Below the pieces are notes generated by a model. It did no database searches. It saw only the letters and a list, made by a program, of their open reading frames with translations, and was not told where the DNA came from. 64,000 nucleotides of DNA, taken from contig JAJDVG010000001.1 in the NCBI GenBank assembly GCA_022826245.1, positions 1-64,000 of the forward strand, read 5' to 3'. The DNA is from Gammaproteobacteria bacterium (GTDB lineage: Bacteria > Pseudomonadota > Gammaproteobacteria > Steroidobacterales > Rariloculaceae). Position numbers and translations under genes: made by a program. Shown here piece by piece: positions 1-64,000 of the stretch (the stretch's first letter is position 1; the number at the start of each line of letters is the position of its first letter).

Positions 1-52
1 GCAACCGCTCCCGCTCCTGCAACGTCAGACGCACCACATACAGTTTCTTCAT
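1..52 (-). CDS. IS630-like transposase, N-terminal fragment (runs off the window)
   Basis: Only 17 codons lie in the window. On the minus strand they read MKKLYVVRLTLQERERL, which resembles the opening residues of IS630-family transposases, just before their helix-turn-helix. A GAGAGG ribosome-binding site sits six bases upstream of the ATG (about 59-64), so this is a real gene start. The catalytic DDE domain would lie beyond the left edge and cannot be checked. The short AT-richer leader and the broken receptor gene next to it fit an insertion-sequence end. The family call rests on a short N-terminus, so another small transposase family is possible. Confidence 0.55.
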   Translation of the reverse strand, partial: MKKLYVVRLTLQERERL

Positions 53-127
53 GGCATACCTCTCAACAAGTTGCTCCAACTCATTGAGAACATACATTAA
101 CATACTGCATTATCTGATTGACGGAGT
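1..127 (-). mobile_element. End of an insertion sequence (IS630-like); boundary estimated
   Basis: The stretch from the transposase start to about 127 is visibly AT-richer than what follows. At about 128-131 the sequence becomes GC-rich receptor coding sequence. IS630/Tc1-type elements insert at TA, and a TA is present at 127-128, so the junction is placed there. Terminal inverted repeats cannot be verified because the other end is outside the window. Confidence 0.4.
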
Positions 128-586
128 AATCTGGCCGGCGACAACTTCCAGTTCGGTACGAACATCGGCATGCTCGATACGGAGTTCGTCGATCTCGGCG
201 ACGCCGCGCTCGGCACGGTTCCGGCCTACTCCGAAGGCGACAAGTTCGCCGGCGCGCCGGACATGACCGCCAATCTATGGGGTCAGTTCGACTGGTCGGT
301 CGGTGACGGCGCATCGATGACCTTCAGGGTCGACTACACCTGGACCGACGACTACACCACGTTCGCCGGCGGGCCGCTGCAGCGCACTCAGGAGTCCTTC
401 GGGCTCGTGAACGCGCGGCTGATCTACGACGCGGGAACGAACTGGCAGGTCGTCCTGGCAGGCACGAACCTGACCGAGGAGTACTACAGCCCGGCGTTCT
501 TCTACACCGTGTCGCAGCAGTTGTGGGACGGCTCGGTGGGTCGGCCCCGCGAGGTTTATCTCGGCCTGAACTTCAACTTCGAGTGA
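122..586 (+). pseudogene. TonB-dependent receptor, C-terminal remnant truncated by the IS
   Basis: The frame is open from 122, just after a stop at 119-121, and reads as the last strands of a TonB-dependent receptor beta-barrel. Alternating aromatic and polar segments (FRVDYTWTDDY, LVNARLIYDAG, VVLAGTNLTEEYY) lead to the typical closing strand, which ends NFNFE. Full receptors of this class are 700-1000 residues. The signal peptide, plug and most of the barrel are missing, so the product cannot work. An internal ATG at 170 would give 138 residues but has no convincing ribosome-binding site. The fragment precedes the tandem PQQ dehydrogenases, so the lost receptor may once have belonged to that locus. 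Confidence 0.8.
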
Positions 587-676
587 TCGACAACGCTGCC
601 GGCGCCGCCCGGCGTCGGCAGCGCTCGAGACCCGGATAGCTTGCGGGAACGGGCATCGAACTCGGGTAATTCGTGA

Positions 677-712
677 AGCCGGACCTTGCCTGGCAGGGTC
701 CGGCTCTCTTTT
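677..712 (+). terminator. Intrinsic terminator after the receptor remnant
   Basis: AGCCGGACC at 677-685 pairs perfectly with GGTCCGGCT at 697-705 across an 11-base loop. CTCTTTT follows at once. This is a textbook Rho-independent terminator on the plus strand, between the receptor remnant and the first PQQ dehydrogenase. A weaker GC hairpin lies just upstream at about 593-622. Confidence 0.75.
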
Positions 713-833
713 GCGCGCCGTGTCCGGCGGGCGTCTCATCGGTCTCGCCGCGAAGCGCAGTTCCGCCACCGGCTGCCGGAGCGCGGTACAATCGCGCTCG
801 TCAGGCCAAAACTCACAAGAACGGATTGATCCC

Positions 834-2885
834 ATGAAAAGATTCGCTGCCCATGCGGCGCGGACATGTCTCTGCGCCACGCTCGGGACGCTGCCCATCG
901 CTACCGGCCAGGCCCAGCAAACGGCGCCCGCCTTTTCCGGCACCGCACTCGTGCAACCCCCGACCGACCACTGGGCGACCAACGGCGGCAACTGGTACAA
1001 CCAGCGCTACTCGCCGTTGACCCAGATCGATCGCGACAACGTCGGCAATCTCAAGGGCGTCTGGCGTGCCCGGCTCAACGGCTCGGGCGTCGGCGCAGAG
1101 TATTCGGGCGAAGCGCAACCGATCTTCTACGACGGCGTGCTCTACGTCGTCACGGGCGCCGACGACGTGTTCGCGATCGACGTCGACAGCGGCGAGATCC
1201 TGTGGAGCTACGAAGCGAACCTCGAGGAAACTATCGATACGATCTGCTGCGGCTGGACGAGCCGAGGCGTCGGGCTCGGCGACGGCAAGGTCTATGTCGG
1301 CCAGCTCGACGGCCAGCTCAAGGCGCTCGACCAGCAAACGGGTGAAGTCGTCTGGGCCACGCAGGCCGAACGCTGGCAGGAAGGCTTTACGATCACGAGC
1401 GCGCCGCTGTACTACGACGGCCTCGTCATCACGGGCTTCGCCGGCGCCGAGTATGGCGTTCGCGGCCGAGTCAAGGCCTACGATGCCGAAAACGGCGAGC
1501 ACGTCTGGACGTTCTACACGATTCCGGGACCCGGCCATGTCGGCCACGACACCTGGCCCCAGGACAACGAACTGTGGATGCACGGCGGGGCCACCGTGTG
1601 GCAGACGCCGGCCGTCGATCCCGAACTCGGGCTGCTCTACTTCTCGACCGGCAATCCGGGGCCTGATTTCAACGGCTCCCTGCGCGCGGGCGACAATCTC
1701 TTCTCCGCCTCGATCGTCGCCGTGGACGTTCAGACCGGCGAGTACCGCTGGCACTTCCAGCAGGTGCGCCACGACATCTGGGACTATGACGCGCCGAGCC
1801 CCGTGGTCCTCTTCGACATCGAAATCGACGGCGTCGAGCGCAAGGGCCTGGCGGAGCCGAGCAAGACGGGCTGGGTCTACATCCTCGACCGGACCAACGG
1901 CGAGCCGCTCATCGGCATCGAAGACCGGCCCGTACCGCAGGATCCGCGCCAGGCGACAGCGGCCACGCAGCCCTTCCCCGTAGGCGACTCCTTCGTGCCG
2001 CAGTCCATCGACATCGCACCTGAAGGCTACCGCCTCGTAAACGGCGGACGCATCTACACTCCGTACTGGACGGACGAGTACGTCATCGCGAAACCGGCCA
2101 TCAGCGGCGGCGCGAACTGGCCGCCGAGTTCCTACGACCCGGCGACCGGCTATCTCTACGTCTGCGCCGAGGATCGCATCGGCGTTTTCATCGCCGAAGA
2201 ACTCCCGGACGGGCGGCCGCCCGAGGGCGAGCTCTACACGGGCGGGACCTTCGGAGCGCCGCCGCTACCTAGCCTCGGCACGCTGACGGCCATGGACATG
2301 CACAGCAACAAGATCGCCTGGCAGCAGCAGTGGGCCGAGCCCTGCTACAGCGGCTCTGCGGCGACAGCCGGCGGGCTCCTGTTCGTCGGGCGGAGCGACG
2401 GAAGGCTCACGGCGCTCGACTCGAGCAACGGCGACATGCTCTGGGAGTTCCAGACGGGCGCCGGCATGAACGCACCGGTGTCGGTCTTCGAGCACAACGG
2501 GACGCAATACGTCGCCGCCTACTCCGCCGGCAACCTGTTTGCGGGCTCGGTCAAGGGCGACAGCGTGTGGCTCTTCGCGCTCGAGGGCGAACTTGAGGCG
2601 GTCGACCCCGGAGGTACGCTCATGAGCTTCCCGGAGGATCTCGAGGGCGAGGCCGATCTCGTCAACGGCGCGTCCGTATACGCGCTGGCCTGCGTCGCCT
2701 GCCACGGCGAGGTGGGTGAAGGCGGCCATGGCGGCGGCATCGACATCCGCGACTCGGACGTTCTCGGCCCCGTCATCCAGGTCGTCTATGAAGGGCGCAA
2801 CGAAATGCCAGGCTTTTCCGTTACGCTGACTCCGGAGGACATCCGGGACGTGAGCCAGCACGTCGTGGAGGTGCTCGCGCAATGA
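834..2885 (+). CDS. PQQ-dependent dehydrogenase with C-terminal cytochrome c domain (quinohaemoprotein)
   Basis: A 683-residue periplasmic quinohaemoprotein that would oxidise an alcohol, sugar or related substrate and pass electrons through PQQ to its own haem. The start at ATG 834 gives a signal peptide (residues 1 to about 23, ending TGQA); the frame is open further upstream but without a leader. The propeller shows W-motif repeats (ALDQQTGEVVW, AYDAENGEHVW), the vicinal cysteine pair C138-C139 that packs on PQQ, a metal-ligand Glu in AGAEYGVRG, the Asn of STGNPGP and the catalytic Asp317 in WDYD. Asp319, two residues later, is the position that is Asp in lanthanide XoxF-type enzymes and Ala in MxaF. 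The haem motif CVACH is at 620-624. The gene next door at 2992 is a close paralogue without the haem domain. The substrate cannot be told. Confidence 0.92.
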   Translation: MKRFAAHAARTCLCATLGTLPIATGQAQQTAPAFSGTALVQPPTDHWATNGGNWYNQRYSPLTQIDRDNVGNLKGVWRARLNGSGVGAEYSGEAQPIFYDGVLYVVTGADDVFAIDVDSGEILWSYEANLEETIDTICCGWTSRGVGLGDGKVYVGQLDGQLKALDQQTGEVVWATQAERWQEGFTITSAPLYYDGLVITGFAGAEYGVRGRVKAYDAENGEHVWTFYTIPGPGHVGHDTWPQDNELWMHGGATVWQTPAVDPELGLLYFSTGNPGPDFNGSLRAGDNLFSASIVAVDVQTGEYRWHFQQVRHDIWDYDAPSPVVLFDIEIDGVERKGLAEPSKTGWVYILDRTNGEPLIGIEDRPVPQDPRQATAATQPFPVGDSFVPQSIDIAPEGYRLVNGGRIYTPYWTDEYVIAKPAISGGANWPPSSYDPATGYLYVCAEDRIGVFIAEELPDGRPPEGELYTGGTFGAPPLPSLGTLTAMDMHSNKIAWQQQWAEPCYSGSAATAGGLLFVGRSDGRLTALDSSNGDMLWEFQTGAGMNAPVSVFEHNGTQYVAAYSAGNLFAGSVKGDSVWLFALEGELEAVDPGGTLMSFPEDLEGEADLVNGASVYALACVACHGEVGEGGHGGGIDIRDSDVLGPVIQVVYEGRNEMPGFSVTLTPEDIRDVSQHVVEVLAQ

Positions 2886-2991
2886 AACGCGCGCCGCGCG
2901 CGCAACCGGGGACCGTGCATGCCGCCAGCGCGTTGCGGTACCCGGCGGTGCGCAAGGACCGGCGAGGCATACGCCCGACAAGACAGGAGTC

Positions 2992-4875
2992 GTGAGCACA
3001 TTGGGCACATTCGGGCGACGAGCAACGCAGCGACGACGCCCGATACGTCGCCTCCGGCAAGGCCGTCACTCCGCCGTTGCAGCAGCGCGGCTCTCAACTC
3101 AAGCCGCCGGAGCACGCAGCATCGTCGCGACACTCGCGCTTTTGGCGGGTACCGCGACACTCGCGGCCTGCGGCCCGGCGCTGCAGCCCCACCCGCTCAC
3201 GGCCGCGCCGACCGACGGCTGGCCGACCAACGGCGGCGACCTCTACAACCGCCGCTACTCCCCGCTCAGCGAGATCGACCGCGGCAATGTCGGGAACCTG
3301 AAAGGCGTCTGGCGCGCCCGGCTCGACGGTTCCGGCATCGGCCCGCAGTATTCGGGCGAAGCGCAGCCGATCGTCGCCGACGGCGTCATCTACGTCGTCA
3401 CGGGCGCGAACGACGTGTTCGCGCTCGATGTCGCGACGGGCGAGCGCCTGTGGGACTACCGCGCCAACCTCGACCCCGAAATCGACGCCGTCTGTTGCGG
3501 CTGGACGAGCCGCGGCGTCGGGCTCGGCGACGGCCGGATCTACGCAGGCCAGCTCGACGGCAAGCTCCTCGCCCTCGACCGGGCCACGGGCGAGATCGTC
3601 TGGTCGGTGCAGGCCGAACGCTGGCAGGAAGGCTATACGATCACGAGCGCCCCGCTCTTCTACGACGGGCTCGTCATCACCGGTTTCGCCGGCGGCGAGC
3701 GCGGCATCCGCGGCCGGGTCAAGGCCTACGATGCCGCCGACGGCGCCCTCGTGTGGACCTTCCACACGATCCCGGGCCCGGGCGAGATCGGCCACGAGAC
3801 CTGGCCCCAGGACAACGAGATCTGGATGGACGGCGGCGCGCCGGTCTGGCAGACGCCCGCGATCGATCCCGAACTCGGCCTGCTCTACTTCTCGACGGGC
3901 AACGCGGCGCCGGACTACAACGGCTCGATACGCGCGGGCGACAACCTGTTCGCGGCGTCGATCGTCGCCGTGGACGTTCAGACTGGCGAGTACCGCTGGC
4001 ACTTCCAGCAGGTGCGCCATGACATCTGGGACTACGACTCGCCGAACCCCGTGGTGCTCTTCGACATCGAAATCGACGGCGTCGAGCGCAAAGGCCTCGC
4101 CCAGGCCGGCAAGACCGGCTGGGTCTACATCCTTGATCGGACTAACGGCGAACCATTGATCGGCATCGAGGACCGGCCCGTACCGCAGGACCCGCGCCAG
4201 GCCACCGCGGCCACGCAACCTTTCCCCATAGGCGACGCCTTCGTTCCGCAGGAGATCGCGATCGCGCCCGAAGGCTACCGGGCCGTCAACCGGGGCCGCA
4301 TCTTCACGCCGTTCTGGACCGACGAGCCCGTGCTCGTCAAGCCCGGCGTCGGCGGCGGCGCGAACTGGCCGCCGAGTTCCTATGATCCGACAACCGGGCT
4401 CTTCTACGTCTGCGCCAGGGACGCAAGCTGGGGCTATATCGCCGAGGAAGTCAGCGACGAGCGTCCGCCCGAGGGCGAAAGCTACATCGCCGGCGGTTTC
4501 GGCGGCTCCGCACTGCATTCGCTCGGCGTTTTCGCGGCGCTCGACATGAGCACGAACACGCTCGTCTGGCAGCAGCACTGGCGGGACATCTGCTACAGCG
4601 GCTCGCTGACGACGGCGGGCGGGCTGGTCTTCGTCGGCCGCAGCGACGGCCGCCTCACGGCGCTCGACTCGAGCGACGGCACGATGCTCTGGGAATTTCA
4701 GACCGGCGCCGGCATGAATTCCGTGCCGAGCACCTTCGAGCACGACGGCCGCCAATACGTCGTCGCCTACTCGGCCGGCAACATGTTCGCAGGCTCCGCC
4801 AAGGGCGACAGCGTCTGGCTCTTCGCGCTCGACGGCACGCTCGACGAAGTCGAGCCGGGCACGGTCGAACCGTAG
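2992..4875 (+). CDS. PQQ-dependent dehydrogenase, lipoprotein paralogue without haem domain
   Basis: A 627-residue paralogue of the upstream gene, very similar through the whole propeller: vicinal C168-C169, AGGERGIRG, STGNAAP, catalytic Asp347 and extra Asp349 in WDYD. It ends about 80 residues earlier and has no CxxCH, so it needs an external electron acceptor. The N-terminus carries a lipobox LAAC with Cys60 after a hydrophobic stretch, so it is probably a lipoprotein anchored in the periplasm. The start is uncertain. GTG 2992 follows AGGAG too closely (2 bases) and leaves a long Arg-rich leader; a start nearer 3090 would give a more normal signal peptide. The 106-base gap suggests co-transcription with the first dehydrogenase. 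Nucleotide identity to the paralogue is highest around the catalytic Asp, which suggests recent conversion. Confidence 0.88.
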   Translation: MSTLGTFGRRATQRRRPIRRLRQGRHSAVAAARLSTQAAGARSIVATLALLAGTATLAACGPALQPHPLTAAPTDGWPTNGGDLYNRRYSPLSEIDRGNVGNLKGVWRARLDGSGIGPQYSGEAQPIVADGVIYVVTGANDVFALDVATGERLWDYRANLDPEIDAVCCGWTSRGVGLGDGRIYAGQLDGKLLALDRATGEIVWSVQAERWQEGYTITSAPLFYDGLVITGFAGGERGIRGRVKAYDAADGALVWTFHTIPGPGEIGHETWPQDNEIWMDGGAPVWQTPAIDPELGLLYFSTGNAAPDYNGSIRAGDNLFAASIVAVDVQTGEYRWHFQQVRHDIWDYDSPNPVVLFDIEIDGVERKGLAQAGKTGWVYILDRTNGEPLIGIEDRPVPQDPRQATAATQPFPIGDAFVPQEIAIAPEGYRAVNRGRIFTPFWTDEPVLVKPGVGGGANWPPSSYDPTTGLFYVCARDASWGYIAEEVSDERPPEGESYIAGGFGGSALHSLGVFAALDMSTNTLVWQQHWRDICYSGSLTTAGGLVFVGRSDGRLTALDSSDGTMLWEFQTGAGMNSVPSTFEHDGRQYVVAYSAGNMFAGSAKGDSVWLFALDGTLDEVEPGTVEP

Positions 4876-4941
4876 CTACCGCTCGGGGACTGACGCGTTT
4901 CGCTCGCGCAATGCGCAGGAGCCGGCCGCCGAAGTCAAACG

Positions 4942-7900
4942 CTACATGTCGATGCGGATGCCGAGCCGTATCCGGTAGACCGAGCGCGACGCATACGGAA
5001 ACGCCGAGTCGATGTCGCGGAAACTGTTGAAGCGGTAGACGCAGTCGCTCTGCCGCCGGCAGGTCGTGCGGGGGGCGTCGCCGGTCAACGCCGGCGCGCC
5101 GTCCACGCCCAATGCGGCCACATCAGCGGCATCGATGAGGTCCGCGCGGACGATGGCCGCCTGCCCGAAACTCGGCCCCGCGTCGAACGTGCCCCAGTCG
5201 TCGTTCAGCAGGTTGAGCACGTTCTCGATGTCGAGCACCAGGCTCGCGCGGTTCTCGCCCACCCACCGGTCGAGCGCGCCCAGGCTCGGCAGTTCGAGCC
5301 GCAGGCGGAGGTCCCAGATCTGGTTGATGCCCGCGTTTGCGGAATACGGCGCGTGAATGCCCGCATCGACCCCGTTGTCGCCGACGTAAGCGAAGAAGGC
5401 GTCCTGGTCGAACGAGGACGCGTACACCACCGCGGGGTCGTTCCGGCCCATCGGTACGTAGAGGGGGTTGTTGTCGTAGGGGCTCTCGCCCGCCCCCGCC
5501 CGGCCGAAGAGCGCATTGCCTCGGTCGATGTCGAAGCTGTAGGTGAACCGATCCGCGGACCAGGCGCGCGCGAAGAGGTCGGCGCGAGCCCGGAAGCCGC
5601 GGCCGAAGCTGCGTTCATAGCCGAGGTTCAGCTTCAGGGAATGCGTGACCTGGTGCGGCGACGTGCGCGGCGACGGGCGGTTGCGGTCGGAATCCTGGAT
5701 GCCGCGCCAGTTGGAGATGCCGCGTGAGGACAGGCCTTCGGTGACGACCTCCACGTCCTGGCGCGCATAGCTCACCTGGAAATCGAGCCCCGAGTCGTAG
5801 CGCTTGCCCAGGGCCGCGGTGAGGACCCTGCCGCGGCCCTCGCCATGGTTGCCGAGCGCCACGAGGTTGAGGATTCCGAGGTCGTCGAGATCGGCGTAGA
5901 TCGTGCGGCCGTCCGGGGCGACGCCGGTGGGCTGCGCCGCGGCCAGCCGGGTCTGGGCGAAGTTGCTCCAGAGGAAGCCGTCGCGCGTCCACGTCATCAG
6001 GGCCTGCGCCGTGAACGTGTAGCCCGTGCCGAGGTCGAGGCTGCCCAGAACCAGGTCGACATCCCGCTCGACGCGCAGCGACGCCTTCCAGTCGGACGGC
6101 ACCTCGAAACCCGGAGCGATCGCATCGATGGCGACCGGGCTGCCGGCCGCGACCGCGGCGCGCAGTTCCGCCGGCACCGTCGTCGGCGATACGCCGCTCG
6201 CGGTCACGCGCGAGAACACCGTCGGTACCTGGAACGCGTTCGACGTCCAGACTTTCGGATCGCCACCCGAGAACCGGCCGATTCCGCCGCTCAGCACGGT
6301 GCGCTCAAGACCGCTCCAGCGGAAACTGAAGCGCGGCATGAGCAGATCGAGGCCGTCGAGCCCCGCGTCGGTCCGGATCCCGTACGTGTCGGCGATCGGC
6401 CGGCTGAACGCGGGCGGGTCGTCCTGCGCGTAGCGCTCGTAGCGCAGCCCCGCCGTGAGCTCGAGATTCGGCCGCAGTTGCCACGTGTCCTGCACGAAGA
6501 ACGTCTCTCTGCTGTAACCCCACGCGGCGGCGCCGTCGCGGACATCGTTCGACGGCACGTTGACGTAGTCGACGCGGGCGGTGCGGTCGACGATGGCGGC
6601 AAAGTCGGGGAACACGAACCGGCCGTTGGAACTCGGCACGAACAGGTTGTACAGGTCGAAGGACTCGTACTCGCCGCCGACGCGCAGGATGTGGTCGCCG
6701 GCGAAGTAGTCGAGCGCGCCGTGGATCTGAAGCCGTTCGTCACTGTAGGCGTTGGCGTGCCGGAAGCGGTCGCAGCCGGCGATGACGTCGACGCTGCCGG
6801 TCAGGAGTCCCTCAAGGGGCGTGCCGACCGCCTCGGTGGCGTTGAGGTTGTCGAATTCCAGGGCGCCGACGCCCTGCGCCCGGCAGTTCTGACCGCGCGT
6901 GAATTCCTTGCGGTTCACGCGCAGCGTCGTGGAGACGCGGTCGGTCCAGTCGGAAAAGAGTTGGCCGGTATAGGCGGTGAGGTCCACGGGCACATCGATC
7001 CACGCCGAAGCGAGCCGGTCGGCGCCGACGGACGTGCCGATCTCCTGCGTGCTTTGGCGGGTCAATGACACGCGGTGCGCGTCGCCCACGTTCCAATCGA
7101 GCTTCAGCAGCGCGCGCTCGGATCCTTCGGGCGTTGAAGCGGATGCCGGACGGCCGCCCGGATCGTATCCGTAAACGTCGGTAACCACGCCGCGCAGGGC
7201 CTCGAAGAATCCTGGCCGGATGCCGTTGTTCGCGTCGAAGCCGCCGAAGTCCACCGGTTCCACGGCCTCGAACTCGTCGTAGGAGAAGAACACGAACAGC
7301 CGGTCGGTGACCAACGGACCGCCGACCGAGAAGCCGTACTCCTTCTCCTCGAACGCGGCGGGCGAGAACTGCCGGTCGCCGTCGTAGGTATCGCCGACCT
7401 GGTCGTCACCGTGGAAGTAGTAGAACGCGCTGCCGTCCCACTCGTTCGTGCCCGACTTTGTGGTGATGTTGACGAGACCGCCGGTGAAACCCGAGGCGGC
7501 GACGGAGTAGTCGGAAGCCACCAGCGAGGCGGACTCCACCGCGTCCAGACTGATGGGGGAACGGCTCGTCGCGTAGGTGCTGGTGCCCAGGCCGAAATCG
7601 TCCTGCTGCAGCGAGCCGTCGATGGCGAGCCCGTTGAAGCGCGGGTTGACGCCGCCGACAGACAGATTGCCCACGCCCGCGGATTGCGCGAGAGGGTCGC
7701 GCAGCAGCGTCCGGATGACATCGCGGGTCACGCCGGGCTGGTTGGCGATGTCGTCGGCGGAGTACGCGGAACCGACGCCGTTGTTGAGGTCGCGCTGCGA
7801 GATCGCGGCGCTTGCGGTGACGAGGACCTCCTCGACTTCGAGCGCGATCAGCGTCAAGGCGAGCGGCGGCTGCGTTCCGGCCTTGAGCATGATGGAATCG

Positions 7901-8211
7901 AGCCTGAGTTCCCGGTAGCCATCCGCGGTGACGCGAATCTCGTAGGGACCGCCGACGCGCAGGCCGGGCTGGTAGAACGCGCCGTTGTCCGCGGCGACGG
8001 CCGCGGCGGTCGTGCCTGACGGCTCGTGGACGATCCGCACGCGGGCGGCGGCGATGGGCTCGCCGGCTACGGTACGGACGAAACCGTTGACGGTGGCCGA
8101 GGTGGTTGCGGCAATCGCCGCAGGCCCGGCCAGGATCACGAAAGCCAACAGCAGACCGCGCAGGGCGTCGGTGGCGCGTACGTTCACGGTGAGTCTCAGG
8201 AGTGGATGCAT
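4942..8211 (-). CDS. Oar-like TonB-dependent receptor with N-terminal carboxypeptidase-regulatory-like domain
   Basis: A 1089-residue outer-membrane receptor. ATG 8211 begins the signal peptide (hydrophobic core LLLAFVILAGPAAIAA); a TTG at 8229 is an alternative. Residues about 40-120 form a carboxypeptidase-regulatory-like beta domain (VNGFVRTVAGEPIAAARVRI). The segment VEEVLVTASA, usual before the plug, follows. The plug contains LSVGGVNPRFNGLAIDG and GFTGGLVNITTKSGTNEWDG, as in Oar-type receptors, and the rest is barrel. The last residue is Met (RLGIRIDM) rather than the usual Phe. It is the third gene of a minus-strand unit after the GMC dehydrogenase subunits and may import their substrate or a product; PQQ import is another possibility. 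Ligand unknown. Confidence 0.9.
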   Translation of the reverse strand: MHPLLRLTVNVRATDALRGLLLAFVILAGPAAIAATTSATVNGFVRTVAGEPIAAARVRIVHEPSGTTAAAVAADNGAFYQPGLRVGGPYEIRVTADGYRELRLDSIMLKAGTQPPLALTLIALEVEEVLVTASAAISQRDLNNGVGSAYSADDIANQPGVTRDVIRTLLRDPLAQSAGVGNLSVGGVNPRFNGLAIDGSLQQDDFGLGTSTYATSRSPISLDAVESASLVASDYSVAASGFTGGLVNITTKSGTNEWDGSAFYYFHGDDQVGDTYDGDRQFSPAAFEEKEYGFSVGGPLVTDRLFVFFSYDEFEAVEPVDFGGFDANNGIRPGFFEALRGVVTDVYGYDPGGRPASASTPEGSERALLKLDWNVGDAHRVSLTRQSTQEIGTSVGADRLASAWIDVPVDLTAYTGQLFSDWTDRVSTTLRVNRKEFTRGQNCRAQGVGALEFDNLNATEAVGTPLEGLLTGSVDVIAGCDRFRHANAYSDERLQIHGALDYFAGDHILRVGGEYESFDLYNLFVPSSNGRFVFPDFAAIVDRTARVDYVNVPSNDVRDGAAAWGYSRETFFVQDTWQLRPNLELTAGLRYERYAQDDPPAFSRPIADTYGIRTDAGLDGLDLLMPRFSFRWSGLERTVLSGGIGRFSGGDPKVWTSNAFQVPTVFSRVTASGVSPTTVPAELRAAVAAGSPVAIDAIAPGFEVPSDWKASLRVERDVDLVLGSLDLGTGYTFTAQALMTWTRDGFLWSNFAQTRLAAAQPTGVAPDGRTIYADLDDLGILNLVALGNHGEGRGRVLTAALGKRYDSGLDFQVSYARQDVEVVTEGLSSRGISNWRGIQDSDRNRPSPRTSPHQVTHSLKLNLGYERSFGRGFRARADLFARAWSADRFTYSFDIDRGNALFGRAGAGESPYDNNPLYVPMGRNDPAVVYASSFDQDAFFAYVGDNGVDAGIHAPYSANAGINQIWDLRLRLELPSLGALDRWVGENRASLVLDIENVLNLLNDDWGTFDAGPSFGQAAIVRADLIDAADVAALGVDGAPALTGDAPRTTCRRQSDCVYRFNSFRDIDSAFPYASRSVYRIRLGIRIDM

Positions 8212-8225
8212 TCTTGACAGAGCCC

Positions 8226-8303
8226 TCAACAGCCGGCACTGACGGTTTGGCGAATCTCCGCCGCGGCGCGTACGTTCACGGTGAGTCTCACGGATGCGTG
8301 CAT
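8226..8303 (-). pseudogene. Chimeric relic: TBDR N-terminus fused to a GMC dehydrogenase C-terminus
   Basis: A 25-codon open frame begins MHASVRLTVNVRA, nearly the start of the adjacent receptor (MHPLLRLTVNVRA). It then continues in frame into AAEIRQTVSAGC and a stop, which resembles the end of the adjacent GMC oxidoreductase (RAAAEIQRTIRDVS). The join falls in a shared CGCGCC. The simplest reading is that a second GMC-receptor pair once stood here and was lost by deletion between a receptor 5' end and a GMC 3' end. It is not expected to be functional, though it retains an ATG and stop. Confidence 0.75.
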
Positions 8304-8317
8304 CTTTGGCAGGGCCC

Positions 8318-9937
8318 TCAGGAGACGTCGCGAATGGTTCGCTGAATCTCCGCTGCGGCGCGCAAGCTCAGCGCCGCGATGGTCAACGTGGGGTTGGCGG
8401 TGGCCGACGTGGGAAACACGGTTGATCCGAGCAGAAACAGATTCGGGTGGTCATGGCTGCGGCAATGGCGGTCGACAACGGACGAGCCGGGGTCATCGCC
8501 CATCTTACAGGTTCCGATGATGTGGCCCGCGCCCTGAAACTCCTCATGATGCCGAATTTTGGAAGCGTTCAGGCGGGAGAAAATCTCGTCGTGGACCTGC
8601 CGTGCGGCGGCCAATCCGCGAGAGCAATAATCGCCGACGCGGTAATGGATTTGCGGCAGCGGCACACCGTACGGGTCCCGCGCCTCGGGATCGAGCACAA
8701 TCCGATTGGCGGGATCCGGCAGTTGCTCCATCAACGCCGCCAACTGCACGTGACGTGCGGCCTGCTCGCGCAGCGCGCGGCGCAATGCCGTGCCTGTAAG
8801 TCCCTGACTCACCAGGTCCCCGGCCAGCGAAATGGGCGCGCCGCTCGGCCAGGACCAGCCGTCGTTGCTGATCTGAATGCGAAAGGCCGCCCGGTCGCCG
8901 CGGAACGGACCGTCGCGCAGGTTTTCGATGCCGGACGTCGACAGCGGCCCTCGATACGGCCAGACCGGCTCTGCCGACAGCGCCCAGCTCAACTGCACCG
9001 GGTGGTCCATCAGGTTCCGGCCGACCTGGCCGGAGCCGTTCGCGACGCCGTCGGGCACGGCGTCCGTACGGGAATTGAGGAGCAGGCGAGGCGTCTCGAT
9101 CGCATGCGCGGCGATCGCGAAGACCCGTCCCCGGACCCGCCCGCCGCTGCCGTCCGGGCGCCTGAAGCGAATGGCGGCGATTCGCCCGCCCGGCCCCGTC
9201 TCGACGAATGTCGCCGTGGTTTCTTCGTGCAGGACCAGGCCCTTGCGCTGCGCCCTGTCCAGGTGCACGGTGGCGTCGTACTTGGCCTGAATCGGGCAGA
9301 TGGGAATGCAGCTTGCGCTGCCGCAACACGGCGGCCGGCCTTCGCGGAGCACCGAATTGCGGGCCTGCGGCGTGGCCTGCACCCGGTAATCGGTACCGTC
9401 GAGTGCCCGGTCCATCACCCGGTCGAGCCAGGTCTGGGCAATGGCGGGCATGGGAAAACCGCCCGACCTCGGAGAACCCAGGTCCTCGTTCGAATCGCCG
9501 GCCACGCCCAGCTCCGTTTCGGCCTCGAGGTAATAGGGTTCGAGTTCATCGTATGCGATCGGCCAGTCGACGCCTTGCCGGTACCGGCTGCGCAGGCGAA
9601 AGTCGGCAGGCAGGTTGCGCAGACAGGTGCCGAGCCAGTGCCAGGTGGTGCCCCCGACGACCTTGATGTACGTGCTCTTGAACGGATCCGGCCCCGACTG
9701 CCGGTACCAGTGATCCGGATCGTGACTGAGCGGATGGTCCGCGGCCGGCGTCGGCGGGTAGGGGCTTTCAGGGGTCTTGATCAATGCGTCGTGAAAACGC
9801 TGCAAGGCTGCGGCACGGTCCACACGCCGCCCGGCTTCGAGCATGGCCACGTCGATGCCGGCGCCGGCAAGACGATCGGCAAGCAGCGCGCCGGCAACGC
9901 CGGAGCCCACAACAATCACGTCGGCCTGGATATCCAC
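8318..9937 (-). CDS. FAD-dependent GMC dehydrogenase, catalytic subunit with predicted [3Fe-4S] cluster
   Basis: A 539-residue GMC-family flavoenzyme, probably oxidising a sugar, polyol or alcohol in the periplasm. The FAD-binding Rossmann motif is at residues 9-36 (VVGSGVAGALLADRL, then LEAG). C204, C205, C210 and C214 have the spacing of the [3Fe-4S] ligands of bacterial FAD-glucose dehydrogenase. The C-terminal GMC domain has HIIGTCKMG and the NPTLTIAAL motif. GTG 9937 is chosen because it comes just after the stop of the small-subunit gene; the frame is open further upstream but would overlap that gene. The enzyme has no Tat signal of its own and would be exported with the Tat-bearing small subunit. 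No cytochrome subunit is encoded beside it. Confidence 0.87.
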   Translation of the reverse strand: MDIQADVIVVGSGVAGALLADRLAGAGIDVAMLEAGRRVDRAAALQRFHDALIKTPESPYPPTPAADHPLSHDPDHWYRQSGPDPFKSTYIKVVGGTTWHWLGTCLRNLPADFRLRSRYRQGVDWPIAYDELEPYYLEAETELGVAGDSNEDLGSPRSGGFPMPAIAQTWLDRVMDRALDGTDYRVQATPQARNSVLREGRPPCCGSASCIPICPIQAKYDATVHLDRAQRKGLVLHEETTATFVETGPGGRIAAIRFRRPDGSGGRVRGRVFAIAAHAIETPRLLLNSRTDAVPDGVANGSGQVGRNLMDHPVQLSWALSAEPVWPYRGPLSTSGIENLRDGPFRGDRAAFRIQISNDGWSWPSGAPISLAGDLVSQGLTGTALRRALREQAARHVQLAALMEQLPDPANRIVLDPEARDPYGVPLPQIHYRVGDYCSRGLAAARQVHDEIFSRLNASKIRHHEEFQGAGHIIGTCKMGDDPGSSVVDRHCRSHDHPNLFLLGSTVFPTSATANPTLTIAALSLRAAAEIQRTIRDVS

Positions 9938-9953
9938 TGCTTCGGTGCTCGGC

Positions 9954-10505
9954 TCAGGCGCCCGGCGGCTGACTCCAGTGCCCCGGAGCGCCGCCGCAGA
10001 CGCCTTGGGGACGGGCGAAATCGAGTGCCGTCCAGATGAGCGCCTCGGCGTACGTTCCGACGAGCTCGGCCGGGACCGGCGTTCCTCCTCCGCTCGGGTC
10101 GGCAGCCAGAGCGGGGTGGATGCCGGAATACCAGGCAACGATCAGATCCCCGGAAATCCCGTCGTCCGCGGTTTCGGATTCCTCCGCCAGCAGCCGTGCG
10201 AGTTCGTCGCCACGGCCCATCGCGGCCAACGCCGTCATCAAGCGCTCGGCCATGACCGGATCCAGCGCGGATGCCGGAACGCCCGTCAGACCAGCGCTCA
10301 CGGCGATAAAGCGGTCCATGCGCGCGCCGTCGAGAACGGTTGCGCCATCGGGAACAGTCGCCCGCTCCATGACGCTTGCGCCGTCCGGAACGCTTGCGCA
10401 GGCCGCAACCTTCAAGGCTACGGCGGACATCAGGCAGCGCTGCGCGAAACCGCGGCGAGTCAACCGCCGCGCCGTACCGCGCCGATAGCTGTCGTTCGAT
10501 TCCAT
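9954..10505 (-). CDS. Small Tat-exported subunit of FAD-dependent dehydrogenase (gluconate/sorbitol DH subunit 3-like)
   Basis: A 183-residue protein starting at ATG 10505. It has a twin-arginine signal (LTRRGFAQRCLMSAVALKVAACA, split as RRGFAQ plus a hydrophobic core). The C-terminal half matches the small-subunit family of membrane-bound sugar dehydrogenases (MTALAAM, DLIVAWYSGIHP, TYAEALIWTALDF). In known complexes this hitch-hiker subunit carries the cofactor-loaded catalytic subunit through the Tat pore. The gene ends 17 bases before the catalytic subunit's GTG, so the two form an operon. An alanine/valine-rich linker with DGA repeats (residues about 38-60) is unusual and looks like low-complexity expansion. 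Confidence 0.82.
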   Translation of the reverse strand: MESNDSYRRGTARRLTRRGFAQRCLMSAVALKVAACASVPDGASVMERATVPDGATVLDGARMDRFIAVSAGLTGVPASALDPVMAERLMTALAAMGRGDELARLLAEESETADDGISGDLIVAWYSGIHPALAADPSGGGTPVPAELVGTYAEALIWTALDFARPQGVCGGAPGHWSQPPGA

Positions 10506-10820
10506 CGCGTATCCGGGTTCCGTTCAGAGGATCGGTTCAGCAGGAGGCAGACCGCGATGCCGCTCATGACATCGCCCGGCTCGAAGTTCGTGCGTGGCCT
10601 GTCCCGCCGGCGATTGTGGCAGGCAACCCGCGCTGACGCCACCGCCAAATCGACTGACATTGCCGGGGAACGATCCACAAGGAAGCGGACACCAATCCCC
10701 TCCGATCCACGAAACGTTCCTGCAGTATTCGGAGGCGCAAGTTGGCGCGGGCCTTGGCGCCCACCCAACGTGCGACAATCACCGCTCCGGGAAAACGTAG
10801 TGATCCGGCAACGCCAGCCT
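10506..10820. other. Intergenic region, no gene seen
   Basis: About 315 bases between the divergently read small-subunit gene and the DUF4143 ATPase. I see no open frame with family resemblance and no clear promoter. It must hold the promoters of both flanking units. Confidence 0.5.
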
Positions 10821-10865
10821 GCTACCATGCCGTCATATTTCATAGAAAAATGACGACATGGTAGC
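10821..10865. promoter_or_regulatory. 20-bp-arm palindrome spanning the start codon of the DUF4143 ATPase gene
   Basis: The left arm 10821-10840 begins GCTACCATGCCGTCAT. The right arm 10846-10865 ends ATGACGACATGGTAGC. They match at 18 of 20 positions around a 5-base centre (CATAG). The ATG at 10858 lies inside the right arm, so the palindrome may be a repressor site over the start or an mRNA hairpin that hides it. Confidence 0.7.
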
Positions 10866-12021
10866 CAACGAGACGTATCCCCGGCTGACTCGCGTCCCCG
10901 CACGGAGCTTCTTTCTGCTCGGCGTGCGCGGCGTCGGCAAGAGCACCTGGGCGCGGAGCCAGATTCCCGACGCGCCGCACATCGATCTGCTCGACGAAGG
11001 CCTCTACCAGGACTACCTCGCCGACCCGTCGTTATTCGCTGCGGATCTGCAACCCGTTGCACCGGGCGGCTGGGTGGTCGTCGACGAAATTCAGCGCCTC
11101 CCCAATCTGCTCAATGAAGTGCACAGGCACATCGAGAGTCGCGGGCTCAATTTCGCCCTCCTCGGATCGAGCGCACGCAAGCTCAAGGCGGCGGGCGTGA
11201 ACCTGCTCGCCGGCCGCGCGCTGCACAAGACGATGCATCCGCTGACGCCGAAGGAACTCGGCGACGACTTCGACCTCGATGCGGCTCTTGCGACGGGAAC
11301 CATTCCCCTGGTTCTGGCCGCCGAGGAACCGCGCGCGGTTCTCGAGAGCTACGTCCGCCTCTACCTGCGTGAGGAAATCCGGGCCGAAGGTCTGGTCAGA
11401 AACCTGCCCGGCTTCGCGCGTTTTCTACCGATCGCCGCCCTCTATCATGGCGAAACCGTGAACATTTCCGGCATCGCGCGTGACTGCGGCGTCGCACGCA
11501 CGACCGTGCAAGGCTACCTGGAGATTCTCGAAGACACCTTGCTCACGGTCCGCCTGCCGGCGTTTACGCCGCGACTGCGATCACGTGAGCGACGCCATCC
11601 GAAACTCTACTGGGTCGATCCCGGCCTGGTTCGAGCGGTCAAGAAGCTGCGGGGTCCAGTGGCGCCTGAAGAACGTGGAGCGCTCCTCGAAGGCTGGGTC
11701 CTGCACCTGCTGCGGGCGCACGGCGAGGAAAACGAACTATTCGACGAGTTGCACTATTGGGCGCCGCACCCGCCGAACCGCACCGAGGTCGACTTCCTGC
11801 TCCGACGCAATAGCGAACTGGCAGCGATCGAAGTCAAGTCCCGGCCTCGCTATCACACCGGCATGTTGCAAGGCTTGCGCGCGATAAGCGAACTCCCCGG
11901 CGTCGTCCGGCGCGTGCTCGTCTATGGTGGCAAGCGGTGCTTCAAAACCCAGGACGGTATCGACGTATGGTCCGTCGCCAAGCTACAAAGCGCGCTCGCC
12001 GAAAATACGCTGTGGCCGTGA
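10858..12021 (+). CDS. AAA_14/DUF4143 family ATPase
   Basis: A 387-residue ATPase of the widespread AAA-plus-DUF4143 family, whose cellular role is unsettled. Walker A is GVRGVGKST near residue 23, Walker B is WVVVDEIQ near residue 72, and a sensor-like LLGSSARKL follows near 100. After a helix-turn-helix-like middle (ISGIARDCGVARTTVQGYL), the C-terminal DUF4143 half has a nuclease-like core, TEVDFLLRR then AIEVKS, similar to PD-(D/E)XK folds. ATG 10858 is embedded in a palindrome, which suggests autoregulation. Such genes travel horizontally and often resemble toxin or defence modules. It starts the accessory island. Confidence 0.9.
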   Translation: MVANETYPRLTRVPARSFFLLGVRGVGKSTWARSQIPDAPHIDLLDEGLYQDYLADPSLFAADLQPVAPGGWVVVDEIQRLPNLLNEVHRHIESRGLNFALLGSSARKLKAAGVNLLAGRALHKTMHPLTPKELGDDFDLDAALATGTIPLVLAAEEPRAVLESYVRLYLREEIRAEGLVRNLPGFARFLPIAALYHGETVNISGIARDCGVARTTVQGYLEILEDTLLTVRLPAFTPRLRSRERRHPKLYWVDPGLVRAVKKLRGPVAPEERGALLEGWVLHLLRAHGEENELFDELHYWAPHPPNRTEVDFLLRRNSELAAIEVKSRPRYHTGMLQGLRAISELPGVVRRVLVYGGKRCFKTQDGIDVWSVAKLQSALAENTLWP

Positions 12022-12188
12022 GGCGTCGTGCGATGCTTGTCGTCGAACTGCCCCCGCCAGATGAGAGGAACGGCGAACGGGCCGGAGGGCGGTCGCCACT
12101 ACCCGCGTGGCCAGACCGCTTCGCATCATTTCCACTTGCGTGTGGTGCTAGGATGCAAAAGATTCCTCAAGCTTCGGAGACGCTACGC

Positions 12189-13232
12189 ATGCCTACCGGC
12201 GAGATGATTTCCACGCTAAGCCAGCATCCAGAACGGCTTCCAGAGTGGCTTGAACAGTCTCAGCCTCAGTTTGATCGCGAGATATTCTTCGGCTCCAGAA
12301 CAGTCTACTACCCAGGCCCACATAGGGACTTCGACCCCGTGAAGTTGTGCGCGAAGGCGAACGCTGCTCACACATTCTTCTACGTTGACGACGGCGTCTC
12401 ACTGGATGACATTCACAAGTTAGTACACGGAGTTAACGGATACGAGGTCGAGCACGAGGAGGAATTAACAGAGGCGGTGCTGTTACCAGCCGGATGGACA
12501 TCGCACGTCCACAAGACGGATCTGACGGCGAAGGTCAAGCAGACGATCGAAACGGACTTTAAGGGCATTTACGTGAGTCTCAAGCGAGTCGAGCACCACG
12601 ACCAGTCTCGCACCGCGAAGTGTTTGGCTCTCCTCTATGTGGTCGGAGATGGCCATATAGCGTATGACGCTTTCTACTGTCAGCAGGATGGCACACCTGT
12701 GCCGTACCTCATCGTCGTCCAGGATCACGGCGGTATGGCGTTGAACCACAGTCGGTTCGAGCGCGGAGGATTACTTGAGCGCTTGGCTTATCAGCGCTGC
12801 CGATATCCGGAATGGCTGCTCATTGGGTCCAAAGACACCATAGGCGAGAGCTACGAGCCGTGGGATGGTTACACCGACACGGGGGTTGCACCGGAACCGC
12901 AGGGCGCGGTCAAGAATCCGAGAAAGCTCTACCGCCGAGAGGAAGACTCTCCGCTTTTTTTGACAAGGCAATCTCGCCAAGTTCAGCGAAACGAGACAGG
13001 GGAATCGACTACACGTCCCACGCTAATACATGAAGTACATGACATCCTTCAAGCGCAAGGCAACCATTGGATGAGGCTGAAGGACGTAGCCGACCGTGTA
13101 AATGAGCGTGCGCGATACCAAAGCACGACCAGTTCGACCGTAACGACACGTCACATATTTGATGTCTGGTATGAGCGCAAACAGCAGTTTGAGCGAGATA
13201 AGTCGCGCATTCGATGCAAGGAAAATGGATAA
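12189..13232 (+). CDS. Uncharacterised protein with QDHG motif and C-terminal winged-helix-like region
   Basis: A 347-residue protein I cannot assign to a named family. ATG 12189 is preceded by a GGAG-containing stretch; an in-frame ATG at 12153 is the alternative. The central part (residues about 140-225) has the clearest features: LALLYVVGDGHIAYDAFYC, VVQDHGGMALNHSRF and GGLLERLAYQ, then a Trp-Gly motif (EPWDGY). The last 65 residues (HEVHDILQAQGNHWMRLKDV onward) look like a winged helix-turn-helix. Base composition is near 50% GC, well below the flanks. It lies 27 bases before the nuclease-like gene at 13260, so the two are probably one transcript. Defence or mobile-element function is inferred from context only. 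Confidence 0.75.
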   Translation: MPTGEMISTLSQHPERLPEWLEQSQPQFDREIFFGSRTVYYPGPHRDFDPVKLCAKANAAHTFFYVDDGVSLDDIHKLVHGVNGYEVEHEEELTEAVLLPAGWTSHVHKTDLTAKVKQTIETDFKGIYVSLKRVEHHDQSRTAKCLALLYVVGDGHIAYDAFYCQQDGTPVPYLIVVQDHGGMALNHSRFERGGLLERLAYQRCRYPEWLLIGSKDTIGESYEPWDGYTDTGVAPEPQGAVKNPRKLYRREEDSPLFLTRQSRQVQRNETGESTTRPTLIHEVHDILQAQGNHWMRLKDVADRVNERARYQSTTSSTVTTRHIFDVWYERKQQFERDKSRIRCKENG

Positions 13233-13259
13233 ATTGATGGTTCAGTGGTTGAGTAGAAC

Positions 13260-14264
13260 ATGAATATAGAAGGTAAGACTATCTGGCAGCACGCTGCTGG
13301 CGATCGGGACCACCGTCACGACGATATCTGTTTCGAGTGGAACGTCATCCTGTCGGGCGGGGAGAGACATTTAAAGAATGAAATGAAAGAAGGCGACATC
13401 GTGGTACTGAAACTCGGGCGTACCACTCTATTGGCGATTGGGATTTTGGGAAAGTACGAGTACTGTGCGGAATTCGACGACATCGATGGGTGGTCATTGG
13501 GGCACACGCGCAGAGTAAGTTGGCTCTGGAAGGCAGACGAACCGGAAACATACGAGGATTGGACTTTCCAAATGGGCACCACCCAGCGGCTCAACAAGCG
13601 TTCTCGAATCGTCAATGAGCGGATCAAGCCCGAGCTTGCCGGGATTGATGACTCAGTGAATTGGAACGCAATCGGCTCGCTCGATTTTTCTGAAGAAAAT
13701 GACCTTGAGGCAGAAGAAATCGCCAGCTTTCTTTTCGAACAAGGCCTGCCAAGCGACGCGATTCGCACGCTACTGGACCATCATGGTTCGTTCTCCCAGA
13801 TGGCCAAATGGTACTCAAACGATTGGAAATCGGCTTCTGAACACGAGACGGTCTGCCATCTGGTAGTTCCGCTACTCAAGGTCTTGGGCTGGACGCCCCA
13901 GAAGATCGCCCTGGAGTTTAATCGAGTCGATGTGGCGCTTTTTGCTCGGTTGCCGAGACAGGACAAGAACGTGTCGGTGGTCGTAGAAGCAAAGAAGGTC
14001 CATGGAGCGTGTTTAAGTGCGATATCGCAGGCGAGGGATTACGCGAAGAGATATCCAAACTGTTCCAGGATAATCGTTACTGATGGCCTCCGATACGGGA
14101 TCTTCACTCGGGGAGGTGAGGAATGGTCGGACGAGTCGAAACCCTATGCTTACCTAAACGTGACCCGGCCCAGAAGTTCATATCCAATTTACGGCGCCCT
14201 AAGAGGCGCGAAGGAAGCCATCTACGCGATGACTCCTGATTACATCCACGAACAAGCGGGCTAA
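13260..14264 (+). CDS. Predicted EVE-like plus PD-(D/E)XK nuclease-like protein (restriction-like)
   Basis: A 334-residue protein in two parts. The N-terminus (about 1-115: HRHDDICFEWNVIL, EGDIVVLKLGRTTLLAIG, then GWSLGHTRRVSWLW) resembles EVE/PUA-like domains that read modified bases. The C-terminal half (about 185-330) resembles the N-terminal nuclease part of type I R subunits: HLVVPLLKVLGW, the Asp of FNRVDVALF, then VVVEAKK as the E-x-K of a PD-(D/E)XK active site, and a later SQARDYAKRYP resembling motif IV. Together they suggest a nuclease that senses modified DNA. It follows the unknown gene at 12189 with a 27-base gap and shares its low GC. The domain calls are from motif reading, not from a profile search. 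Confidence 0.68.
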   Translation: MNIEGKTIWQHAAGDRDHRHDDICFEWNVILSGGERHLKNEMKEGDIVVLKLGRTTLLAIGILGKYEYCAEFDDIDGWSLGHTRRVSWLWKADEPETYEDWTFQMGTTQRLNKRSRIVNERIKPELAGIDDSVNWNAIGSLDFSEENDLEAEEIASFLFEQGLPSDAIRTLLDHHGSFSQMAKWYSNDWKSASEHETVCHLVVPLLKVLGWTPQKIALEFNRVDVALFARLPRQDKNVSVVVEAKKVHGACLSAISQARDYAKRYPNCSRIIVTDGLRYGIFTRGGEEWSDESKPYAYLNVTRPRSSYPIYGALRGAKEAIYAMTPDYIHEQAG

Positions 14265-14536
14265 AGGTCTTCGAATATCTACTGTCCGAATCGTTAGTTC
14301 TTTTTGTTGTCTTTCGTACGACTCTCTCATGGTACTGCCCCGCCTAGGGTCGATATTGTTACGCAGATTCGTTTTCGAACCACTGCGTTCTTCTGCGCAA
14401 TAACGTTTCTAACTCTAAGTCCCCGAACGCTGATGCAGTCTGCTGAAACGACAGTAAACGCCTATAGTAGTAATTCCAAAGATCTTCTCCATATTCAGCC
14501 TGGCAACGAGCTGAGAGACGCACAGACGGGAAGTCG
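14265..14536. other. AT-richer intergenic spacer of the accessory island
   Basis: These 272 bases lie between the 3' ends of two convergent genes. They are visibly poorer in GC than the flanks (runs such as tagttctttttgttgtctt). A short minus-strand frame (14359-14589) overlaps the next gene; it has a protein-like composition in its second half but no start signal, and I do not call it. Confidence 0.5.
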
Positions 14537-15592
14537 CTACTCCTGCTCTGGCGCGTCAGAAACCAAGTGTTCGTGCTCGCGCCAAGCAACTTCTACGTGC
14601 CGTACAAGCTCGACTAAACGGGCCTTGTTCTTGTGCCAGCTTTCTTCGTCAAGGCGGTAATACCATTGGTTCGGAGCACGTCGCGTGGCGGGTGCGTTCG
14701 GCGGTTTCTCGACTTCGAACTGAATTGCATTCTTGAGCTTTTCGAAGCGCTCGCGACAAAGGTCTACAGCGGCCGGATAGAACGTGATGCGAATCTTCCC
14801 GGACTCGTCAATCGCCACAGAATGCGACCCCCGAACACGAACGTCGTCCGGCAGCGTGATCGTCCGCTGCAGATAGGTAATACCGGACTTCGTAAAGTAT
14901 GTTCGGATACTGTAGTTCAGCGACGTTGTCGCATCCTGCCAGATTTCCGCCACACCATACTCGCCGGCTTTCCTAATCAAGTCTCTAGCGCTTGGCCGAA
15001 CGCGTGGGGACGCATGGGGATCCTCGGCGGTCCTTACCTGCCTGGCCAATAGCATGCTATCGCCGTGCATATACCCATGGAAGGTCAACAGACTGATTTC
15101 GATGCCCTTGTCTGCCAGATAGGCCACCATTCGGTAGGCGCTCATATCCAGCCCCAGGCCAACCAATACCATCTTGGCGGGCCGTAGGGCGTCTCCCGCC
15201 TGGCTTGCGTACCATTCCTCAAAGTCTGTGAATTTTCTGATCCCGTGTCGGCCGGATCGCTCGGCGATCAGGGCTCCGAGTTCCGACTCCGTCAGGGTCT
15301 CCACGTACGTGCAGTAGTCCAGCACCTGTGCCACGGCTTCCCGCGTGAGCTTTTCGCGCTTGAGTTCGAACACAGTTAGTCGACCTTCGTCATCGATCCC
15401 GAGAAGGTCGATTTGACCAGTACCGACCGGAACCTGTCTGCCGACCAGTGTGAGCCCGGCCATTAGCAGGTTGGGATTCTCCACGACAATGTCTTCCAGC
15501 ATCTTTTCCGTTTCAATACGGTCGGCTGGATCGAGCTTGCTTCCGGCCCGAGACTCTCGGTCGATTTTCCAGATTCCGATATCAGTCTTCAT
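14537..15592 (-). CDS. NucS/DUF91-like RecB-family nuclease
   Basis: A 351-residue protein with the DUF91/NucS-type nuclease core at its N-terminus: ETEKMLEDIVVENPNLL, then GQIDLLGID with the catalytic Asp, VFELKRE with the E-x-K, and AVAQVLDYCTYV with a Q-x3-Y motif typical of RecB-like nucleases (residues about 25-105). The remaining 240 residues are not recognised; the pattern YPAAVDLCRERFEKLKNAI suggests a helical DNA- or partner-binding tail. ATG 15592 is chosen over a further-upstream start because it gives the family's usual beginning. It is convergent with the restriction-like gene and closes the accessory island. A role in repair or defence is inferred. Confidence 0.78.
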   Translation of the reverse strand: MKTDIGIWKIDRESRAGSKLDPADRIETEKMLEDIVVENPNLLMAGLTLVGRQVPVGTGQIDLLGIDDEGRLTVFELKREKLTREAVAQVLDYCTYVETLTESELGALIAERSGRHGIRKFTDFEEWYASQAGDALRPAKMVLVGLGLDMSAYRMVAYLADKGIEISLLTFHGYMHGDSMLLARQVRTAEDPHASPRVRPSARDLIRKAGEYGVAEIWQDATTSLNYSIRTYFTKSGITYLQRTITLPDDVRVRGSHSVAIDESGKIRITFYPAAVDLCRERFEKLKNAIQFEVEKPPNAPATRRAPNQWYYRLDEESWHKNKARLVELVRHVEVAWREHEHLVSDAPEQE

Positions 15593-15677
15593 TTGATCGT
15601 CTCGACATTTCACAATCGACACAGCTCAGACAGTGGTCGTCCACGATCCGATGCAGCAGGATTTGTGATACACACAT

Positions 15678-16853
15678 CTACACCGCGCGCAAGGCCGTGG
15701 CGACGGGCAGCCGCGCCGCACGAATGGCAGGCAACAGGGCGCCGAGAAGACCGACCGCGCAGGCCCAGACGACGCCTTGCGCGACGAGCCCGGGGCTAAC
15801 CTCCAGACGAAAGACGATCGAGGCGTTCACGCTGCCCATGTTGATGGTCGTGCCGTTGAACAGCGCCCAGGCAACCGCCGCGCCGACGAAGGCGCCCACT
15901 ACGGCCAGCAGCAACGCTTCGCAGAGTACCGAAACGACGATGCCGCCCTGGCCGAAGCCGATCGCCCTCAAGGTGGCGATCTCGACGCTTCGACTGCTCA
16001 CCGCCTGATACATCGTGTTGAGTGCGGCAAACAGCGCGCCCACGGCCATGATTCCGGCGACGAAGTTCGTCACGACGCCGATGACATCGTTGATGAAGGA
16101 GGCCTGGCGGCTGTAGTACTCGGTCTCGCGCAGCACATCGACGGTCAGTGCCGGGTTCGTCGTCAACGCGTCGCGAAACTCATCGAAGCTGTCCTCGGAC
16201 TCGAGCATCACGGTCACGCTGTTTCTCGGCGCACCCTGATAGGCCGACAACAACGTTTCGACATCGGTCAGCATGCCGGACTCGAGCGCATCGCCGCTCG
16301 TGAACACGCCGACGACGGTCCAGTCGCTGCCGCGCAGGGACACGATGTCGCCGATGTTCACGCCCGCAAACTCCTCCAGCGCGCTGGCACCGACGATGAG
16401 CTCCCGAACTCCGCGCTCAAACATGCGTCCGGCGACGATCTCGATCTCCGGACGCACGTCGAACACGGCAGCTCCCGTGCCGCGCAGGGTCATGGAAGCC
16501 AGCGTACCGTCGATCCTTTCGAGATTGACTCCCGTCACCATGTTGATGGTGGCCGCGACATAGCCTTCGGCGGTTCTGGCGATGCCCGGCGCGTCGACGA
16601 TCGTCAGCGCCGCATCGACCGACAGCGCGCTTGAGACCTCCGTATCCGCACCGTCTCGCAACACGATCGCCCGATCGACCCGCCCGGTGGCGAGCAGCGT
16701 ATCGGTCAGGCTCGTCGAGATACCGAGCACCGAGACGAGCACGCCGACGACTCCGGCGATTCCGACGACGACGACACAGGAACTGCCGAGGCGCTGCGGA
16801 ATGTTGCGCAGGTTCATCGCCGTAACCGCGACGATTTGGGTGAGCGCGATCAT
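15678..16853 (-). CDS. ABC exporter permease, FtsX/MacB-like (second permease)
   Basis: A 391-residue inner-membrane permease. One N-terminal membrane segment (VVVVGIAGVVGVLVSVLG) is followed by a large periplasmic domain (about 45-265). Three C-terminal membrane helices follow in an FtsX domain (VVTNFVAGIMAVGALFAALNT split across 265-290; IVVSVLCEALLLAVVGAFVGAA). The sequence TMYQAVSSRSVEIATLRAIG is the usual FtsX signature. It ends the operon MFP-ATPase-permease-permease and starts 16 bases after the previous permease stop. Unlike classical MacB, the ATPase is a separate protein. The substrate is unknown; lipoprotein, peptide or drug export is typical of the family. Confidence 0.88.
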   Translation of the reverse strand: MIALTQIVAVTAMNLRNIPQRLGSSCVVVVGIAGVVGVLVSVLGISTSLTDTLLATGRVDRAIVLRDGADTEVSSALSVDAALTIVDAPGIARTAEGYVAATINMVTGVNLERIDGTLASMTLRGTGAAVFDVRPEIEIVAGRMFERGVRELIVGASALEEFAGVNIGDIVSLRGSDWTVVGVFTSGDALESGMLTDVETLLSAYQGAPRNSVTVMLESEDSFDEFRDALTTNPALTVDVLRETEYYSRQASFINDVIGVVTNFVAGIMAVGALFAALNTMYQAVSSRSVEIATLRAIGFGQGGIVVSVLCEALLLAVVGAFVGAAVAWALFNGTTINMGSVNASIVFRLEVSPGLVAQGVVWACAVGLLGALLPAIRAARLPVATALRAV

Positions 16854-16868
16854 GTGAGCGGCCGGGAG

Positions 16869-18029
16869 CTAGTGTCGCCCGGCGAGCGCGTCGACCACAT
16901 TGAGACGCTGCGCGAGCCAGGCCGGCGGAAGCGCGCTGACCAGGGCAAGCAGCGCGCCGATCGCCATGCCGAGCGCGATGACGCTCGGCGGCAGCGGCAG
17001 CGCGCCGATGTTGAGGCTGCGGTAGATTTCGGGGTAAACGGTCGCAGCGATCACCATTGCGATCGCCGCAGCCGTTACGCACAGCAACAGCGATTCCGTC
17101 ACCACGAGGCTTACGATCGTCGCGTTGCCGAAACCGTAGGTCTTGAGCACCGCAAGTTCGGGAATGCGCTCGCGTACCGACTGCCACATCGTGTTGCCGG
17201 TCAGGAACAGCAGCGTAAAGAACACGGCGCCGATGATGGCGTTGACGAAGAAGTTGATGTCCCCGACCCGCCCGATCTGGGCTCTGACCCAGTCCGCCTC
17301 GTTGAGCGTCTGCGTCTCGAAGCTCGAATTCAGGAACAGGGCGTCGATGCGCTCGGAAATCCCGGCGGCGCGTTCCGGATCAAGGATTTCCACGAAGTAG
17401 AGAAGCACCATGCCGGCGCCCCTGACGCGCGCCTCGTCGATGTACTCGTAGTGGACGTACATGTCCCGCGCTTCCCAGTCGCTGAATTCCTCCGACAGTT
17501 CGTAGATCCCGACGATGTCGAAATCCCAGGCGTCCATGCCGTCGGTGCGGGCCACGAGATTCGACCCGAGCGTGACCCGGTCGCCGATGGTCCAGCCGCG
17601 CGCTTCGGCAAGATCGCGTCCGACAAGCGTCCCGGTACGGGTACGCAACATCGTCTCGACCTGCTCCTCGGACACGATGAACTCCGGCGTCACATCGAGA
17701 AAGCGCTCGATTTCGACGGCACCGACCTGTATGCCGTTGCCCGGATCCTGGTAGTAGGCCGGAAGCAGACTGTAATACGCGACTCCATTGACTCCAGGCA
17801 CCGATTCGATCTGCGAAAGATGCGCGACGGGAAGGCCCTCCATGAGATTCGCGCGGTTCTGAACGCGCAGCCGCGTTTCGCTCAGGCGATCGATGACGTC
17901 GTCAAATGTCGAGGTCACCCCGTACAACGTGCCGTAGAGCATGAAGGCGACGATGATCGAGAGCAGCGTCAGGATCGTGCGCATCGGTTTGCGCCACAAT
18001 CCCGCCCAGACCAGGCAGAAGAACTTCAC
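16869..18029 (-). CDS. ABC exporter permease, FtsX/MacB-like (first permease)
   Basis: A 386-residue FtsX-type permease. Its GTG start overlaps the ATPase stop in a GTGA, so the two are translationally coupled. One membrane helix near the N-terminus (ILTLLSIIVAFMLYGTLYG) precedes a periplasmic domain of about 220 residues. Three helices and the signature MWQSVRERIPELAVLKTYG follow. It would pair with the 15678 permease as a heterodimer, since both are of similar length and the operon has a single ATPase. Substrate unknown. Confidence 0.88.
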   Translation of the reverse strand: MKFFCLVWAGLWRKPMRTILTLLSIIVAFMLYGTLYGVTSTFDDVIDRLSETRLRVQNRANLMEGLPVAHLSQIESVPGVNGVAYYSLLPAYYQDPGNGIQVGAVEIERFLDVTPEFIVSEEQVETMLRTRTGTLVGRDLAEARGWTIGDRVTLGSNLVARTDGMDAWDFDIVGIYELSEEFSDWEARDMYVHYEYIDEARVRGAGMVLLYFVEILDPERAAGISERIDALFLNSSFETQTLNEADWVRAQIGRVGDINFFVNAIIGAVFFTLLFLTGNTMWQSVRERIPELAVLKTYGFGNATIVSLVVTESLLLCVTAAAIAMVIAATVYPEIYRSLNIGALPLPPSVIALGMAIGALLALVSALPPAWLAQRLNVVDALAGRH

Positions 18030-18721
18030 GCCGCGGTTCCGAGAGGCTCCGCGCTGATCACTCCCTTGTCGACATGCAGCAGCCGCGACGCGTGCTCCGC
18101 CGCCCGCGGGTCGTGCGTCACCATGATGATCGTCTTGCCGTGGTCGCGGTTCAGAAGCTCGAGCAGCTCGAGCACCGATTCCGACGATTCGCGGTCGAGG
18201 TCTCCGGTCGGCTCGTCGCAGATCAGCAGCGTCGGGTCCGAGACGAGCGCGCGCGCGATTCCGACACGCTGCTGCTGACCCCCCGAGAGCTCGCCCGGCT
18301 TGTGCCTGGCGCGGTCTCCGAGTCCGACCAGTTCAAGCGCCGCGCGCACGTTCTGCTTGCGCTGCCTGCCGGATAGTTTCGTCAGCAGCAGCGGAACCTC
18401 GACGTTGCGCTCGGCGCTTAGCACGGGCAGCAGGTTGTAGAACTGGAAAACGAAGCCGACATGCCGCGCACGCCACCTGGCGAGCTTGCCGGACGAGAAC
18501 TCATGCAGCCGCTCGCCCGCGACGATGACCTCGCCCTTGTCGCACTTGTCGAGGCCGCCGATCAGGTTGAGCAGCGTCGTCTTGCCGGAGCCCGACGGTC
18601 CCATGATGGCCAGAAATTCGCCGGACTGCACTTCGAGATTGACGCCGGTCAGCACTTCCACGCGCTGCTTGCCGCGCACGTAGCCCTTGTCGACATCCCT
18701 GATTGATACTAACGCCGTCAT
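18026..18721 (-). CDS. ABC exporter ATPase, LolD/MacB-type
   Basis: A 231-residue ATP-binding subunit. Walker A MGPSGSGKTTLLN, the Q-loop in FVFQFYNLLP, signature [16 protein letters not shown], Walker B LLICDEPTGDLD and the switch His in IMVTHDPRA are all intact. ATG 18721 is chosen because GAGGAGC lies seven bases upstream, although the frame is open to 18832. The long variant would have no family-like N-terminus. It energises the two downstream FtsX-type permeases and, through the fusion protein encoded upstream, export across the envelope. Confidence 0.94.
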   Translation of the reverse strand: MTALVSIRDVDKGYVRGKQRVEVLTGVNLEVQSGEFLAIMGPSGSGKTTLLNLIGGLDKCDKGEVIVAGERLHEFSSGKLARWRARHVGFVFQFYNLLPVLSAERNVEVPLLLTKLSGRQRKQNVRAALELVGLGDRARHKPGELSGGQQQRVGIARALVSDPTLLICDEPTGDLDRESSESVLELLELLNRDHGKTIIMVTHDPRAAEHASRLLHVDKGVISAEPLGTAA

Positions 18722-18834
18722 CGGCTCGCTCCTCGATTGAATTTCGTTTCGCCAGCGCGGTCGGGTCGCGGCACGTCGTGCGGCAACGCTGCCAAGGCCT
18801 GCGGCCGGCAAGGTGAGGTCTCGTTCACGCAATC

Positions 18835-20079
18835 TCAGTTCGCGATCGAAACCCGGACGCCGTCGGCCAACTGCGTGAGATCGCCGGCCGCGAGCCGCGT
18901 TCCGGCGGTCACGCCGGAGAGGACGACCTGACCGAGCGCCGTGCGCGCGCCGAGGCTCACGGCGCGCCGTTCGACGGTGTCCTCGCGCAGCACGTAGACC
19001 ACGCCGGTCGTGCCGTTGGACTGCACCGCATCGAGCGGCACGACGACCGCGCGCGTGGCGCCCTGCGCGGGCTGCGGAACGTCAGAATCGTCGTCCAGAA
19101 AGGACACGCGCACGCCCATCTGGGGGAGGATGCGCGCGTCCTTCTCACCGAGGCCCACGCGAACGCGCACGGTGGCCCTGGCGCGGTCGGCCGTCGGAAT
19201 GATCGCGATGACGTGGGCCGGGATCTGCCAGTCCGTATAGGCGTTGAGCGTGACCGTCACGGTCTGGTCGGGCCGGACGCGATTGATGAAGTTTTCGCTG
19301 ACGTCGACTTCGACCTCGAGCGAATCCATGTCGACGATCGTCCCGATGCCGGTACGCGTGAAGCCGCCGCCGGCCGACACGGGCGACACCATCTCGCCTT
19401 CCTGTGCGGCCTTGACGGTCACGATTCCCGCGAACGGTGCCCTCACGACCGTATCGTCGAGATTACGCTCGGCAAACGCGACCGAAGCTTCGCCGACATC
19501 GACCGCGCGGGCGGCAACCTCCAGGCCCGTGCGCGCCGCATCGTAGGCGGCCCGCGCGTTGTCGAATTCCTGCGCGCTGATGATCTGCTGTTCGAACTGG
19601 CTGCGGTTGCGTTCGAATATCGGCACGGCGTTGTCGAACGCGACCTGCGCGGAGTTCAGGTTCGCCCGGGCCTGCGCGAGCTGCGCCTCGGCCTGGACGA
19701 ACGCCGCCCGGTAATTCGTGTCGTCGAGCCGCGCGACGACCTCGTCACGCTCGACGAACTGCCCTTCCTCGATCAGGACTTCGACGACCTTGCCCGTGAT
19801 CTTCGACGAGACGGTGGCCTGGCGTCTCGGGATCACGTAGCCCGACGCGTCGAGGATCGAACCGCGTTGCATGGAAACATCGACCGGCGCGGCTTCCGCG
19901 GTCGCGACGCTCACGACGATGGTCGGCGGCAGCGTGTAGAAGTACCACCCCGCGGCCCCGGCGCCGGCAACGACGACCAGTGCGGCAACAACCCACCAGG
20001 CCGCCCGCCCGCTGCCCTGAGCAGGCTTGTCGTCCTTCTCGATCTGGAGCTGGTTCAGCAGTGAGGATCGCTCGTCCAA
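18835..20079 (-). CDS. Periplasmic membrane-fusion protein (HlyD/MacA-type) of the ABC exporter
   Basis: A 414-residue adaptor. A cytoplasmic N-terminus of about 28 residues is followed by one membrane helix (WWVVAALVVVAGAGAAGWYF). The lipoyl half-motif GKVVEVLIEEGQFVERDEVV comes next, then a coiled-coil hairpin (about 120-200, rich in QAEAQLAQARANL), the second lipoyl half (VRAPFAGIVTVKAAQEGE) and a beta-barrel domain. The start appears to be TTG 20079; no better ATG or GTG exists nearby. It is the first gene of the four-gene exporter operon and would link the permeases to an outer-membrane channel, which is not encoded nearby. Confidence 0.88.
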   Translation of the reverse strand: MDERSSLLNQLQIEKDDKPAQGSGRAAWWVVAALVVVAGAGAAGWYFYTLPPTIVVSVATAEAAPVDVSMQRGSILDASGYVIPRRQATVSSKITGKVVEVLIEEGQFVERDEVVARLDDTNYRAAFVQAEAQLAQARANLNSAQVAFDNAVPIFERNRSQFEQQIISAQEFDNARAAYDAARTGLEVAARAVDVGEASVAFAERNLDDTVVRAPFAGIVTVKAAQEGEMVSPVSAGGGFTRTGIGTIVDMDSLEVEVDVSENFINRVRPDQTVTVTLNAYTDWQIPAHVIAIIPTADRARATVRVRVGLGEKDARILPQMGVRVSFLDDDSDVPQPAQGATRAVVVPLDAVQSNGTTGVVYVLREDTVERRAVSLGARTALGQVVLSGVTAGTRLAAGDLTQLADGVRVSIAN

Positions 20080-20124
20080 CGCACTGGCCCCGGGGTGATG
20101 GCTCTCGGCCGCTCAGTTTAGCGT

Positions 20125-20229
20125 GATCCGGTGCAGAATTCGTGCCGATCGCGCCCCCTTCATGATTCTTGATACTTCCACCGGCGATCCAGCAGCGCGA
20201 TCCGGCGCAGAACTCCTGCGGATCGCGCC
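20125..20229. repeat. 31-bp direct repeat, two copies
   Basis: GATCCGGTGCAGAATTCGTG at 20125 and onward to 20155 recurs, with about five changes, at 20199-20229. The copies are 74 bases apart and lie between the exporter operon and the DUF2237 gene. No coding or hairpin role is evident. Another small degenerate duplication (GGCCGCATG-CACACCA and GCTGAAAC-AACTCGA) lies at about 20672-20833. Confidence 0.55.
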
Positions 20230-20287
20230 GGCCACAAATTTCCGGTCGCCAATGGGAAGGCGCCCGTTCGACCGGACAGCTTGCTGG

Positions 20288-20659
20288 TCAGTTCAGATCG
20301 ACGGCGAAACCGCGGAGGACTTGCAGCGGCACGATCTCGAGCGCGCGGCGATGCGTGCCCTTGAGTACGACCCGCGGCGCCATGCCGGCCTGGTGCGCTT
20401 CGAGCCAGCGCGCCGCGCACAGGCACCAGCGGTCGCCCGGCCGCAAGCCCGGAAACTCGAACTGCGGCATGGGCGTGGACAGGTCGTTGCCGCGAAATCT
20501 AGAGAACTCGAGGAACTCGCGCGTGACCTCGACGCAAACCGTATGCGAGCCGATGTCCTGGTCGCTCGTGTTGCAGCAGCCGTCCCTGAAGAATCCGGTC
20601 GTCGGATTGTCGCTGCAGGTCTCGATCAGCTCGCCGAAAACGTTGACTGCTTCGTCCAT
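20288..20659 (-). CDS. DUF2237 family protein
   Basis: A 123-residue protein of the conserved DUF2237 family. The hallmarks are NPTTGFFRDGCCNTSDQDIG (residues 18-37), HTVCVEVTREFLEFSR, GNDLSTPMPQFEFPGL and GDRWCLCAARWLEA. The several cysteines (CC, C-L-C) are conserved in the family and could bind a metal; the biochemical role is not established. It is the last gene of the minus-strand run behind the PVA-dehydrogenase-like gene, with a 176-base gap, so co-transcription is uncertain. Confidence 0.88.
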   Translation of the reverse strand: MDEAVNVFGELIETCSDNPTTGFFRDGCCNTSDQDIGSHTVCVEVTREFLEFSRFRGNDLSTPMPQFEFPGLRPGDRWCLCAARWLEAHQAGMAPRVVLKGTHRRALEIVPLQVLRGFAVDLN

Positions 20660-20835
20660 GACTCACCCGCTACGCTGAAACAAACTCGAAGACGCACGCC
20701 CCGTTCGGCCGCATGTCACACCATTCCAACCGGTCAGGCGCCGATCGCCTCACACCGGCAAACGCCGGCTTGGCCGCATGCCACACCACTCCTGCGCCCC
20801 GCCAACGACGCTGAAACGAACTCGAGGATGCCGCC

Positions 20836-22665
20836 CTATTCCGCCGGCCCGAATGCCAGCAGAACATTGCCCGGCGTGCCGACGATTCCGCCGTTCCCGG
20901 ACGTGACGAACAGCATGCCGCCCGCAACGACGGGGCCGGGGCCGTCCATCGAACCGCCGTTGGCCGCGACGCCGTTGACCGTATCGAACTCGCGGTTCGT
21001 GTCGAAGGTCCACACGATCTCACCCGTTTCCGCGGCGTAGGCGCGCATGCCGCCGTCGGCGGAACCGGAGAACACCACGCCCGGAATCGACGTCAATGCC
21101 GCCGACTGGGCCGGGCCGCAACCCGGACCGGCAGCGCACAACGGCTGTTCGGGCGGACGCTGCCAGATGCCTTCGCCGGTGACGACGTCCACGGCGTGCA
21201 GACCACCCGGGGCCGGAGTCAACTGGTCCGCAACCGCGAAATACGCGCGCTCGCCGTCGGTCGTCGAACCCCAGACGCCGCCGACGGGGCTGCCGGCGCC
21301 CCAGCGATATTCCCAGATCACCGCGCCTTCGCGGTCCGGATCGAGTGCGTAGCCGACGCCCGACTTCTGGGTCACGACGAGCAGGTCGCGGCCGTCGGCC
21401 AGCGTGATCAGTCCGGGCGAGGCCGAAAAGTCGTAGTCGGGGCCGACCTCCTCGGGGCAGTTCGGGTTGTCGCCCGCGTTCTCGTCGCCGCCCGTGGATT
21501 GCGCGTCGCAGCCGAGGATCCAGACGTCGCCGCCCGGTATGATCTGATTGATCCACTCGATCTCGCCCGTCGCGATCGAGAAGGCGATGATCGCGTCGCT
21601 CGTGCCGGGTGCGGGGTCGGCGTAGGCGTTGCCCGAGGCCGCGTAGATCATGCCGCGCACCGGGTCCACGGTCGGCGCGCTCCAGAGCGCGACGCCGGCC
21701 GGCCCCCAAAGCTGCGCGCCGCTCGTGCTCTTGCCGCGCGGCTGCGGCTCGGGCACGGTGTAGCTCTTCCAGACGACCTCGCCCGTTTCCGCATCGAGCG
21801 AGGTCAGGCTGCCGCGGAACGTGCAGCACTCGTAGTCCGGCATCGCCGCCGCCGTTTCCTCCGACACGCCCGAGGTGACGACGTAGAGTCGGCCGTCGAA
21901 TAGCGTCGGCGAACCCGTGGCGCGTGCCGCCGGGTGGTCGTCGACCTTGTACGACCAGATCTCCTCGCCCGTCTGCGCGTCGACGGCATAGGCCCTGGCC
22001 TCGCCGTCGGCGAAATAGATCGCATAGCCCGACGCCACCGGGCCGACGGAAATCGCCGTGCGCACGCCCGCCTGAGCCTGATAGGTCCAGTAGGTACAGC
22101 CCGTGGCCGCGTCAAGCGCGTAGACGGCGCCGGTCATGCTGCCCATGAACACGCGTCCGCCGATTACGGCCGGCTGCGCGCGCGACTGCGTGACGTCGGG
22201 AATGCCGAACGCCCACTTGAGTTCGAGATTCGGCACATCGCCGGCCGTGAGCCCCCCGGTGTCCGGCTGAAAGCGCGTGTTGCCGGTGTCCGGACCCCAG
22301 CCGTTCCAGATCGCGCCGGGGGCGAGCGTCGGCAACGGCGGCGACTGCGCGCAAATGCCGGCGGTGAACGCGGCGACGCTTTCGACGACCGGGCGGCCCG
22401 TCAGGAACTCCGCGACGGCGACTTGTTCGGCCGCGGTGAGCAGGTCGCCCTGAATGCGCATGTTGCCTTCCGTCATCGAAGCGACCACGGCATTGGGCGT
22501 CAGCACGGACATGGCCTCGACGGTCGGGATGTCCTCCTCCGGAGGATTGACGTGACACACGGCGCAGTGGGTTTCGAAGACGGCCTCGCCGTCGGGCGCC
22601 TGCGCGGCGGCGTATTCAATGCCGGTCAGGAGCGGCACGGATGCCGCGGCAAGCCAGAATCTCAT
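20836..22665 (-). CDS. PVA-dehydrogenase-like PQQ quinohaemoprotein with N-terminal cytochrome c domain
   Basis: A 609-residue periplasmic enzyme. ATG 22665 has AGGAG nine bases upstream and starts a signal peptide ending about residue 22; the open frame upstream is not coding-like. The haem motif is CAVCH at 34-38, so the cytochrome domain is N-terminal, as in polyvinyl-alcohol dehydrogenase, rather than C-terminal. The propeller repeats follow (ALDAATGCTYW, AVDAQTGEEIW), with vicinal C280-C281 in ECCTFRGSL and the PVADH-like GAQLWGPAGVALWSAPTVDP. The usual WDYD catalytic motif is replaced by a GCDAQSTGGDENAGDNPNC region. It lies 121 bases after the second PQQ enzyme of this operon. Oxidation of secondary alcohols is the family expectation. 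Confidence 0.86.
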   Translation of the reverse strand: MRFWLAAASVPLLTGIEYAAAQAPDGEAVFETHCAVCHVNPPEEDIPTVEAMSVLTPNAVVASMTEGNMRIQGDLLTAAEQVAVAEFLTGRPVVESVAAFTAGICAQSPPLPTLAPGAIWNGWGPDTGNTRFQPDTGGLTAGDVPNLELKWAFGIPDVTQSRAQPAVIGGRVFMGSMTGAVYALDAATGCTYWTYQAQAGVRTAISVGPVASGYAIYFADGEARAYAVDAQTGEEIWSYKVDDHPAARATGSPTLFDGRLYVVTSGVSEETAAAMPDYECCTFRGSLTSLDAETGEVVWKSYTVPEPQPRGKSTSGAQLWGPAGVALWSAPTVDPVRGMIYAASGNAYADPAPGTSDAIIAFSIATGEIEWINQIIPGGDVWILGCDAQSTGGDENAGDNPNCPEEVGPDYDFSASPGLITLADGRDLLVVTQKSGVGYALDPDREGAVIWEYRWGAGSPVGGVWGSTTDGERAYFAVADQLTPAPGGLHAVDVVTGEGIWQRPPEQPLCAAGPGCGPAQSAALTSIPGVVFSGSADGGMRAYAAETGEIVWTFDTNREFDTVNGVAANGGSMDGPGPVVAGGMLFVTSGNGGIVGTPGNVLLAFGPAE

Positions 22666-22786
22666 CGATATAACTCCTGCTGCGCGTATCCGTGGCCGGT
22701 GGTTCGCCGTTCGCGTACGTGTCGATCCATCAGACCCGCGCACGTTGTGAAACCCGGTGTCCGTCGCCACATCGCGCGGCGACTCG

Positions 22787-24523
22787 TCAATCCCGCGGAA
22801 GCGCGAAGACCCATACGACCCCGCCTTGCGGGACGATGGTCTCGGGATTGCCGAACAGGCCGTCCACGCGGCGCTGCGAACCCGCGGCGTCGACGCCCCA
22901 GCCCGACTGCACGGCGATGTACTGCACACCGTCGACCGCGAACGACGACGGCACGCCCGTAATCCCGGAATTCAGCCGGGTTCGCCAGAGCAGTTCGCCC
23001 GTCCCGGCATCGAAGGCGCGAAAGTAGCGGTCGGCCGTGCCGCCGAGGAATACGAGGCCGCCCGCGGTCGTCAGGATCGGCCCCCAGTTGCTGTATTCGC
23101 CGAACTCGTGCGACCAGACCTGTTCGCCGCTGTCCAGATCCCAGGCCTGCAGCTCGCCGACATGGTCCGCGCCTTCGACGAGGCTCGTCTCCCTGATATC
23201 CGTGCCGACGAACTGCTGACCGCGCCGGTATTCGACTTCCTCGCCGGCCATCGTCGTGCAGAGATTGTCGTTGGCCGGGATGTAGAGCAGCCCGCTGATC
23301 GGGTTGTAGGCCGCCGGCGGCCAGTTCTTGCCGCCGTGCAGCGACGGGCAGAACGTTGCGCGCTTGTCGAGACCGGGCTTGCGTTCCATGTCGTATTCGG
23401 GCCGGCCCGTTGTCGGATCGAGACGCGTGAAGACGTTGTGGTTGACGTAGGGCTCGGCGTCGACGAAGCCGATGCCGTCGGCGCGCCTCTCGAGCAGCCA
23501 GAGATAGCCGTTGCGTCCGGCGTGCACGAGCCCCGGAAGCGTCTGCCCGTCGCGCGTGATGTCGATGAGCAGCGGCGCGGAAACCTCGTCCCAGTCCCAG
23601 GAGCCGTTCCAGTGGTACTGGTGATAGCCCGTGATCGCGCCGCCGCCGACGTCGAAAGCGACGACCGAGTTCGTGTAGAGATTGTCGCCGGGCCTGGCGT
23701 CGCCGACCCACGGCCCGGGGTTACCCGTCCCCCAGTAGGTCTGGTTCAGCTCGGGATCGTAGGTGCCCGTGACCCAGGTCGGCGCGCCGCCCGTCTGCCA
23801 CGTGTTACCGGGCCAGGTGTCGTTGCCGAACTCGCCGGGACCCGGAATCGTGTAGGACTTCCAGACTTCCTCGCCCGTCTCCGAATCGAGCGCCGCGACG
23901 AAACCGCGGATGCCGCGCTCGCCGCCCGACACCCCCACCATGATCCGGCCGTTGACCGCGAGCGGCGCTCCCGTCATGTAGTAGCCGCCGTTGTAGTCTT
24001 CGACCACCGTCTCCCAGACGACTTCGCCCGTCGCCGCATCGAGCGCGACGACGTTCGTGTCCGATGTCGCCATGTAGAGCTTGTCGCCGTAAAGCGCCAC
24101 GCCGCGATTGGTCGGGTGGCCTAGGCGAATATCGAAAGGCATCTGGCGGCGGTACTGCCAGAGCGTGTCGCCCGTCACCGCATCGAGCGCAAGCACCGAG
24201 TTGAGCGGAGTGGTGACGAACATGACGCCGTCGTTGACGACCGGCGGCGACTGGTGGCCCTCGGTCATGCCCGTGGACACCGTCCAAGCCGGCACGAGCC
24301 CCGCGACGTTGCCCGTGTCGATCTGATCGAGCGGCGAGTAGCCCCAGCCGTCGTAGGTGCGCCGGAACATGAGCCAGTTCCCGGGCTCGGGGTTCCTGAG
24401 CCGCTCATCGGTGACGGGGCTATAGTCGGCGACGCCCTGCGCCGCGGCCGGAATCGAAACCAGACCGAGCACGAGTGCGCAAAGCGTGCCGCAATAGCTC
24501 CGGTATTCACCGTGATCATTCAT
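22787..24523 (-). CDS. PQQ-dependent dehydrogenase lacking haem and vicinal cysteines
   Basis: A 578-residue secreted propeller enzyme (signal peptide ending AAAQ near residue 29). The PQQ/metal-site motifs are present: GGERGIRG with Glu202, GTGNPGPW with Asn268, RPGDNLY, and SWDWDE with catalytic-type Asp310 and a second Asp312. At the position of the usual cysteine pair it has RLGHPTNRG, so the ring disulfide is missing. There is no CxxCH, so electrons must leave to a partner. The Rieske protein encoded 90 bases upstream or the haem enzyme downstream are obvious candidates. ATG 24523 starts a good signal peptide. Confidence 0.87.
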   Translation of the reverse strand: MNDHGEYRSYCGTLCALVLGLVSIPAAAQGVADYSPVTDERLRNPEPGNWLMFRRTYDGWGYSPLDQIDTGNVAGLVPAWTVSTGMTEGHQSPPVVNDGVMFVTTPLNSVLALDAVTGDTLWQYRRQMPFDIRLGHPTNRGVALYGDKLYMATSDTNVVALDAATGEVVWETVVEDYNGGYYMTGAPLAVNGRIMVGVSGGERGIRGFVAALDSETGEEVWKSYTIPGPGEFGNDTWPGNTWQTGGAPTWVTGTYDPELNQTYWGTGNPGPWVGDARPGDNLYTNSVVAFDVGGGAITGYHQYHWNGSWDWDEVSAPLLIDITRDGQTLPGLVHAGRNGYLWLLERRADGIGFVDAEPYVNHNVFTRLDPTTGRPEYDMERKPGLDKRATFCPSLHGGKNWPPAAYNPISGLLYIPANDNLCTTMAGEEVEYRRGQQFVGTDIRETSLVEGADHVGELQAWDLDSGEQVWSHEFGEYSNWGPILTTAGGLVFLGGTADRYFRAFDAGTGELLWRTRLNSGITGVPSSFAVDGVQYIAVQSGWGVDAAGSQRRVDGLFGNPETIVPQGGVVWVFALPRD

Positions 24524-24613
24524 GCTTAGTCTCCGAAACGTTCAGGTATCGAGCCATCCGAACGGGTATAAACCGTCCAGGCGACGTCCGAACGACCTTG
24601 TTCGAACTGTCGT

Positions 24614-25228
24614 TCACGTACCGAGCCCGCCAAGCGGGTCGAGCCCCGGCTGCTGAAAGCCGACACGGCCTTCGAATTCGCCGGCGACGGCGAGCATGCC
24701 GTCGACGAGTTTGAGCGGCAGCGCCGCGATCTGCCACGGCGCCGGCCCGCCGACGACGCGGCCGCCGTCACTGGGATCGAACTGCGACTCGTGGCACGGG
24801 CACTGAAACCGCTTCGTTTCCGTATCCCAGTCGGTCAGGTCGCAGCCCGTGTGCGTGCAGACCGCCGAGTACGCCACGATGCCTTCGGCGGCACGGGCGC
24901 GCGTTTGCTCCGACAGCCCCGCGGGATCGACGTGCACGAGCACGAGCTGATTGAGGCGCGTGCCGTTGCGGACCTCGCTCGTGAGCGGGTCCATCGGGTA
25001 CGCGAAGACCTGTTCCGCGCCGAGCGCGAGGTCCCCCGGCGCGATCGCCTGACCCGCGCGTTCGCCGTACGCGAAGACGAGCCGGTCGTTCTCGGCCGGC
25101 GGCGAGGCGGTGCCGGTAACGCTTTGAGCCCTCGGAGCCGCCGGAAATGCGAGCCCAACCGCGCACAAGCCGCGCAGCACTTGCCGGCGCACGCCCGATG
25201 GAAGGTGTTTGTCCTGCCCGTCGGTCAC
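24614..25228 (-). CDS. Rieske [2Fe-2S] protein with Tat-type signal
   Basis: A 204-residue exported Rieske protein. Ligands are C124/H126 (CTHTGC) and C143/H146 (CPCH); C129 and C145 form the stabilising disulfide seen in high-potential Rieske proteins. GTG 25228 is preferred over the far-upstream frame because it gives a twin-arginine segment (VRRQVLRG) followed by a short hydrophobic stretch and AQS. No bc1 genes are nearby. The gene heads the operon of two PQQ dehydrogenases, so it is probably their electron acceptor or carrier. The membrane anchor, if any, is weak. Confidence 0.87.
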   Translation of the reverse strand: MTDGQDKHLPSGVRRQVLRGLCAVGLAFPAAPRAQSVTGTASPPAENDRLVFAYGERAGQAIAPGDLALGAEQVFAYPMDPLTSEVRNGTRLNQLVLVHVDPAGLSEQTRARAAEGIVAYSAVCTHTGCDLTDWDTETKRFQCPCHESQFDPSDGGRVVGGPAPWQIAALPLKLVDGMLAVAGEFEGRVGFQQPGLDPLGGLGT

Positions 25229-25363
25229 TCGGATACTTGCCTGCGCTGGCCGCTCATCACTTCGGGGCAGCCATTGTGCCGCCACGGCGCCCTGCCGTAC
25301 AACAGCGGTGCAGACACTCTGCTCGCCATCAACAAACCAGCTCCCGGTCTGTCGCAAGCTCAA

Positions 25364-25473
25364 GGGGCGTCGCGCTACCGCTCGCTCGAGACCCTCGCGC
25401 GCAATGATGCGCGCGCGGAGCGTACAGGGACGTATTCACCGCATGTCTCAAGCGAGCGGTAGCGCGACGCCCC
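25364..25473. repeat. Long palindromic repeat element, copy 1
   Basis: Arms at 25364-25392 (starting GGGGCGTCGCGCTACCGC) and 25445-25473 match at 28 of 29 positions. The 52-base centre contains a smaller GC hairpin (CGCGCGCAATGATGCGCGCG). A second copy is at 26857-26965. The element lies between the Rieske gene and the START-domain gene and has no credible coding content, although open frames cross it. Confidence 0.85.
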
Positions 25474-25524
25474 GCACCCTGCCGGGATGCCCTTCGGGCC
25501 GCAGATTCGTACAATCCCTGAGCC

Positions 25525-26241
25525 GTGAACGTGAAAACCGCAACGTTGACTGTGCCCATTGCGGCGCTGGTGCTCCTCACAGCACCGCCCGCGCCCGGCC
25601 AGGACTGGACGCTGGTCCGTGAGGACTCGCGGCGCGACATCGTCGTCTACGAGCGCGCGCGTCCTGACGGCTACCTCGAATTTCGCGGAGTGACCCACGT
25701 TGAAAGCCGGCTCAGCGCCTTCGTGGCCTTGCTCGACGATTTCGAGGCTGCCCCGGACTGGCTGTACCGTACGCGCGAAATCAGGCTGATCGAGCGGCTC
25801 AGCGACACCGAGAGTTACGTGCACTCGATCAATGCGATGCCCTGGCCGCTTCGGGACCGCGATATCGTGCTGCACACGCGCCGAGCGCAGGATCCGGAAA
25901 CTTACGTGCTGTCGACGCATGCCGTCGGCGTGCCGGACTACCTTCCGGTGGACGAAGACTACGTCAGGATGCCCGTGATCGAATCGTCGTGGACCTTCAC
26001 GCCGCTCGGCGACGGCCGCACGCAGATCGACTTTCGCGGCTTTGCCGACCCGGGCGGCGGCGTGTCCTCCGGCATGCTCGCCAGGTTTCAGGAGATGTTC
26101 ATCAGCCAGGCGCCCTACCGGAGTCTGCGCGAGCTGCGGGAGATCATCGGCGAAGCGAAGTACCAGTCCGCCGAGTTTGCCTTCATCGAGGAACCGCCCG
26201 CGGGCTTCAGCGCACCTGCCGACCAGGACTCCGATCGGTAG
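25525..26241 (+). CDS. START-domain lipid-binding-like protein, secreted
   Basis: A 238-residue protein with a signal peptide (hydrophobic VPIAALVLLTAPPAPGQ) and a START-like domain over the rest. The pattern WTLVREDSRRDIVVYERARP, then FVALLDDFEAAPDWLYRTRE, SINAMPWPLRDRDIVLH, and RTQIDFRGFADPGGGVSSGM is typical of bacterial START proteins. It would bind a hydrophobic ligand in the periplasm. The start is GTG 25525 or GTG 25531. It ends five bases before the deformylase gene and is probably co-transcribed with it, though no functional link is known. Confidence 0.85.
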   Translation: MNVKTATLTVPIAALVLLTAPPAPGQDWTLVREDSRRDIVVYERARPDGYLEFRGVTHVESRLSAFVALLDDFEAAPDWLYRTREIRLIERLSDTESYVHSINAMPWPLRDRDIVLHTRRAQDPETYVLSTHAVGVPDYLPVDEDYVRMPVIESSWTFTPLGDGRTQIDFRGFADPGGGVSSGMLARFQEMFISQAPYRSLRELREIIGEAKYQSAEFAFIEEPPAGFSAPADQDSDR

Positions 26242-26246
26242 CGGCG

Positions 26247-26804
26247 ATGGCGGTCAGGAAGGTCGTCCGCATGGGACACCCGGTGCTGCGCCAGGCGGCC
26301 CGCCCGCTCGAGCCGGATGAGATCGGCGGCGAACCGATGCGCCGGCTCCTCGCCGACATGATCGAAACGCTGCATGATTACGGCGGCATCGGGCTCGCCG
26401 CGCCGCAAGTCGGCGAATCCGTCCGGCTCGCGATCATCGAAATCCCCGGAGGGCCGACCCGCTACGGCGACATCCCCGAGATGCCGTTGACCGCATTCGT
26501 CAATCCCGACATCGAGGTCGTCGACCCCGAAACGCAGGGCTACTGGGAAGGCTGCCTGTCGGTGCCGGGACTGCGCGGCTTCGTCGAACGCCCGCAGCAC
26601 GTCAAGGTCCGCTACACGAACGAGCACGGCGCGCGCGGCGAACTCGAACTCACCGGTTTTCTCGCCACGGTCTTCCAGCACGAATTCGACCATCTCGACG
26701 GCAAGCTCTACGTCGACCGTCTCGCCGACCCGACACTACTAAGTTTCGAGGAAGAGTATCTACGCTATCTGGCCCCGAGGGAGGCACCTCACGTCGACCT
26801 TTGA
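26247..26804 (+). CDS. def: Peptide deformylase
   Basis: A 185-residue peptide deformylase that removes the formyl group from nascent proteins in the cytosol. All three motifs are intact: GIGLAAPQVG (about 49-58), EGCLSVPG with the metal-ligand Cys (about 92-99), and QHEFDHLDG with both His ligands (about 138-146). ATG 26247 follows the START gene stop by five bases. It is not next to fmt, unlike the usual def locus, so it may be a second copy; the main one could be elsewhere. Confidence 0.95.
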   Translation: MAVRKVVRMGHPVLRQAARPLEPDEIGGEPMRRLLADMIETLHDYGGIGLAAPQVGESVRLAIIEIPGGPTRYGDIPEMPLTAFVNPDIEVVDPETQGYWEGCLSVPGLRGFVERPQHVKVRYTNEHGARGELELTGFLATVFQHEFDHLDGKLYVDRLADPTLLSFEEEYLRYLAPREAPHVDL

Positions 26805-26856
26805 CAGGGCTGATGAGCGGTCAAGCCTGAACGCTCCCGGATTGCCGCAAACCCAA

Positions 26857-26965
26857 GGGGAGGTGCGCTACCGCTTGCTTGAGACCCTCGCGCGCAGGGA
26901 TGCGCGCGCGGAGCGTACAGGGACGTATTAACCGCGTGTCTCGAGCAAGCGGTAGCGCGCCTCCC
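26857..26965. repeat. Long palindromic repeat element, copy 2
   Basis: Arms at 26857-26885 (starting GGGGAGGTGCGCTACCGC) and 26937-26965 match at 27 of 29 positions. The centre is almost the same as in copy 1 (GAGCGTACAGGGACGTATT). Where the two copies differ in the arms (CGCTCGCT versus CGCTTGCT), both arms of each copy changed together, so pairing is kept. It follows the deformylase gene. Confidence 0.85.
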
Positions 26966-27125
26966 CGACAACGGAACTACTAACGCCGGCCCTCAAGCAA
27001 GCGGTCGTCCGCCTCCCCGACACAATTGCGACGACCCCCAGCCCTCAAGCAAGCGGTACTGCGCCTGCCCGACAAGAGAACCACGTCCGCAATCCTCAAG
27101 CAAGCGGTGGCGCACCTCCCCCACA
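26941..27125. repeat. 52-bp-period array of half-elements, four copies
   Basis: The right-arm sequence of the palindromic element, TCAAGCAAGCGGT then a variable 4-5 bases and GCCTCCCCGACA, starts at 26941, 26993, 27045 and 27096. The period is 52, 52 and 51 bases. The conserved part is about 30 bases and the segments between are about 22 bases and unrelated. The first copy is the right arm of element copy 2. The array stops eight bases before the lyase-like gene's stop codon. It is too short and too degenerate for a CRISPR array, and no cas gene is present. Confidence 0.8.
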
Positions 27126-27132
27126 AAAGAAC

Positions 27133-28386
27133 TCAGTAACCCCAGTCGCTCTCATGATCGATGAGCACGAGACCCACCGTATTCGTACTGCTCTGATGGA
27201 TCACGAGGTCGCCCTCGTGAGTCGCCCGCATGTGGCGGATGATGCCGATGCCCGACGGAATGGACCAGCTCTGGAACTGCTCGGTCTCGGGATCGAAGCG
27301 CACGAGCGCATCTGGCCGCTGATCGGACTCGTTGAACCAGATGATGTCGTCGATGATCTCGATCGCGTACGGATGCGAACTCTCACCGCTCGGCGTCAAC
27401 CACTCTGTGGTCTCGCCCGTCTCGGGATCGAGCCGGCCGAGGTAACCGCGTCCGGAATCGACGTACCAGATCGTGTCGTTGCTGTCGATCGCGAGCCGCC
27501 TGATGTAGGTCTCGCCGTTGTGCGACTCCGGATCGGGGTCCGGCGTCGCGAACTCCACGATCTCCCAGGAATCCGGGTCGATCCGGCCGATCTTGGGCGC
27601 GCCCCGGTAGGCGACCCAGAGCATGCCGTCGGAATCCTCCTTGAGGCCGTATGGCCGCGCGCGCACCGTGGGCATTTCGGTCAGCCGGATGTCGCCGGTA
27701 TCGGGCACGAGCCGGCCGAGCATATTGCTGTGCTGGATCGTGAACCAGATGTCGCCGTTGTTCGTGACGACCGGCGTGTGCGGGTCGCGGGCGGCGGGGT
27801 CCGGCAACGGATACTCGGTGATCTCGCCCGTTTCCGGGTTGAGCATGCCCATCGTGCCGTTGCCGTTGCCCGTGTACCAGATGTTGCCGTCGGCATCGTC
27901 GATGATGCTGTGCGGGCGCGCATCGGGAGCGAGCGTCCACTCGGTCATCTCGCCCGTCTCGGGGTTGAGCCGGCCGATGATGCTGCCGTACATGCCGGCC
28001 CACCAGATCATGCCGTCGGGCGTCATGAGCGGGTCGCGGGGGCGCTGGCCGAGCGTCGGGACGTCCCACTCGAGAAACGTGATGTTCGTGTCGCCCGATA
28101 CGAGCGTCGGTCGGCGGTCGTATTTCTCCGGGAAGTTGGCGGCGAGGTACTGCGTGATGTCGCCGGCGAGCGGCTCTTCGAGGTCGATCATCTTGGTGAT
28201 CAGGTGGCGCCAGCGCTCGTGCGTGTACCCGGTCGAAGTCGTGATCAGGCTGGTGTCGTGACAGGCGACGCAGGCGGCTTCGACGAGATCCCTGCCCTGC
28301 CCTTCGGGAAGCGCGTCCTGCGCGTTGACGGGCAGGCTGAGACAAAGTATGGCGGCGGTCGGCAGATGGCGAAACAACTGGTACAT
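27133..28386 (-). CDS. Virginiamycin B lyase-like propeller with N-terminal haem motif
   Basis: A 417-residue secreted protein. After a signal peptide (ending VNAQ near residue 23) comes a single c-type haem motif CVACH (about 39-43) and a small helical domain. A beta-propeller of the Vgb (streptogramin lyase) superfamily follows, with repeated NPETGEMTEW, NPETGEITEY and DPETGETTEW blades and DGMIWW/DGNIWYT strands. Active Vgb needs a particular His/Glu set that I cannot confirm here, so antibiotic inactivation should not be assumed. The haem plus propeller suggests a redox or sensing role, perhaps linked to the nearby PQQ enzymes. It is divergent from the Pot-type importer. Confidence 0.82.
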   Translation of the reverse strand: MYQLFRHLPTAAILCLSLPVNAQDALPEGQGRDLVEAACVACHDTSLITTSTGYTHERWRHLITKMIDLEEPLAGDITQYLAANFPEKYDRRPTLVSGDTNITFLEWDVPTLGQRPRDPLMTPDGMIWWAGMYGSIIGRLNPETGEMTEWTLAPDARPHSIIDDADGNIWYTGNGNGTMGMLNPETGEITEYPLPDPAARDPHTPVVTNNGDIWFTIQHSNMLGRLVPDTGDIRLTEMPTVRARPYGLKEDSDGMLWVAYRGAPKIGRIDPDSWEIVEFATPDPDPESHNGETYIRRLAIDSNDTIWYVDSGRGYLGRLDPETGETTEWLTPSGESSHPYAIEIIDDIIWFNESDQRPDALVRFDPETEQFQSWSIPSGIGIIRHMRATHEGDLVIHQSSTNTVGLVLIDHESDWGY

Positions 28387-28578
28387 GAACTTCTCCCCCG
28401 GATCGATACGGACAAGGCTGTGGAGCGTGAACGCTGCTGTGGATCGTGGGCGCTATTGTATACTCCCGCAGCCTGAATAGCCGTTGCAAGACCTCGCCCG
28501 CCGCCGGCCGGGACCCGGCTACTGCCGGAATCAGGATTCGCCAGCCCGCACCGCCGGGTGCATGCCACGGAGGGTCGA

Positions 28579-29769
28579 TTGAAATCCGCTGCTGACGCTT
28601 TTGTCGAGTTCGCCCAGGTCGGCAAGAGCTACGACGGGCACACGCTTGCCGTGGAGGATTTCAATCTGCGCATTCCTCAGGGCGAATTCGTGACCCTGCT
28701 CGGCCCGTCGGGATGCGGCAAGACGACCTGTCTCAAGATGCTGGCCGGTTTCGAACACCCGACGGCCGGTGAGATCTTCCTCAAGGGCCAGCCCGTCGGG
28801 CAGATCAGGGCGCACAAGCGCAACATCGGCGTGGTTTTCCAGCAGTACGCGCTGTTTCCCCACATGACCGTCGCCGAAAACCTCGCATTTCCGTTGCAGG
28901 CGCGGCGCGTTCCGGCGCAGCAGGTCGCAGCGAGCGTGGCACGCGCGCTCGACATGGTTCAGCTCAGCGACTTTGCCGACCGCCTGCCCGGGCAGATGTC
29001 CGGCGGCCAGCAACAGCGCGCGGCGATCGCCAGAGCCCTGGTGTTCGAGCCCGACATCGTCCTGATGGACGAACCGCTCGGCGCCCTCGACCGGCGCCTG
29101 CGCGAGGAGATGCAGTACGAGATACGCCGTCTGCAGCAGCGGCTCGGTGTCACCATGCTTTACGTGACCCACGACCAGGGCGAGGCGATGGCGATGTCCG
29201 ACCGCGTCGCCGTGATGAGCGAAGGCCGGATCCAGCAAATCGCCTCGCCCGAAGTGCTCTACGAAGAACCCGAGCGCGTCTTCGTCGCCACCTTCATCGG
29301 CGAGAACAACCTGCTCGACGGCCGCGTCGTCGAGTGGGATGCCGCAAGCTGCCGGGTCGATGTCGGCGACGGCGCGGGCGAGCCGGCCATCGTTCAGGCT
29401 TTCCCGGTCGCGGTCGACGGCGCCGGCCAGCCGACAAAACTTGCCATCCGGCCGGAGCGCGTCGCGCTCAACCCGCCCACGGGCAGCTATTCCAACGTCT
29501 TCGATGCGAAGGTGCTCGACATGATCTTCATGGGAGACCATCTGCGCCTGCACACCGAAGTGCTGGGCCGCGCGCCGTTCATAGTGAAAATCCCGAACAT
29601 CGTCGGTCACGGGGCCGTGCTCCCGGGAGATACCGTGCAACTGGGCTGGCTCGTGACCGACTGCAGGGCGCTGGACGCCACGGGGTCCGCAAGCGCGTAC
29701 AGCGCGGCGCCGGAGCAGGATCGGGTACCCATCGCAACGTCGACCGAAACGGCGCCTGCGCGCGGCTGA
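28579..29769 (+). CDS. Polyamine-type ABC importer ATPase (PotA-like)
   Basis: A 396-residue ATPase of the spermidine/putrescine importer group. Walker A LLGPSGCGKTTCLK, Q-loop FQQYALFP, signature MSGGQQQRAAIARAL, Walker B DIVLMDEPLGALD and switch VTHDQ are intact. The C-terminal 120 residues form the TOBE_2 substrate-regulation domain. TTG 28579 is chosen since GGAGGG precedes it by five bases; an in-frame GTG at 28558 is the alternative. It is the first gene of a four-gene operon. Confidence 0.92.
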   Translation: MKSAADAFVEFAQVGKSYDGHTLAVEDFNLRIPQGEFVTLLGPSGCGKTTCLKMLAGFEHPTAGEIFLKGQPVGQIRAHKRNIGVVFQQYALFPHMTVAENLAFPLQARRVPAQQVAASVARALDMVQLSDFADRLPGQMSGGQQQRAAIARALVFEPDIVLMDEPLGALDRRLREEMQYEIRRLQQRLGVTMLYVTHDQGEAMAMSDRVAVMSEGRIQQIASPEVLYEEPERVFVATFIGENNLLDGRVVEWDAASCRVDVGDGAGEPAIVQAFPVAVDGAGQPTKLAIRPERVALNPPTGSYSNVFDAKVLDMIFMGDHLRLHTEVLGRAPFIVKIPNIVGHGAVLPGDTVQLGWLVTDCRALDATGSASAYSAAPEQDRVPIATSTETAPARG

Positions 29770-29798
29770 CCGGGAATCCATTCCAAGGAGAGATTGGC

Positions 29799-30908
29799 AT
29801 GAAATCACCGAACCGTATCGCCCTCGCGGCGGCAACGTTGCTGACCGCGATCTGGCTCTCGCCTTCGGCGCACACGCAGGAAGCACAGTCGATCACGGTC
29901 GTGTCCTGGGGCGGCTCCTATGCCCGCGCTTCGGTACGGGCCTACCACGAACGCTTCGAGGCCGAAACGGGTATCCGCATCGACCTGGAGGAGTACAGCG
30001 GCGGCCTCGCGCAGATTCGCGCGCAGGTGGAAACCGGCAACGTGTCCTGGGACGTGATCGACATCGAGGCCGGCGATCTCCTGCTCGGCTGCGACGAGGG
30101 CTTGCTCGAGGAAGTCGACCTCGCGACCCTTCCCCCGGCTCCGGATGGAACGCCGGCAGAAGAGGACTTCGACGAGACCTACGCGCTCGACTGCGGCGTC
30201 CAGGGGCTGACCTATTCGACCGTCGTCGCCTACAACCGCGAACGGCTGACCGGACCGGCGCCGACGACCATTGCGGATTTCTTCGATCTAGAGCGTTTTC
30301 CGGGCCGCCGCGGCCTGCGCCGCTCGCCGCTCGTCAACCTCGAGTTCGCGCTCGTCGCCGACGGAGTGCCCGTGGAAAGCGTTTACGACGTACTGTCGGA
30401 ACCGGGCGGCGTCGACCGCGCCTTCGCGAAGCTCGATACCATCAGGGATGTGGCGGTGTGGTGGGAGACCGGCGCCCAGCCTCCGCAGATGCTCGCCGAC
30501 GGCGAGGTGCTCATGAGCACGGCATTCAACGGCCGAATTTTCAATGCCCAGGCACTCGAGAACCAGCCGCTCGAGATTCTCTGGGACGGCCAGGTGCTGG
30601 CCGCGGGCTACCAGGCCATCGTCGCCGGCACGTCGCGACTCGAAGCCGCCCGGCGTTTCGTGGAATTCGCCACCTCGACCCAATCGCTCGCCAACATCAC
30701 CCATTACATTTCATACGCGCCCTTGCGCCGCTCGTCCCAGGCGCTCGTCGACACGCATCTGGATACGGGAATCGAGATGGCGCCGCACCTTCCCGACTGG
30801 CCGGCCAACGCCGCCAACGCCGTCATCGAGGATGCGGAATGGTGGGCGGACAATCTCGACGACATGAACGAGCGTTTCGCAGCGTGGCTCGTGACCGGAG
30901 GCCGCTGA
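29799..30908 (+). CDS. Polyamine-type ABC importer substrate-binding protein
   Basis: A 369-residue periplasmic binding protein (COG0687-like). The signal peptide (1 to about 28, ending AHTQ) is followed by SITVVSWGGSYARASVRAY, typical of the PotD/PotF group, and NVSWDVIDIEAGDLLLGCDE. ATG 29799 has AAGGAGA seven bases upstream. The ligand could be a polyamine, an opine or another organic cation; the residues that decide are not recognisable by eye. Second gene of the importer operon. Confidence 0.88.
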   Translation: MKSPNRIALAAATLLTAIWLSPSAHTQEAQSITVVSWGGSYARASVRAYHERFEAETGIRIDLEEYSGGLAQIRAQVETGNVSWDVIDIEAGDLLLGCDEGLLEEVDLATLPPAPDGTPAEEDFDETYALDCGVQGLTYSTVVAYNRERLTGPAPTTIADFFDLERFPGRRGLRRSPLVNLEFALVADGVPVESVYDVLSEPGGVDRAFAKLDTIRDVAVWWETGAQPPQMLADGEVLMSTAFNGRIFNAQALENQPLEILWDGQVLAAGYQAIVAGTSRLEAARRFVEFATSTQSLANITHYISYAPLRRSSQALVDTHLDTGIEMAPHLPDWPANAANAVIEDAEWWADNLDDMNERFAAWLVTGGR

Positions 30909-30949
30909 AACTTCCGGCGGGCTGACTCGCCCACGGAACGAGACACACG

Positions 30950-32164
30950 ATGGCGGCAGGCAAGGCAAGCGTTTCCCGCCCGAGGACGCGCGTCAATGCG
31001 TTGATGCTGACGCTGCCGCTCGTCGCATTCATCGCCGTCACGTTCGTGGCGCCGCTGATCAGCATGATGGCGCGCGGCGTCTACGATCCCACGGTCGCCG
31101 ACATCATGCCGGAGACGGTCGCTGCATTGCAGTCCTGGAACCGGCAGGGACTGCCGCCGGAAGAGGTCTACGCCGCGGCGGCGCGGGAACTGACGCTCGC
31201 GCGGGAGCAGCGCACCATCGGCCGGCTCGCCACGCGGCTCAACCGGCAGGCGGCAGGCACGCGCAGCGTCATCACCCGCACCGGGCGCGCGCTGAATCGG
31301 GGCGCTGAACCGCCGTGGTCGGAGTCGCTGCCGGAGATTCACGAAGCCTGGGGAGAGCCGGGGGTCTGGGAAACGCTGCTGCTGACGGGCGACCGGTTTA
31401 CCGCCGACTACTACCTCAATGCGGTCGATCTGCAACGCACCGTCGACGGCGACATCGTGCGGCAACCGGAAACGCGCCGTGTTTACGTCGACCTCTTCAT
31501 CCGCACGATCGGCGTGAGCCTGAGTGTGACGCTGCTGTGTCTGGCGATCGGCTATCCCCTGGCGGGATTCATCGCCCACGCCCCGCCCCGGCGCGCCAGG
31601 CTGTTGCTCACGCTCGTGCTGCTGCCCTTCTGGACCTCGCTGCTCGTACGCACGACATCCTGGATCGTGCTGCTGCAGCAACAGGGCGTCATCAACGACA
31701 TTCTCGTCTGGGCGGGGCTCGTTCCGGACGCGGAGCGCCTCACGCTCGTCTACAACATGACCGGCACGCTCGTGGCCATGACCCATGTGCTGCTGCCGTT
31801 CATGGTGCTGCCGCTCTATTCGGTGATGAGCGGAATCCCCGGCGTGCAGATGCAGGCCGCGGCATCGCTCGGGGCCACGTGGCCCAGGGCGTTTCTGCGC
31901 GTCTACCTGCCGCAGTCGATGCCCGGCGTCGGCGCGGGCTGCCTGCTAGTGTTCATCCTCGCGATCGGTTACTACATCACGCCGGCGCTCGTGGGCGGGC
32001 AGAGCGGGCAGCTCATCTCGAACCTGATCGCCTATCACATCCAGACATCGCTGAACTGGGGGCTCGGCGCCGCGCTCGGCACGATCCTGTTCGCCGCGGT
32101 TGTGCTGTTGTTCGTGTTCTACGACCGCGTGCTCGGCCTCGACCGCATGAAGCTCGGCGCATGA
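30950..32164 (+). CDS. Polyamine-type ABC importer permease 1 (PotB-like)
   Basis: A 404-residue permease. The N-terminal helix (LMLTLPLVAFIAVTFVAPLI) is followed by an unusually long extracytoplasmic segment (about 40-175), which makes it over 100 residues longer than PotB. Five or so helices follow, including the EAA-loop equivalent MQAAASLGATWPRAFLRVYLP. The stop overlaps the next permease's ATG in ATGA. The long insertion resembles PotB-like permeases found with other SBP families, so the substrate may not be a classical polyamine. Confidence 0.88.
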   Translation: MAAGKASVSRPRTRVNALMLTLPLVAFIAVTFVAPLISMMARGVYDPTVADIMPETVAALQSWNRQGLPPEEVYAAAARELTLAREQRTIGRLATRLNRQAAGTRSVITRTGRALNRGAEPPWSESLPEIHEAWGEPGVWETLLLTGDRFTADYYLNAVDLQRTVDGDIVRQPETRRVYVDLFIRTIGVSLSVTLLCLAIGYPLAGFIAHAPPRRARLLLTLVLLPFWTSLLVRTTSWIVLLQQQGVINDILVWAGLVPDAERLTLVYNMTGTLVAMTHVLLPFMVLPLYSVMSGIPGVQMQAAASLGATWPRAFLRVYLPQSMPGVGAGCLLVFILAIGYYITPALVGGQSGQLISNLIAYHIQTSLNWGLGAALGTILFAAVVLLFVFYDRVLGLDRMKLGA

Positions 32165-33006
32165 ACGCGAAGGGTCAATCCGGCCGCGGTCCGGGACAAT
32201 GGGCGCTTGCGATCTTCTGCACCCTGGCGCTGCTGTTCCTGATCGCGCCGATCCTCGTGGTCATACCGCTGTCGTTCAACGCCGAGCCCTATTTCACGTT
32301 CACGGCGGGCATGCTCACGCTCGACCCGGACGCATACTCACTGCGCTGGTACGAGCAGGTCTTGCTCAGCGACGAATGGCGGCGCGCGGCATTCAATTCG
32401 CTCGTGATCGGGCTGTCGGCGACGGCGCTTGCGACGACGCTCGGCACGCTCGCCGCGGTCGGCCTGTCGAGCCCGGCCATGCCCTGGCGCAGGGCGATCA
32501 CGGCCTTGCTGATCTCACCGATGATCGTCCCTATCATCATCGCCGCCGCGGGCATGTTCTTTTTCTATTCCTCGGTGAACCTGACCCAGACCTACACCGG
32601 CCTCATCCTGTCGCACGCGGCGCTCGGGGCGCCCTTTGTCGTGATCACGGTGACCGCGGCGATGGCGGGGTTCAATCGCGAGCTGCTGCAGGCGGCGGCG
32701 AGCCTCGGCGCGGGGCCGCTGCGCGGCTTTTTCAAGGTGCAACTGCCGCTGATCTCGCCCGGTGTGATCTCGGGCGCGCTGTTCGCGTTCGCAGCCTCCC
32801 TTGACGAGGTCGTGGTGGTGCTCTTCATGGGCGGCATCGAGCAGCGCACGATCCCGCGGCAGATGTGGTCCGGCATCCGCGAGGAAATCAGCCCCGCCAT
32901 CCTGTCCGCTGCGACTTTCCTGATCGTGATCGCGGTTCTGCTGCTCGTGACGATCGAACTGTTGCGGGCGCGCTCGGCGAAGCGCAGCGGAGGTTCGGGC
33001 AGCTAA
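32161..33006 (+). CDS. Polyamine-type ABC importer permease 2 (PotC-like)
   Basis: A 281-residue PotC-like permease with about six helices and the EAA-like motif LLQAAASLGAGPLRGFFKVQLP near residue 178. ATG 32161 overlaps the stop of permease 1, so the two are coupled. It ends the importer operon and overlaps the convergent receptor gene by four bases. Confidence 0.91.
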   Translation: MNAKGQSGRGPGQWALAIFCTLALLFLIAPILVVIPLSFNAEPYFTFTAGMLTLDPDAYSLRWYEQVLLSDEWRRAAFNSLVIGLSATALATTLGTLAAVGLSSPAMPWRRAITALLISPMIVPIIIAAAGMFFFYSSVNLTQTYTGLILSHAALGAPFVVITVTAAMAGFNRELLQAAASLGAGPLRGFFKVQLPLISPGVISGALFAFAASLDEVVVVLFMGGIEQRTIPRQMWSGIREEISPAILSAATFLIVIAVLLLVTIELLRARSAKRSGGSGS

Positions 33007-35465
33007 AAGCTGTAGCGGAAGTGCGCGCTGTAGTGGCGCGGCAGCTCGGGCAATGCAATGGCGCCGCCGAACAGGTTCGGGAAGTTGGCGCGAAAGTACC
33101 GCTCATCGGCGAGGTTCTTGGCCGTCACGCTGAAGGTCCAGTTGTCTGTTTCGTAACCCACCGCGAGATTGACGAGCGTGTAGGCCGGCAGCATGACGCT
33201 GTTCGAGAAACCCGATGGCGCTGCCGACACGTCGATCACGCTGCCGCTGACGGTCAGGCCGTTGCCGAAGTCGTAGGTGCCGGTCACCGAATAGATGTCT
33301 TCGGGCATGCCCGCGCGGCGGGCGCCGCTCGGGCCGGCGCTCACATTGGCGCCGAGCGTGCCGCCGTACAGCGCGTGGCAGGGGATCGCGGGCAGGTCGT
33401 CGCAACCGATGAAACTGAAGCGGTGACCCTGTTGTTCAGTGTTCAGGTTGAGCACTTCGATCTTCGAGTAGCCGAAGGTCACGAGCAGCCTGTCGTTGAC
33501 CGCCCAGCGCATCTCGACTTCGGTGCCGTCGGTTTCGGTGGACTGGTTGGTGACGATGGCCTGGGCGGAGAAGTCGGTGCGTTCCTGCGTGTAGGCGGAG
33601 ACCGCGAAGTAGAGGTCGTCATCGAGCAGGCTGCCCTTGAAGCCGGCCTCGAACAGCTCGGACCGGTCGAACGCGCCGCCCGTCAGGATGTTGCCCACCG
33701 TGACTTCGGCGCCCTGCCCGACGATCATCGTCGATTGCCTCGCCGCCGTGACATAGGGAATGAGCCCCGTAGCGAACTCGTAACTCAGGCTCAACGTCCA
33801 GGACACGCCATCGACATCGTCCTCGGCTGCCTCGTCCTCGCAACCGCCCGGGGGCGGACAGAAATTGTTGGAGCTTGCGAACAACAGCTTGTCCACCGGC
33901 TGGCGGCTCTGCATGCTGATCGAGTCGTGGCGGAGTCCGGCAAGGAGGTTGAGGCCGTTGTCCCAGATGAAATCGGCCATGACCGCGAGACCGAGGTTGC
34001 CGTAGTCGCCGATGTAGTACTCGGTGTAATCGCCGTCGATACGGGTCGCAAGCAGCCGCGCGTCGAGCGCGGAAGAACCGCCCGTCAGGTCGCGCCGGTC
34101 GAAGTATTCGTTGGTGTAGTCGTCGCCGTGCGCGAAATCCGTGAACCGCCACGACGGCGAGAGCTGCAGGGACGCCGTCATCCCGTCCCCCGGAAAGACC
34201 TTCGAGACGACGAGCTTGTCCTCGACGACGTGGCTGTCGTGGAACTGGGAGAAGCCGTAGGCGTTCTCGTTCAGGTTGTTGTAGCCCTCGTAGAAAAGCT
34301 GGTTCTTCCATTCCCAACCGCTCTCGGTGTCGACGATGACATCGAAATAGAGGGTCGTTACGTCGTTCGTCAGGACATCGTCGGGCGCCACGATCACCTG
34401 GTGGCCCTCAATCGTGGCGATGCCCGGGTTCACGAGCGCGAGCGCCGAGAGATCGCCGACGGCGTCTTCAAGCTCGCCGAGCGTCAGATCGGTACCCGGC
34501 GTCAGGGCGCCGCCCGACCCCGGATCGCTCGAGACGAAAAACGGGCTCAGGTCCGTAAACCCGTCGCCGTCGGTGTCGAATTCCTGATGGGAAATCCTGC
34601 CGTCGCCGTTCGCATCGAGCGGCCTGGCCTCGCCCGTGACGTAGATACCGCGGTCGACCAGATCCTGGGTGAGGCGGTTCCAGCCCGCGACCTGGGTGCC
34701 TGCGAAGTCGTGCCACATGCCGCCGAACTGCAGGCGGACGCGGTCGCTCAGGTCCATGTCGAAAGACGCCTGCAGCACGTCCTGGTCGGTGCCGGAATTG
34801 TCGTAGTAGCTGCCGGAGCGTTCCATCTCGCCGTAGAGGAAATATCCGAAATCGCGGCCGCCCACCGTGGCGGGACCGCCGAACTCGGCGGCGGCGACCG
34901 ACTTGTCCCAACTGCCGCTCGTGACCGAAATGGCGCCCGTGGATTCGGAGATGAACTGTCCCGTCGATTCGATCCGGGCCGACTTGGGGTTGAAGTTGAG
35001 GTAACCGCCGACCTTGGCCGGGCCGTAGATGGGCGACGCCGGTCCGCGCACGACGTCGATCCTGTTGGACGCGCCGATGGGCGTGGGATAGTTGCCCGGG
35101 TTGTCGAGGCGGCGAACGCCCCGGAAGTAGGTCTCGCCCGGCGTGCCGCGCACATCGAGACTGCCCGCGACGCCGAAGAAGGACTGGGTGAAACTGCCGG
35201 GCGCGACCGCGATCAACTCGTCGATATCGCGCATGTTGAAGCGGTTCATCATCTCCTCGGAGATCGTCGACAATGAACGCGGCGTCTCGAGGATCGACCG
35301 GCCGAACCCGAAGACCGTCTGCACGTCCTCGCCCGGCAGGCTGCGCAGGTCTGCCCTGACAACGACTTCCTCGAGAGCTTGGGAATTTGCCGGCCCAGGC
35401 AGTCCGACGCAGGCGATGGCAGACGCGATCAGCCCCTTGGCAACACCGGTCGTGTCACGTTTCAA
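33003..35465 (-). CDS. TonB-dependent receptor with an EF-hand loop
   Basis: An 820-residue outer-membrane receptor. TTG 35465, preceded by GGGAG, begins a signal peptide (ending PANSQA). The plug has VDVRGTPGETYFRGVRR-like and DVVRGPASPIYGPAKVGGY segments, and the protein ends with the barrel signature HFRYSF. Residues 284-295 (DANGDGRISHQE) fit the canonical EF-hand loop: Asp1, Asn3, Asp5, Gly6, Ile8 and Glu12. A second Asp-rich stretch (DTDGDG) follows at once. The loop would lie in an outer-surface segment and suggests a calcium- or lanthanide-dependent step. The gene is convergent with the importer operon. Confidence 0.88.
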   Translation of the reverse strand: MKRDTTGVAKGLIASAIACVGLPGPANSQALEEVVVRADLRSLPGEDVQTVFGFGRSILETPRSLSTISEEMMNRFNMRDIDELIAVAPGSFTQSFFGVAGSLDVRGTPGETYFRGVRRLDNPGNYPTPIGASNRIDVVRGPASPIYGPAKVGGYLNFNPKSARIESTGQFISESTGAISVTSGSWDKSVAAAEFGGPATVGGRDFGYFLYGEMERSGSYYDNSGTDQDVLQASFDMDLSDRVRLQFGGMWHDFAGTQVAGWNRLTQDLVDRGIYVTGEARPLDANGDGRISHQEFDTDGDGFTDLSPFFVSSDPGSGGALTPGTDLTLGELEDAVGDLSALALVNPGIATIEGHQVIVAPDDVLTNDVTTLYFDVIVDTESGWEWKNQLFYEGYNNLNENAYGFSQFHDSHVVEDKLVVSKVFPGDGMTASLQLSPSWRFTDFAHGDDYTNEYFDRRDLTGGSSALDARLLATRIDGDYTEYYIGDYGNLGLAVMADFIWDNGLNLLAGLRHDSISMQSRQPVDKLLFASSNNFCPPPGGCEDEAAEDDVDGVSWTLSLSYEFATGLIPYVTAARQSTMIVGQGAEVTVGNILTGGAFDRSELFEAGFKGSLLDDDLYFAVSAYTQERTDFSAQAIVTNQSTETDGTEVEMRWAVNDRLLVTFGYSKIEVLNLNTEQQGHRFSFIGCDDLPAIPCHALYGGTLGANVSAGPSGARRAGMPEDIYSVTGTYDFGNGLTVSGSVIDVSAAPSGFSNSVMLPAYTLVNLAVGYETDNWTFSVTAKNLADERYFRANFPNLFGGAIALPELPRHYSAHFRYSF

Positions 35466-35711
35466 GCACTGTCTCCCGCGGTCCGTCGCGCGCGAATTAT
35501 ACCCGGCCCGGCCACATTGCCCGAGCAGTCGGCCGTGCTCGGCTTTCTGATCAGCGCGCGTCTGCCGGATGGGAACCGCGTCGGATGCCAGGGGCCCGGA
35601 ATGCAGTAACGCTGTCCGTGACCTCGAACGGTTCGAGCGTTACACTGCGCAGGGGTGTGGCGCAACGACGCGCAGCCGGAACCAGGAACAAAAAGGGGAG
35701 CAGGGACGCCA

Positions 35712-37457
35712 ATGGATCCATCTTCGCAAGGCGCTACCCGAGACGTTCTCTACGAACCCGACGAGCGGCCGCCGGATTCACTCGCCTTCGGGCTCGGCTT
35801 GCAGGCCGCGGCGATCTCCATCGGCGGTATCGTACTGACGCCGGCCATCATCATCAGGGCCGCCGAGCAGAGCGAAGCCTACCTGTCCTGGGCGGTCTTC
35901 GCAGCGCTGATCGTCAGCGGCATCAGCACGATCGCCCAAGCGGTGCGATTCGGGCGGATCGGCGCCGGCCACATGCTCATCATGGGCACGTCCGGCGCCT
36001 TCATCGCCGTGTGCGTCACGGCCCTGGCCCAGGGCGGACCGGGACTGCTCGCGACGCTGATCGTCATTTCCTCGCTGGTCCAGTTCGGCCTGGCGGCGCA
36101 GCTTTCACTGCTCAGGCGCATCATCACGCCAACGGTGGCCGGAACGGTCATCGCGCTCATCGCCGTCACCATCGTGCCGATCGCGTTCGACATGCTGAAC
36201 GAGGTGCCCGAAGGTACGGCATCGGCGGCAGCGCCGGCGAGCGCGATCGCGACGCTTGTGGCAACCGTGGCGCTGGCCCTGCGCGCGACCGGCGCCTTGC
36301 GCTTGTGGGCGCCGATGCTCGGCATCGTCGTCGGCTGCGTCGTGGCCTCCTTCTTCGGCCTCTATGACACCGGCGTCATCGCCCGCGCCGACTGGATCGG
36401 GCTGCCGACCTTCGCCTGGCCCGGATTCGAACTGAGCTTCGACGCCCGCTTCTGGCTGCTGCTGCCGGCGTTCATGTTCGTCACGGTTGTAGGCGCCGTC
36501 GAGAGTATCGGCGATTCGGTGGCCATACAGAAGGTTTCGCGGCGCAAGTCCCGGGCGGTCGATTTCCGTACGGTGCAGGGCGCGCTCAACGCCGACGGGA
36601 TGGGCAACCTGCTGTCCGGCCTTTTCGGCACCGTGCCGAATACGACCTATTCGAGCAGCCTGCCTCTGGTCGAGCTCACGGGCGTCGGCTCACGGCGGGT
36701 CGGCATGTATATCGGCATCGTGTTCATCGCGCTGGCCTTCCTGCCCAAACTCATCGCGCTGCTGCTCGCGATCCCCGGACCCGTGATCGCCGCCTACGTG
36801 CTCGTGCTGATCGCGCTGCTGTTCATTCAGGGCATGAAGCTCGTCGTGCAGGACGGCGCCAGCTACCGCAATTCGATGATCGCCGGGCTTGCGTTCTGGA
36901 TCGGGCTCGGGTTCCAGAACGGACTGATCTTCGCAGATCGACTCGGCGAAACGCTGGGCCAGCTTCTGGATAACGGCATGACCGCCGGCGGGCTCGCGGC
37001 GATCGTGCTGACGGCCTTCATCGAGTTCACCCAGCCGCGGCGCCAGCGCCTGGAAACGGAACTCGCGGCCGCATCATTGCCTGAAATCGACGAGCTGCTG
37101 CGCAAGATGGCGGCCCGGCTCGACTGGGATCCGGATTCCACGGAACGCCTGCGCTCCGCCGGGGAAGAGGCGCTGTTGAGCCTCGTCCGCCAGGACGAGG
37201 ACGTGCCCGCCGGCGACGATCGGCGTCTGCTCGTCGTCGCCCGCAACGACCACGGAACGGTGGAGATCGATTTCATCGCCGCGGTCGGCCAGGACAACCT
37301 CGAAGACCGGCTCGTCCTGCTCGCCAACCCGGCCGCCGACTGGTCGCCCGAGCGCGACCTCTCGCTGCGCCTGCTCAGGCACTACGCATCGTCCGTGCGT
37401 CACCAGCAGTATCACGATATCGACATCGTGACGTTGCGCGTAGAACGAATCCGCTGA
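35712..37457 (+). CDS. NCS2 nucleobase permease with C-terminal RsbW-like ATPase-like domain
   Basis: A 581-residue protein. Residues about 25-440 are an NCS2/xanthine-uracil-type transporter with about 12-14 helices: VGAVESIGDSVAIQKVS and GLFGTVPNTTYSSSLPLVELTGVGSR are family landmarks. After the last helix a soluble tail of about 140 residues resembles an RsbW-like HATPase: STERLRSAGEEALLSLV (N-box-like), then DRRLLVVARNDHGTVEI and ERDLSLRLLRHYASSV. The N-box is degenerate, so ATP binding is uncertain. ATG 35712 is chosen for the GGGGAG upstream. Substrate probably xanthine, uric acid or uracil. Confidence 0.88.
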   Translation: MDPSSQGATRDVLYEPDERPPDSLAFGLGLQAAAISIGGIVLTPAIIIRAAEQSEAYLSWAVFAALIVSGISTIAQAVRFGRIGAGHMLIMGTSGAFIAVCVTALAQGGPGLLATLIVISSLVQFGLAAQLSLLRRIITPTVAGTVIALIAVTIVPIAFDMLNEVPEGTASAAAPASAIATLVATVALALRATGALRLWAPMLGIVVGCVVASFFGLYDTGVIARADWIGLPTFAWPGFELSFDARFWLLLPAFMFVTVVGAVESIGDSVAIQKVSRRKSRAVDFRTVQGALNADGMGNLLSGLFGTVPNTTYSSSLPLVELTGVGSRRVGMYIGIVFIALAFLPKLIALLLAIPGPVIAAYVLVLIALLFIQGMKLVVQDGASYRNSMIAGLAFWIGLGFQNGLIFADRLGETLGQLLDNGMTAGGLAAIVLTAFIEFTQPRRQRLETELAAASLPEIDELLRKMAARLDWDPDSTERLRSAGEEALLSLVRQDEDVPAGDDRRLLVVARNDHGTVEIDFIAAVGQDNLEDRLVLLANPAADWSPERDLSLRLLRHYASSVRHQQYHDIDIVTLRVERIR

Positions 37458-37500
37458 CCTGGTAGTGGTCTGACAATCCGGGAAGTCTTGCCTTGGATTT

Positions 37501-37530
37501 GCTGAGCCGCGTAGACGTACGCGGCTCAGC
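37501..37530. terminator. Perfect 13-bp hairpin downstream of the NCS2 permease
   Basis: GCTGAGCCGCGTA pairs exactly with TACGCGGCTCAGC around a GACG loop. No T-run follows, so it may act as a bidirectional barrier or mRNA stabiliser rather than a classic terminator. The rest of the 320-base gap (37458-37776) shows nothing else. Confidence 0.6.
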
Positions 37531-37776
37531 GCGCCCCGGTTTCCAAATGCAGGGCCGCAGTTTCTCCGAATCCAGTGCAGATTCCGATGGCGCGGTGCCG
37601 GACTGTCAATGATAATCTCCAGGATCGTATTTCACTCCCGGCACTTGCACGGCCCCGGGGCGAGGAGAGGTGGCGCCATACGCTCGCGGGCCGCATGAGA
37701 GCAGGCTTCGTTGCGATTCGCACGGTTTTTGTTCTCCATGGCGAATGCCGGCACCAGGAACGGAGAAGACCGGGCA

Positions 37777-38370
37777 ATGGACATGATTCAGGGCGCCGAA
37801 TGGATAGTGATAGCTATCCTGGCGGTGGGCTTTCTGCTCAGCACGTACCTTATAGCATCCGTTCAGGGCGATCTCAGGCTCCGAGAGGAATCCGGGCTGA
37901 ACACGGATGAGCAAGCCACGGAGATGTTTATCGAACTCGTGAATCAGACTCGCCGTCAGATCGACATTCACGACGACGGCAACGACATTGCGGATTCGAT
38001 GTACAACAGCCCGGACGTCATGGACGCACTGCGGGAGCGGATACGCAAACGCAACATCAAGGTCAGATGCCTCTTCAACGATGCGGATCAGCCTCTGGAA
38101 CTGCTCAAGCTGGCCCGCTCGGAGGAATTCCGGAACCAAATCGAGATCTGGTATCTGAGCGGCGGCAGACAAGAACCTGACACCCACTACAAGATCGTTG
38201 ACAGTGGGCGGCTCGTGCACCTTTCATCGCACAAGCACGGCGCCAGCAAGAGAAGGTATCGACTCCGCCGGGCTCTGCGGTGGTGGGAGTTCAAGACTCG
38301 CCATCGAATCAGCAAGCAGTACCGGGATCACTTCGAACACGGTTTGACGCTCGCCGTTCAGGCCGCGTAG
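37777..38370 (+). CDS. Membrane-anchored PLD-like domain protein (degenerate)
   Basis: A 197-residue protein with one N-terminal helix (EWIVIAILAVGFLLSTYLIAS) and a soluble domain. RQIDIHDDGND, then ALRERIRKRNIKVRCLFND and HYKIVDSGRLVHLSSHK, resemble phospholipase-D-like folds, but only one partial H-x-K motif is visible and the full HKD is missing. ATG 37777 has GGAGA ten bases upstream; the frame is open further up. It stands three bases before a small membrane protein gene, so the two form a pair. Function unknown. Confidence 0.68.
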   Translation: MDMIQGAEWIVIAILAVGFLLSTYLIASVQGDLRLREESGLNTDEQATEMFIELVNQTRRQIDIHDDGNDIADSMYNSPDVMDALRERIRKRNIKVRCLFNDADQPLELLKLARSEEFRNQIEIWYLSGGRQEPDTHYKIVDSGRLVHLSSHKHGASKRRYRLRRALRWWEFKTRHRISKQYRDHFEHGLTLAVQAA

Positions 38371-38373
38371 ATC

Positions 38374-38751
38374 ATGCCGGAGGAGATTGAGGCAGCCACT
38401 CTGGCGCTGCCCGAAGCGCCTCTCTACATCGTCGTCGCCCTCTTCGTGGCAATCGCCGCCATGACAGCCGCAGATGTTCGGGACAAGGATCGGCTGCTAC
38501 CCGATGTCGGCGTGAACGCCATGGCTCTTACCCTGTTTGCAGGATCGTGGATAGCCGTGTTCCACGTCATCATGGCGATCGTCGGCCGGAACGATTTCGA
38601 TGGGCTGTCGGCAGGGGCGGCGTTGGGAATGACCGCACATTGTCTGGTGCTGGTTCTGCTCCTTGTTGTCGTTTCCTTCTGGTATTGGTCGATCGCCGTT
38701 TACAAGGAAACACCAGCGGGGGTGCCCACGAATCCGGCTGCCAATCCGTGA
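38374..38751 (+). CDS. Small multi-helix membrane protein, unknown
   Basis: A 125-residue protein with three helices: LYIVVALFVAIAAMTAADV, MALTLFAGSWIAVFHVIMAI and HCLVLVLLLVVVSFWYWSI. It is not recognised. ATG 38374 follows the PLD-like gene by three bases, so a joint function at the inner membrane is plausible but not shown. Confidence 0.65.
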   Translation: MPEEIEAATLALPEAPLYIVVALFVAIAAMTAADVRDKDRLLPDVGVNAMALTLFAGSWIAVFHVIMAIVGRNDFDGLSAGAALGMTAHCLVLVLLLVVVSFWYWSIAVYKETPAGVPTNPAANP

Positions 38752-38756
38752 GCACT

Positions 38757-38891
38757 TCAAGGGTTGTTTCGTGGGAGGGCGCGACTCACGTTCATGCCTG
38801 CGCGGTGCGGAACGAGATCGAGCGGAGGTCCCGGATCTTTTCCGACCATCGGCCGTACTACGAAGTTGGCATCAACGGCGCGCGTGTTTTT
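38757..38891 (-). pseudogene. PIN-domain toxin remnant
   Basis: In the frame overlapping the end of the AbrB-type gene the strand reads TRAVDANFVVRPMVGKDP, close to the first strand of PIN toxins (AVDTNVLVR), including the first catalytic Asp. The frame then loses resemblance and stops at 38757 after about 40 residues; PIN toxins have about 130. The overlap with the antitoxin stop is the usual VapBC arrangement. So the toxin gene has probably decayed. Confidence 0.62.
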
Positions 38892-39132
38892 TACGCAAAC
38901 GCGCCCGTATGCCCTCGTCCATATCGTCAACTGTGCACGAATCGGGAGGCGTATCGAACAGCGCATCGTGGACGTCTTGAGACGTGTATTTCGACGCCCG
39001 GCGAACGACGACCTCATCGCCCCAGACGCGCCATTCCACTGTCGAACCAGGCCCAAGTCCCAGCTTTTGGCGAATGCTGGCTGGTATGGAAGTCCGTCCT
39101 TGGGAAGTGATCTTCGATTCAATGCGCTCCAT
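38872..39132 (-). CDS. AbrB/MazE-type antitoxin (VapB-like)
   Basis: An 86-residue protein with a SpoVT/AbrB-type swapped-hairpin domain: ESKITSQGRTSIPASIRQKLGLGPGSTVEW, split across residues 4-33, then DEVVVRRA. A C-terminal tail (DDMDEGIRARLRKKHARR) probably bound the toxin. Two adjacent ATGs (39135, 39132) are possible; the second leaves the better spacing from AAAGGG. The partner toxin appears truncated. A perfect palindrome at 39171-39190 is a likely autoregulatory operator. Confidence 0.84.
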   Translation of the reverse strand: MERIESKITSQGRTSIPASIRQKLGLGPGSTVEWRVWGDEVVVRRASKYTSQDVHDALFDTPPDSCTVDDMDEGIRARLRKKHARR

Positions 39133-39170
39133 CATCGACCCTTTGCGGTTCAACGGGTGTCAACTCTCGC

Positions 39171-39190
39171 TGCATAACCGGGGTTATGCA
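39171..39190. promoter_or_regulatory. Perfect palindrome upstream of the AbrB-type antitoxin, candidate operator
   Basis: TGCATAACC at 39171-39179 and GGTTATGCA at 39182-39190 are exact inverted repeats around GG. The site is 36 bases upstream of the antitoxin start, as expected for an autorepressing AbrB/VapB protein. Confidence 0.65.
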
Positions 39191-39230
39191 ACTCCTGGCC
39201 TTGCTCGACGAGACACGAAGCGAACGGCCA

Positions 39231-39800
39231 CTATTCGATCACCGTCACCGTGAACAGCCGCTCGAGATCCTCGAGGATTCCCCTTTGCTCCGCGTCGGCC
39301 GGGTAGGTCATGACGAGGTTGCCGAGCGGATCGGAAAGATAGATGCGCCCGTTGCCGACGCGCTCGGCGCCGAGCAGTTCGAGCAGCGCGCTGCCGGCCG
39401 CATCGTCGAGACGCGCGGCGAGCAGTGCGGCTCCTTCCGGCAGTTCCGGCCCGTTGCCTGCGTAGAGCAGGACGAGCCGGGCGCGGTCGAGGTCGTCGCC
39501 GAGCGCGAGGCGAACCTGATTCAGGCGGTTGAGTTCAACGACGCATTGCTCGGCGCAGTCCGCCGTCGTGGCGTAGATGATCGACCAGCGACCGCGGTAC
39601 CAATCGGGCTCCGTACGGCCGCCGGACTGCGTCGTGAGTTCGCCGGAGGGCAGCACCAGCGGCGGCTGGATGAACTCGCCGTGTGCGGCGCCGCCCGGCG
39701 CCCAGTCCCACGGGCCGTAGAAGGCGATGGCGGCGAGCGCAAGCGGGACGACAAAGACGAGCAGGAGCATCAGCGGCTCCATGGATCGGCGGCGACTCAT
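39231..39800 (-). CDS. Small membrane-anchored thioredoxin-like protein of the oxidase cluster
   Basis: A 189-residue protein with one N-terminal helix (MLLLVFVVPLALAAIAFYG) and a periplasmic domain resembling Sco-like or thioredoxin-fold proteins: RWSIIYATTADCAEQCVVELNRLNQV places C-x3-C at the metal/thiol position. It is the last gene after SURF1 in the respiratory cluster, and such proteins commonly end cytochrome oxidase operons, so a role in oxidase assembly is likely but not established. Confidence 0.75.
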   Translation of the reverse strand: MSRRRSMEPLMLLLVFVVPLALAAIAFYGPWDWAPGGAAHGEFIQPPLVLPSGELTTQSGGRTEPDWYRGRWSIIYATTADCAEQCVVELNRLNQVRLALGDDLDRARLVLLYAGNGPELPEGAALLAARLDDAAGSALLELLGAERVGNGRIYLSDPLGNLVMTYPADAEQRGILEDLERLFTVTVIE

Positions 39801-39876
39801 CGTCGGCTATCTTGCCCGCTTCTGGCGCCGGGCGCGTATCGCGCCGTTCCGATCGGCTCGATCGGCGGGCTACGGC

Positions 39877-40614
39877 TCACGACCCGCTGCCTCGCCCGGC
39901 ACGGGCGCGCTTCGCGCGCAGCACCGATCTGACGGTCACGATGGAGGTAATCGCGACCAGCGCGGCGGCGAGGCTGAACCACTGCAGCGCGTATCCCTGG
40001 TGACGTTCGGGCGTGATCGAGCGCGGCTGCCACTCGCGGATGAAGCCGTCCGGCTGGTCGGCGGCAAGCAGAAGCTGATAGTCGACGAGCGGCAGCTCGA
40101 TCTCGGCCTCGAGTTCGTCGAACGTCGGAAACAGCAGTGCGCGCGGCCACGACTCCATACCCTGTTCCTCGGGCACATCGAGCCTGAGGCCCGGCCGGGG
40201 CAGTGCGTCGATCTGGCCCGTGATGGTTCGGTCGCCTTCGCCGACATCGATGGCAGGCAGTTCGCCGCGGTCGGGCGCCGCGGCAATCCAGCCGCGGTTG
40301 ACGACAATCCAGCGTTCGCTTCCCGCCGGCCGAAACGGCGTCAGGACCTGGTAGCCGACGCGCCCGGCGTGCGTGACCCAGTCGAGCAGGATCTGTCGCG
40401 ATGTGAGAAAGCGCCCTTGCAGGCGAAGCCGCTCGTAGCGATGCTCGGTCAGCGCGTCGCCTTCGATGAGCGCCGTTGCGGCGCTGCCGCCGCTGCCGGC
40501 ATCGAACGCCCCGAACAGTTCGCGCTTCTGTTCGGCGCGATCGAGCTGCCAGAAGCCGAGACCCAGGAATGTGCCGACAAGCGCCAGGAACAGGACGGTC
40601 AGGATGGCTCGCAT
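39877..40614 (-). CDS. SURF1 family cytochrome oxidase assembly protein
   Basis: A 245-residue SURF1-like protein with helices at both ends (LTVLFLALVGTFLGLGFWQLDRA and QWFSLAAALVAITSIVTV). LGFWQLDRAEQKRELF, GRFLTSRQILLDW, VVNRGWI and RHQGYALQWFSLA are the family landmarks. SURF1 helps insert haem a into oxidase subunit I. It lies in the same minus-strand cluster as the caa3 oxidase, 252 bases downstream of the CBS-domain gene. Confidence 0.92.
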   Translation of the reverse strand: MRAILTVLFLALVGTFLGLGFWQLDRAEQKRELFGAFDAGSGGSAATALIEGDALTEHRYERLRLQGRFLTSRQILLDWVTHAGRVGYQVLTPFRPAGSERWIVVNRGWIAAAPDRGELPAIDVGEGDRTITGQIDALPRPGLRLDVPEEQGMESWPRALLFPTFDELEAEIELPLVDYQLLLAADQPDGFIREWQPRSITPERHQGYALQWFSLAAALVAITSIVTVRSVLRAKRARAGRGSGS

Positions 40615-40865
40615 GGCGCCATTATAGGAACGTCACCGGTTGTCGACGATCAGAATCGATCCGAGCCCGGACCCGTCGCAAGGTCGTCAAATCCTGTTGA
40701 AAATTGCCAATTGCCACAGTTTTCCATTGATATTTTCAATTTTTTGCAGGATTCAGGAGGCTCTTCGCCAATTAACCCAGTTTTGCACTTGCCAGGACCA
40801 TTCGGCACGGCCCGGCGATCCGGGCTGCTGCGCGGACTCGGACGATCCGGCACGATCGAGCGTCG

Positions 40866-41294
40866 TCAACCGGTGATGTAGCGCTCCAGGTGCTCGATCA
40901 CGGTTGCCTGCTCTTCGATGACGGCCTTGACGAGGTCGCCGATCGAGACGACGCCGATGACGCGCGAACCGTCCGTCACGGGCAGATGACGCACGAACTT
41001 GTCGGTCATCATCGCAAGGCCCTCACGGACCGTGGCATCCGGCGGGATCGTGAGCACGGGCGCGCTCATCACCGATTCGACCGCAGTGTCGCGCGAACGC
41101 AGCCCCTTCAGAATCACCTTGCGCGAGTAGTCGCGTTCGGAGATGAGACCGACGAGCCGGTCGTCCTGCATGACCAGCAGCGCCCCGACGCCATGTTCGG
41201 CCATGCGGCGTATCGCATCGAGCACGGTCTCGTCAGGAGCGGCGGACCAGATTTCCGTGCCCTTTCTGCGAAGTATGTCGCTGATACTGTGCAT
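40866..41294 (-). CDS. CBS-domain pair protein
   Basis: A 142-residue protein made of two CBS domains (about 8-62 and 72-130): LDAIRRMAEHGVGALLV then DRLVGLISERDYSRKVI; VREGLAMMTDKFVRHLPV then RVIGVVSIGDLVKAVI. Such pairs bind adenosyl nucleotides and sense energy charge. Placed twelve bases after ActF, it looks like part of the respiratory operon. Confidence 0.9.
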   Translation of the reverse strand: MHSISDILRRKGTEIWSAAPDETVLDAIRRMAEHGVGALLVMQDDRLVGLISERDYSRKVILKGLRSRDTAVESVMSAPVLTIPPDATVREGLAMMTDKFVRHLPVTDGSRVIGVVSIGDLVKAVIEEQATVIEHLERYITG

Positions 41295-41306
41295 TGCCGG
41301 CTTTCG

Positions 41307-42530
41307 CTAGTGTTCTTGCACCGGTTTGCGGCTGATCTCCCAATACGAATATATCGGCCAGCGTTTGGCAAGCAACAGGAAGGCTGCCACGTAGCCCGCA
41401 ACGAGGCCGACGGCGAGCACGATATCGAACAGGGAATTGAACGGCGTGTCGTCGGGCGAGAAGACGGGCACGACCGTCAGGTACTTGTGCATCCAGATGC
41501 CGACGTTGATACCGACCGCAAGGACGATCATGGCGGCGGCCGAGCGCTTGACCCAGGCGAATATGAGCGCCGCGAACGGTACGAAGAAACAGCCGAACAT
41601 CATCGTCCAGTAGTAAGGCGCATAGTGGCCGTACATCTGCGGCCAGAGCGCGTCGGTCTCGCGCGGCAGGTTGCCGAACCAGACGACGAAGAACTGCGCC
41701 CAGAAGAAATAGAGCCATAGCACGGTGAAGCCCGTGACCAGCATGCCGAGACAACGGATCTGGTCGGGACCGAACAGCGAGCCCGTGACCTCCGACCGGC
41801 CGAGTACCGCAACGAGAAACATGAGCGCCGCGGTCGCCGCGAACAGGTTGCCGAAGGAGAAGAAGATCGGGAACACCGTGCTGTGCCAATGCGCGATCAG
41901 CATCATGCCGAAATCCCAGGCAAACAGCGTGCTGCAGAGGCCAAAGGCCAGGATCACGAACGGCGACATCACGTAGAGCTCTTTCTCGAGCCGGTCATGG
42001 TCCGTGGCCGCGGAAGCGCCCGTATTCGCCGACAGATCCGGTTTCAGCGCCTTGAGGGCATACACGATGCTCACGGCGTAGAACAGCACGAGGCTGAAGA
42101 GGTTCCTGATCAGCAGCCAGTCGATGCTGAGCCAGGAACTCAGGTGTTCTTCCTCGCGCTGTTCGGGCGTATACGACAGCCAATAGAAGAGATCCTCGCG
42201 CCAGAACACGAAGAGCAGCACGAACACGAGCAGCGCGAACGGCGCGAAGGACAGCGTGCAGATTTCGGCCAGCCGATAGAACGGCTTGCTCCACTGGGCG
42301 CCGACGAGCCGCATGATCGCGCAGAACACGATGCCGCCCTGGCTTACGCCCATCAGGAACAGGAAGGTCACGGTCAGCATCGCGAAGTCGATCCGGCCGG
42401 GATCGCTCGTCAGCGCGTACGCGAAACTCGCTGCCGCCGCGAGAAACACCGCGGCCAGAATCCCGACGGTGAGGCCGCTGCCGATCGCCGGCGGCAGGCG
42501 TTGTTCGACGGCTGCTGGATCGGCGCTCAT
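41307..42530 (-). CDS. actF: Alternative complex III subunit ActF
   Basis: A 407-residue polytopic protein with about ten helices that fits ActF, the second NrfD-related quinol-site subunit: ALTSDPGRIDFAMLTVTFLF, GVSQGGIVFCAIMRLVGAQWSKPFYR, SWLSIDWLLIRNLFSLV and WDFGMMLIAHWHSTVF. It starts in an ATGA overlap with the ActE stop. ActF forms part of the membrane domain and, with ActC, surrounds the quinone site region. Confidence 0.88.
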   Translation of the reverse strand: MSADPAAVEQRLPPAIGSGLTVGILAAVFLAAAASFAYALTSDPGRIDFAMLTVTFLFLMGVSQGGIVFCAIMRLVGAQWSKPFYRLAEICTLSFAPFALLVFVLLFVFWREDLFYWLSYTPEQREEEHLSSWLSIDWLLIRNLFSLVLFYAVSIVYALKALKPDLSANTGASAATDHDRLEKELYVMSPFVILAFGLCSTLFAWDFGMMLIAHWHSTVFPIFFSFGNLFAATAALMFLVAVLGRSEVTGSLFGPDQIRCLGMLVTGFTVLWLYFFWAQFFVVWFGNLPRETDALWPQMYGHYAPYYWTMMFGCFFVPFAALIFAWVKRSAAAMIVLAVGINVGIWMHKYLTVVPVFSPDDTPFNSLFDIVLAVGLVAGYVAAFLLLAKRWPIYSYWEISRKPVQEH

Positions 42531-43057
42531 TGACCGAACTCGTCCCGCAGGTAGTTGATCACGTCCCAGCGCTCCTGCTGACTCAGTGCATCTCGGTAAT
42601 AAGGCATCGAAACCCGCCCGCGCGTCAGCGTGAAGAAGATCTGTCCGTCGGCCTGATCCTGCGTGTAGGCGTCGTTGAGGTCCACGGGGACGGGATCGAA
42701 AACGGCGCCCACCGGACCGTCGCCGCGGCCTTCGGCGCCGTGGCAGACGAGGCAGGTGTTCACGTAGAGCTCCGCCCCGCGCGCGATCGATTCGGCCGTC
42801 GCGGGCACCGGATTCGGGATCGCCGCCGCTTCGTCCTTTGCCGCGAACATGCCGGCCTCGTCGGGCGGCGCCGGCAGCGTCTCGCCGCCCTCGACGGGAA
42901 TCCCGCCCGAGTCGCCGGCGGCGACGGATTCCTGCGCCTTGACCGAGGGCTGGTCGACCATGTCCCTGTCCCAGGGGAAGCCCGGCGCGCCCGCGGCATA
43001 GCCGAGCAGGGCCAGGCCGGACAGCGCGAAAGTGGCACGTTGGCAGCAGAGCTTCAT
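42527..43057 (-). CDS. actE: Alternative complex III monohaem cytochrome c, ActE
   Basis: A 176-residue cytochrome with a single haem motif CLVCH (about 98-102) and the downstream MPYYRDALSQQERWDVINYLR carrying the likely Met ligand. The N-terminal signal resembles a weak lipoprotein or uncleaved anchor. ATGA overlaps tie it to actD and actF. It is expected to pass electrons from complex III to the cytochrome domain of the caa3 oxidase. Confidence 0.9.
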   Translation of the reverse strand: MKLCCQRATFALSGLALLGYAAGAPGFPWDRDMVDQPSVKAQESVAAGDSGGIPVEGGETLPAPPDEAGMFAAKDEAAAIPNPVPATAESIARGAELYVNTCLVCHGAEGRGDGPVGAVFDPVPVDLNDAYTQDQADGQIFFTLTRGRVSMPYYRDALSQQERWDVINYLRDEFGQ

Positions 43058-43575
43058 TGTCCGCCTCCCGGCGCGATTTCGGTCACTTCTTCAGCGCCCG
43101 CCTCGCGCAGAATCTCGGTTGCCCGTTTGAAGTCGGCCTCCGCATCGCAGGCGACGTTGACGGCGAACTTGTCGACGGCCGACTCGGGCACGTAGATGCG
43201 CTCGCGAAACACCGGCAGGCGCGCGCTGATCAGAAAGCCGAGCACGGTCGCCAATATGCCCAACAGGATCGTCATTTCGTAGGTGATGATCAGGAACGGC
43301 GGAAAAGTGATGATGGGCCTGCCGCCCGTCGGATGCAGGTAGAGCACGGCGGTCCCCGCAGCGAGCGTAAAGCCGCCGAGGCCGCCCAGTATCGCGCCGA
43401 AGAACGTAAAGCGCTTGATCGCGGACTTCTTCTTGCCGAGCACTTCCTCGACGCCGTGCAGGGGGATCGGCGATATGAGATCGAGGGACTCGAACCCCTC
43501 GCCCCTGAGCTTTCCGGCGGCCGCGAGCGCGGCCTTCGGACCGCCGAACAGCCCTAGTGCGTTGCTTCTTGCCAT
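43054..43575 (-). CDS. actD: Alternative complex III subunit ActD (DUF3341)
   Basis: A 173-residue DUF3341 protein: SNALGLFGGPKAALAAAGKL, IKRFTFFGAILGGLGGFTLA and a second helix (MTILLGILATVLGFLI). ActD has two helices and a cytoplasmic domain in the complex. The ATG overlaps the end of actC by 22 bases and its stop overlaps actE in ATGA. Confidence 0.91.
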   Translation of the reverse strand: MARSNALGLFGGPKAALAAAGKLRGEGFESLDLISPIPLHGVEEVLGKKKSAIKRFTFFGAILGGLGGFTLAAGTAVLYLHPTGGRPIITFPPFLIITYEMTILLGILATVLGFLISARLPVFRERIYVPESAVDKFAVNVACDAEADFKRATEILREAGAEEVTEIAPGGGQ

Positions 43576-44903
43576 TGGGTCTTTCCTTCATCCGGAGCAG
43601 GCAATGTCTCCTTGACCTCGTAGATCGAGACGCTCGGGAAGATTTTCACGAATATCAGGAACAGCGTGCAGAACATCGCGATCGAGCCGACCAGGATCGA
43701 GATCTCGACCAGGCTCGGAACGTAGACGCCCCACGAGTCGGGCAGATACTGCCGCGACAGCGACGTTCCGACGATCAGGAAACGCTCCGTGTACATGCCG
43801 ATGTTGATCGCTATCGACAGGATCAGCATGGGCACGAACGATGTGCGGAAACGCTTCGAGATCAGCAGCAACGGCGCAACGGCGCAGAACAGGATCATCT
43901 CCCAGTAGAGCGGCGCGTAGAAGCCGAAGAGCTTGTACCGCAGCGACTCGAGCTCGGCGGAGTCGTTGCTGTACCAGCCCGTGAACACCTCGACCACGTT
44001 GATGTAGGTCCAGATCAACGACAGCGCGAGCAGCAGCTTGCCGAGATTGTCGAAGTGGACCTTGGTGATGTAGTGCTCGAAATTCATGTACTTGCGCAGC
44101 ACGAACATCACGGTCACGATGCCGGCCGTGCCCGAATAGATCGCGCCGACGACGAAGTACGGCGCGAATATCGTCTGGTGCAGCGACGGCACGATCGACA
44201 TCGCGAAATCCCACGACACGATGCTGTGCACCGACACCGCAAGCGGGATGATCAGCACGGCCAGGAAGGTGTAGGCCCAGCCGAGGCGGTGCCATTCGGT
44301 GTCGGTGCCGCGCCAGCCGAGCGACAGCAGCACGTACATGTGATGCCGCCAGCCGGTCGTGCGGTCCCTGACGGCCGCGAAATCCGGGATCGATCCCATG
44401 TAGATGAAGATGCTGCTGCCGGTCAGGTAGGTGGTGATGGCCATGACGTCGAACATCAGCGGCGACCTGAAGTTCGGCCACAACTCCATCTGGTTCGGAT
44501 ACGGCAGCGCCCAGTGAATGAACCACGGACGGCCGACGTGAACCATGACCATCATCGCCGCGACCATGAGCGAGAACAGTGTCATCGCCTCGGCGCTGCG
44601 GTACATCGCCTTGCGCCACTCGCTGTTCGTGATGTGCAGCACGCACGACAGCAAGGTGCCCGAGTGGCTGAGACCGATCCAGAAAATGAAGCTCGCAAGA
44701 TAGGTGCCCCACACGGTGGGGTGGTTCATGCCGGCGGCGCCGATACCGTAGTAGAGCTGATAGAACCAGGGGAAGAAGAAGCACGCGATCGTGATCAGTA
44801 CCGCGATCGCGAGCGTGACGTAGTACCTCGGCCCCGTCTCGACGAGCGAACGTACGATGTCGTTATTGACATCGGCGAACTTGATGTCCTCGTGCCTACG
44901 CAT
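43554..44903 (-). CDS. actC: Alternative complex III subunit ActC (NrfD-like)
   Basis: A 449-residue NrfD/PsrC-type membrane protein with about ten helices: GTYLASFIFWIGLSHSGTLLS, NSEWRKAMYRSAEAMTLF, LPYPNQMELWPNFRSPLMFD, IVSWDFAMSIVPSLHQTIF and YTERFLIVGTSL. ActC holds the quinol-oxidising site with ActB. ATG 44903 gives the expected start and overlaps the actB2 stop by eight bases; a TTG at 44912 also exists. Confidence 0.94.
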   Translation of the reverse strand: MRRHEDIKFADVNNDIVRSLVETGPRYYVTLAIAVLITIACFFFPWFYQLYYGIGAAGMNHPTVWGTYLASFIFWIGLSHSGTLLSCVLHITNSEWRKAMYRSAEAMTLFSLMVAAMMVMVHVGRPWFIHWALPYPNQMELWPNFRSPLMFDVMAITTYLTGSSIFIYMGSIPDFAAVRDRTTGWRHHMYVLLSLGWRGTDTEWHRLGWAYTFLAVLIIPLAVSVHSIVSWDFAMSIVPSLHQTIFAPYFVVGAIYSGTAGIVTVMFVLRKYMNFEHYITKVHFDNLGKLLLALSLIWTYINVVEVFTGWYSNDSAELESLRYKLFGFYAPLYWEMILFCAVAPLLLISKRFRTSFVPMLILSIAINIGMYTERFLIVGTSLSRQYLPDSWGVYVPSLVEISILVGSIAMFCTLFLIFVKIFPSVSIYEVKETLPAPDEGKTQWQEATH

Positions 44904-45660
44904 CGGCCTCAACTTTCTTGAGATAGACCACGGACGGGTCGGTGTTCAGTTCTTCGAGCACCGTGTAGGCGCGCTCGTTGCCGAGCATCTGCGAGACGCC
45001 GCTCTCGGGGTCCTTGCGGTCGCCGAACACGAGCGCTTCGGTCGGACAGGTCTGCACGCAGGCCGGCTGGACCTCGCCGTCCTGAACGCGTCTTCGGCCG
45101 TCGTCCTTGGCCGCGTCCTTGGCCTGGCGGATGCGCTGGATGCAGAACGTGCATTTCTCCATCACGCCCTTCTCGCGCACGGAGACGTCGGGGTTCAACT
45201 GCTGCTCGAGCGGCGCGTCCCAGTGATGATTGTTGTAGTTGAAGTAACGCACTTCGTAGGGGCAGTACACGGCGCAGGAGCGGGTCCCGATGCAGCGGTT
45301 GTAGATCTGCGCGTTGAGGCCGTCCTGGTTGTGATAGGTCGCCGACACGGGGCAGACCGTTTCGCAGGGGGCTGCATCGCAGTGCTGGCAGAACATCGGG
45401 ATCGCGCGCAGCTTGACGTCCGGATACTCGCCTTCCCAGTAGCGCTCGATCCGCATCCACTGCATGTGCCGGCCGCGCGCGATCGCCTCCTCGCCGACGA
45501 TCGGCGTGTTGTTCTCGGCCTGACAGGCCGTCACGCAGGCTTCGCAGCCCGTGCAGCGGTCGAGATCGACCGTCATCGTCCAGTGGTAGTCGAACTCCTC
45601 GTAATAGCCGGGGGCGCGATACTCGCGCCATCGGGCCAGAAAGTCGTCGATGAGGCTCAT
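44896..45660 (-). CDS. actB2: Alternative complex III iron-sulfur subunit, separate ActB2
   Basis: A 254-residue ferredoxin-like subunit with four cluster motifs: CTGCEACVTAC, CQHCDAAPCETVC, CIGTRSCAVYC and CTFCIQRIR followed by CVQTCP. One motif (CIGTRSC) has the altered spacing of a [3Fe-4S] site. In most described complexes this is the C-terminal half of a single ActB; here it is its own gene, starting four bases inside the end of the molybdopterin-like gene. It relays electrons to the haem subunits. Confidence 0.92.
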   Translation of the reverse strand: MSLIDDFLARWREYRAPGYYEEFDYHWTMTVDLDRCTGCEACVTACQAENNTPIVGEEAIARGRHMQWMRIERYWEGEYPDVKLRAIPMFCQHCDAAPCETVCPVSATYHNQDGLNAQIYNRCIGTRSCAVYCPYEVRYFNYNNHHWDAPLEQQLNPDVSVREKGVMEKCTFCIQRIRQAKDAAKDDGRRRVQDGEVQPACVQTCPTEALVFGDRKDPESGVSQMLGNERAYTVLEELNTDPSVVYLKKVEADA

Positions 45661-47960
45661 GTATTCACTACCGTAATAGGGATACTGTTCAGGCGCGCGT
45701 TCGCGGCGCCTCCCGCACCGGCTCCGGCGCCGACAGCCGCGATCTGCACGATCTCACGACCGAGTTCGCGCGCTTCGCCGCTGACCTTGACGAGGTCTTC
45801 GCGGCCGCCCGTCGGGACGAGCCGTACGCGCGTCGCGGCCCAGGCCAGCGCGCCCGTGTCGGGCTCCGTTTGCGCCGCGAGCACATTGATCGGATTGACG
45901 CCGTGCTCGTGCGCATAGCGCCCGTACTGCTCATGGCCCTGGCCGATCGGCATCGCAACGACGCCGGGCATGATCGCCGGATACACGAGGACGGGTGCCT
46001 CAATGCTGCCGGCCGGCGACTCGATCGCAACGACGTCGCCCTCCTGCACGCCGAGTTGCTCGGCGGTAACGGGATTGACTTCGACCCACGTGCCGTAGAC
46101 GACGCCGGTCAGCGCGTCGGGCAACTCCTGCATCCACGGCAGGTTCGCGCCGCGGCCGTCGTGCAGGGCGTTGGAAAGATACGGGTGCAGCGCGAACGGG
46201 TACTCCCCTTCGGCGCCTGCAAATTCGGGCGCTGCGACACCGATGCCCTCGACGACGTTCGCACCCGGCGCGAATTCGCCGCTCGGCGCGCGCGTGTCGT
46301 CGCCCCAGACGCCCGCCCTGACAACCGACGTCCAGAACGTGTCGAAGTCGGGGATCGCCGGATCCGGCGTCCCGCTCGACCAGACCTCGCGCCAACTGTA
46401 CTTGAGGTATTCCTCCATGTTCGGCCAGGGGAACGCGAGATCGAGTCCCATGCGGTGGGCGAGTTCGAGCACGATGTCGCCCGTCGCGCGCGTGTCGTAA
46501 AGCGGCTCGACGACCGGTTGCGACACGGCGCCGACCCGAAAGCCGACGCCGGGCGCCGGCGTGTCGTCGCCCCAGCTTTCCAGATAGGTATTGCTCGGCA
46601 GGATGAGATCGGCTTGTGCCGTCGTCTCGTCGAGGAAGCTCGACAGGCTCACGATCTGCGGGATCTCGGCAAGCGCCTCGGCGAATCCGGCCGCTTCCGG
46701 CAGATTGAACACCGGGTTCGCATTGCTGACGATCAACAGTTCAATCCGGCCCGCCCGCGCATCCTCGGCCAGTTCGAGCATCCGGGCGAGGCTCGCCTGG
46801 CGCGACGCCGTCGGACCGAACGCGGGAGGCGGATTGAAGATCACCCCGCCTTCGACGCCGATGTTGCCGACGAGATGGTTGAGCGCATTGACCGCGACGA
46901 GCGCATCGACGCCATTGCTGTGGTTGCCGGTCGCGCCGCCGCCGATCGCAAGCCCCGGCTGCGTCTCTGCGAAGCTGTCGGCGAGCCGTGCCACGGTGTC
47001 AGCCGCAACGCCCGTTTGCTCGGCGACGCTCTCGGGCGCATACGCATCGAGCGCGGCCTGCCAGGCGTCGAGGTCCTCACCCTGGTAACCGCCCTGATCG
47101 ACGATGCGGCGCGCGATCCCGAGCGCGAGGATGCCCTCGGTGCCGGGACTCGCCGCGATCCACTCGTCCGCCGCCGCACCGGTCAGCGACATGCGCGGCT
47201 CGATCTGAACGAAACGCCCGCGGATGCCGTCGCGGGCCTGACGGCTCCGGCCGAAACCGAGGCCGTGATGGACGGGCGACAGCCAGTGGCCGATGAAGTC
47301 GGCGCCGAAGGACAGCACGTAGCGCGAATTCTCGATGTCGTAGTACGGCAGCTCGCTCTCGCCGAAGAAGCGCTCGTTGGCGGCGTAAAGCGTCGCGGGA
47401 TGATTGAAATCGTAGTGCAGGAGCCGGTCGGAACCGAGCCAGCCCATGAACAGTTCCAGCAGGCTCGCAAGATGGCCGCGCACGCCGCCGCTCAGAAGCG
47501 CGACGCCCCCGCCGCGACCGGCGGTCCGCATGAGCTCGAGCTGGTTCGCGAGTTCCGCAAGGCTCTCTTCCCAGGTCGTCGGATCGAATTCGAGCTCGCC
47601 GCGCCGTCCGGCCCGGACGAGCGGCCCGGCGATCCGGTCGGGATTGTAGAGCGCCTGCAGACCCGACTGACCGAGCGCACAGAGCCGGCCCTGGCTGACC
47701 GGATGCGCCGGATTGCCCTCGATCTTCTTCGCGCGCCCTTCGCGCGTTCGCACCGAGATGCCGCAGCCGGCCGAACACATCGAGCACACGCTGTTGTACC
47801 AGGTCGCGATGCCGGGGCTGAATTCCTCCGGCGGCACGGGATAGGGCACGAGATGCTCGACCGGGTGCTTTCTCGACTCCGAGAGCATGAATCCCGCGCC
47901 CGCACCGACCCCGCCCGCGCCGACGAGCTTGAGGAAGTGTCTTCGGTCCACGTTCGGCAT
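45657..47960 (-). CDS. actB1: Alternative complex III molybdopterin-oxidoreductase-like subunit, separate ActB1
   Basis: A 767-residue protein with a Tat signal (DRRHFLKLVGAGGVGAGAG) and the fold of molybdopterin oxidoreductases (CSMCSAGCGISVRTREGRAKKIEGNP, split over residues 56-81). Members of this complex have lost the molybdenum cofactor, and I expect the same here. Together with the 254-residue iron-sulfur subunit it matches the length of one fused ActB (about 1020 residues). The 4-base overlap (45657-45660) is a coding junction, not a frameshift artefact, because each gene has its own start. Confidence 0.91.
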   Translation of the reverse strand: MPNVDRRHFLKLVGAGGVGAGAGFMLSESRKHPVEHLVPYPVPPEEFSPGIATWYNSVCSMCSAGCGISVRTREGRAKKIEGNPAHPVSQGRLCALGQSGLQALYNPDRIAGPLVRAGRRGELEFDPTTWEESLAELANQLELMRTAGRGGGVALLSGGVRGHLASLLELFMGWLGSDRLLHYDFNHPATLYAANERFFGESELPYYDIENSRYVLSFGADFIGHWLSPVHHGLGFGRSRQARDGIRGRFVQIEPRMSLTGAAADEWIAASPGTEGILALGIARRIVDQGGYQGEDLDAWQAALDAYAPESVAEQTGVAADTVARLADSFAETQPGLAIGGGATGNHSNGVDALVAVNALNHLVGNIGVEGGVIFNPPPAFGPTASRQASLARMLELAEDARAGRIELLIVSNANPVFNLPEAAGFAEALAEIPQIVSLSSFLDETTAQADLILPSNTYLESWGDDTPAPGVGFRVGAVSQPVVEPLYDTRATGDIVLELAHRMGLDLAFPWPNMEEYLKYSWREVWSSGTPDPAIPDFDTFWTSVVRAGVWGDDTRAPSGEFAPGANVVEGIGVAAPEFAGAEGEYPFALHPYLSNALHDGRGANLPWMQELPDALTGVVYGTWVEVNPVTAEQLGVQEGDVVAIESPAGSIEAPVLVYPAIMPGVVAMPIGQGHEQYGRYAHEHGVNPINVLAAQTEPDTGALAWAATRVRLVPTGGREDLVKVSGEARELGREIVQIAAVGAGAGAGGAANARLNSIPITVVNT

Positions 47961-47992
47961 GATGTTGCAGCGTTCTCCCGGTTAAACCGCGC

Positions 47993-48532
47993 TCACTTGT
48001 GACACGTCAGACAGTCGATGCCGTGCTCGACCTCGCTGTCCCTGTGGCACGTCAGACACTGGCCCATTTCGTTCGGCGCCATGCGCGTGACCCGGTCCAT
48101 CGTCTCGACGGGACCATGGCACTCCTGGCACTCGAGACCCGCGGCCACGTGCCGCTTGTGCGGGAAATGGACGAAATCGGGCAAGTCGTGAATCTTGACC
48201 CAGGGAATCGGTTCGTTGTTCTCGTAGTAACGCGCGACCTCGCGTATGAGCGGGCTGTCGGTCGCCACGATCGCGTGGCAACCCATGCATTTGTTTACGC
48301 TCGGCACGCCCGCGGACGGCGAGCGGCGCGCCTCGGTGTGACAGTACAGGCACGGAATCTCGTAATCGCCGGCGTGGACCGCGTGGCTGAACTCGATCGG
48401 CTGCACGGGCGTCGTGCCCGGGAAGAAGGCCGCGTTCGCGAAGTAGCCGATGAGCAGCCCCACGAAGCCGACCGCGACCATCATCGCGGCGGGCTTGAGC
48501 ACCCGCAGGGTCGGAACGATCGAAACGCCCAT
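47993..48532 (-). CDS. actA: Alternative complex III pentahaem cytochrome c, ActA
   Basis: A 179-residue cytochrome with one N-terminal membrane helix (AMMVAVGFVGLLIGYFANAA) and five CxxCH motifs at residues 61-65, 82-86, 135-139, 159-163 and 174-178, the last ending four residues from the C-terminus. This is the expected ActA architecture. It begins the ACIII part of the operon, directly after the GldC-like gene (one base apart). Confidence 0.93.
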   Translation of the reverse strand: MGVSIVPTLRVLKPAAMMVAVGFVGLLIGYFANAAFFPGTTPVQPIEFSHAVHAGDYEIPCLYCHTEARRSPSAGVPSVNKCMGCHAIVATDSPLIREVARYYENNEPIPWVKIHDLPDFVHFPHKRHVAAGLECQECHGPVETMDRVTRMAPNEMGQCLTCHRDSEVEHGIDCLTCHK

Positions 48533-48892
48533 TCAGTTCGCCTCTCTCGGTTCGGGCGCCGAAATCAACCCGAGCGAATCGCCGAAGCCGTTGCCGAACT
48601 CGTGGATCGAGCTTGCAACCGCCTCGTTCTGCGTCGCGCGCAGGTAGGTGTCGGCCATCTTGTGGAACACCTGGTAGAAGTACATGTTCATGTCGTCGAC
48701 GGTCATGTCCTTGATCCACAGGTCGATCGCCGCCGTCGTCTTCTTCTCGCTGTCCCACAGCGACAGCATCATCGACTGGCACGGCATCGGCTCATCGGCC
48801 TCGGCATCCGTCGCGTGCCAGAGAATGCTCGAAGGCAGATTCTCGCTGTCGAGCTCGACCGTCAGCTTGATTTCGGCGGTTCTCGTCATCAT
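48533..48892 (-). CDS. GldC-like protein
   Basis: A 119-residue soluble protein: RTAEIKLTVELDSENLPSS, ILWHATDAE, AIDLWIKDMTVDDMNMYFYQVFHKMADTY, split across residues 4-85. This is the fold of GldC, known from bacteroidete gliding loci but with no proven essential role. Here it stands between the oxidase genes and the alternative complex III genes, so it may help maturation or association of the two. Start ATG 48892 or 48889; no clear ribosome-binding site. Confidence 0.8.
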   Translation of the reverse strand: MMTRTAEIKLTVELDSENLPSSILWHATDAEADEPMPCQSMMLSLWDSEKKTTAAIDLWIKDMTVDDMNMYFYQVFHKMADTYLRATQNEAVASSIHEFGNGFGDSLGLISAPEPREAN

Positions 48893-48943
48893 GCTGTAAC
48901 GTACTGCGGCACCCGCCGCGTTGCGGCGCCGTTCAAGCGACCG

Positions 48944-49132
48944 ATGTTCAACTTCATCATTCTCGTCGTCATGGCCGGCATTCTCGTCAGTCTCGGATTG
49001 GGCCTGACGTTTCTCGTCCGCGACCGGGGCAAGACCAACCGCACCGTCATGTCGCTCACGGTCCGCGTGGGGCTTTCCGTTCTGCTGCTCGCATTGCTCG
49101 CTTTCGGTCTCGCCGGCAGATACATGAGCTAG
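48944..49132 (+). CDS. DUF2909-type twin-helix membrane protein
   Basis: A 62-residue protein of two membrane helices (FIILVVMAGILVSLGLGLTF and MSLTVRVGLSVLLLALLAFG) joined by RDRGKTNRT. The family accompanies cytochrome oxidase genes in proteobacteria. It lies on the plus strand, opposite all other genes of the cluster, in the only gap between the GldC-like and subunit III genes, and its end overlaps subunit III by four bases. Confidence 0.82.
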   Translation: MFNFIILVVMAGILVSLGLGLTFLVRDRGKTNRTVMSLTVRVGLSVLLLALLAFGLAGRYMS

Positions 49133-50031
49133 AACCAGTAGACGAACGTAAACAGGAACAGCCACACCACGTCGACGAAGTGCCAGTACCAGCTCGTGGC
49201 CTCGAACGCGAAGTGGTTCTTCGGAGTGAAGTGGCCGCTGAATACCCGGAACAGCATGACCGCGAGCATGATCGTGCCCATCGTCACGTGAGCGCCGTGG
49301 AATCCCGTCAGCAGGAAGAAAGTCGAACCGTAAATTCCCGATCCGAGGGTCAGGCCGAGTTCCTCGTAGGCCTCGGCATACTCGATGACCTGCAGCAACA
49401 GGAACGCGCAGCCGAGCAGCACGGTAATCGCCAGCCAGATCCCGAGCGCTATTCTCTGGGCCTTCTTGAGCGCCCAATGCGCGAAGGTCACCGTGACGCT
49501 GCTCGTGACGAGAATCACGGTGTTGATGAACGGCAGACCCCAGGCCGCCATGGCCTCGGTTTCGGTGCCGCCCGGCGTCATGAACAACGGCCAGGTATCG
49601 GCGAAGTCGGGCCACAGAAACGTGTGGGTTTCGAGGTTGTTGCCGGCGCCGGCGAGCCACGGCACCGAGATGACGCGCGCGTAGAAAAGCGCCCCGAAGA
49701 ACGCGGCGAAGAACATGATCTCCGAGACGATGAACCACTGCATCCCCATTCGGTAGGAACGGTCCATCAGGCCGCTGTTCATGCCTGCGACCGACTCCCT
49801 GATCACGGTGCCGAACCAGCCGAACAACATGAAGGCGACGACCGCAATCCCCGTCCAGAAGATCCAGACGCCATGGGTGCCTTCGGCGGCGACCTTGTCC
49901 GTGCTCTGGTGGATCATGGTCGCGAGACCATAGGCCAGAACGAACAGCGCCACCGAGCCGACGATCGGCCAGACGCTCGTGTGCGGTACGTAATAGCGAG
50001 GGGTCTCGCCCACGGCTGGTGTCTCGCTCAC
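49129..50031 (-). CDS. ctaE: Cytochrome c oxidase subunit III
   Basis: A 300-residue subunit III with seven helices: WIFWTGIAVVAFMLFGWFGT, GMQWFIVSEIMFFAAFFGAL, HTFLWPDFADTWPLF, NTVILVTSSVTVTFAHWAL, LQVIEYAEAYEELGLTLGSG, FFLLTGFHGAHVTMGT and YWHFVDVVWLFLFTFVYW. GTG 50031 overlaps the CtaG stop in GTGA; the upstream frame is not coding-like. Confidence 0.94.
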   Translation of the reverse strand: MSETPAVGETPRYYVPHTSVWPIVGSVALFVLAYGLATMIHQSTDKVAAEGTHGVWIFWTGIAVVAFMLFGWFGTVIRESVAGMNSGLMDRSYRMGMQWFIVSEIMFFAAFFGALFYARVISVPWLAGAGNNLETHTFLWPDFADTWPLFMTPGGTETEAMAAWGLPFINTVILVTSSVTVTFAHWALKKAQRIALGIWLAITVLLGCAFLLLQVIEYAEAYEELGLTLGSGIYGSTFFLLTGFHGAHVTMGTIMLAVMLFRVFSGHFTPKNHFAFEATSWYWHFVDVVWLFLFTFVYWF

Positions 50032-50621
50032 GGCTGGTAGTGTCCCTCGTGATCGGCCGGCATGCTCGCGGCCGCTTCGGGAACCACGACCTCGGCATCG
50101 GGGACCCGGTACATCGTGTAGGACAGGCTCAGCGTGCCGATGTCTTCGGGAAGGTCGGGATCGACGTAGAACTGCACCGGCATGTCGATTTCGGCGTCGC
50201 CTTCCAGGTGCTGCTGCGTGAAGCAGAAGCACTCCACCTTGTGCAGGTACTGCGCGGCATGACCGGGCGAGACGCTCGGCACGGCCTGCCCGGTCACCAT
50301 GCCGCTCGCGCGATTGCGGGCGTAGTACTCGGTCGTGTTGACTTCCCCGACGCGAACACGCATCTGGTTCTCGGTCGGCCTGAACTCCCAGGGCATCCCC
50401 CGAAAGACCTGCGCGGTGAACTGGATCGTCACCTCGCGATCGGAGATTTCGGCGATCTGCGCGACGCTCGCGGCCTCGCCGGAGGTCCTGCCGTTGAGCC
50501 CCGTAATCTCGCAGAAAATCTCGTAAAGCGGGACGAGCGCGAACGCGAAGCCGAACATCCCCACGGCCAGCAGGGACAGCAAGGCGAACTGTCGGCCCGG
50601 GCTGTTGCTGCGTTTGCTCAT
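50028..50621 (-). CDS. ctaG: Cytochrome oxidase copper assembly protein CtaG (Cox11)
   Basis: A 197-residue Cox11-type protein with one helix (LLSLLAVGMFGFAFALVPLYEIFC) and the copper site CFCFTQQ near residue 140. LVPLYEIFCEITGLNG and MPVQFYVDP are conserved. It delivers copper to CuB of subunit I. ATG 50621 shares its base with the subunit I stop. Confidence 0.95.
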   Translation of the reverse strand: MSKRSNSPGRQFALLSLLAVGMFGFAFALVPLYEIFCEITGLNGRTSGEAASVAQIAEISDREVTIQFTAQVFRGMPWEFRPTENQMRVRVGEVNTTEYYARNRASGMVTGQAVPSVSPGHAAQYLHKVECFCFTQQHLEGDAEIDMPVQFYVDPDLPEDIGTLSLSYTMYRVPDAEVVVPEAAASMPADHEGHYQP

Positions 50622-52237
50622 TACGCCTTGTCGGTAGCGGCGTGAGCCTCGTCGGGCTCGATCTCGGGCGGCGTATGGAACGAATGCAGCGGCGCCGGTG
50701 AGGGCAGCGTCCACTCGAGTCCCTCGGCGCCCTCCCAGACCTGCGCGTCGGTGACCTTCTCGCCGCTCGTCAGGGCCTTGACGATGATGTACAGGAACAG
50801 GATCTGCGTAAGTCCGAGCAGCCCCGCGCCGATGCTCGACACTATGTTGAAGTCGGCGAACGCGATCGAGTAATCGACCACCCGGCGCGGCATGCCGGCC
50901 AGCCCCGAGAAGTGCATCGGGAAGAACGTCAGGTTGACGGCGATCGTCGCGGTCCAGAAGTGGATCTTGCCGAGCCGCTCGTCATACATGCGGCCCGACC
51001 ACTTCGGCAGCCAGTAGTAGACCGCCGCCATCGTGCCGAAAATCGCGCCCGGATAGAGCACGTAGTGGAAGTGGGCGACGACGAAGAATGTGTCGTGATA
51101 CTGGAAGTCGGCCGGCACGAGCGCAAGCATCAAGCCCGAGAAGCCGCCGATCGTGAACATGATCACGAAGCCGAGCGCGAACAGCATGGGCGTTTCGAAC
51201 GTTATCGAGCCCCGCCAGAGCGTCGCGACCCAGTTGAACACCTTCACGCCCGTAGGCACGGCGATCAGCATCGTCGCGTACATGAAGAACAGTTCCGCGG
51301 CCAGCGGCATGCCCGAGGTGAACATGTGGTGGCCCCAGACGATGAAGGACAGTAGCGCGATGGCTACCGTCGCGTACACCATGGAGTGGTAGCCGAACAG
51401 TTTCTTGCGCGCGAACGTCGGGATGATCTGCGAGGCGATGCCGAAGCCCGGCAGGATCATGATGTAGACCTCCGGGTGCCCGAAGAACCAGAACACGTGC
51501 TGGAACAGCACCGGGTCGCCGCCGCCCGCCGCCTCGAAGAAGCTCGTGCCGAAGTGCCGGTCGGTCAGCATCATCGTCACCGCGCCCGCAAGAACGGGCA
51601 TGGCCATGATCAGCAGGAAGGCGGTGATGAGCCAGGTCCACACGAACAGCGGCATCCTGAACAGCGTCATGCCGGGCGCGCGCATGTTCAGGATCGTGAC
51701 CATGACGTTGATCGCGCCGAGCACCGAGGACACGCCCATGAGATGCACGCCGAGGATGAAGTAGTCGGTACTCGGCGGCCCGTAGGTCGTCGACAGCGGT
51801 GCGTAGAAGGTCCAGCCGAAGTTCGGCGCGCCGCCTTCCATGAACATCGACGAGAGCAGAAGGATGAATGCGAACGGCAGGATCCAGAAGCTGAAGTTGT
51901 TGAGCCTCGGCAACGCCATGTCCGGAGCGCCGATCATGAGCGGCACGAGCCAGTTGGCGAGCCCCACGAACGCGGGCATCACGGCGCCGAACACCATGAT
52001 CAGGCCGTGCAGCGTCACCATCTGATTGTAGAAATCCGGCTGCGTGAACTGCAGCCCCGGCTGGAACAGCTCGAGCCGGACCACCATCGCCATCGCACCG
52101 CCGATGAAGAACAGCAGGAAGGCCAGGCACAGGTACAGCGTGCCGATTTCCTTGTGGTTCGTCGTCAGCAGCCAGCGCAGGATGAATGCGATCAGCGGAT
52201 GTCGTTGCTTCGGTATGGTGTCTGCGTGGGCAATCAT
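50621..52237 (-). CDS. ctaD: Cytochrome c oxidase subunit I (haem-copper type A)
   Basis: A 538-residue subunit I with the twelve helices and ligands of A-type oxidases: [16 protein letters not shown] with the low-spin haem His, [17 protein letters not shown] with the CuB His and the Glu-Tyr of type A1, [12 protein letters not shown] with two CuB His, and [12 protein letters not shown] with the high-spin and low-spin haem His. It terminates oxygen reduction. It lies directly downstream of subunit II (12 bases). Confidence 0.97.
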
Positions 52238-52249
52238 GACTTGTCGTGC

Positions 52250-53398
52250 CTAGCGGGATTCGAACACGGCCAACGGCTGGACGATGTCGCCCGTGTCGTT
52301 GCCGAAAGAGTTGCGCTCGTAGGTAATGACGGCCGCGATGTCGCGGTCGGAAAGCTGCGGCGCCCAGGCCTGCATCTCGGTATCGACGACGCCGTTCAGC
52401 ACGCGCTCGATGTGCGCTTCGACGGGGCCGTTGACGATCTCGCTGCCTGCGAGCGCCGGATACCTGATCCCCTGGCCGACGCCGTCGGGCAGATGGCAGG
52501 TAGCGCACTGCGCGATGTAGACCTCTTCGCCGATCGGCATGAGCTCTTCCATCGTCCAGGTTCTGCTGCGGTCGGCAATGGCCTGCTCGCCCGCCAGCGC
52601 CGCGGCGACGCGCTGATCCTCGATCCAGGTCAGGAATTCCTCTTCCGGCAGGACCTCGACCACGACGGGCATGTAAGCGTGATTCATGCCGCACAGTTCC
52701 GTGCACTGGCCCCGATAGATGCCGGGTACGTCGACGCGGGTCCACGCTTCGTTGATGAAGCCGGGAATGGCGTCCTGCTTGACGGCGAAGTCGGGTACCC
52801 ACCATGAATGGATGACATCGCCCGACGTCATCAGAAACCGGACCTTCTGGTTCGTCGGGATCACGAGCGGGTTATCGACTTCGAGGATGTAGTTCTCGTC
52901 CTTGTCGACGAGGTTGTTGATCGCGTCCTGCGGCGTGGACAGGTTGCTGAAAAAGCCGATGTCGGCTTCGACGTACTGGTAGTGCCACTTCCACTGCGAA
53001 GCCGTGACGAGAACGGTCAGGTCCGGATCCGAGTTGTCCTCGATGTCGATCAGCGTGATCGTGGCCGGGATCGCCATGCCGACGAGGATCAGGGTCGGGA
53101 TGATCGTCCAGATGATCTCGACGGGCGTGCTCTCGTGAAACTTCGCTGGCGTCGGGTGCCTCGAGCGCCGGTGCGAGTACATCGTGTAGAACATCGCGCC
53201 GAAGACGACGATGCCGACGACGATGCAGACGCCGAGACTCAGGTGATGGAGACTCTGGACGCGCTGGCTGACTTCCGTCACACCCTCGCGCATGTCGAGC
53301 GCCTGCGCGAGGGCTGCCTGCGCAAACCCGAAAGTGACGAGGACGATCGAGCAAAACCGCCCGAAAAGCATGCTGACACGTCTGTAGCTGCGCGTCAT
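52250..53398 (-). CDS. ctaC: Cytochrome c oxidase subunit II with fused cytochrome c domain (caa3-type)
   Basis: A 382-residue subunit II. After a signal sequence (to about AALAQA) there are two helices, then the cupredoxin domain with the CuA site GQCTELCGMNHAYM and upstream DVIHSWWVPDF. A C-terminal cytochrome c domain follows with CATCH near residue 299, so it is the caa3 kind and can take electrons from a cytochrome directly. ATG 53398 is chosen over ATG 53419 and 53371 for the signal peptide; the GGGGGA just before it is too close for an ideal ribosome-binding site. First gene of the respiratory cluster. Confidence 0.94.
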   Translation of the reverse strand: MTRSYRRVSMLFGRFCSIVLVTFGFAQAALAQALDMREGVTEVSQRVQSLHHLSLGVCIVVGIVVFGAMFYTMYSHRRSRHPTPAKFHESTPVEIIWTIIPTLILVGMAIPATITLIDIEDNSDPDLTVLVTASQWKWHYQYVEADIGFFSNLSTPQDAINNLVDKDENYILEVDNPLVIPTNQKVRFLMTSGDVIHSWWVPDFAVKQDAIPGFINEAWTRVDVPGIYRGQCTELCGMNHAYMPVVVEVLPEEEFLTWIEDQRVAAALAGEQAIADRSRTWTMEELMPIGEEVYIAQCATCHLPDGVGQGIRYPALAGSEIVNGPVEAHIERVLNGVVDTEMQAWAPQLSDRDIAAVITYERNSFGNDTGDIVQPLAVFESR

Positions 53399-53582
53399 TC
53401 CCCCGGCCTGTAAGAACATAGGTGAGGCATTTGCCGACCTATACGGTGGGCGCCTGTCGCCAGCGCTCGCTCGGCTTCCTGGTGAATGCTGGTTACGTCC
53501 CTTTGCAGGTGAGTTTCGTTGGGTTCAAGTCGCAAATCGGTGGCAAGCATAGGGCAAATGCATCGCAAGTTCAAAGCGCCCG

Positions 53583-53993
53583 TCAACGACGCAATTGCGC
53601 TACGGTGCGAAGCTGATTTCGCCCCATCCAGTCGCGATAGCGGATGGCCGTGGCCGACTCGGCGTGCGCGCTCCAATCGCCCCGATGAGCGAGCAAAAAC
53701 TCGTCGCCCTCGAGCCGCGCCTGCCACTCTTCACCGTCCCAATCGATGAAGGCGATACTCTGATTCGCGTGGCGGTGCCATCTGCCGTCGTCGAGCGGAT
53801 CGAGTTCGAAACCGTCGCCGCGGACCCAGGCCGTCCACCGCGTGCCGTTCCAGGTCACATACTCCATACGGTCCTGAGCGTACGGCGCGTTGATGGGCTC
53901 GGCGCCGGTTTCACTACTCGCATTGAACGCCACCCGCGCGCCCGCGATCGCCACCGCCACCGCCATGAGCAATCCGACTAGAGCCCTGACCAT
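53583..53993 (-). CDS. Small secreted hypothetical protein with repeated Trp/Asp motifs
   Basis: A 136-residue protein with a signal or anchor helix (LVGLLMAVAVAIAGARVAF). Three loose repeats of tryptophan-rich strands follow (YVTWNGTRWTAWVRGDGFEL, AFIDWDGEEWQARLEGDEFL and RYRDWMGRN), a pattern of small beta structures. ATG 53993 follows GGAGGGG by five bases. It lies upstream of subunit II but in a separate unit, 184 bases away. Not recognised. Confidence 0.68.
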   Translation of the reverse strand: MVRALVGLLMAVAVAIAGARVAFNASSETGAEPINAPYAQDRMEYVTWNGTRWTAWVRGDGFELDPLDDGRWHRHANQSIAFIDWDGEEWQARLEGDEFLLAHRGDWSAHAESATAIRYRDWMGRNQLRTVAQLRR

Positions 53994-54276
53994 CTGCACC
54001 CCTCCGTCGCGGTCTGCGCACTATATAGTCGATCCTGCGCGGCCGATCAAGATTGCCGCCGAGGACGCGCTCGGGTCGGCCCCAACGGGCCGCGCTTCGG
54101 GCCTCGGGCGACGCTCCTTGCGCGGGAGCCGCGCCCGGCATAGCGCACCCGACGGACTCCTCCGCCTGAATTCGCGTACGCTATACAAAATCCAGTTATC
54201 GCTCGAACTCGGGGCCGTCAGCATCGCCTCGCGGTTCGGCGATTACGCATCGGTACCCGGATAGTCAGGATTTCAG

Positions 54277-55278
54277 ATGGCGCCCAGGTTGAAGCTCCTG
54301 ATTACGGTGGCCGCGGTGTTCTGCACGGCCTGCACCTCGTCCGAGCAGGGTCGTGAATTGCGCCTGGCCAGTTTCGTGGGCTCGCGTCATCCGGCTGTGG
54401 CTGCGGTATTCGATCCGTTCGCCGGGGAACTGGCGAGCGTCAGCGGCGGTCGGCTGACTGTCCGTCAGTTCCCCGGCGCCACTCTCAATTCGGCTCCCGC
54501 TCAACAGTACTCGCGACTGCTGGAAGGGGTTGCCGACATTTCCTTCGGATTGCCGGGCTACACGATGCAGCGCTTTCCGATGACGGCACTGCTCGGCTTT
54601 CCCGGCATGTCTCCGGATGCGATCACGGGCACGGAACGCCTGTGGCAGGGCATGCCGGCGATCGGCGCGGAGTACGAGGCCAGGGTGCTGGGTTTGTGGG
54701 CAGCGGAACCCAAGGTGCTGATCTCCGCGACCCGGCGCATCGATGAAGCGGACGACCTGCGCGGCATGATCGTCTCGGCAGCTTCGGCGCAGGATGTCGC
54801 CTATCTCGAACGCGTCGGCGCAGCCGCCATGTCGCTGCCCACCAGCGAGGCGCACCAGGCATTGACCACGGGCGCCATCGACGCGGTCTTCGCCGACCCG
54901 AGCACGCTCGCTTCGTTCAGTCTCTGGGAGCCGGCGGAATACATCACCATGAACTTCCCGCCCATCGCGTCGGCGTTCTTCCTGCTCATGAACCGGGACG
55001 TGTACGCGGAGCTGTCGGCCGAGGAGCGAGCGTGGCTGGATGACGCCAGCGGCCTCGAACTGAGTTTGCGGGGCGCTCAGGCCTATGTGGCGACTGCCCG
55101 CCGCGGGCTCGCGCTCGCCGAGCAGGACGGCATCGAGTTCATCACCATGTCCGATGCGGAACTCGAGAAGATCTACTCCCTGTTCGCGCCGGTGATGGAC
55201 GAAGAGCTGCAGCGCGAATTCGGCAACGGGCTGACGGGCGCCGACGTCGTCGCCCTGATGATGGGGCAGGACCGCTGA
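54277..55278 (+). CDS. dctP: TRAP transporter solute-binding lipoprotein (DctP-type)
   Basis: A 333-residue DctP-family binding protein whose lipobox (FCTAC, Cys near residue 19) makes it a lipoprotein. LRLASFVGSRHPAVAAVFDPFAGEL, GADISFGL-like and DDLRGMIVSAASAQDVAYLERVGAAA-type segments are typical. ATG 54277 has CAGGA eight bases upstream. First gene of a dctPQM operon. The carboxylate ligand cannot be told. Confidence 0.88.
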   Translation: MAPRLKLLITVAAVFCTACTSSEQGRELRLASFVGSRHPAVAAVFDPFAGELASVSGGRLTVRQFPGATLNSAPAQQYSRLLEGVADISFGLPGYTMQRFPMTALLGFPGMSPDAITGTERLWQGMPAIGAEYEARVLGLWAAEPKVLISATRRIDEADDLRGMIVSAASAQDVAYLERVGAAAMSLPTSEAHQALTTGAIDAVFADPSTLASFSLWEPAEYITMNFPPIASAFFLLMNRDVYAELSAEERAWLDDASGLELSLRGAQAYVATARRGLALAEQDGIEFITMSDAELEKIYSLFAPVMDEELQREFGNGLTGADVVALMMGQDR

Positions 55279-55280
55279 AC

Positions 55281-55793
55281 ATGCCCGTGTCCGAGCTGCA
55301 TCGGCGCATCGTCGGGCGCGCGATCACGTTCTGGGCCGGCGTCGGCGGCGTGTCCCTCGTCCTGCTGGTACTGGCGACGGGCATCGGCGTGTTCTTCCGC
55401 TATGTGCTCAACACACCCATCAACGGCCTCCGGGATATCAGTCAGTTGCTGCTGCTGATCTGCGTGAGCGGCGCGATTCCCTTTGCCGCCCGACGGGGCG
55501 CGCACGTTGCCGTGGATTTGTTGACGCTGACTCGCCATCCCGGGGCCCGGAGAACGGTGAGCATTTTCATCGGGGCGAGCAGCGTCGTTCTGCTCGGCGT
55601 CGTGCTGGTGGCTTTGGCCAGGCAGGGGAGCTGCGGCTTCCGCTGCGGCCACTTCACGCCGGACCTCGTGATTCCCTTCTGGCCGATGTATCTCGCGCTC
55701 GGCATCGGGTTTCTTCTCTACGTGCTGCAGATCATAAGCCGCAGGCCGGCAGACAAACCCGACTCCAAACGGGATATTCAGGGGCTCGAGTGA
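55281..55793 (+). CDS. dctQ: TRAP transporter small permease (DctQ-type)
   Basis: A 170-residue four-helix protein. GVFFRYVLNTPINGLRDISQLLLLICV is the family landmark (near residues 35-62), followed by RRGAHVAVDLL. It starts two bases after the binding protein and its stop overlaps dctM in GTGA. It contains two unusual nearby cysteines (SCGFRC) in the loop before the last helix. Confidence 0.9.
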   Translation: MPVSELHRRIVGRAITFWAGVGGVSLVLLVLATGIGVFFRYVLNTPINGLRDISQLLLLICVSGAIPFAARRGAHVAVDLLTLTRHPGARRTVSIFIGASSVVLLGVVLVALARQGSCGFRCGHFTPDLVIPFWPMYLALGIGFLLYVLQIISRRPADKPDSKRDIQGLE

Positions 55794-57100
55794 CCGATCT
55801 TCAGATAGGCATCGCCGGCTTCGTCGTGCTGTTCGTGCTGCTGTTCCTGCGCATGCCCGTGGCGCTCGCGATGATGCTGGTCGGTTTCACGGGCACGCTC
55901 GTCATCAACCCGGTGGCCGCATTGCCCGTGCTCGCGGGCGAGGCATTCAACACGTCAACCCTGTACTCCATGAGCATGCTGCCCATGTTCGTATTGATGG
56001 GGAACATGGCCGGCGCCGCGGGTCTCAGCCGGGATCTGTACGATGCGGCTCACGCGTGGATGGGCCGCTTCAGGGGAGGACTGGCGTCGGCAACCGTAGT
56101 GGGAGCGGCGGGGTTTTCGGCCATGTCGGGGTCGTCGCTGGCATCCGCGGTCACGATGGGGCGCGTGGCCCTGCCGGAAATGAAGCGGTTTCGTTATGAC
56201 GACGGTCTGAGTACGGGCGTGATCGCCGCCGGAGGCACCCTGGGCATTCTGATTCCGCCTTCGGCCGGTTTCATCGTCTATTCGATACTGACGGAGGAGT
56301 CGATCGGCCGCTTGTTCATGGCGGGCGTGCTGCCCGGGCTCCTGCTGACTGCGCTCTTTGTCGTCGCGGTGACGATACAGACTTCCCTGAAGCCGGACAT
56401 GGCGCCCTCGTCCGATGTGCGGATTCCCGCTGCGGAAAAATTCGCTGCCCTGCGTCGCAGTCTGTGGATCGTCGGCATCATTCTGGTGACGATCGGCGGG
56501 ATTTATCTGGGCGTTTTTTCCGCCATAGAAGCCGCGGGTATCGGCACGCTGCTGACCTGTGCGGTCGCTGCGCTGCGGCGCAGCCTCACGCTGGGCCTGG
56601 TAACGAAAGCCGTCGGCAATACCCTCCAGGCGACGGGCACGACCTTTCTGATTCTGATCGGGGCGTTCGTACTTACACCCTTCATCACGCTGTCAGGCAT
56701 CCCGGATGCCCTGCTGACCCTGATCGCCGACTCCGGTGCAGGACCCTATACCGTGCTCCTGCTGATACTGCTGACGCTGATACTGCTCGGCACGTTCCTG
56801 GAAGGCTTCGCCATTCTGGTACTGACGCTGCCCTTCGTGCAGCCGATGGTGATGCAGGCCGGCTTCGACATGGTGTGGTTCGGCGTACTCATGGTGATCG
56901 TGCTCGAGATGGGCCTGATCAGCCCGCCCGTCGGGGTAAACGTTTTCGTCGTCAAGGGGATCGCGCCGGATGTGCCCATGCGCACGATTTTCCGCGGGAT
57001 CATCCCGTTCTGGCTCGCGATGTTCGTGGTGTTGATTGTCCTCGTCGCGTTTCCGGCATTGGCGACCCTTCTGCCGGACTCGATGTTCGGCGCGATCTGA
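55790..57100 (+). CDS. dctM: TRAP transporter large permease (DctM-type)
   Basis: A 436-residue permease with about twelve helices and the landmarks LYSMSMLPMFVLMGNMAG, FSAMSGSSLASAVTMGRVALPEM, GTLGILIPPSAGFIVYSIL and MGLISPPVGVNVFVVKGIAP. GTG 55790 overlaps the dctQ stop. It couples uptake to a sodium or proton gradient. Third gene of the operon. Confidence 0.94.
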   Translation: MTDLQIGIAGFVVLFVLLFLRMPVALAMMLVGFTGTLVINPVAALPVLAGEAFNTSTLYSMSMLPMFVLMGNMAGAAGLSRDLYDAAHAWMGRFRGGLASATVVGAAGFSAMSGSSLASAVTMGRVALPEMKRFRYDDGLSTGVIAAGGTLGILIPPSAGFIVYSILTEESIGRLFMAGVLPGLLLTALFVVAVTIQTSLKPDMAPSSDVRIPAAEKFAALRRSLWIVGIILVTIGGIYLGVFSAIEAAGIGTLLTCAVAALRRSLTLGLVTKAVGNTLQATGTTFLILIGAFVLTPFITLSGIPDALLTLIADSGAGPYTVLLLILLTLILLGTFLEGFAILVLTLPFVQPMVMQAGFDMVWFGVLMVIVLEMGLISPPVGVNVFVVKGIAPDVPMRTIFRGIIPFWLAMFVVLIVLVAFPALATLLPDSMFGAI

Positions 57101-57210
57101 TGCCGGAAATGCGGACCGCAAGCCGCACTTGCCGACGATAGCTTATGATCGACATTCAGCTTCAGGACGCCGAATAGTTTCAGACACGCGAAGTTTCACG
57201 CCCCGACACC

Positions 57211-57990
57211 ATGTTTCCGATCCGCGACGACAACCCGCATTTCCTGACGCCGTATGCGACGTATACGATCATCGGCCTCAACGTCGCAGCCTGGATCTTC
57301 CTGCAGGGCCTCGGCAGCAATGCGGCGCTTGCGCAGTCGATCTGCACGCTCGGGCTGATCCCCGGCGAACTGCTGAGCACGGTACCGGCCGGAACCCGGC
57401 TTCCGCTCGGCCCGGGTATCGCATGCGTGCTCGGGGACGGCCCCACCTGGCATACGACAATCTCGTCGATGTTCCTGCACGGCGGGTGGTTCCACCTCAT
57501 CGGCAACATGTGGTTCCTGTGGATATTCGGCAACAATGTCGAGGACTCGATGGGGTCCGTGCGGTTCCTGTTTTTCTACCTGCTGTCGGGTCTCGCCGCC
57601 GCGGCGCTGCAGATCGCGACGAATCCCGATTCCGCCGTGCCGATGGTCGGCGCCTCGGGCGCGATCGGGGGAGTGATGGGCGCCTACATCCTGCTGTACC
57701 CGCGCGTGCACGTGCACATGCTGGTCTTCTTCGGCTTCTTCATCACGACGTTCGCGGTACCGGCCTTCGTGATGCTCGGCTACTGGCTGCTCGTGCAGTT
57801 GATCAGCGGCTTCGGTTCTCTCGGGGCGCAGGGCGGAGGCGTCGCCTTCTGGGCGCATGTCGGCGGTTTCGTCGCCGGCGCCCTGCTCGTGCTCGTGTTC
57901 CGCGACCGGCGGCTGCTCGCACGCCACCCGTACCACGGCTGGCGGCGGCGGCGCCTGCCGACGGAAAGCTGGCGAAGGATTCAGCGCTGA
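57211..57990 (+). CDS. Rhomboid family intramembrane serine protease
   Basis: A 259-residue rhomboid with about six helices. MFLHGGWFHLIGNMWFLWIFG, GASGAIGGVMGAY with the catalytic Ser, and FWAHVGGFVAGALL with the catalytic His are intact. ATG 57211 opens directly into the typical N-terminus. Monocistronic as far as can be seen, 110 bases after dctM. Confidence 0.93.
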   Translation: MFPIRDDNPHFLTPYATYTIIGLNVAAWIFLQGLGSNAALAQSICTLGLIPGELLSTVPAGTRLPLGPGIACVLGDGPTWHTTISSMFLHGGWFHLIGNMWFLWIFGNNVEDSMGSVRFLFFYLLSGLAAAALQIATNPDSAVPMVGASGAIGGVMGAYILLYPRVHVHMLVFFGFFITTFAVPAFVMLGYWLLVQLISGFGSLGAQGGGVAFWAHVGGFVAGALLVLVFRDRRLLARHPYHGWRRRRLPTESWRRIQR

Positions 57991-58050
57991 AGCGTCTGTG
58001 GACCGGCTGGCGCAGACGGTTCGCAACCGCAATTATGCGTATACCGCAAT

Positions 58051-58470
58051 TCAGAAAGGTTTCAGGACCACGAGCGTGAGTACGAGCAGAAGAGCGAAAA
58101 ATTCACAGATTGTGACGGCAGTGGGCCAGCCCCCGAGCTCGAACGATGAATCCGTCGCCAATTGCCGGAACTGGCCAGAGATAAAACCGTGCAGAGCGGA
58201 CAGCGCAAGGACGACAGCGATTTTGGCGACCATCCACCCCGAAAACATCCAGCCACCCATCATCATCAACGTGATGCCGAAGATCCATGTACCGATCATG
58301 GCAACGCTTCCCATGCCGAGATACCACGTTCGCACGCGGCGAGCAGCGCCGAGGCGCGCTTCACCCTTCTGAGATCGGAGCGACGCCATCACGGCGGGGA
58401 CAAAAATCATCACACCCATCCAAACGACAACTGAGGCGAGGTGTGTGCACTTGATGAGAAGATAGGCCAA
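58051..58470 (-). CDS. Small four-helix membrane protein, CopD/DUF2269-like
   Basis: A 139-residue protein with four helices (KCTHLASVVVWMGVMIFVPA, LGMGSVAMIGTWIFGITLMM, MVAKIAVVLALSALHGFISG and VTICEFFALLLVLTLVVLKPF). KCTHLASVVVWMG with its His, and HGFISGQFRQL, recall the CopD/HemJ-like group that binds haem or copper. TTG 58470 is the apparent start. Convergent with the rhomboid gene; the function is a guess. Confidence 0.7.
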   Translation of the reverse strand: MAYLLIKCTHLASVVVWMGVMIFVPAVMASLRSQKGEARLGAARRVRTWYLGMGSVAMIGTWIFGITLMMMGGWMFSGWMVAKIAVVLALSALHGFISGQFRQLATDSSFELGGWPTAVTICEFFALLLVLTLVVLKPF

Positions 58471-58550
58471 TCTGAAAACTCTGCCGCGTAGACCGTGTAT
58501 GCAAGGCCGAGACTCGGTCCTATGACGCCCACGACAGCCGGAATTCCCAA

Positions 58551-58594
58551 TCGGGGCGGGTCATGGGTCTGCAGCTGAGATGATTCCGCCCCGA
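58551..58594. terminator. Imperfect hairpin between the exporter operon and the small membrane protein
   Basis: TCGGGGCGG at 58551 pairs with CCGCCCCGA ending near 58594; an extra TCAT/ATGA pair lies inside. No T-run follows. It sits downstream of the MacAB-like operon (minus strand) and may end its transcript. Confidence 0.45.
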
Positions 58595-58637
58595 CTCATT
58601 AGCTGGCATGTGCCGGACATCTCGAAAGACGTGCGAG

Positions 58638-59321
58638 TCATTGCGCAATCTTTCCATCAACCAGGTCTATGCGCCGTGTCATTCTGTCCAGAAAGCGTGC
58701 ATCGTGAGTAACCATGCAAATGGTTTTTCCCTCATCGTGCAGCTCATCCAGAAGGTCCATAATGGCTTCACCATTCCTGCTGTCGAGATTCCCGGTCGGC
58801 TCATCAGCCAGCAACAACGAGGGCTCGGTTGCGATTCCCCGGGCAACTGCAACGCGCTGCTGCTGGCCGCCGGAGAGCTGCGATGGATAGTGCTTTGCAC
58901 GGGCCGTGAGCTGAACCTTCTCCAGTTTGTCCATCGCGATTTCGCGGCGCTCCTGCTTCGAGATCCCCTTATAGAGCAGGGGCAGCTCGACATTTTCGAC
59001 GACCTGCAGGTCGCCGATCAGATTGAAGGCCTGGAATATGAAGCCGATTTCACGGTTGCGCAGCTCCGCTCTTTGATATGAATCGAATTCATCGACCCGG
59101 TGATCCTTGAGCAGATACTGGCCGCTCGTCGCCGTATCGAGCAGACCGATAATCGACAGCAATGTCGATTTCCCGCAGCCGGATGGCCCGGTAATGCAGA
59201 TGTACTCCCCCTCGTGGATCGCAAGGTCAATGTCCTGAACGGCTCGCGTTTCCGTGTCGTAGGTTTCGTACACGCGGGTAATACCAGTAAGCCGAACGAT
59301 TTCCGCAGCAGCTGAATTCAT
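58638..59321 (-). CDS. ABC exporter ATPase, MacB/LolD-type
   Basis: A 227-residue ATPase with Walker [16 protein letters not shown]-loop FIFQAFNLI, signature [17 protein letters not shown], Walker [13 protein letters not shown] and switch VTHDAR. ATG 59321 follows AAGGAAGAAG. It is the third gene of the MFP-permease-ATPase operon, which is in reverse order compared with the other exporter in this window. Confidence 0.94.
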
Positions 59322-59340
59322 GTATCTTCTTCCTTGTCCC

Positions 59341-61773
59341 TTATTCGTTCCTCAAAGCCGCCGCCGGATTGAGGCCACTGGCTTTTCTCGCCGGTACGGT
59401 CGTTGCAAGCCATGCGACCACGGCCAGCAGGAATGCCGTAAACAGATATACGTCGATCTCCGCCACGCTCGTCTCGAAGAGAAACTCACTCAGCCCGGGC
59501 GCAACAAATGCCATCGTAAGGGCGCCAATGGCGAGACCCGCCACAAGAAGCCGAACAGTCTGTCGGACGAAGATTCCGCGAATTTTCGCGGGATTCGCGC
59601 CGACAGCGATGTGAACACCGATTTCGCGTATTCGCTGGCTCACGTTGTACGAAACAACACCGACGACGCCTGATACCGTAACGAGCAGCGAGAGGACGCC
59701 GAACAAACCCATCAGTATGGCAACAAGACGTGGCGCCTCGAGCCATTGTGATCTGATCTGATTCATCGTTGCGATCTCATCCACGGCTTGCTGAGAATCG
59801 ATCGAATAGATTGTCTCAGCGACGATTGAACCGAGTTCTGCGAGATCTCCCGCGCTACGCAGGACGAATTCCATCGATGTGCCGGGGCGTTGCGGAAAAT
59901 GCTCGTAAAACGCAGGCCCCTGAGGTACATCGGGGCTGCCGAACCTCACATCGCCGACCACGCCGATGATCTCGACCCAGGACTCGCCCTGGTCGGTGGA
60001 AATTCTGTTCCCGATGGCGTTCCCGCCTGAAAAATACGTCTCCTCGAAACGCTGATTGATGACGGCGACAGGTATGGCGTTCTCGTCATCGCTTTCGGCA
60101 AACGTATCGCCTTTCATGAGTGGAATACCCAGCGTTCGAAAATACTCACTTGAAACCGTCGAGTTCGTGGCGCTTGGCCGCACGTCATCGTCGGCACTGA
60201 CCCTGCCCTCGATCTCGAATGCAACGACACCAAGCACTCCGCCTTGTCCGGGAGCAACAGCAGATACGCCGACGCTCTCCACGCCGGCGATCTGACTCGT
60301 TTCGCGCAGCAGGCGTTGACCGAAATCACGAATCTCCCGTGGACTCGAGTAGTTCGTAAAATTGAGATCGAGACTTACATTGAGAACGTTCTCAGGGTCG
60401 TAACCGGGATCCGTCGACGTCAGTCTGTACATGCTGAGGACGATCAGCGCCGTAACAGTCAGGATCACGAAGGACAGGGCGAGCTGCACTGCAAGCAAAG
60501 CGCTGCGTTGCAGTTTTCCGGATGCTGTAGTCGTGACCTTGTCCCCGCCTTCCTTCAGGGCTCTGCTGATATTGCGCCGCTGAAATGCGGCCGCCGAACC
60601 GCTTACGATGCCCGTGACTACGGCCAGCACGGCCGAAAAGAGGAGCGTTCCCGAGTCCATCCGGATTTCGCTGGCCAACGAAGTGTATCCGGCCGCAAAC
60701 TCCGACAAGACACCCAGACTGAAATAGGCGACGATCAGTCCCAGTGTGCCGCCGACGATCGCATACAGCACGCTCTCGATCAGCAACTGTCGTGAAATGG
60801 CTGAGGGCTTGGCGCCAACCGCCTCTCGCACGGCCAGTTCCTGGTGACGGGAAGCAAGCCGTGCGAGATTCAGGTTTGCGATGTTCGCACAGGCGATCAG
60901 CAACACGAGAGCGGAGACTGCGATCAGAAGAAAAAACACACGGCTCGAATCTCCCGTCATCACTTCCTTCAAAGCGGTCAGGTTCGCCGAGTATCCACGC
61001 GCCGCCGAGTAGGAATCCGGATAGGCGGTCAGCAAGCGCTGAGCGATTCCGTTTACGTCGCTGGCTCCATTCTCGATGCTGACGTCGTCGCGCAGTTTCG
61101 CGAAAATCGATGCAATCATCGGCACATTGCGATTGTCGATGACGGGTGGACTGGATCGGAACGGACAGCTGGCGGACGTGATCCAGATATCATTGTCATC
61201 CGGAAATGCGGGGATAGGCGGCAGAACTCCAATGACCCTGTGAATTGCGTTGTTCATTTCCAGACTCGAGCCGACGACATCCGGATCCGAGTCGAACTGA
61301 CTCGTCCAGAAGCGATGGGACAGCAGAATGAGCGGCTCCGCCCCGATATCGTCTTCTCCTGCCACAAAAAGGCGGCCATGCAGCGGTTGAATTCCGAGCA
61401 CATCGAAGTAGTTCCAGCTCGTGACCCCCGTCTGCACGCGAATCGGCAGGCCGTGGCCCAGCAGCGTAAACTGCATCGCGTGATATTCGAGAACATGCTC
61501 GAAGCTTTCGTTCTGTTCCCGAAAATCGAAATAACTCTGCACCGATGACGGAAAATTCTGCCTTCCGGCATTCGGTTCGTGCTGCTCGAGGCGAACGAGG
61601 CGATCGCTGTCGGCGTACGGCAACGGCGAGAGCAGGATGTTGTACGCCATGCTGAACATCGCACTGTTCGCGCCGAGGCCAATGGCAAACGTCAAGACAA
61701 TCAGCGCTGAGATCGCCGGATTCTTTACCGCTCGACGCCAGGCAAATGCAATGTTCTCGATAAAGTCGTTCAC
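59341..61773 (-). CDS. MacB-like fused ABC permease (ADOP family)
   Basis: An 810-residue permease of the acidobacterial duplicated-orphan-permease (ADOP) type: N-terminal helix, periplasmic domain, three helices, then a second periplasmic domain and three more helices, each half with an FtsX domain (ASRHQELAVREAVGAKPSAIS and VSQRIREIGVHIAVGANPAKI). GTG 61773 has GAGGAG eight bases upstream. The ATPase is separate. The family exports peptides, drugs or lipids; no substrate can be told. Confidence 0.92.
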   Translation of the reverse strand: MNDFIENIAFAWRRAVKNPAISALIVLTFAIGLGANSAMFSMAYNILLSPLPYADSDRLVRLEQHEPNAGRQNFPSSVQSYFDFREQNESFEHVLEYHAMQFTLLGHGLPIRVQTGVTSWNYFDVLGIQPLHGRLFVAGEDDIGAEPLILLSHRFWTSQFDSDPDVVGSSLEMNNAIHRVIGVLPPIPAFPDDNDIWITSASCPFRSSPPVIDNRNVPMIASIFAKLRDDVSIENGASDVNGIAQRLLTAYPDSYSAARGYSANLTALKEVMTGDSSRVFFLLIAVSALVLLIACANIANLNLARLASRHQELAVREAVGAKPSAISRQLLIESVLYAIVGGTLGLIVAYFSLGVLSEFAAGYTSLASEIRMDSGTLLFSAVLAVVTGIVSGSAAAFQRRNISRALKEGGDKVTTTASGKLQRSALLAVQLALSFVILTVTALIVLSMYRLTSTDPGYDPENVLNVSLDLNFTNYSSPREIRDFGQRLLRETSQIAGVESVGVSAVAPGQGGVLGVVAFEIEGRVSADDDVRPSATNSTVSSEYFRTLGIPLMKGDTFAESDDENAIPVAVINQRFEETYFSGGNAIGNRISTDQGESWVEIIGVVGDVRFGSPDVPQGPAFYEHFPQRPGTSMEFVLRSAGDLAELGSIVAETIYSIDSQQAVDEIATMNQIRSQWLEAPRLVAILMGLFGVLSLLVTVSGVVGVVSYNVSQRIREIGVHIAVGANPAKIRGIFVRQTVRLLVAGLAIGALTMAFVAPGLSEFLFETSVAEIDVYLFTAFLLAVVAWLATTVPARKASGLNPAAALRNE

Positions 61774-61789
61774 GCAATCTCCTCAATTA

Positions 61790-63043
61790 CTAATCGCCAA
61801 GCTCGATGATTTCCCGGTCCTGAAAACCGCTGGTATCCGAAACGATGACCTGATCCCCAATGTTTAATCCGCTCACAACTTCTATCGTCGACACGGAGCC
61901 AACTCCGAGACGTACTTGAGTGCGAACGGCACGCGATCCGGTTTCGTCCAGGACGAACAGGTCCGACTCCGAATTCTCACGAGAAAATACCGGTCGCGGA
62001 ATGGTGATTACGTCAGTGACGGAACCTGTCTGAATCACACCCTCGACACGCAGATCGGGCCGCGCGCCCGGAAGCGATTCGTGCTCAAAGCCGACATCGA
62101 CGATCACGACGCCATCGCGAACTGACGGCTCGATTCTCGTGATGCTGCCGCGAGCCCTGTCCCCACCGGCGGTAACCATGACGTCCTGCCCGAGCCTGAC
62201 GTCGTACACCTGGCTTTCCTGCACTCGGAGTTCCGCCTTGAGATTGTCGACACTTGCGACAGAAGCCAGAAAGGCGCCGACGCTGACCTGCTCGCCCGCT
62301 TCCACCGCAACCTCCTGGAGCGCACCGTTGATGCCGGCACGTATCGTGAGATCGTCCAGGAGTTCTTCACCGAGCGCCAACTGGCGAACAGCGCGATCAA
62401 TTTCCGCCTGGCGTGCAGTGTTTTCCGATTCGTTCAGATCAATCAGGTGTTCCAGCCTTTGCCGCTCAAGCGCGAGCTGTGTTCGATACTGCCTCTCGCG
62501 AAGTTCCGCTTCGATCACATCAAGTTCCGAAACGATGTTGTCCTCCGCCAGTATGGAGTTTGCGTTAACCCGAAACAGCGCGTTTTCATGGAGAGCTTCG
62601 TACTCTGCGACGATCGCCTCCTGAGCAAGCTGATTCGCAATCAATTGTTTTGCGTGCGCCGCCGCCTGGGCCTCCATGACACGGAGGTCAATTCTTGCCG
62701 TGTCTGCATCGCGAGCGATTGTCGGATTACTCAATTGCAGAATGACGGAATCTGCGGCCAAATTTACTCCGGCATCGACCGAAATGGATTCCACCGTCCC
62801 GTCGACAGTTGCGGCAATGAGCCTCAGATCCGAGGAGACGAGCGTTCCCGTAGCGCGAACTTCGCGGCTCACACTCCCGAGTTCGACGGACTCGATAACG
62901 AACTCGCTGCTATCAACCACGTCGGACGATATGAGGCTCGTGACACGGCTGTACGCAAGCAGGGAAGCTGCCGCCACGAGCACACCGATCGCAGCCTTGA
63001 CAATGTGCTCTCGCCGCCGACTGACCTTTTTGGGGATGTCCAT
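61790..63043 (-). CDS. Membrane-fusion protein of the MacAB-like exporter
   Basis: A 417-residue adaptor with one helix (IVKAAIGVLVAAASLLAYSR) after the ATG 63043 start. A lipoyl half (DGTVESISVDAGVNLAADSV), a long coiled-coil (about 115-215, rich in EAQAAAHAKQL, ELRERQYRTQLALERQRLEHL), a second lipoyl half (GINGALQEVAVEAGEQVSVG) and beta-barrel parts follow. The frame is open up to 63190, but the extra 49 residues lack a family-like sequence. First gene of the operon MFP-permease-ATPase. Confidence 0.86.
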   Translation of the reverse strand: MDIPKKVSRRREHIVKAAIGVLVAAASLLAYSRVTSLISSDVVDSSEFVIESVELGSVSREVRATGTLVSSDLRLIAATVDGTVESISVDAGVNLAADSVILQLSNPTIARDADTARIDLRVMEAQAAAHAKQLIANQLAQEAIVAEYEALHENALFRVNANSILAEDNIVSELDVIEAELRERQYRTQLALERQRLEHLIDLNESENTARQAEIDRAVRQLALGEELLDDLTIRAGINGALQEVAVEAGEQVSVGAFLASVASVDNLKAELRVQESQVYDVRLGQDVMVTAGGDRARGSITRIEPSVRDGVVIVDVGFEHESLPGARPDLRVEGVIQTGSVTDVITIPRPVFSRENSESDLFVLDETGSRAVRTQVRLGVGSVSTIEVVSGLNIGDQVIVSDTSGFQDREIIELGD

Positions 63044-63247
63044 GTCTTCGACTGCTACGTCCCGTCTGAAGGGTGCGGTACCTTCCGAGACCCGCTTTGC
63101 TTCCTCGTTGCCACCCGGTTTCGATGTCCTCAACGCTCGCCAGACAGCATGCGACAAGGACGCGGATGGAACGAGTAGCAGTAATGACAATTAGCGATCC
63201 TTTTTTGCCATATTAGCAACAAATTTCCTTATCATATCTACTTTAGG

Positions 63248-63276
63248 TTGGCAATGTATTTGCTTTACGCTAATAT
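63248..63276 (+). promoter_or_regulatory. Candidate sigma-70 promoter for the GlxA-like regulator, possibly leaderless
   Basis: TTGGCA at 63248-63253 (five of six match TTGACA) and TAATAT at 63271-63276 (four of six) are 17 bases apart. The start ATG at 63283 is only seven bases beyond the -10 box, so transcription would begin at or next to the start codon. The local AT-rich stretch (63190-63282) contrasts with the GC-rich flanks. The spacing is ideal; the -10 match is modest. Confidence 0.5.
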
Positions 63277-63282
63277 CGTGCC

Positions 63283-64000
63283 ATGCACAGGGTCGCGATT
63301 GTTGTGTTTGACGGCGTTGTCCCATCCGACTTCGCCGCACCGCTTGATTTGTTCGGATCCGTCCGGCTGCCATCAGATGAACCTGCATACGACGTTCGGC
63401 TGTGCGCTGCGGCGCCGAAGATCAGAACTGTCGGGTTCAATATGGAACTGGAATCGAAGCTGGATGAGCTGGCATTCGCGGATACCGTGATGATCCCGGG
63501 GGTGCACCCTGTAGATTCCCCGCTGCCGGCGATCCTCCTGGAAGCGATTTCAGATGCCGCTGCCAGAGGCGCACGCATCGCATCGATCTGTTCCGGGGCG
63601 TTCGTCCTGGCCGCTACGGGATTGCTCGACGGCCTGCGGGCAACAACTCACTGGCTGGTCGCGGAAGAATTGCAAACGCGGCATCCTGACATTCAGGTCG
63701 ACCCCAACGTGCTATTCGTTGACAACGGGCGGATACTCACGTCGGCCGGGGCAGCCGCGGGGCTCGATCTCTGTTTGCATATGATCAAGCGTGACTACGG
63801 CGCCGCAATCGCGGCGCACTCGGCCCGGCTGGCCGTGATGTCATTGGAACGCCGCGGCGGCCAGGCACAATTCATCGTAAACGATCGGATTTCACACGAT
63901 CGCCGGTCACTCGGGCCGGTGCTGGAGTGGATGGAGAAGAACCTGCATCGTTCGCTGGACCTGGAGGAAATTGCGGAGAACGCCAGGCTGAGTAAACGCA
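63283..64000 (+). CDS. GlxA-like AraC-family regulator, partial (runs off the window)
   Basis: The first 239 residues of a GlxA-type transcription factor. The DJ-1/PfpI-like sensing domain occupies residues 1 to about 170: VAIVVFDGVVPSDFAAPLDLF, then ARIASICSGAFVLAATGLLDG with the nucleophile-elbow Cys, and TSAGAAAGLDLCLHMI. The AraC helix-turn-helix begins near 205 (VLEWMEKNLHRSLDLEEIAE, continuing NARLSKR) and is cut by the window end. It is divergent from the exporter operon and may control it. Confidence 0.9.
   Translation, partial: MHRVAIVVFDGVVPSDFAAPLDLFGSVRLPSDEPAYDVRLCAAAPKIRTVGFNMELESKLDELAFADTVMIPGVHPVDSPLPAILLEAISDAAARGARIASICSGAFVLAATGLLDGLRATTHWLVAEELQTRHPDIQVDPNVLFVDNGRILTSAGAAAGLDLCLHMIKRDYGAAIAAHSARLAVMSLERRGGQAQFIVNDRISHDRRSLGPVLEWMEKNLHRSLDLEEIAENARLSKR

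Follow-up and report, generated by a model that had tools for sequence, protein, structure and literature searches.

A predicted EVE/YTH-PD-(D/E)XK nuclease and a neighboring gene of a rare, unnamed family in an accessory block of a gammaproteobacterial genome

Two open reading frames, gene A (12189-13232, 347 aa) and gene B (13260-14264, 334 aa), follow one another on the plus strand of the 64,000-nucleotide stretch of gammaproteobacterial DNA analyzed here (the window). They are separated by 27 bases and share a low GC content (0.541 and 0.522, respectively, versus 0.639 for the window). The frame of gene A stays open upstream to 11937, but the ATG at 12189 agrees with the start found in its relatives. 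Gene B encodes an EVE/YTH-type domain (residues 1-138; 13260-13673, plus strand) and a PD-(D/E)XK nuclease domain (residues 189-334; 13824-14261, plus strand). The pair is preceded by a gene for a DUF4143 AAA ATPase (10858-12021, plus strand, E=1.6e-32), which matches the PADLOC candidate PDC-S01, and followed by a NucS_C/DUF91-type nuclease gene (14537-15622, minus strand, E=2.1e-11), convergent with gene B and matching the PADLOC candidate PDC-S11; an ABC transporter is encoded at 15678-18029. The GC content of the NucS-type gene (0.561) is low like that of genes A and B, that of the DUF4143 gene (0.640) is not, and values of 0.65-0.68 apply to the GMC oxidoreductase and ABC genes that flank the block. 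The original prediction, which proposed that the two genes form a defense module directed at modified DNA, had described the spacing, strand, shared base composition and both neighbors of the pair, and all of these were confirmed.

The A/B block occupies an accessory location. In two other genomes of the same genus the ABC transporter is retained with 75-82% identity and no similarity to the A/B block was found, and the block is therefore regarded as accessory. A PQQ-dehydrogenase-like gene directly adjoins the transporter in the first of these genomes and different genes take up the space beside it in the second. In one relative the gene for the GMC oxidoreductase is found at a distance of about 140 kb. 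The DUF4143 ATPase gene falls within the same accessory block, and a functional tie between it and either gene A or gene B is without support. The accessory gene run at 10858-15622 brings together the PDC-S01 and PDC-S11 candidates and a relative of PDC-S02.

The structure of the gene B protein was predicted from an alignment of 35 relatives with a mean pLDDT of 91.9 and a pTM of 0.88. When this model was compared with solved structures, residues 189-334 matched a fragment of the type I restriction subunit HsdR (3h1t) with Z 11.9 and rmsd 2.7 over 113 residues at 26% identity, followed by the nuclease domains of BpuSI and DrdV (Z 9.1). Residues 1-138 matched the EVE proteins 1wmm and 2p5d and the EVE-HNH restriction enzyme VcaM4I (6yex), each with Z 10.1, as well as YTH domains that read m6A (Z up to 9.6, YTHDC1). 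The EVE and YTH scores are tied, so that the fold alone would suit a reader of 5mC/5hmC, of m6A or of another base; the Foldseek E-values for the model were modest (best 1.2e-3). Among family models, gene B gave a single weak match, to HSDR_N (residues 220-265, E=0.0017), and the same scan detected no AAA domain. Matches by sequence to calcium-channel subunits in the PDB were dismissed as chance. The model thus agrees with the N-terminal EVE/PUA-like and C-terminal restriction-type halves anticipated earlier, and it indicates that gene B is an EVE/YTH-type domain fused to an HsdR-type PD-(D/E)XK nuclease.

The catalytic residues are conserved among the relatives of gene B. The glutamate and lysine of the E-x-K motif (E243 and K245) are present in 59/59 sequences that cover them, variability of this lysine having been named in the original prediction as a finding that would refute it; D224 occurs in 57/58 and Q257 in 58/59 covering sequences, E194 and E196 in 59/61, and together with E219 these residues make up the conserved set of the nuclease domain. 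In the EVE part, W9, G14, D74 and W78 are invariant among covering sequences. One loop of this domain is altered in the window: the family carries R18 in 54 of 56 and Y20 in 52 of 56 sequences, and both positions are histidine (R18H, Y20H) in the window protein and in its nearest relative (L013, 8001-9092), with a third sequence (L033) showing histidine at position 20 only. Between residues 33 and 34 the window protein is also shorter than its close relatives. The pocket may be altered through these substitutions, and the changed loop offers a specific lead on which base is read by gene B. Such changes in a near-invariant loop, along with the shortened stretch, would also be expected if gene B had lost or changed its reading of modified bases and served either as a general nuclease or as an RNA-directed effector. 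This reading is considered very improbable: L013 has both histidine changes at 55% identity and with an intact frame, which argues for an inherited change under selection, and a short loop is likewise found in the REHET subfamily.

Proteins joining an EVE domain to a PD-(D/E)XK nuclease have been classified as predicted type IV restriction endonucleases (Bell et al., 2020, PMC7641849). Gene B shows the same two-domain design within a single protein and in defense settings, the published class being set by architecture, and it is an addition to this already described kind. The earlier statement that no described system contains the pair holds for A and B together; for gene B alone, the design had been described (PMC7641849). 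No assayed member of the gene B subfamily was found in the literature. VcaM4I, one of the EVE-HNH modification-dependent endonucleases, is a single protein that flips 5mC and 5hmC and restricts T4gt (PMC7897488); gene B resembles it in its N-terminal fold and differs in the nuclease half, which is HNH in VcaM4I and PD-(D/E)XK in gene B. Fusions of EVE with McrB have been described as the commonest use of the EVE domain in defense (PMC7641849), and residues 38-117 of gene B are 43-47% identical to a segment of McrB-like AAA proteins from three other genomes (L006, L007 and L008), in which the EVE-like segment sits between Walker A and Walker B. This similarity gives an independent hint of the EVE-type N-terminus of gene B. 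In contrast to McrBC and EVE-McrB systems, gene B lacks an AAA/GTPase domain, and no McrC was present among the window proteins scanned. A comparable distinction applies to HsdR, which is approached in the structure and, weakly, in the sequence of the nuclease half: at 334 aa, gene B has no helicase/translocase part, and neither hsdM nor hsdS was found among the window proteins scanned. Finally, 25 of 36 gene B relatives match a PDC-S02 model (best 5e-9) and gene B itself does so only at 2e-4 and over residues 37-91, all of these matches being partial. No published function for PDC-S02 was found, and the papers naming it are, by their titles, surveys of genomes or defense systems.

Genomes of 84,980 species were scanned, and gene B relatives were found at 57 loci, scattered over Pseudomonadota (including Gammaproteobacteria), Acidobacteria, Planctomycetota, Bacteroidota, Clostridiales, archaea and other groups. 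The neighbors vary and no partner is common to more than three loci. Several of the loci are defense loci, and relatives lie near GmrSD_N genes, PglX/Eco57I-type methylases or a BrxL ATPase; L013 stands alone between a P450-like gene and an ATPase gene; and gene B occurs without gene A on a prophage-like contig (L010) and on a Cupriavidus replicon (L004) as well. These settings fit a mobile single-gene defense element. At three loci (L026, L049 and L054) gene B lies inside a type I restriction-modification operon directly before hsdR, with gaps of 33, 3 and 3 bases, an arrangement that, together with its HsdR-like nuclease half, would suit an accessory subunit serving type I restriction systems in specificity or as an effector. 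As a general account of gene B this seems distinctly unlikely, since most relatives are located elsewhere (only 3 of the 57 loci have this placement) and the four proteins of the window block that were scanned include no type I subunit; gene B may nevertheless act with type I enzymes in those species where it directly precedes hsdR.

Gene A has a different distribution. Its core (about residues 1-262, with the motifs SRTVYYPG, AHTFFYVD and QDHG) gave no match of any weight to Pfam, NCBIfam, PADLOC or PHROGs models, in keeping with its earlier description as unassigned; the corresponding part of its relatives had no significant match in the same libraries, and a search of solved structures with the gene A profile found nothing. 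A second copy with 28% identity is present on contig 7 of the window's own genome (L009). Besides the window copy, seven clear members were recognized, namely the contig 7 copy and six recovered by profile searches of sampled phyla: 3 among 199 genomes of the phylum of G565, 1 among 198 of that of G562 and 2 among 199 of that of G549. None was convincing among 201 genomes of the phylum of G576, and in the window's own phylum none was found beyond the window's genome among 398. Weak matches in G755, G960, G1267 and G1374 were left out of the count. No relatives were found in plasmids, phages or viral contigs; the viral scans used exact short patterns and this negative is therefore weak evidence.

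The genes that surround gene A suggest a link to defense. In the contig 7 copy (L009, 8613-18678) it follows a WYL regulator and, directly and on the same strand, a GIY-YIG-like gene whose match lies under the cut-off of Pfam (E=6.6e-4), and it is followed by DUF2779 proteins and by a RES-domain toxin with an adjoining HTH gene. At L089 (1677-16001, G1146) gene A comes after a UvrD/PDDEXK_1 helicase-nuclease of an AddAB-like pair; a pentapeptide-repeat gene overlaps its end and precedes DruE- and DpdE-like helicases. The gene before it at L096 is a DUF4268 gene that weakly matches NucS_C, and at L095 it adjoins a WYL gene. At L087 a WYL gene precedes it and a metallo-beta-lactamase/RMMBL gene lies two genes further along; at L088 it lies between a phosphatase-like gene and an unassigned one. 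In G703 (L086, 806-2707) a caspase domain (Peptidase_C14, E=1.1e-22) precedes the gene A domain in a single frame of 634 aa. The fused gene adjoins two more genes for caspase-domain proteins.

The proposal that A and B form a conserved two-gene module was not supported, as no co-inheritance was observed. Gene A was absent from the vicinity of gene B at all 57 loci (0/57 by profile, single-sequence and tblastn searches of flanks of up to 8 kb, some contigs being short), including that of the closest relative L013, and from the 49 gene B carrier genomes that were searched whole (0/49 with the gene A core profile); conversely, no gene B relative accompanies gene A at any other gene A locus. With the core profile, the window copy and the contig 7 copy were both recovered, as were distant members at 1e-26 to 1e-29, so that the profile works as a test. 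It might still be argued that A and B do belong together as a system of two genes and that its further carriers are to be sought beyond the collections searched, with gene A as regulator, sensor or inhibitor of gene B and related A-type proteins doing the same for other nucleases. Such a system would account for the short gap, common strand and matching low GC of the pair and for the positions of gene A after the GIY-YIG-like gene on contig 7, the UvrD helicase with PDDEXK_1 at L089 and the DUF4268 gene at L096. Given that each gene is found without the other at every other locus, that several of the nuclease neighbors of gene A are weakly assigned and that defense islands are rich in nucleases anyway, we regard it as quite unlikely.

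The best reading of the locus is an accessory defense island in which a solo modification-dependent nuclease stands beside an unrelated, defense-associated gene A. More precisely, gene B probably is (at an estimated probability of about 0.7) a stand-alone, type IV-like restriction nuclease, and gene A a separate accessory gene that came to lie upstream by chance. Restriction of modified DNA, as put forward in the original prediction, is thus well supported for gene B on its own and unsupported, for want of co-occurrence, as the activity of a two-gene module. Of the three outcomes that the original prediction had named as refuting it, two (an N-terminus without the EVE/PUA fold and a variable E-x-K lysine) did not occur, and the third (genes A and B not found together elsewhere) did. 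In the mechanism proposed, the EVE/YTH-type domain would read incoming DNA by flipping out a modified base and holding it, and cleavage close by would follow in the HsdR-type PD-(D/E)XK domain with the help of a divalent metal; the enzyme includes neither a methyltransferase nor an ATP-driven translocase. Gene B would move from genome to genome on its own and arrive in different defense loci. Flipping and cutting, an antiphage role and a dependence on modified bases are what we infer, next to the two folds, the conservation of catalytic residues, the lack of co-inheritance with gene A and the accessory location documented above. EVE/YTH domains can bind RNA too, which counts against a reading of gene B in terms of DNA only. 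With gene B, the predicted modification-dependent restriction enzymes gain a well-defined subfamily of single genes that is widely scattered, and it yields a sharp prediction as to which modified base is recognized and what the R18H/Y20H change does.

For gene A, the evidence describes a rare, unnamed family that is associated with defense by its neighbors and separate from gene B. Its recurring company of WYL proteins, predicted nucleases and one caspase, several of the nuclease assignments being weak, suggests that it is part of defense systems, possibly as a sensor or switch. A bolder version would make it an undescribed defense-associated domain to which interchangeable effectors (varying nucleases and, once, a fused caspase) answer as their sensor, switch or inhibitor, and which controls gene B in the window; we hold this to be a tentative and rather unlikely proposal. 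If the defense link is true, gene A would be a candidate new regulatory or sensing part from a family without an assigned fold, whose members accompany varied defense genes and in one case share a frame with a caspase, and naming it a new defense component would take a structure and assays.

At the level of sequence, the eight gene A members share V39, Y41, D47, D67, G84, R133, G182 and F190 as invariant residues, and QDHG is present in five of the eight. The window protein continues beyond the core in a tail of some 80 aa (about residues 265-347), the putative winged-helix-like end of the original prediction, which had no Pfam match and is missing from the other members with a complete C-terminus, the L096 protein being cut by a contig end. 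A structural model built from a two-row alignment had a pLDDT of 33 overall and about 50-60 in the tail, too low for use. A possible methyltransferase-like Rossmann core was considered for gene A from its sequence only, as might be suggested by a YYPGSG stretch followed by YVD about 22 residues on.
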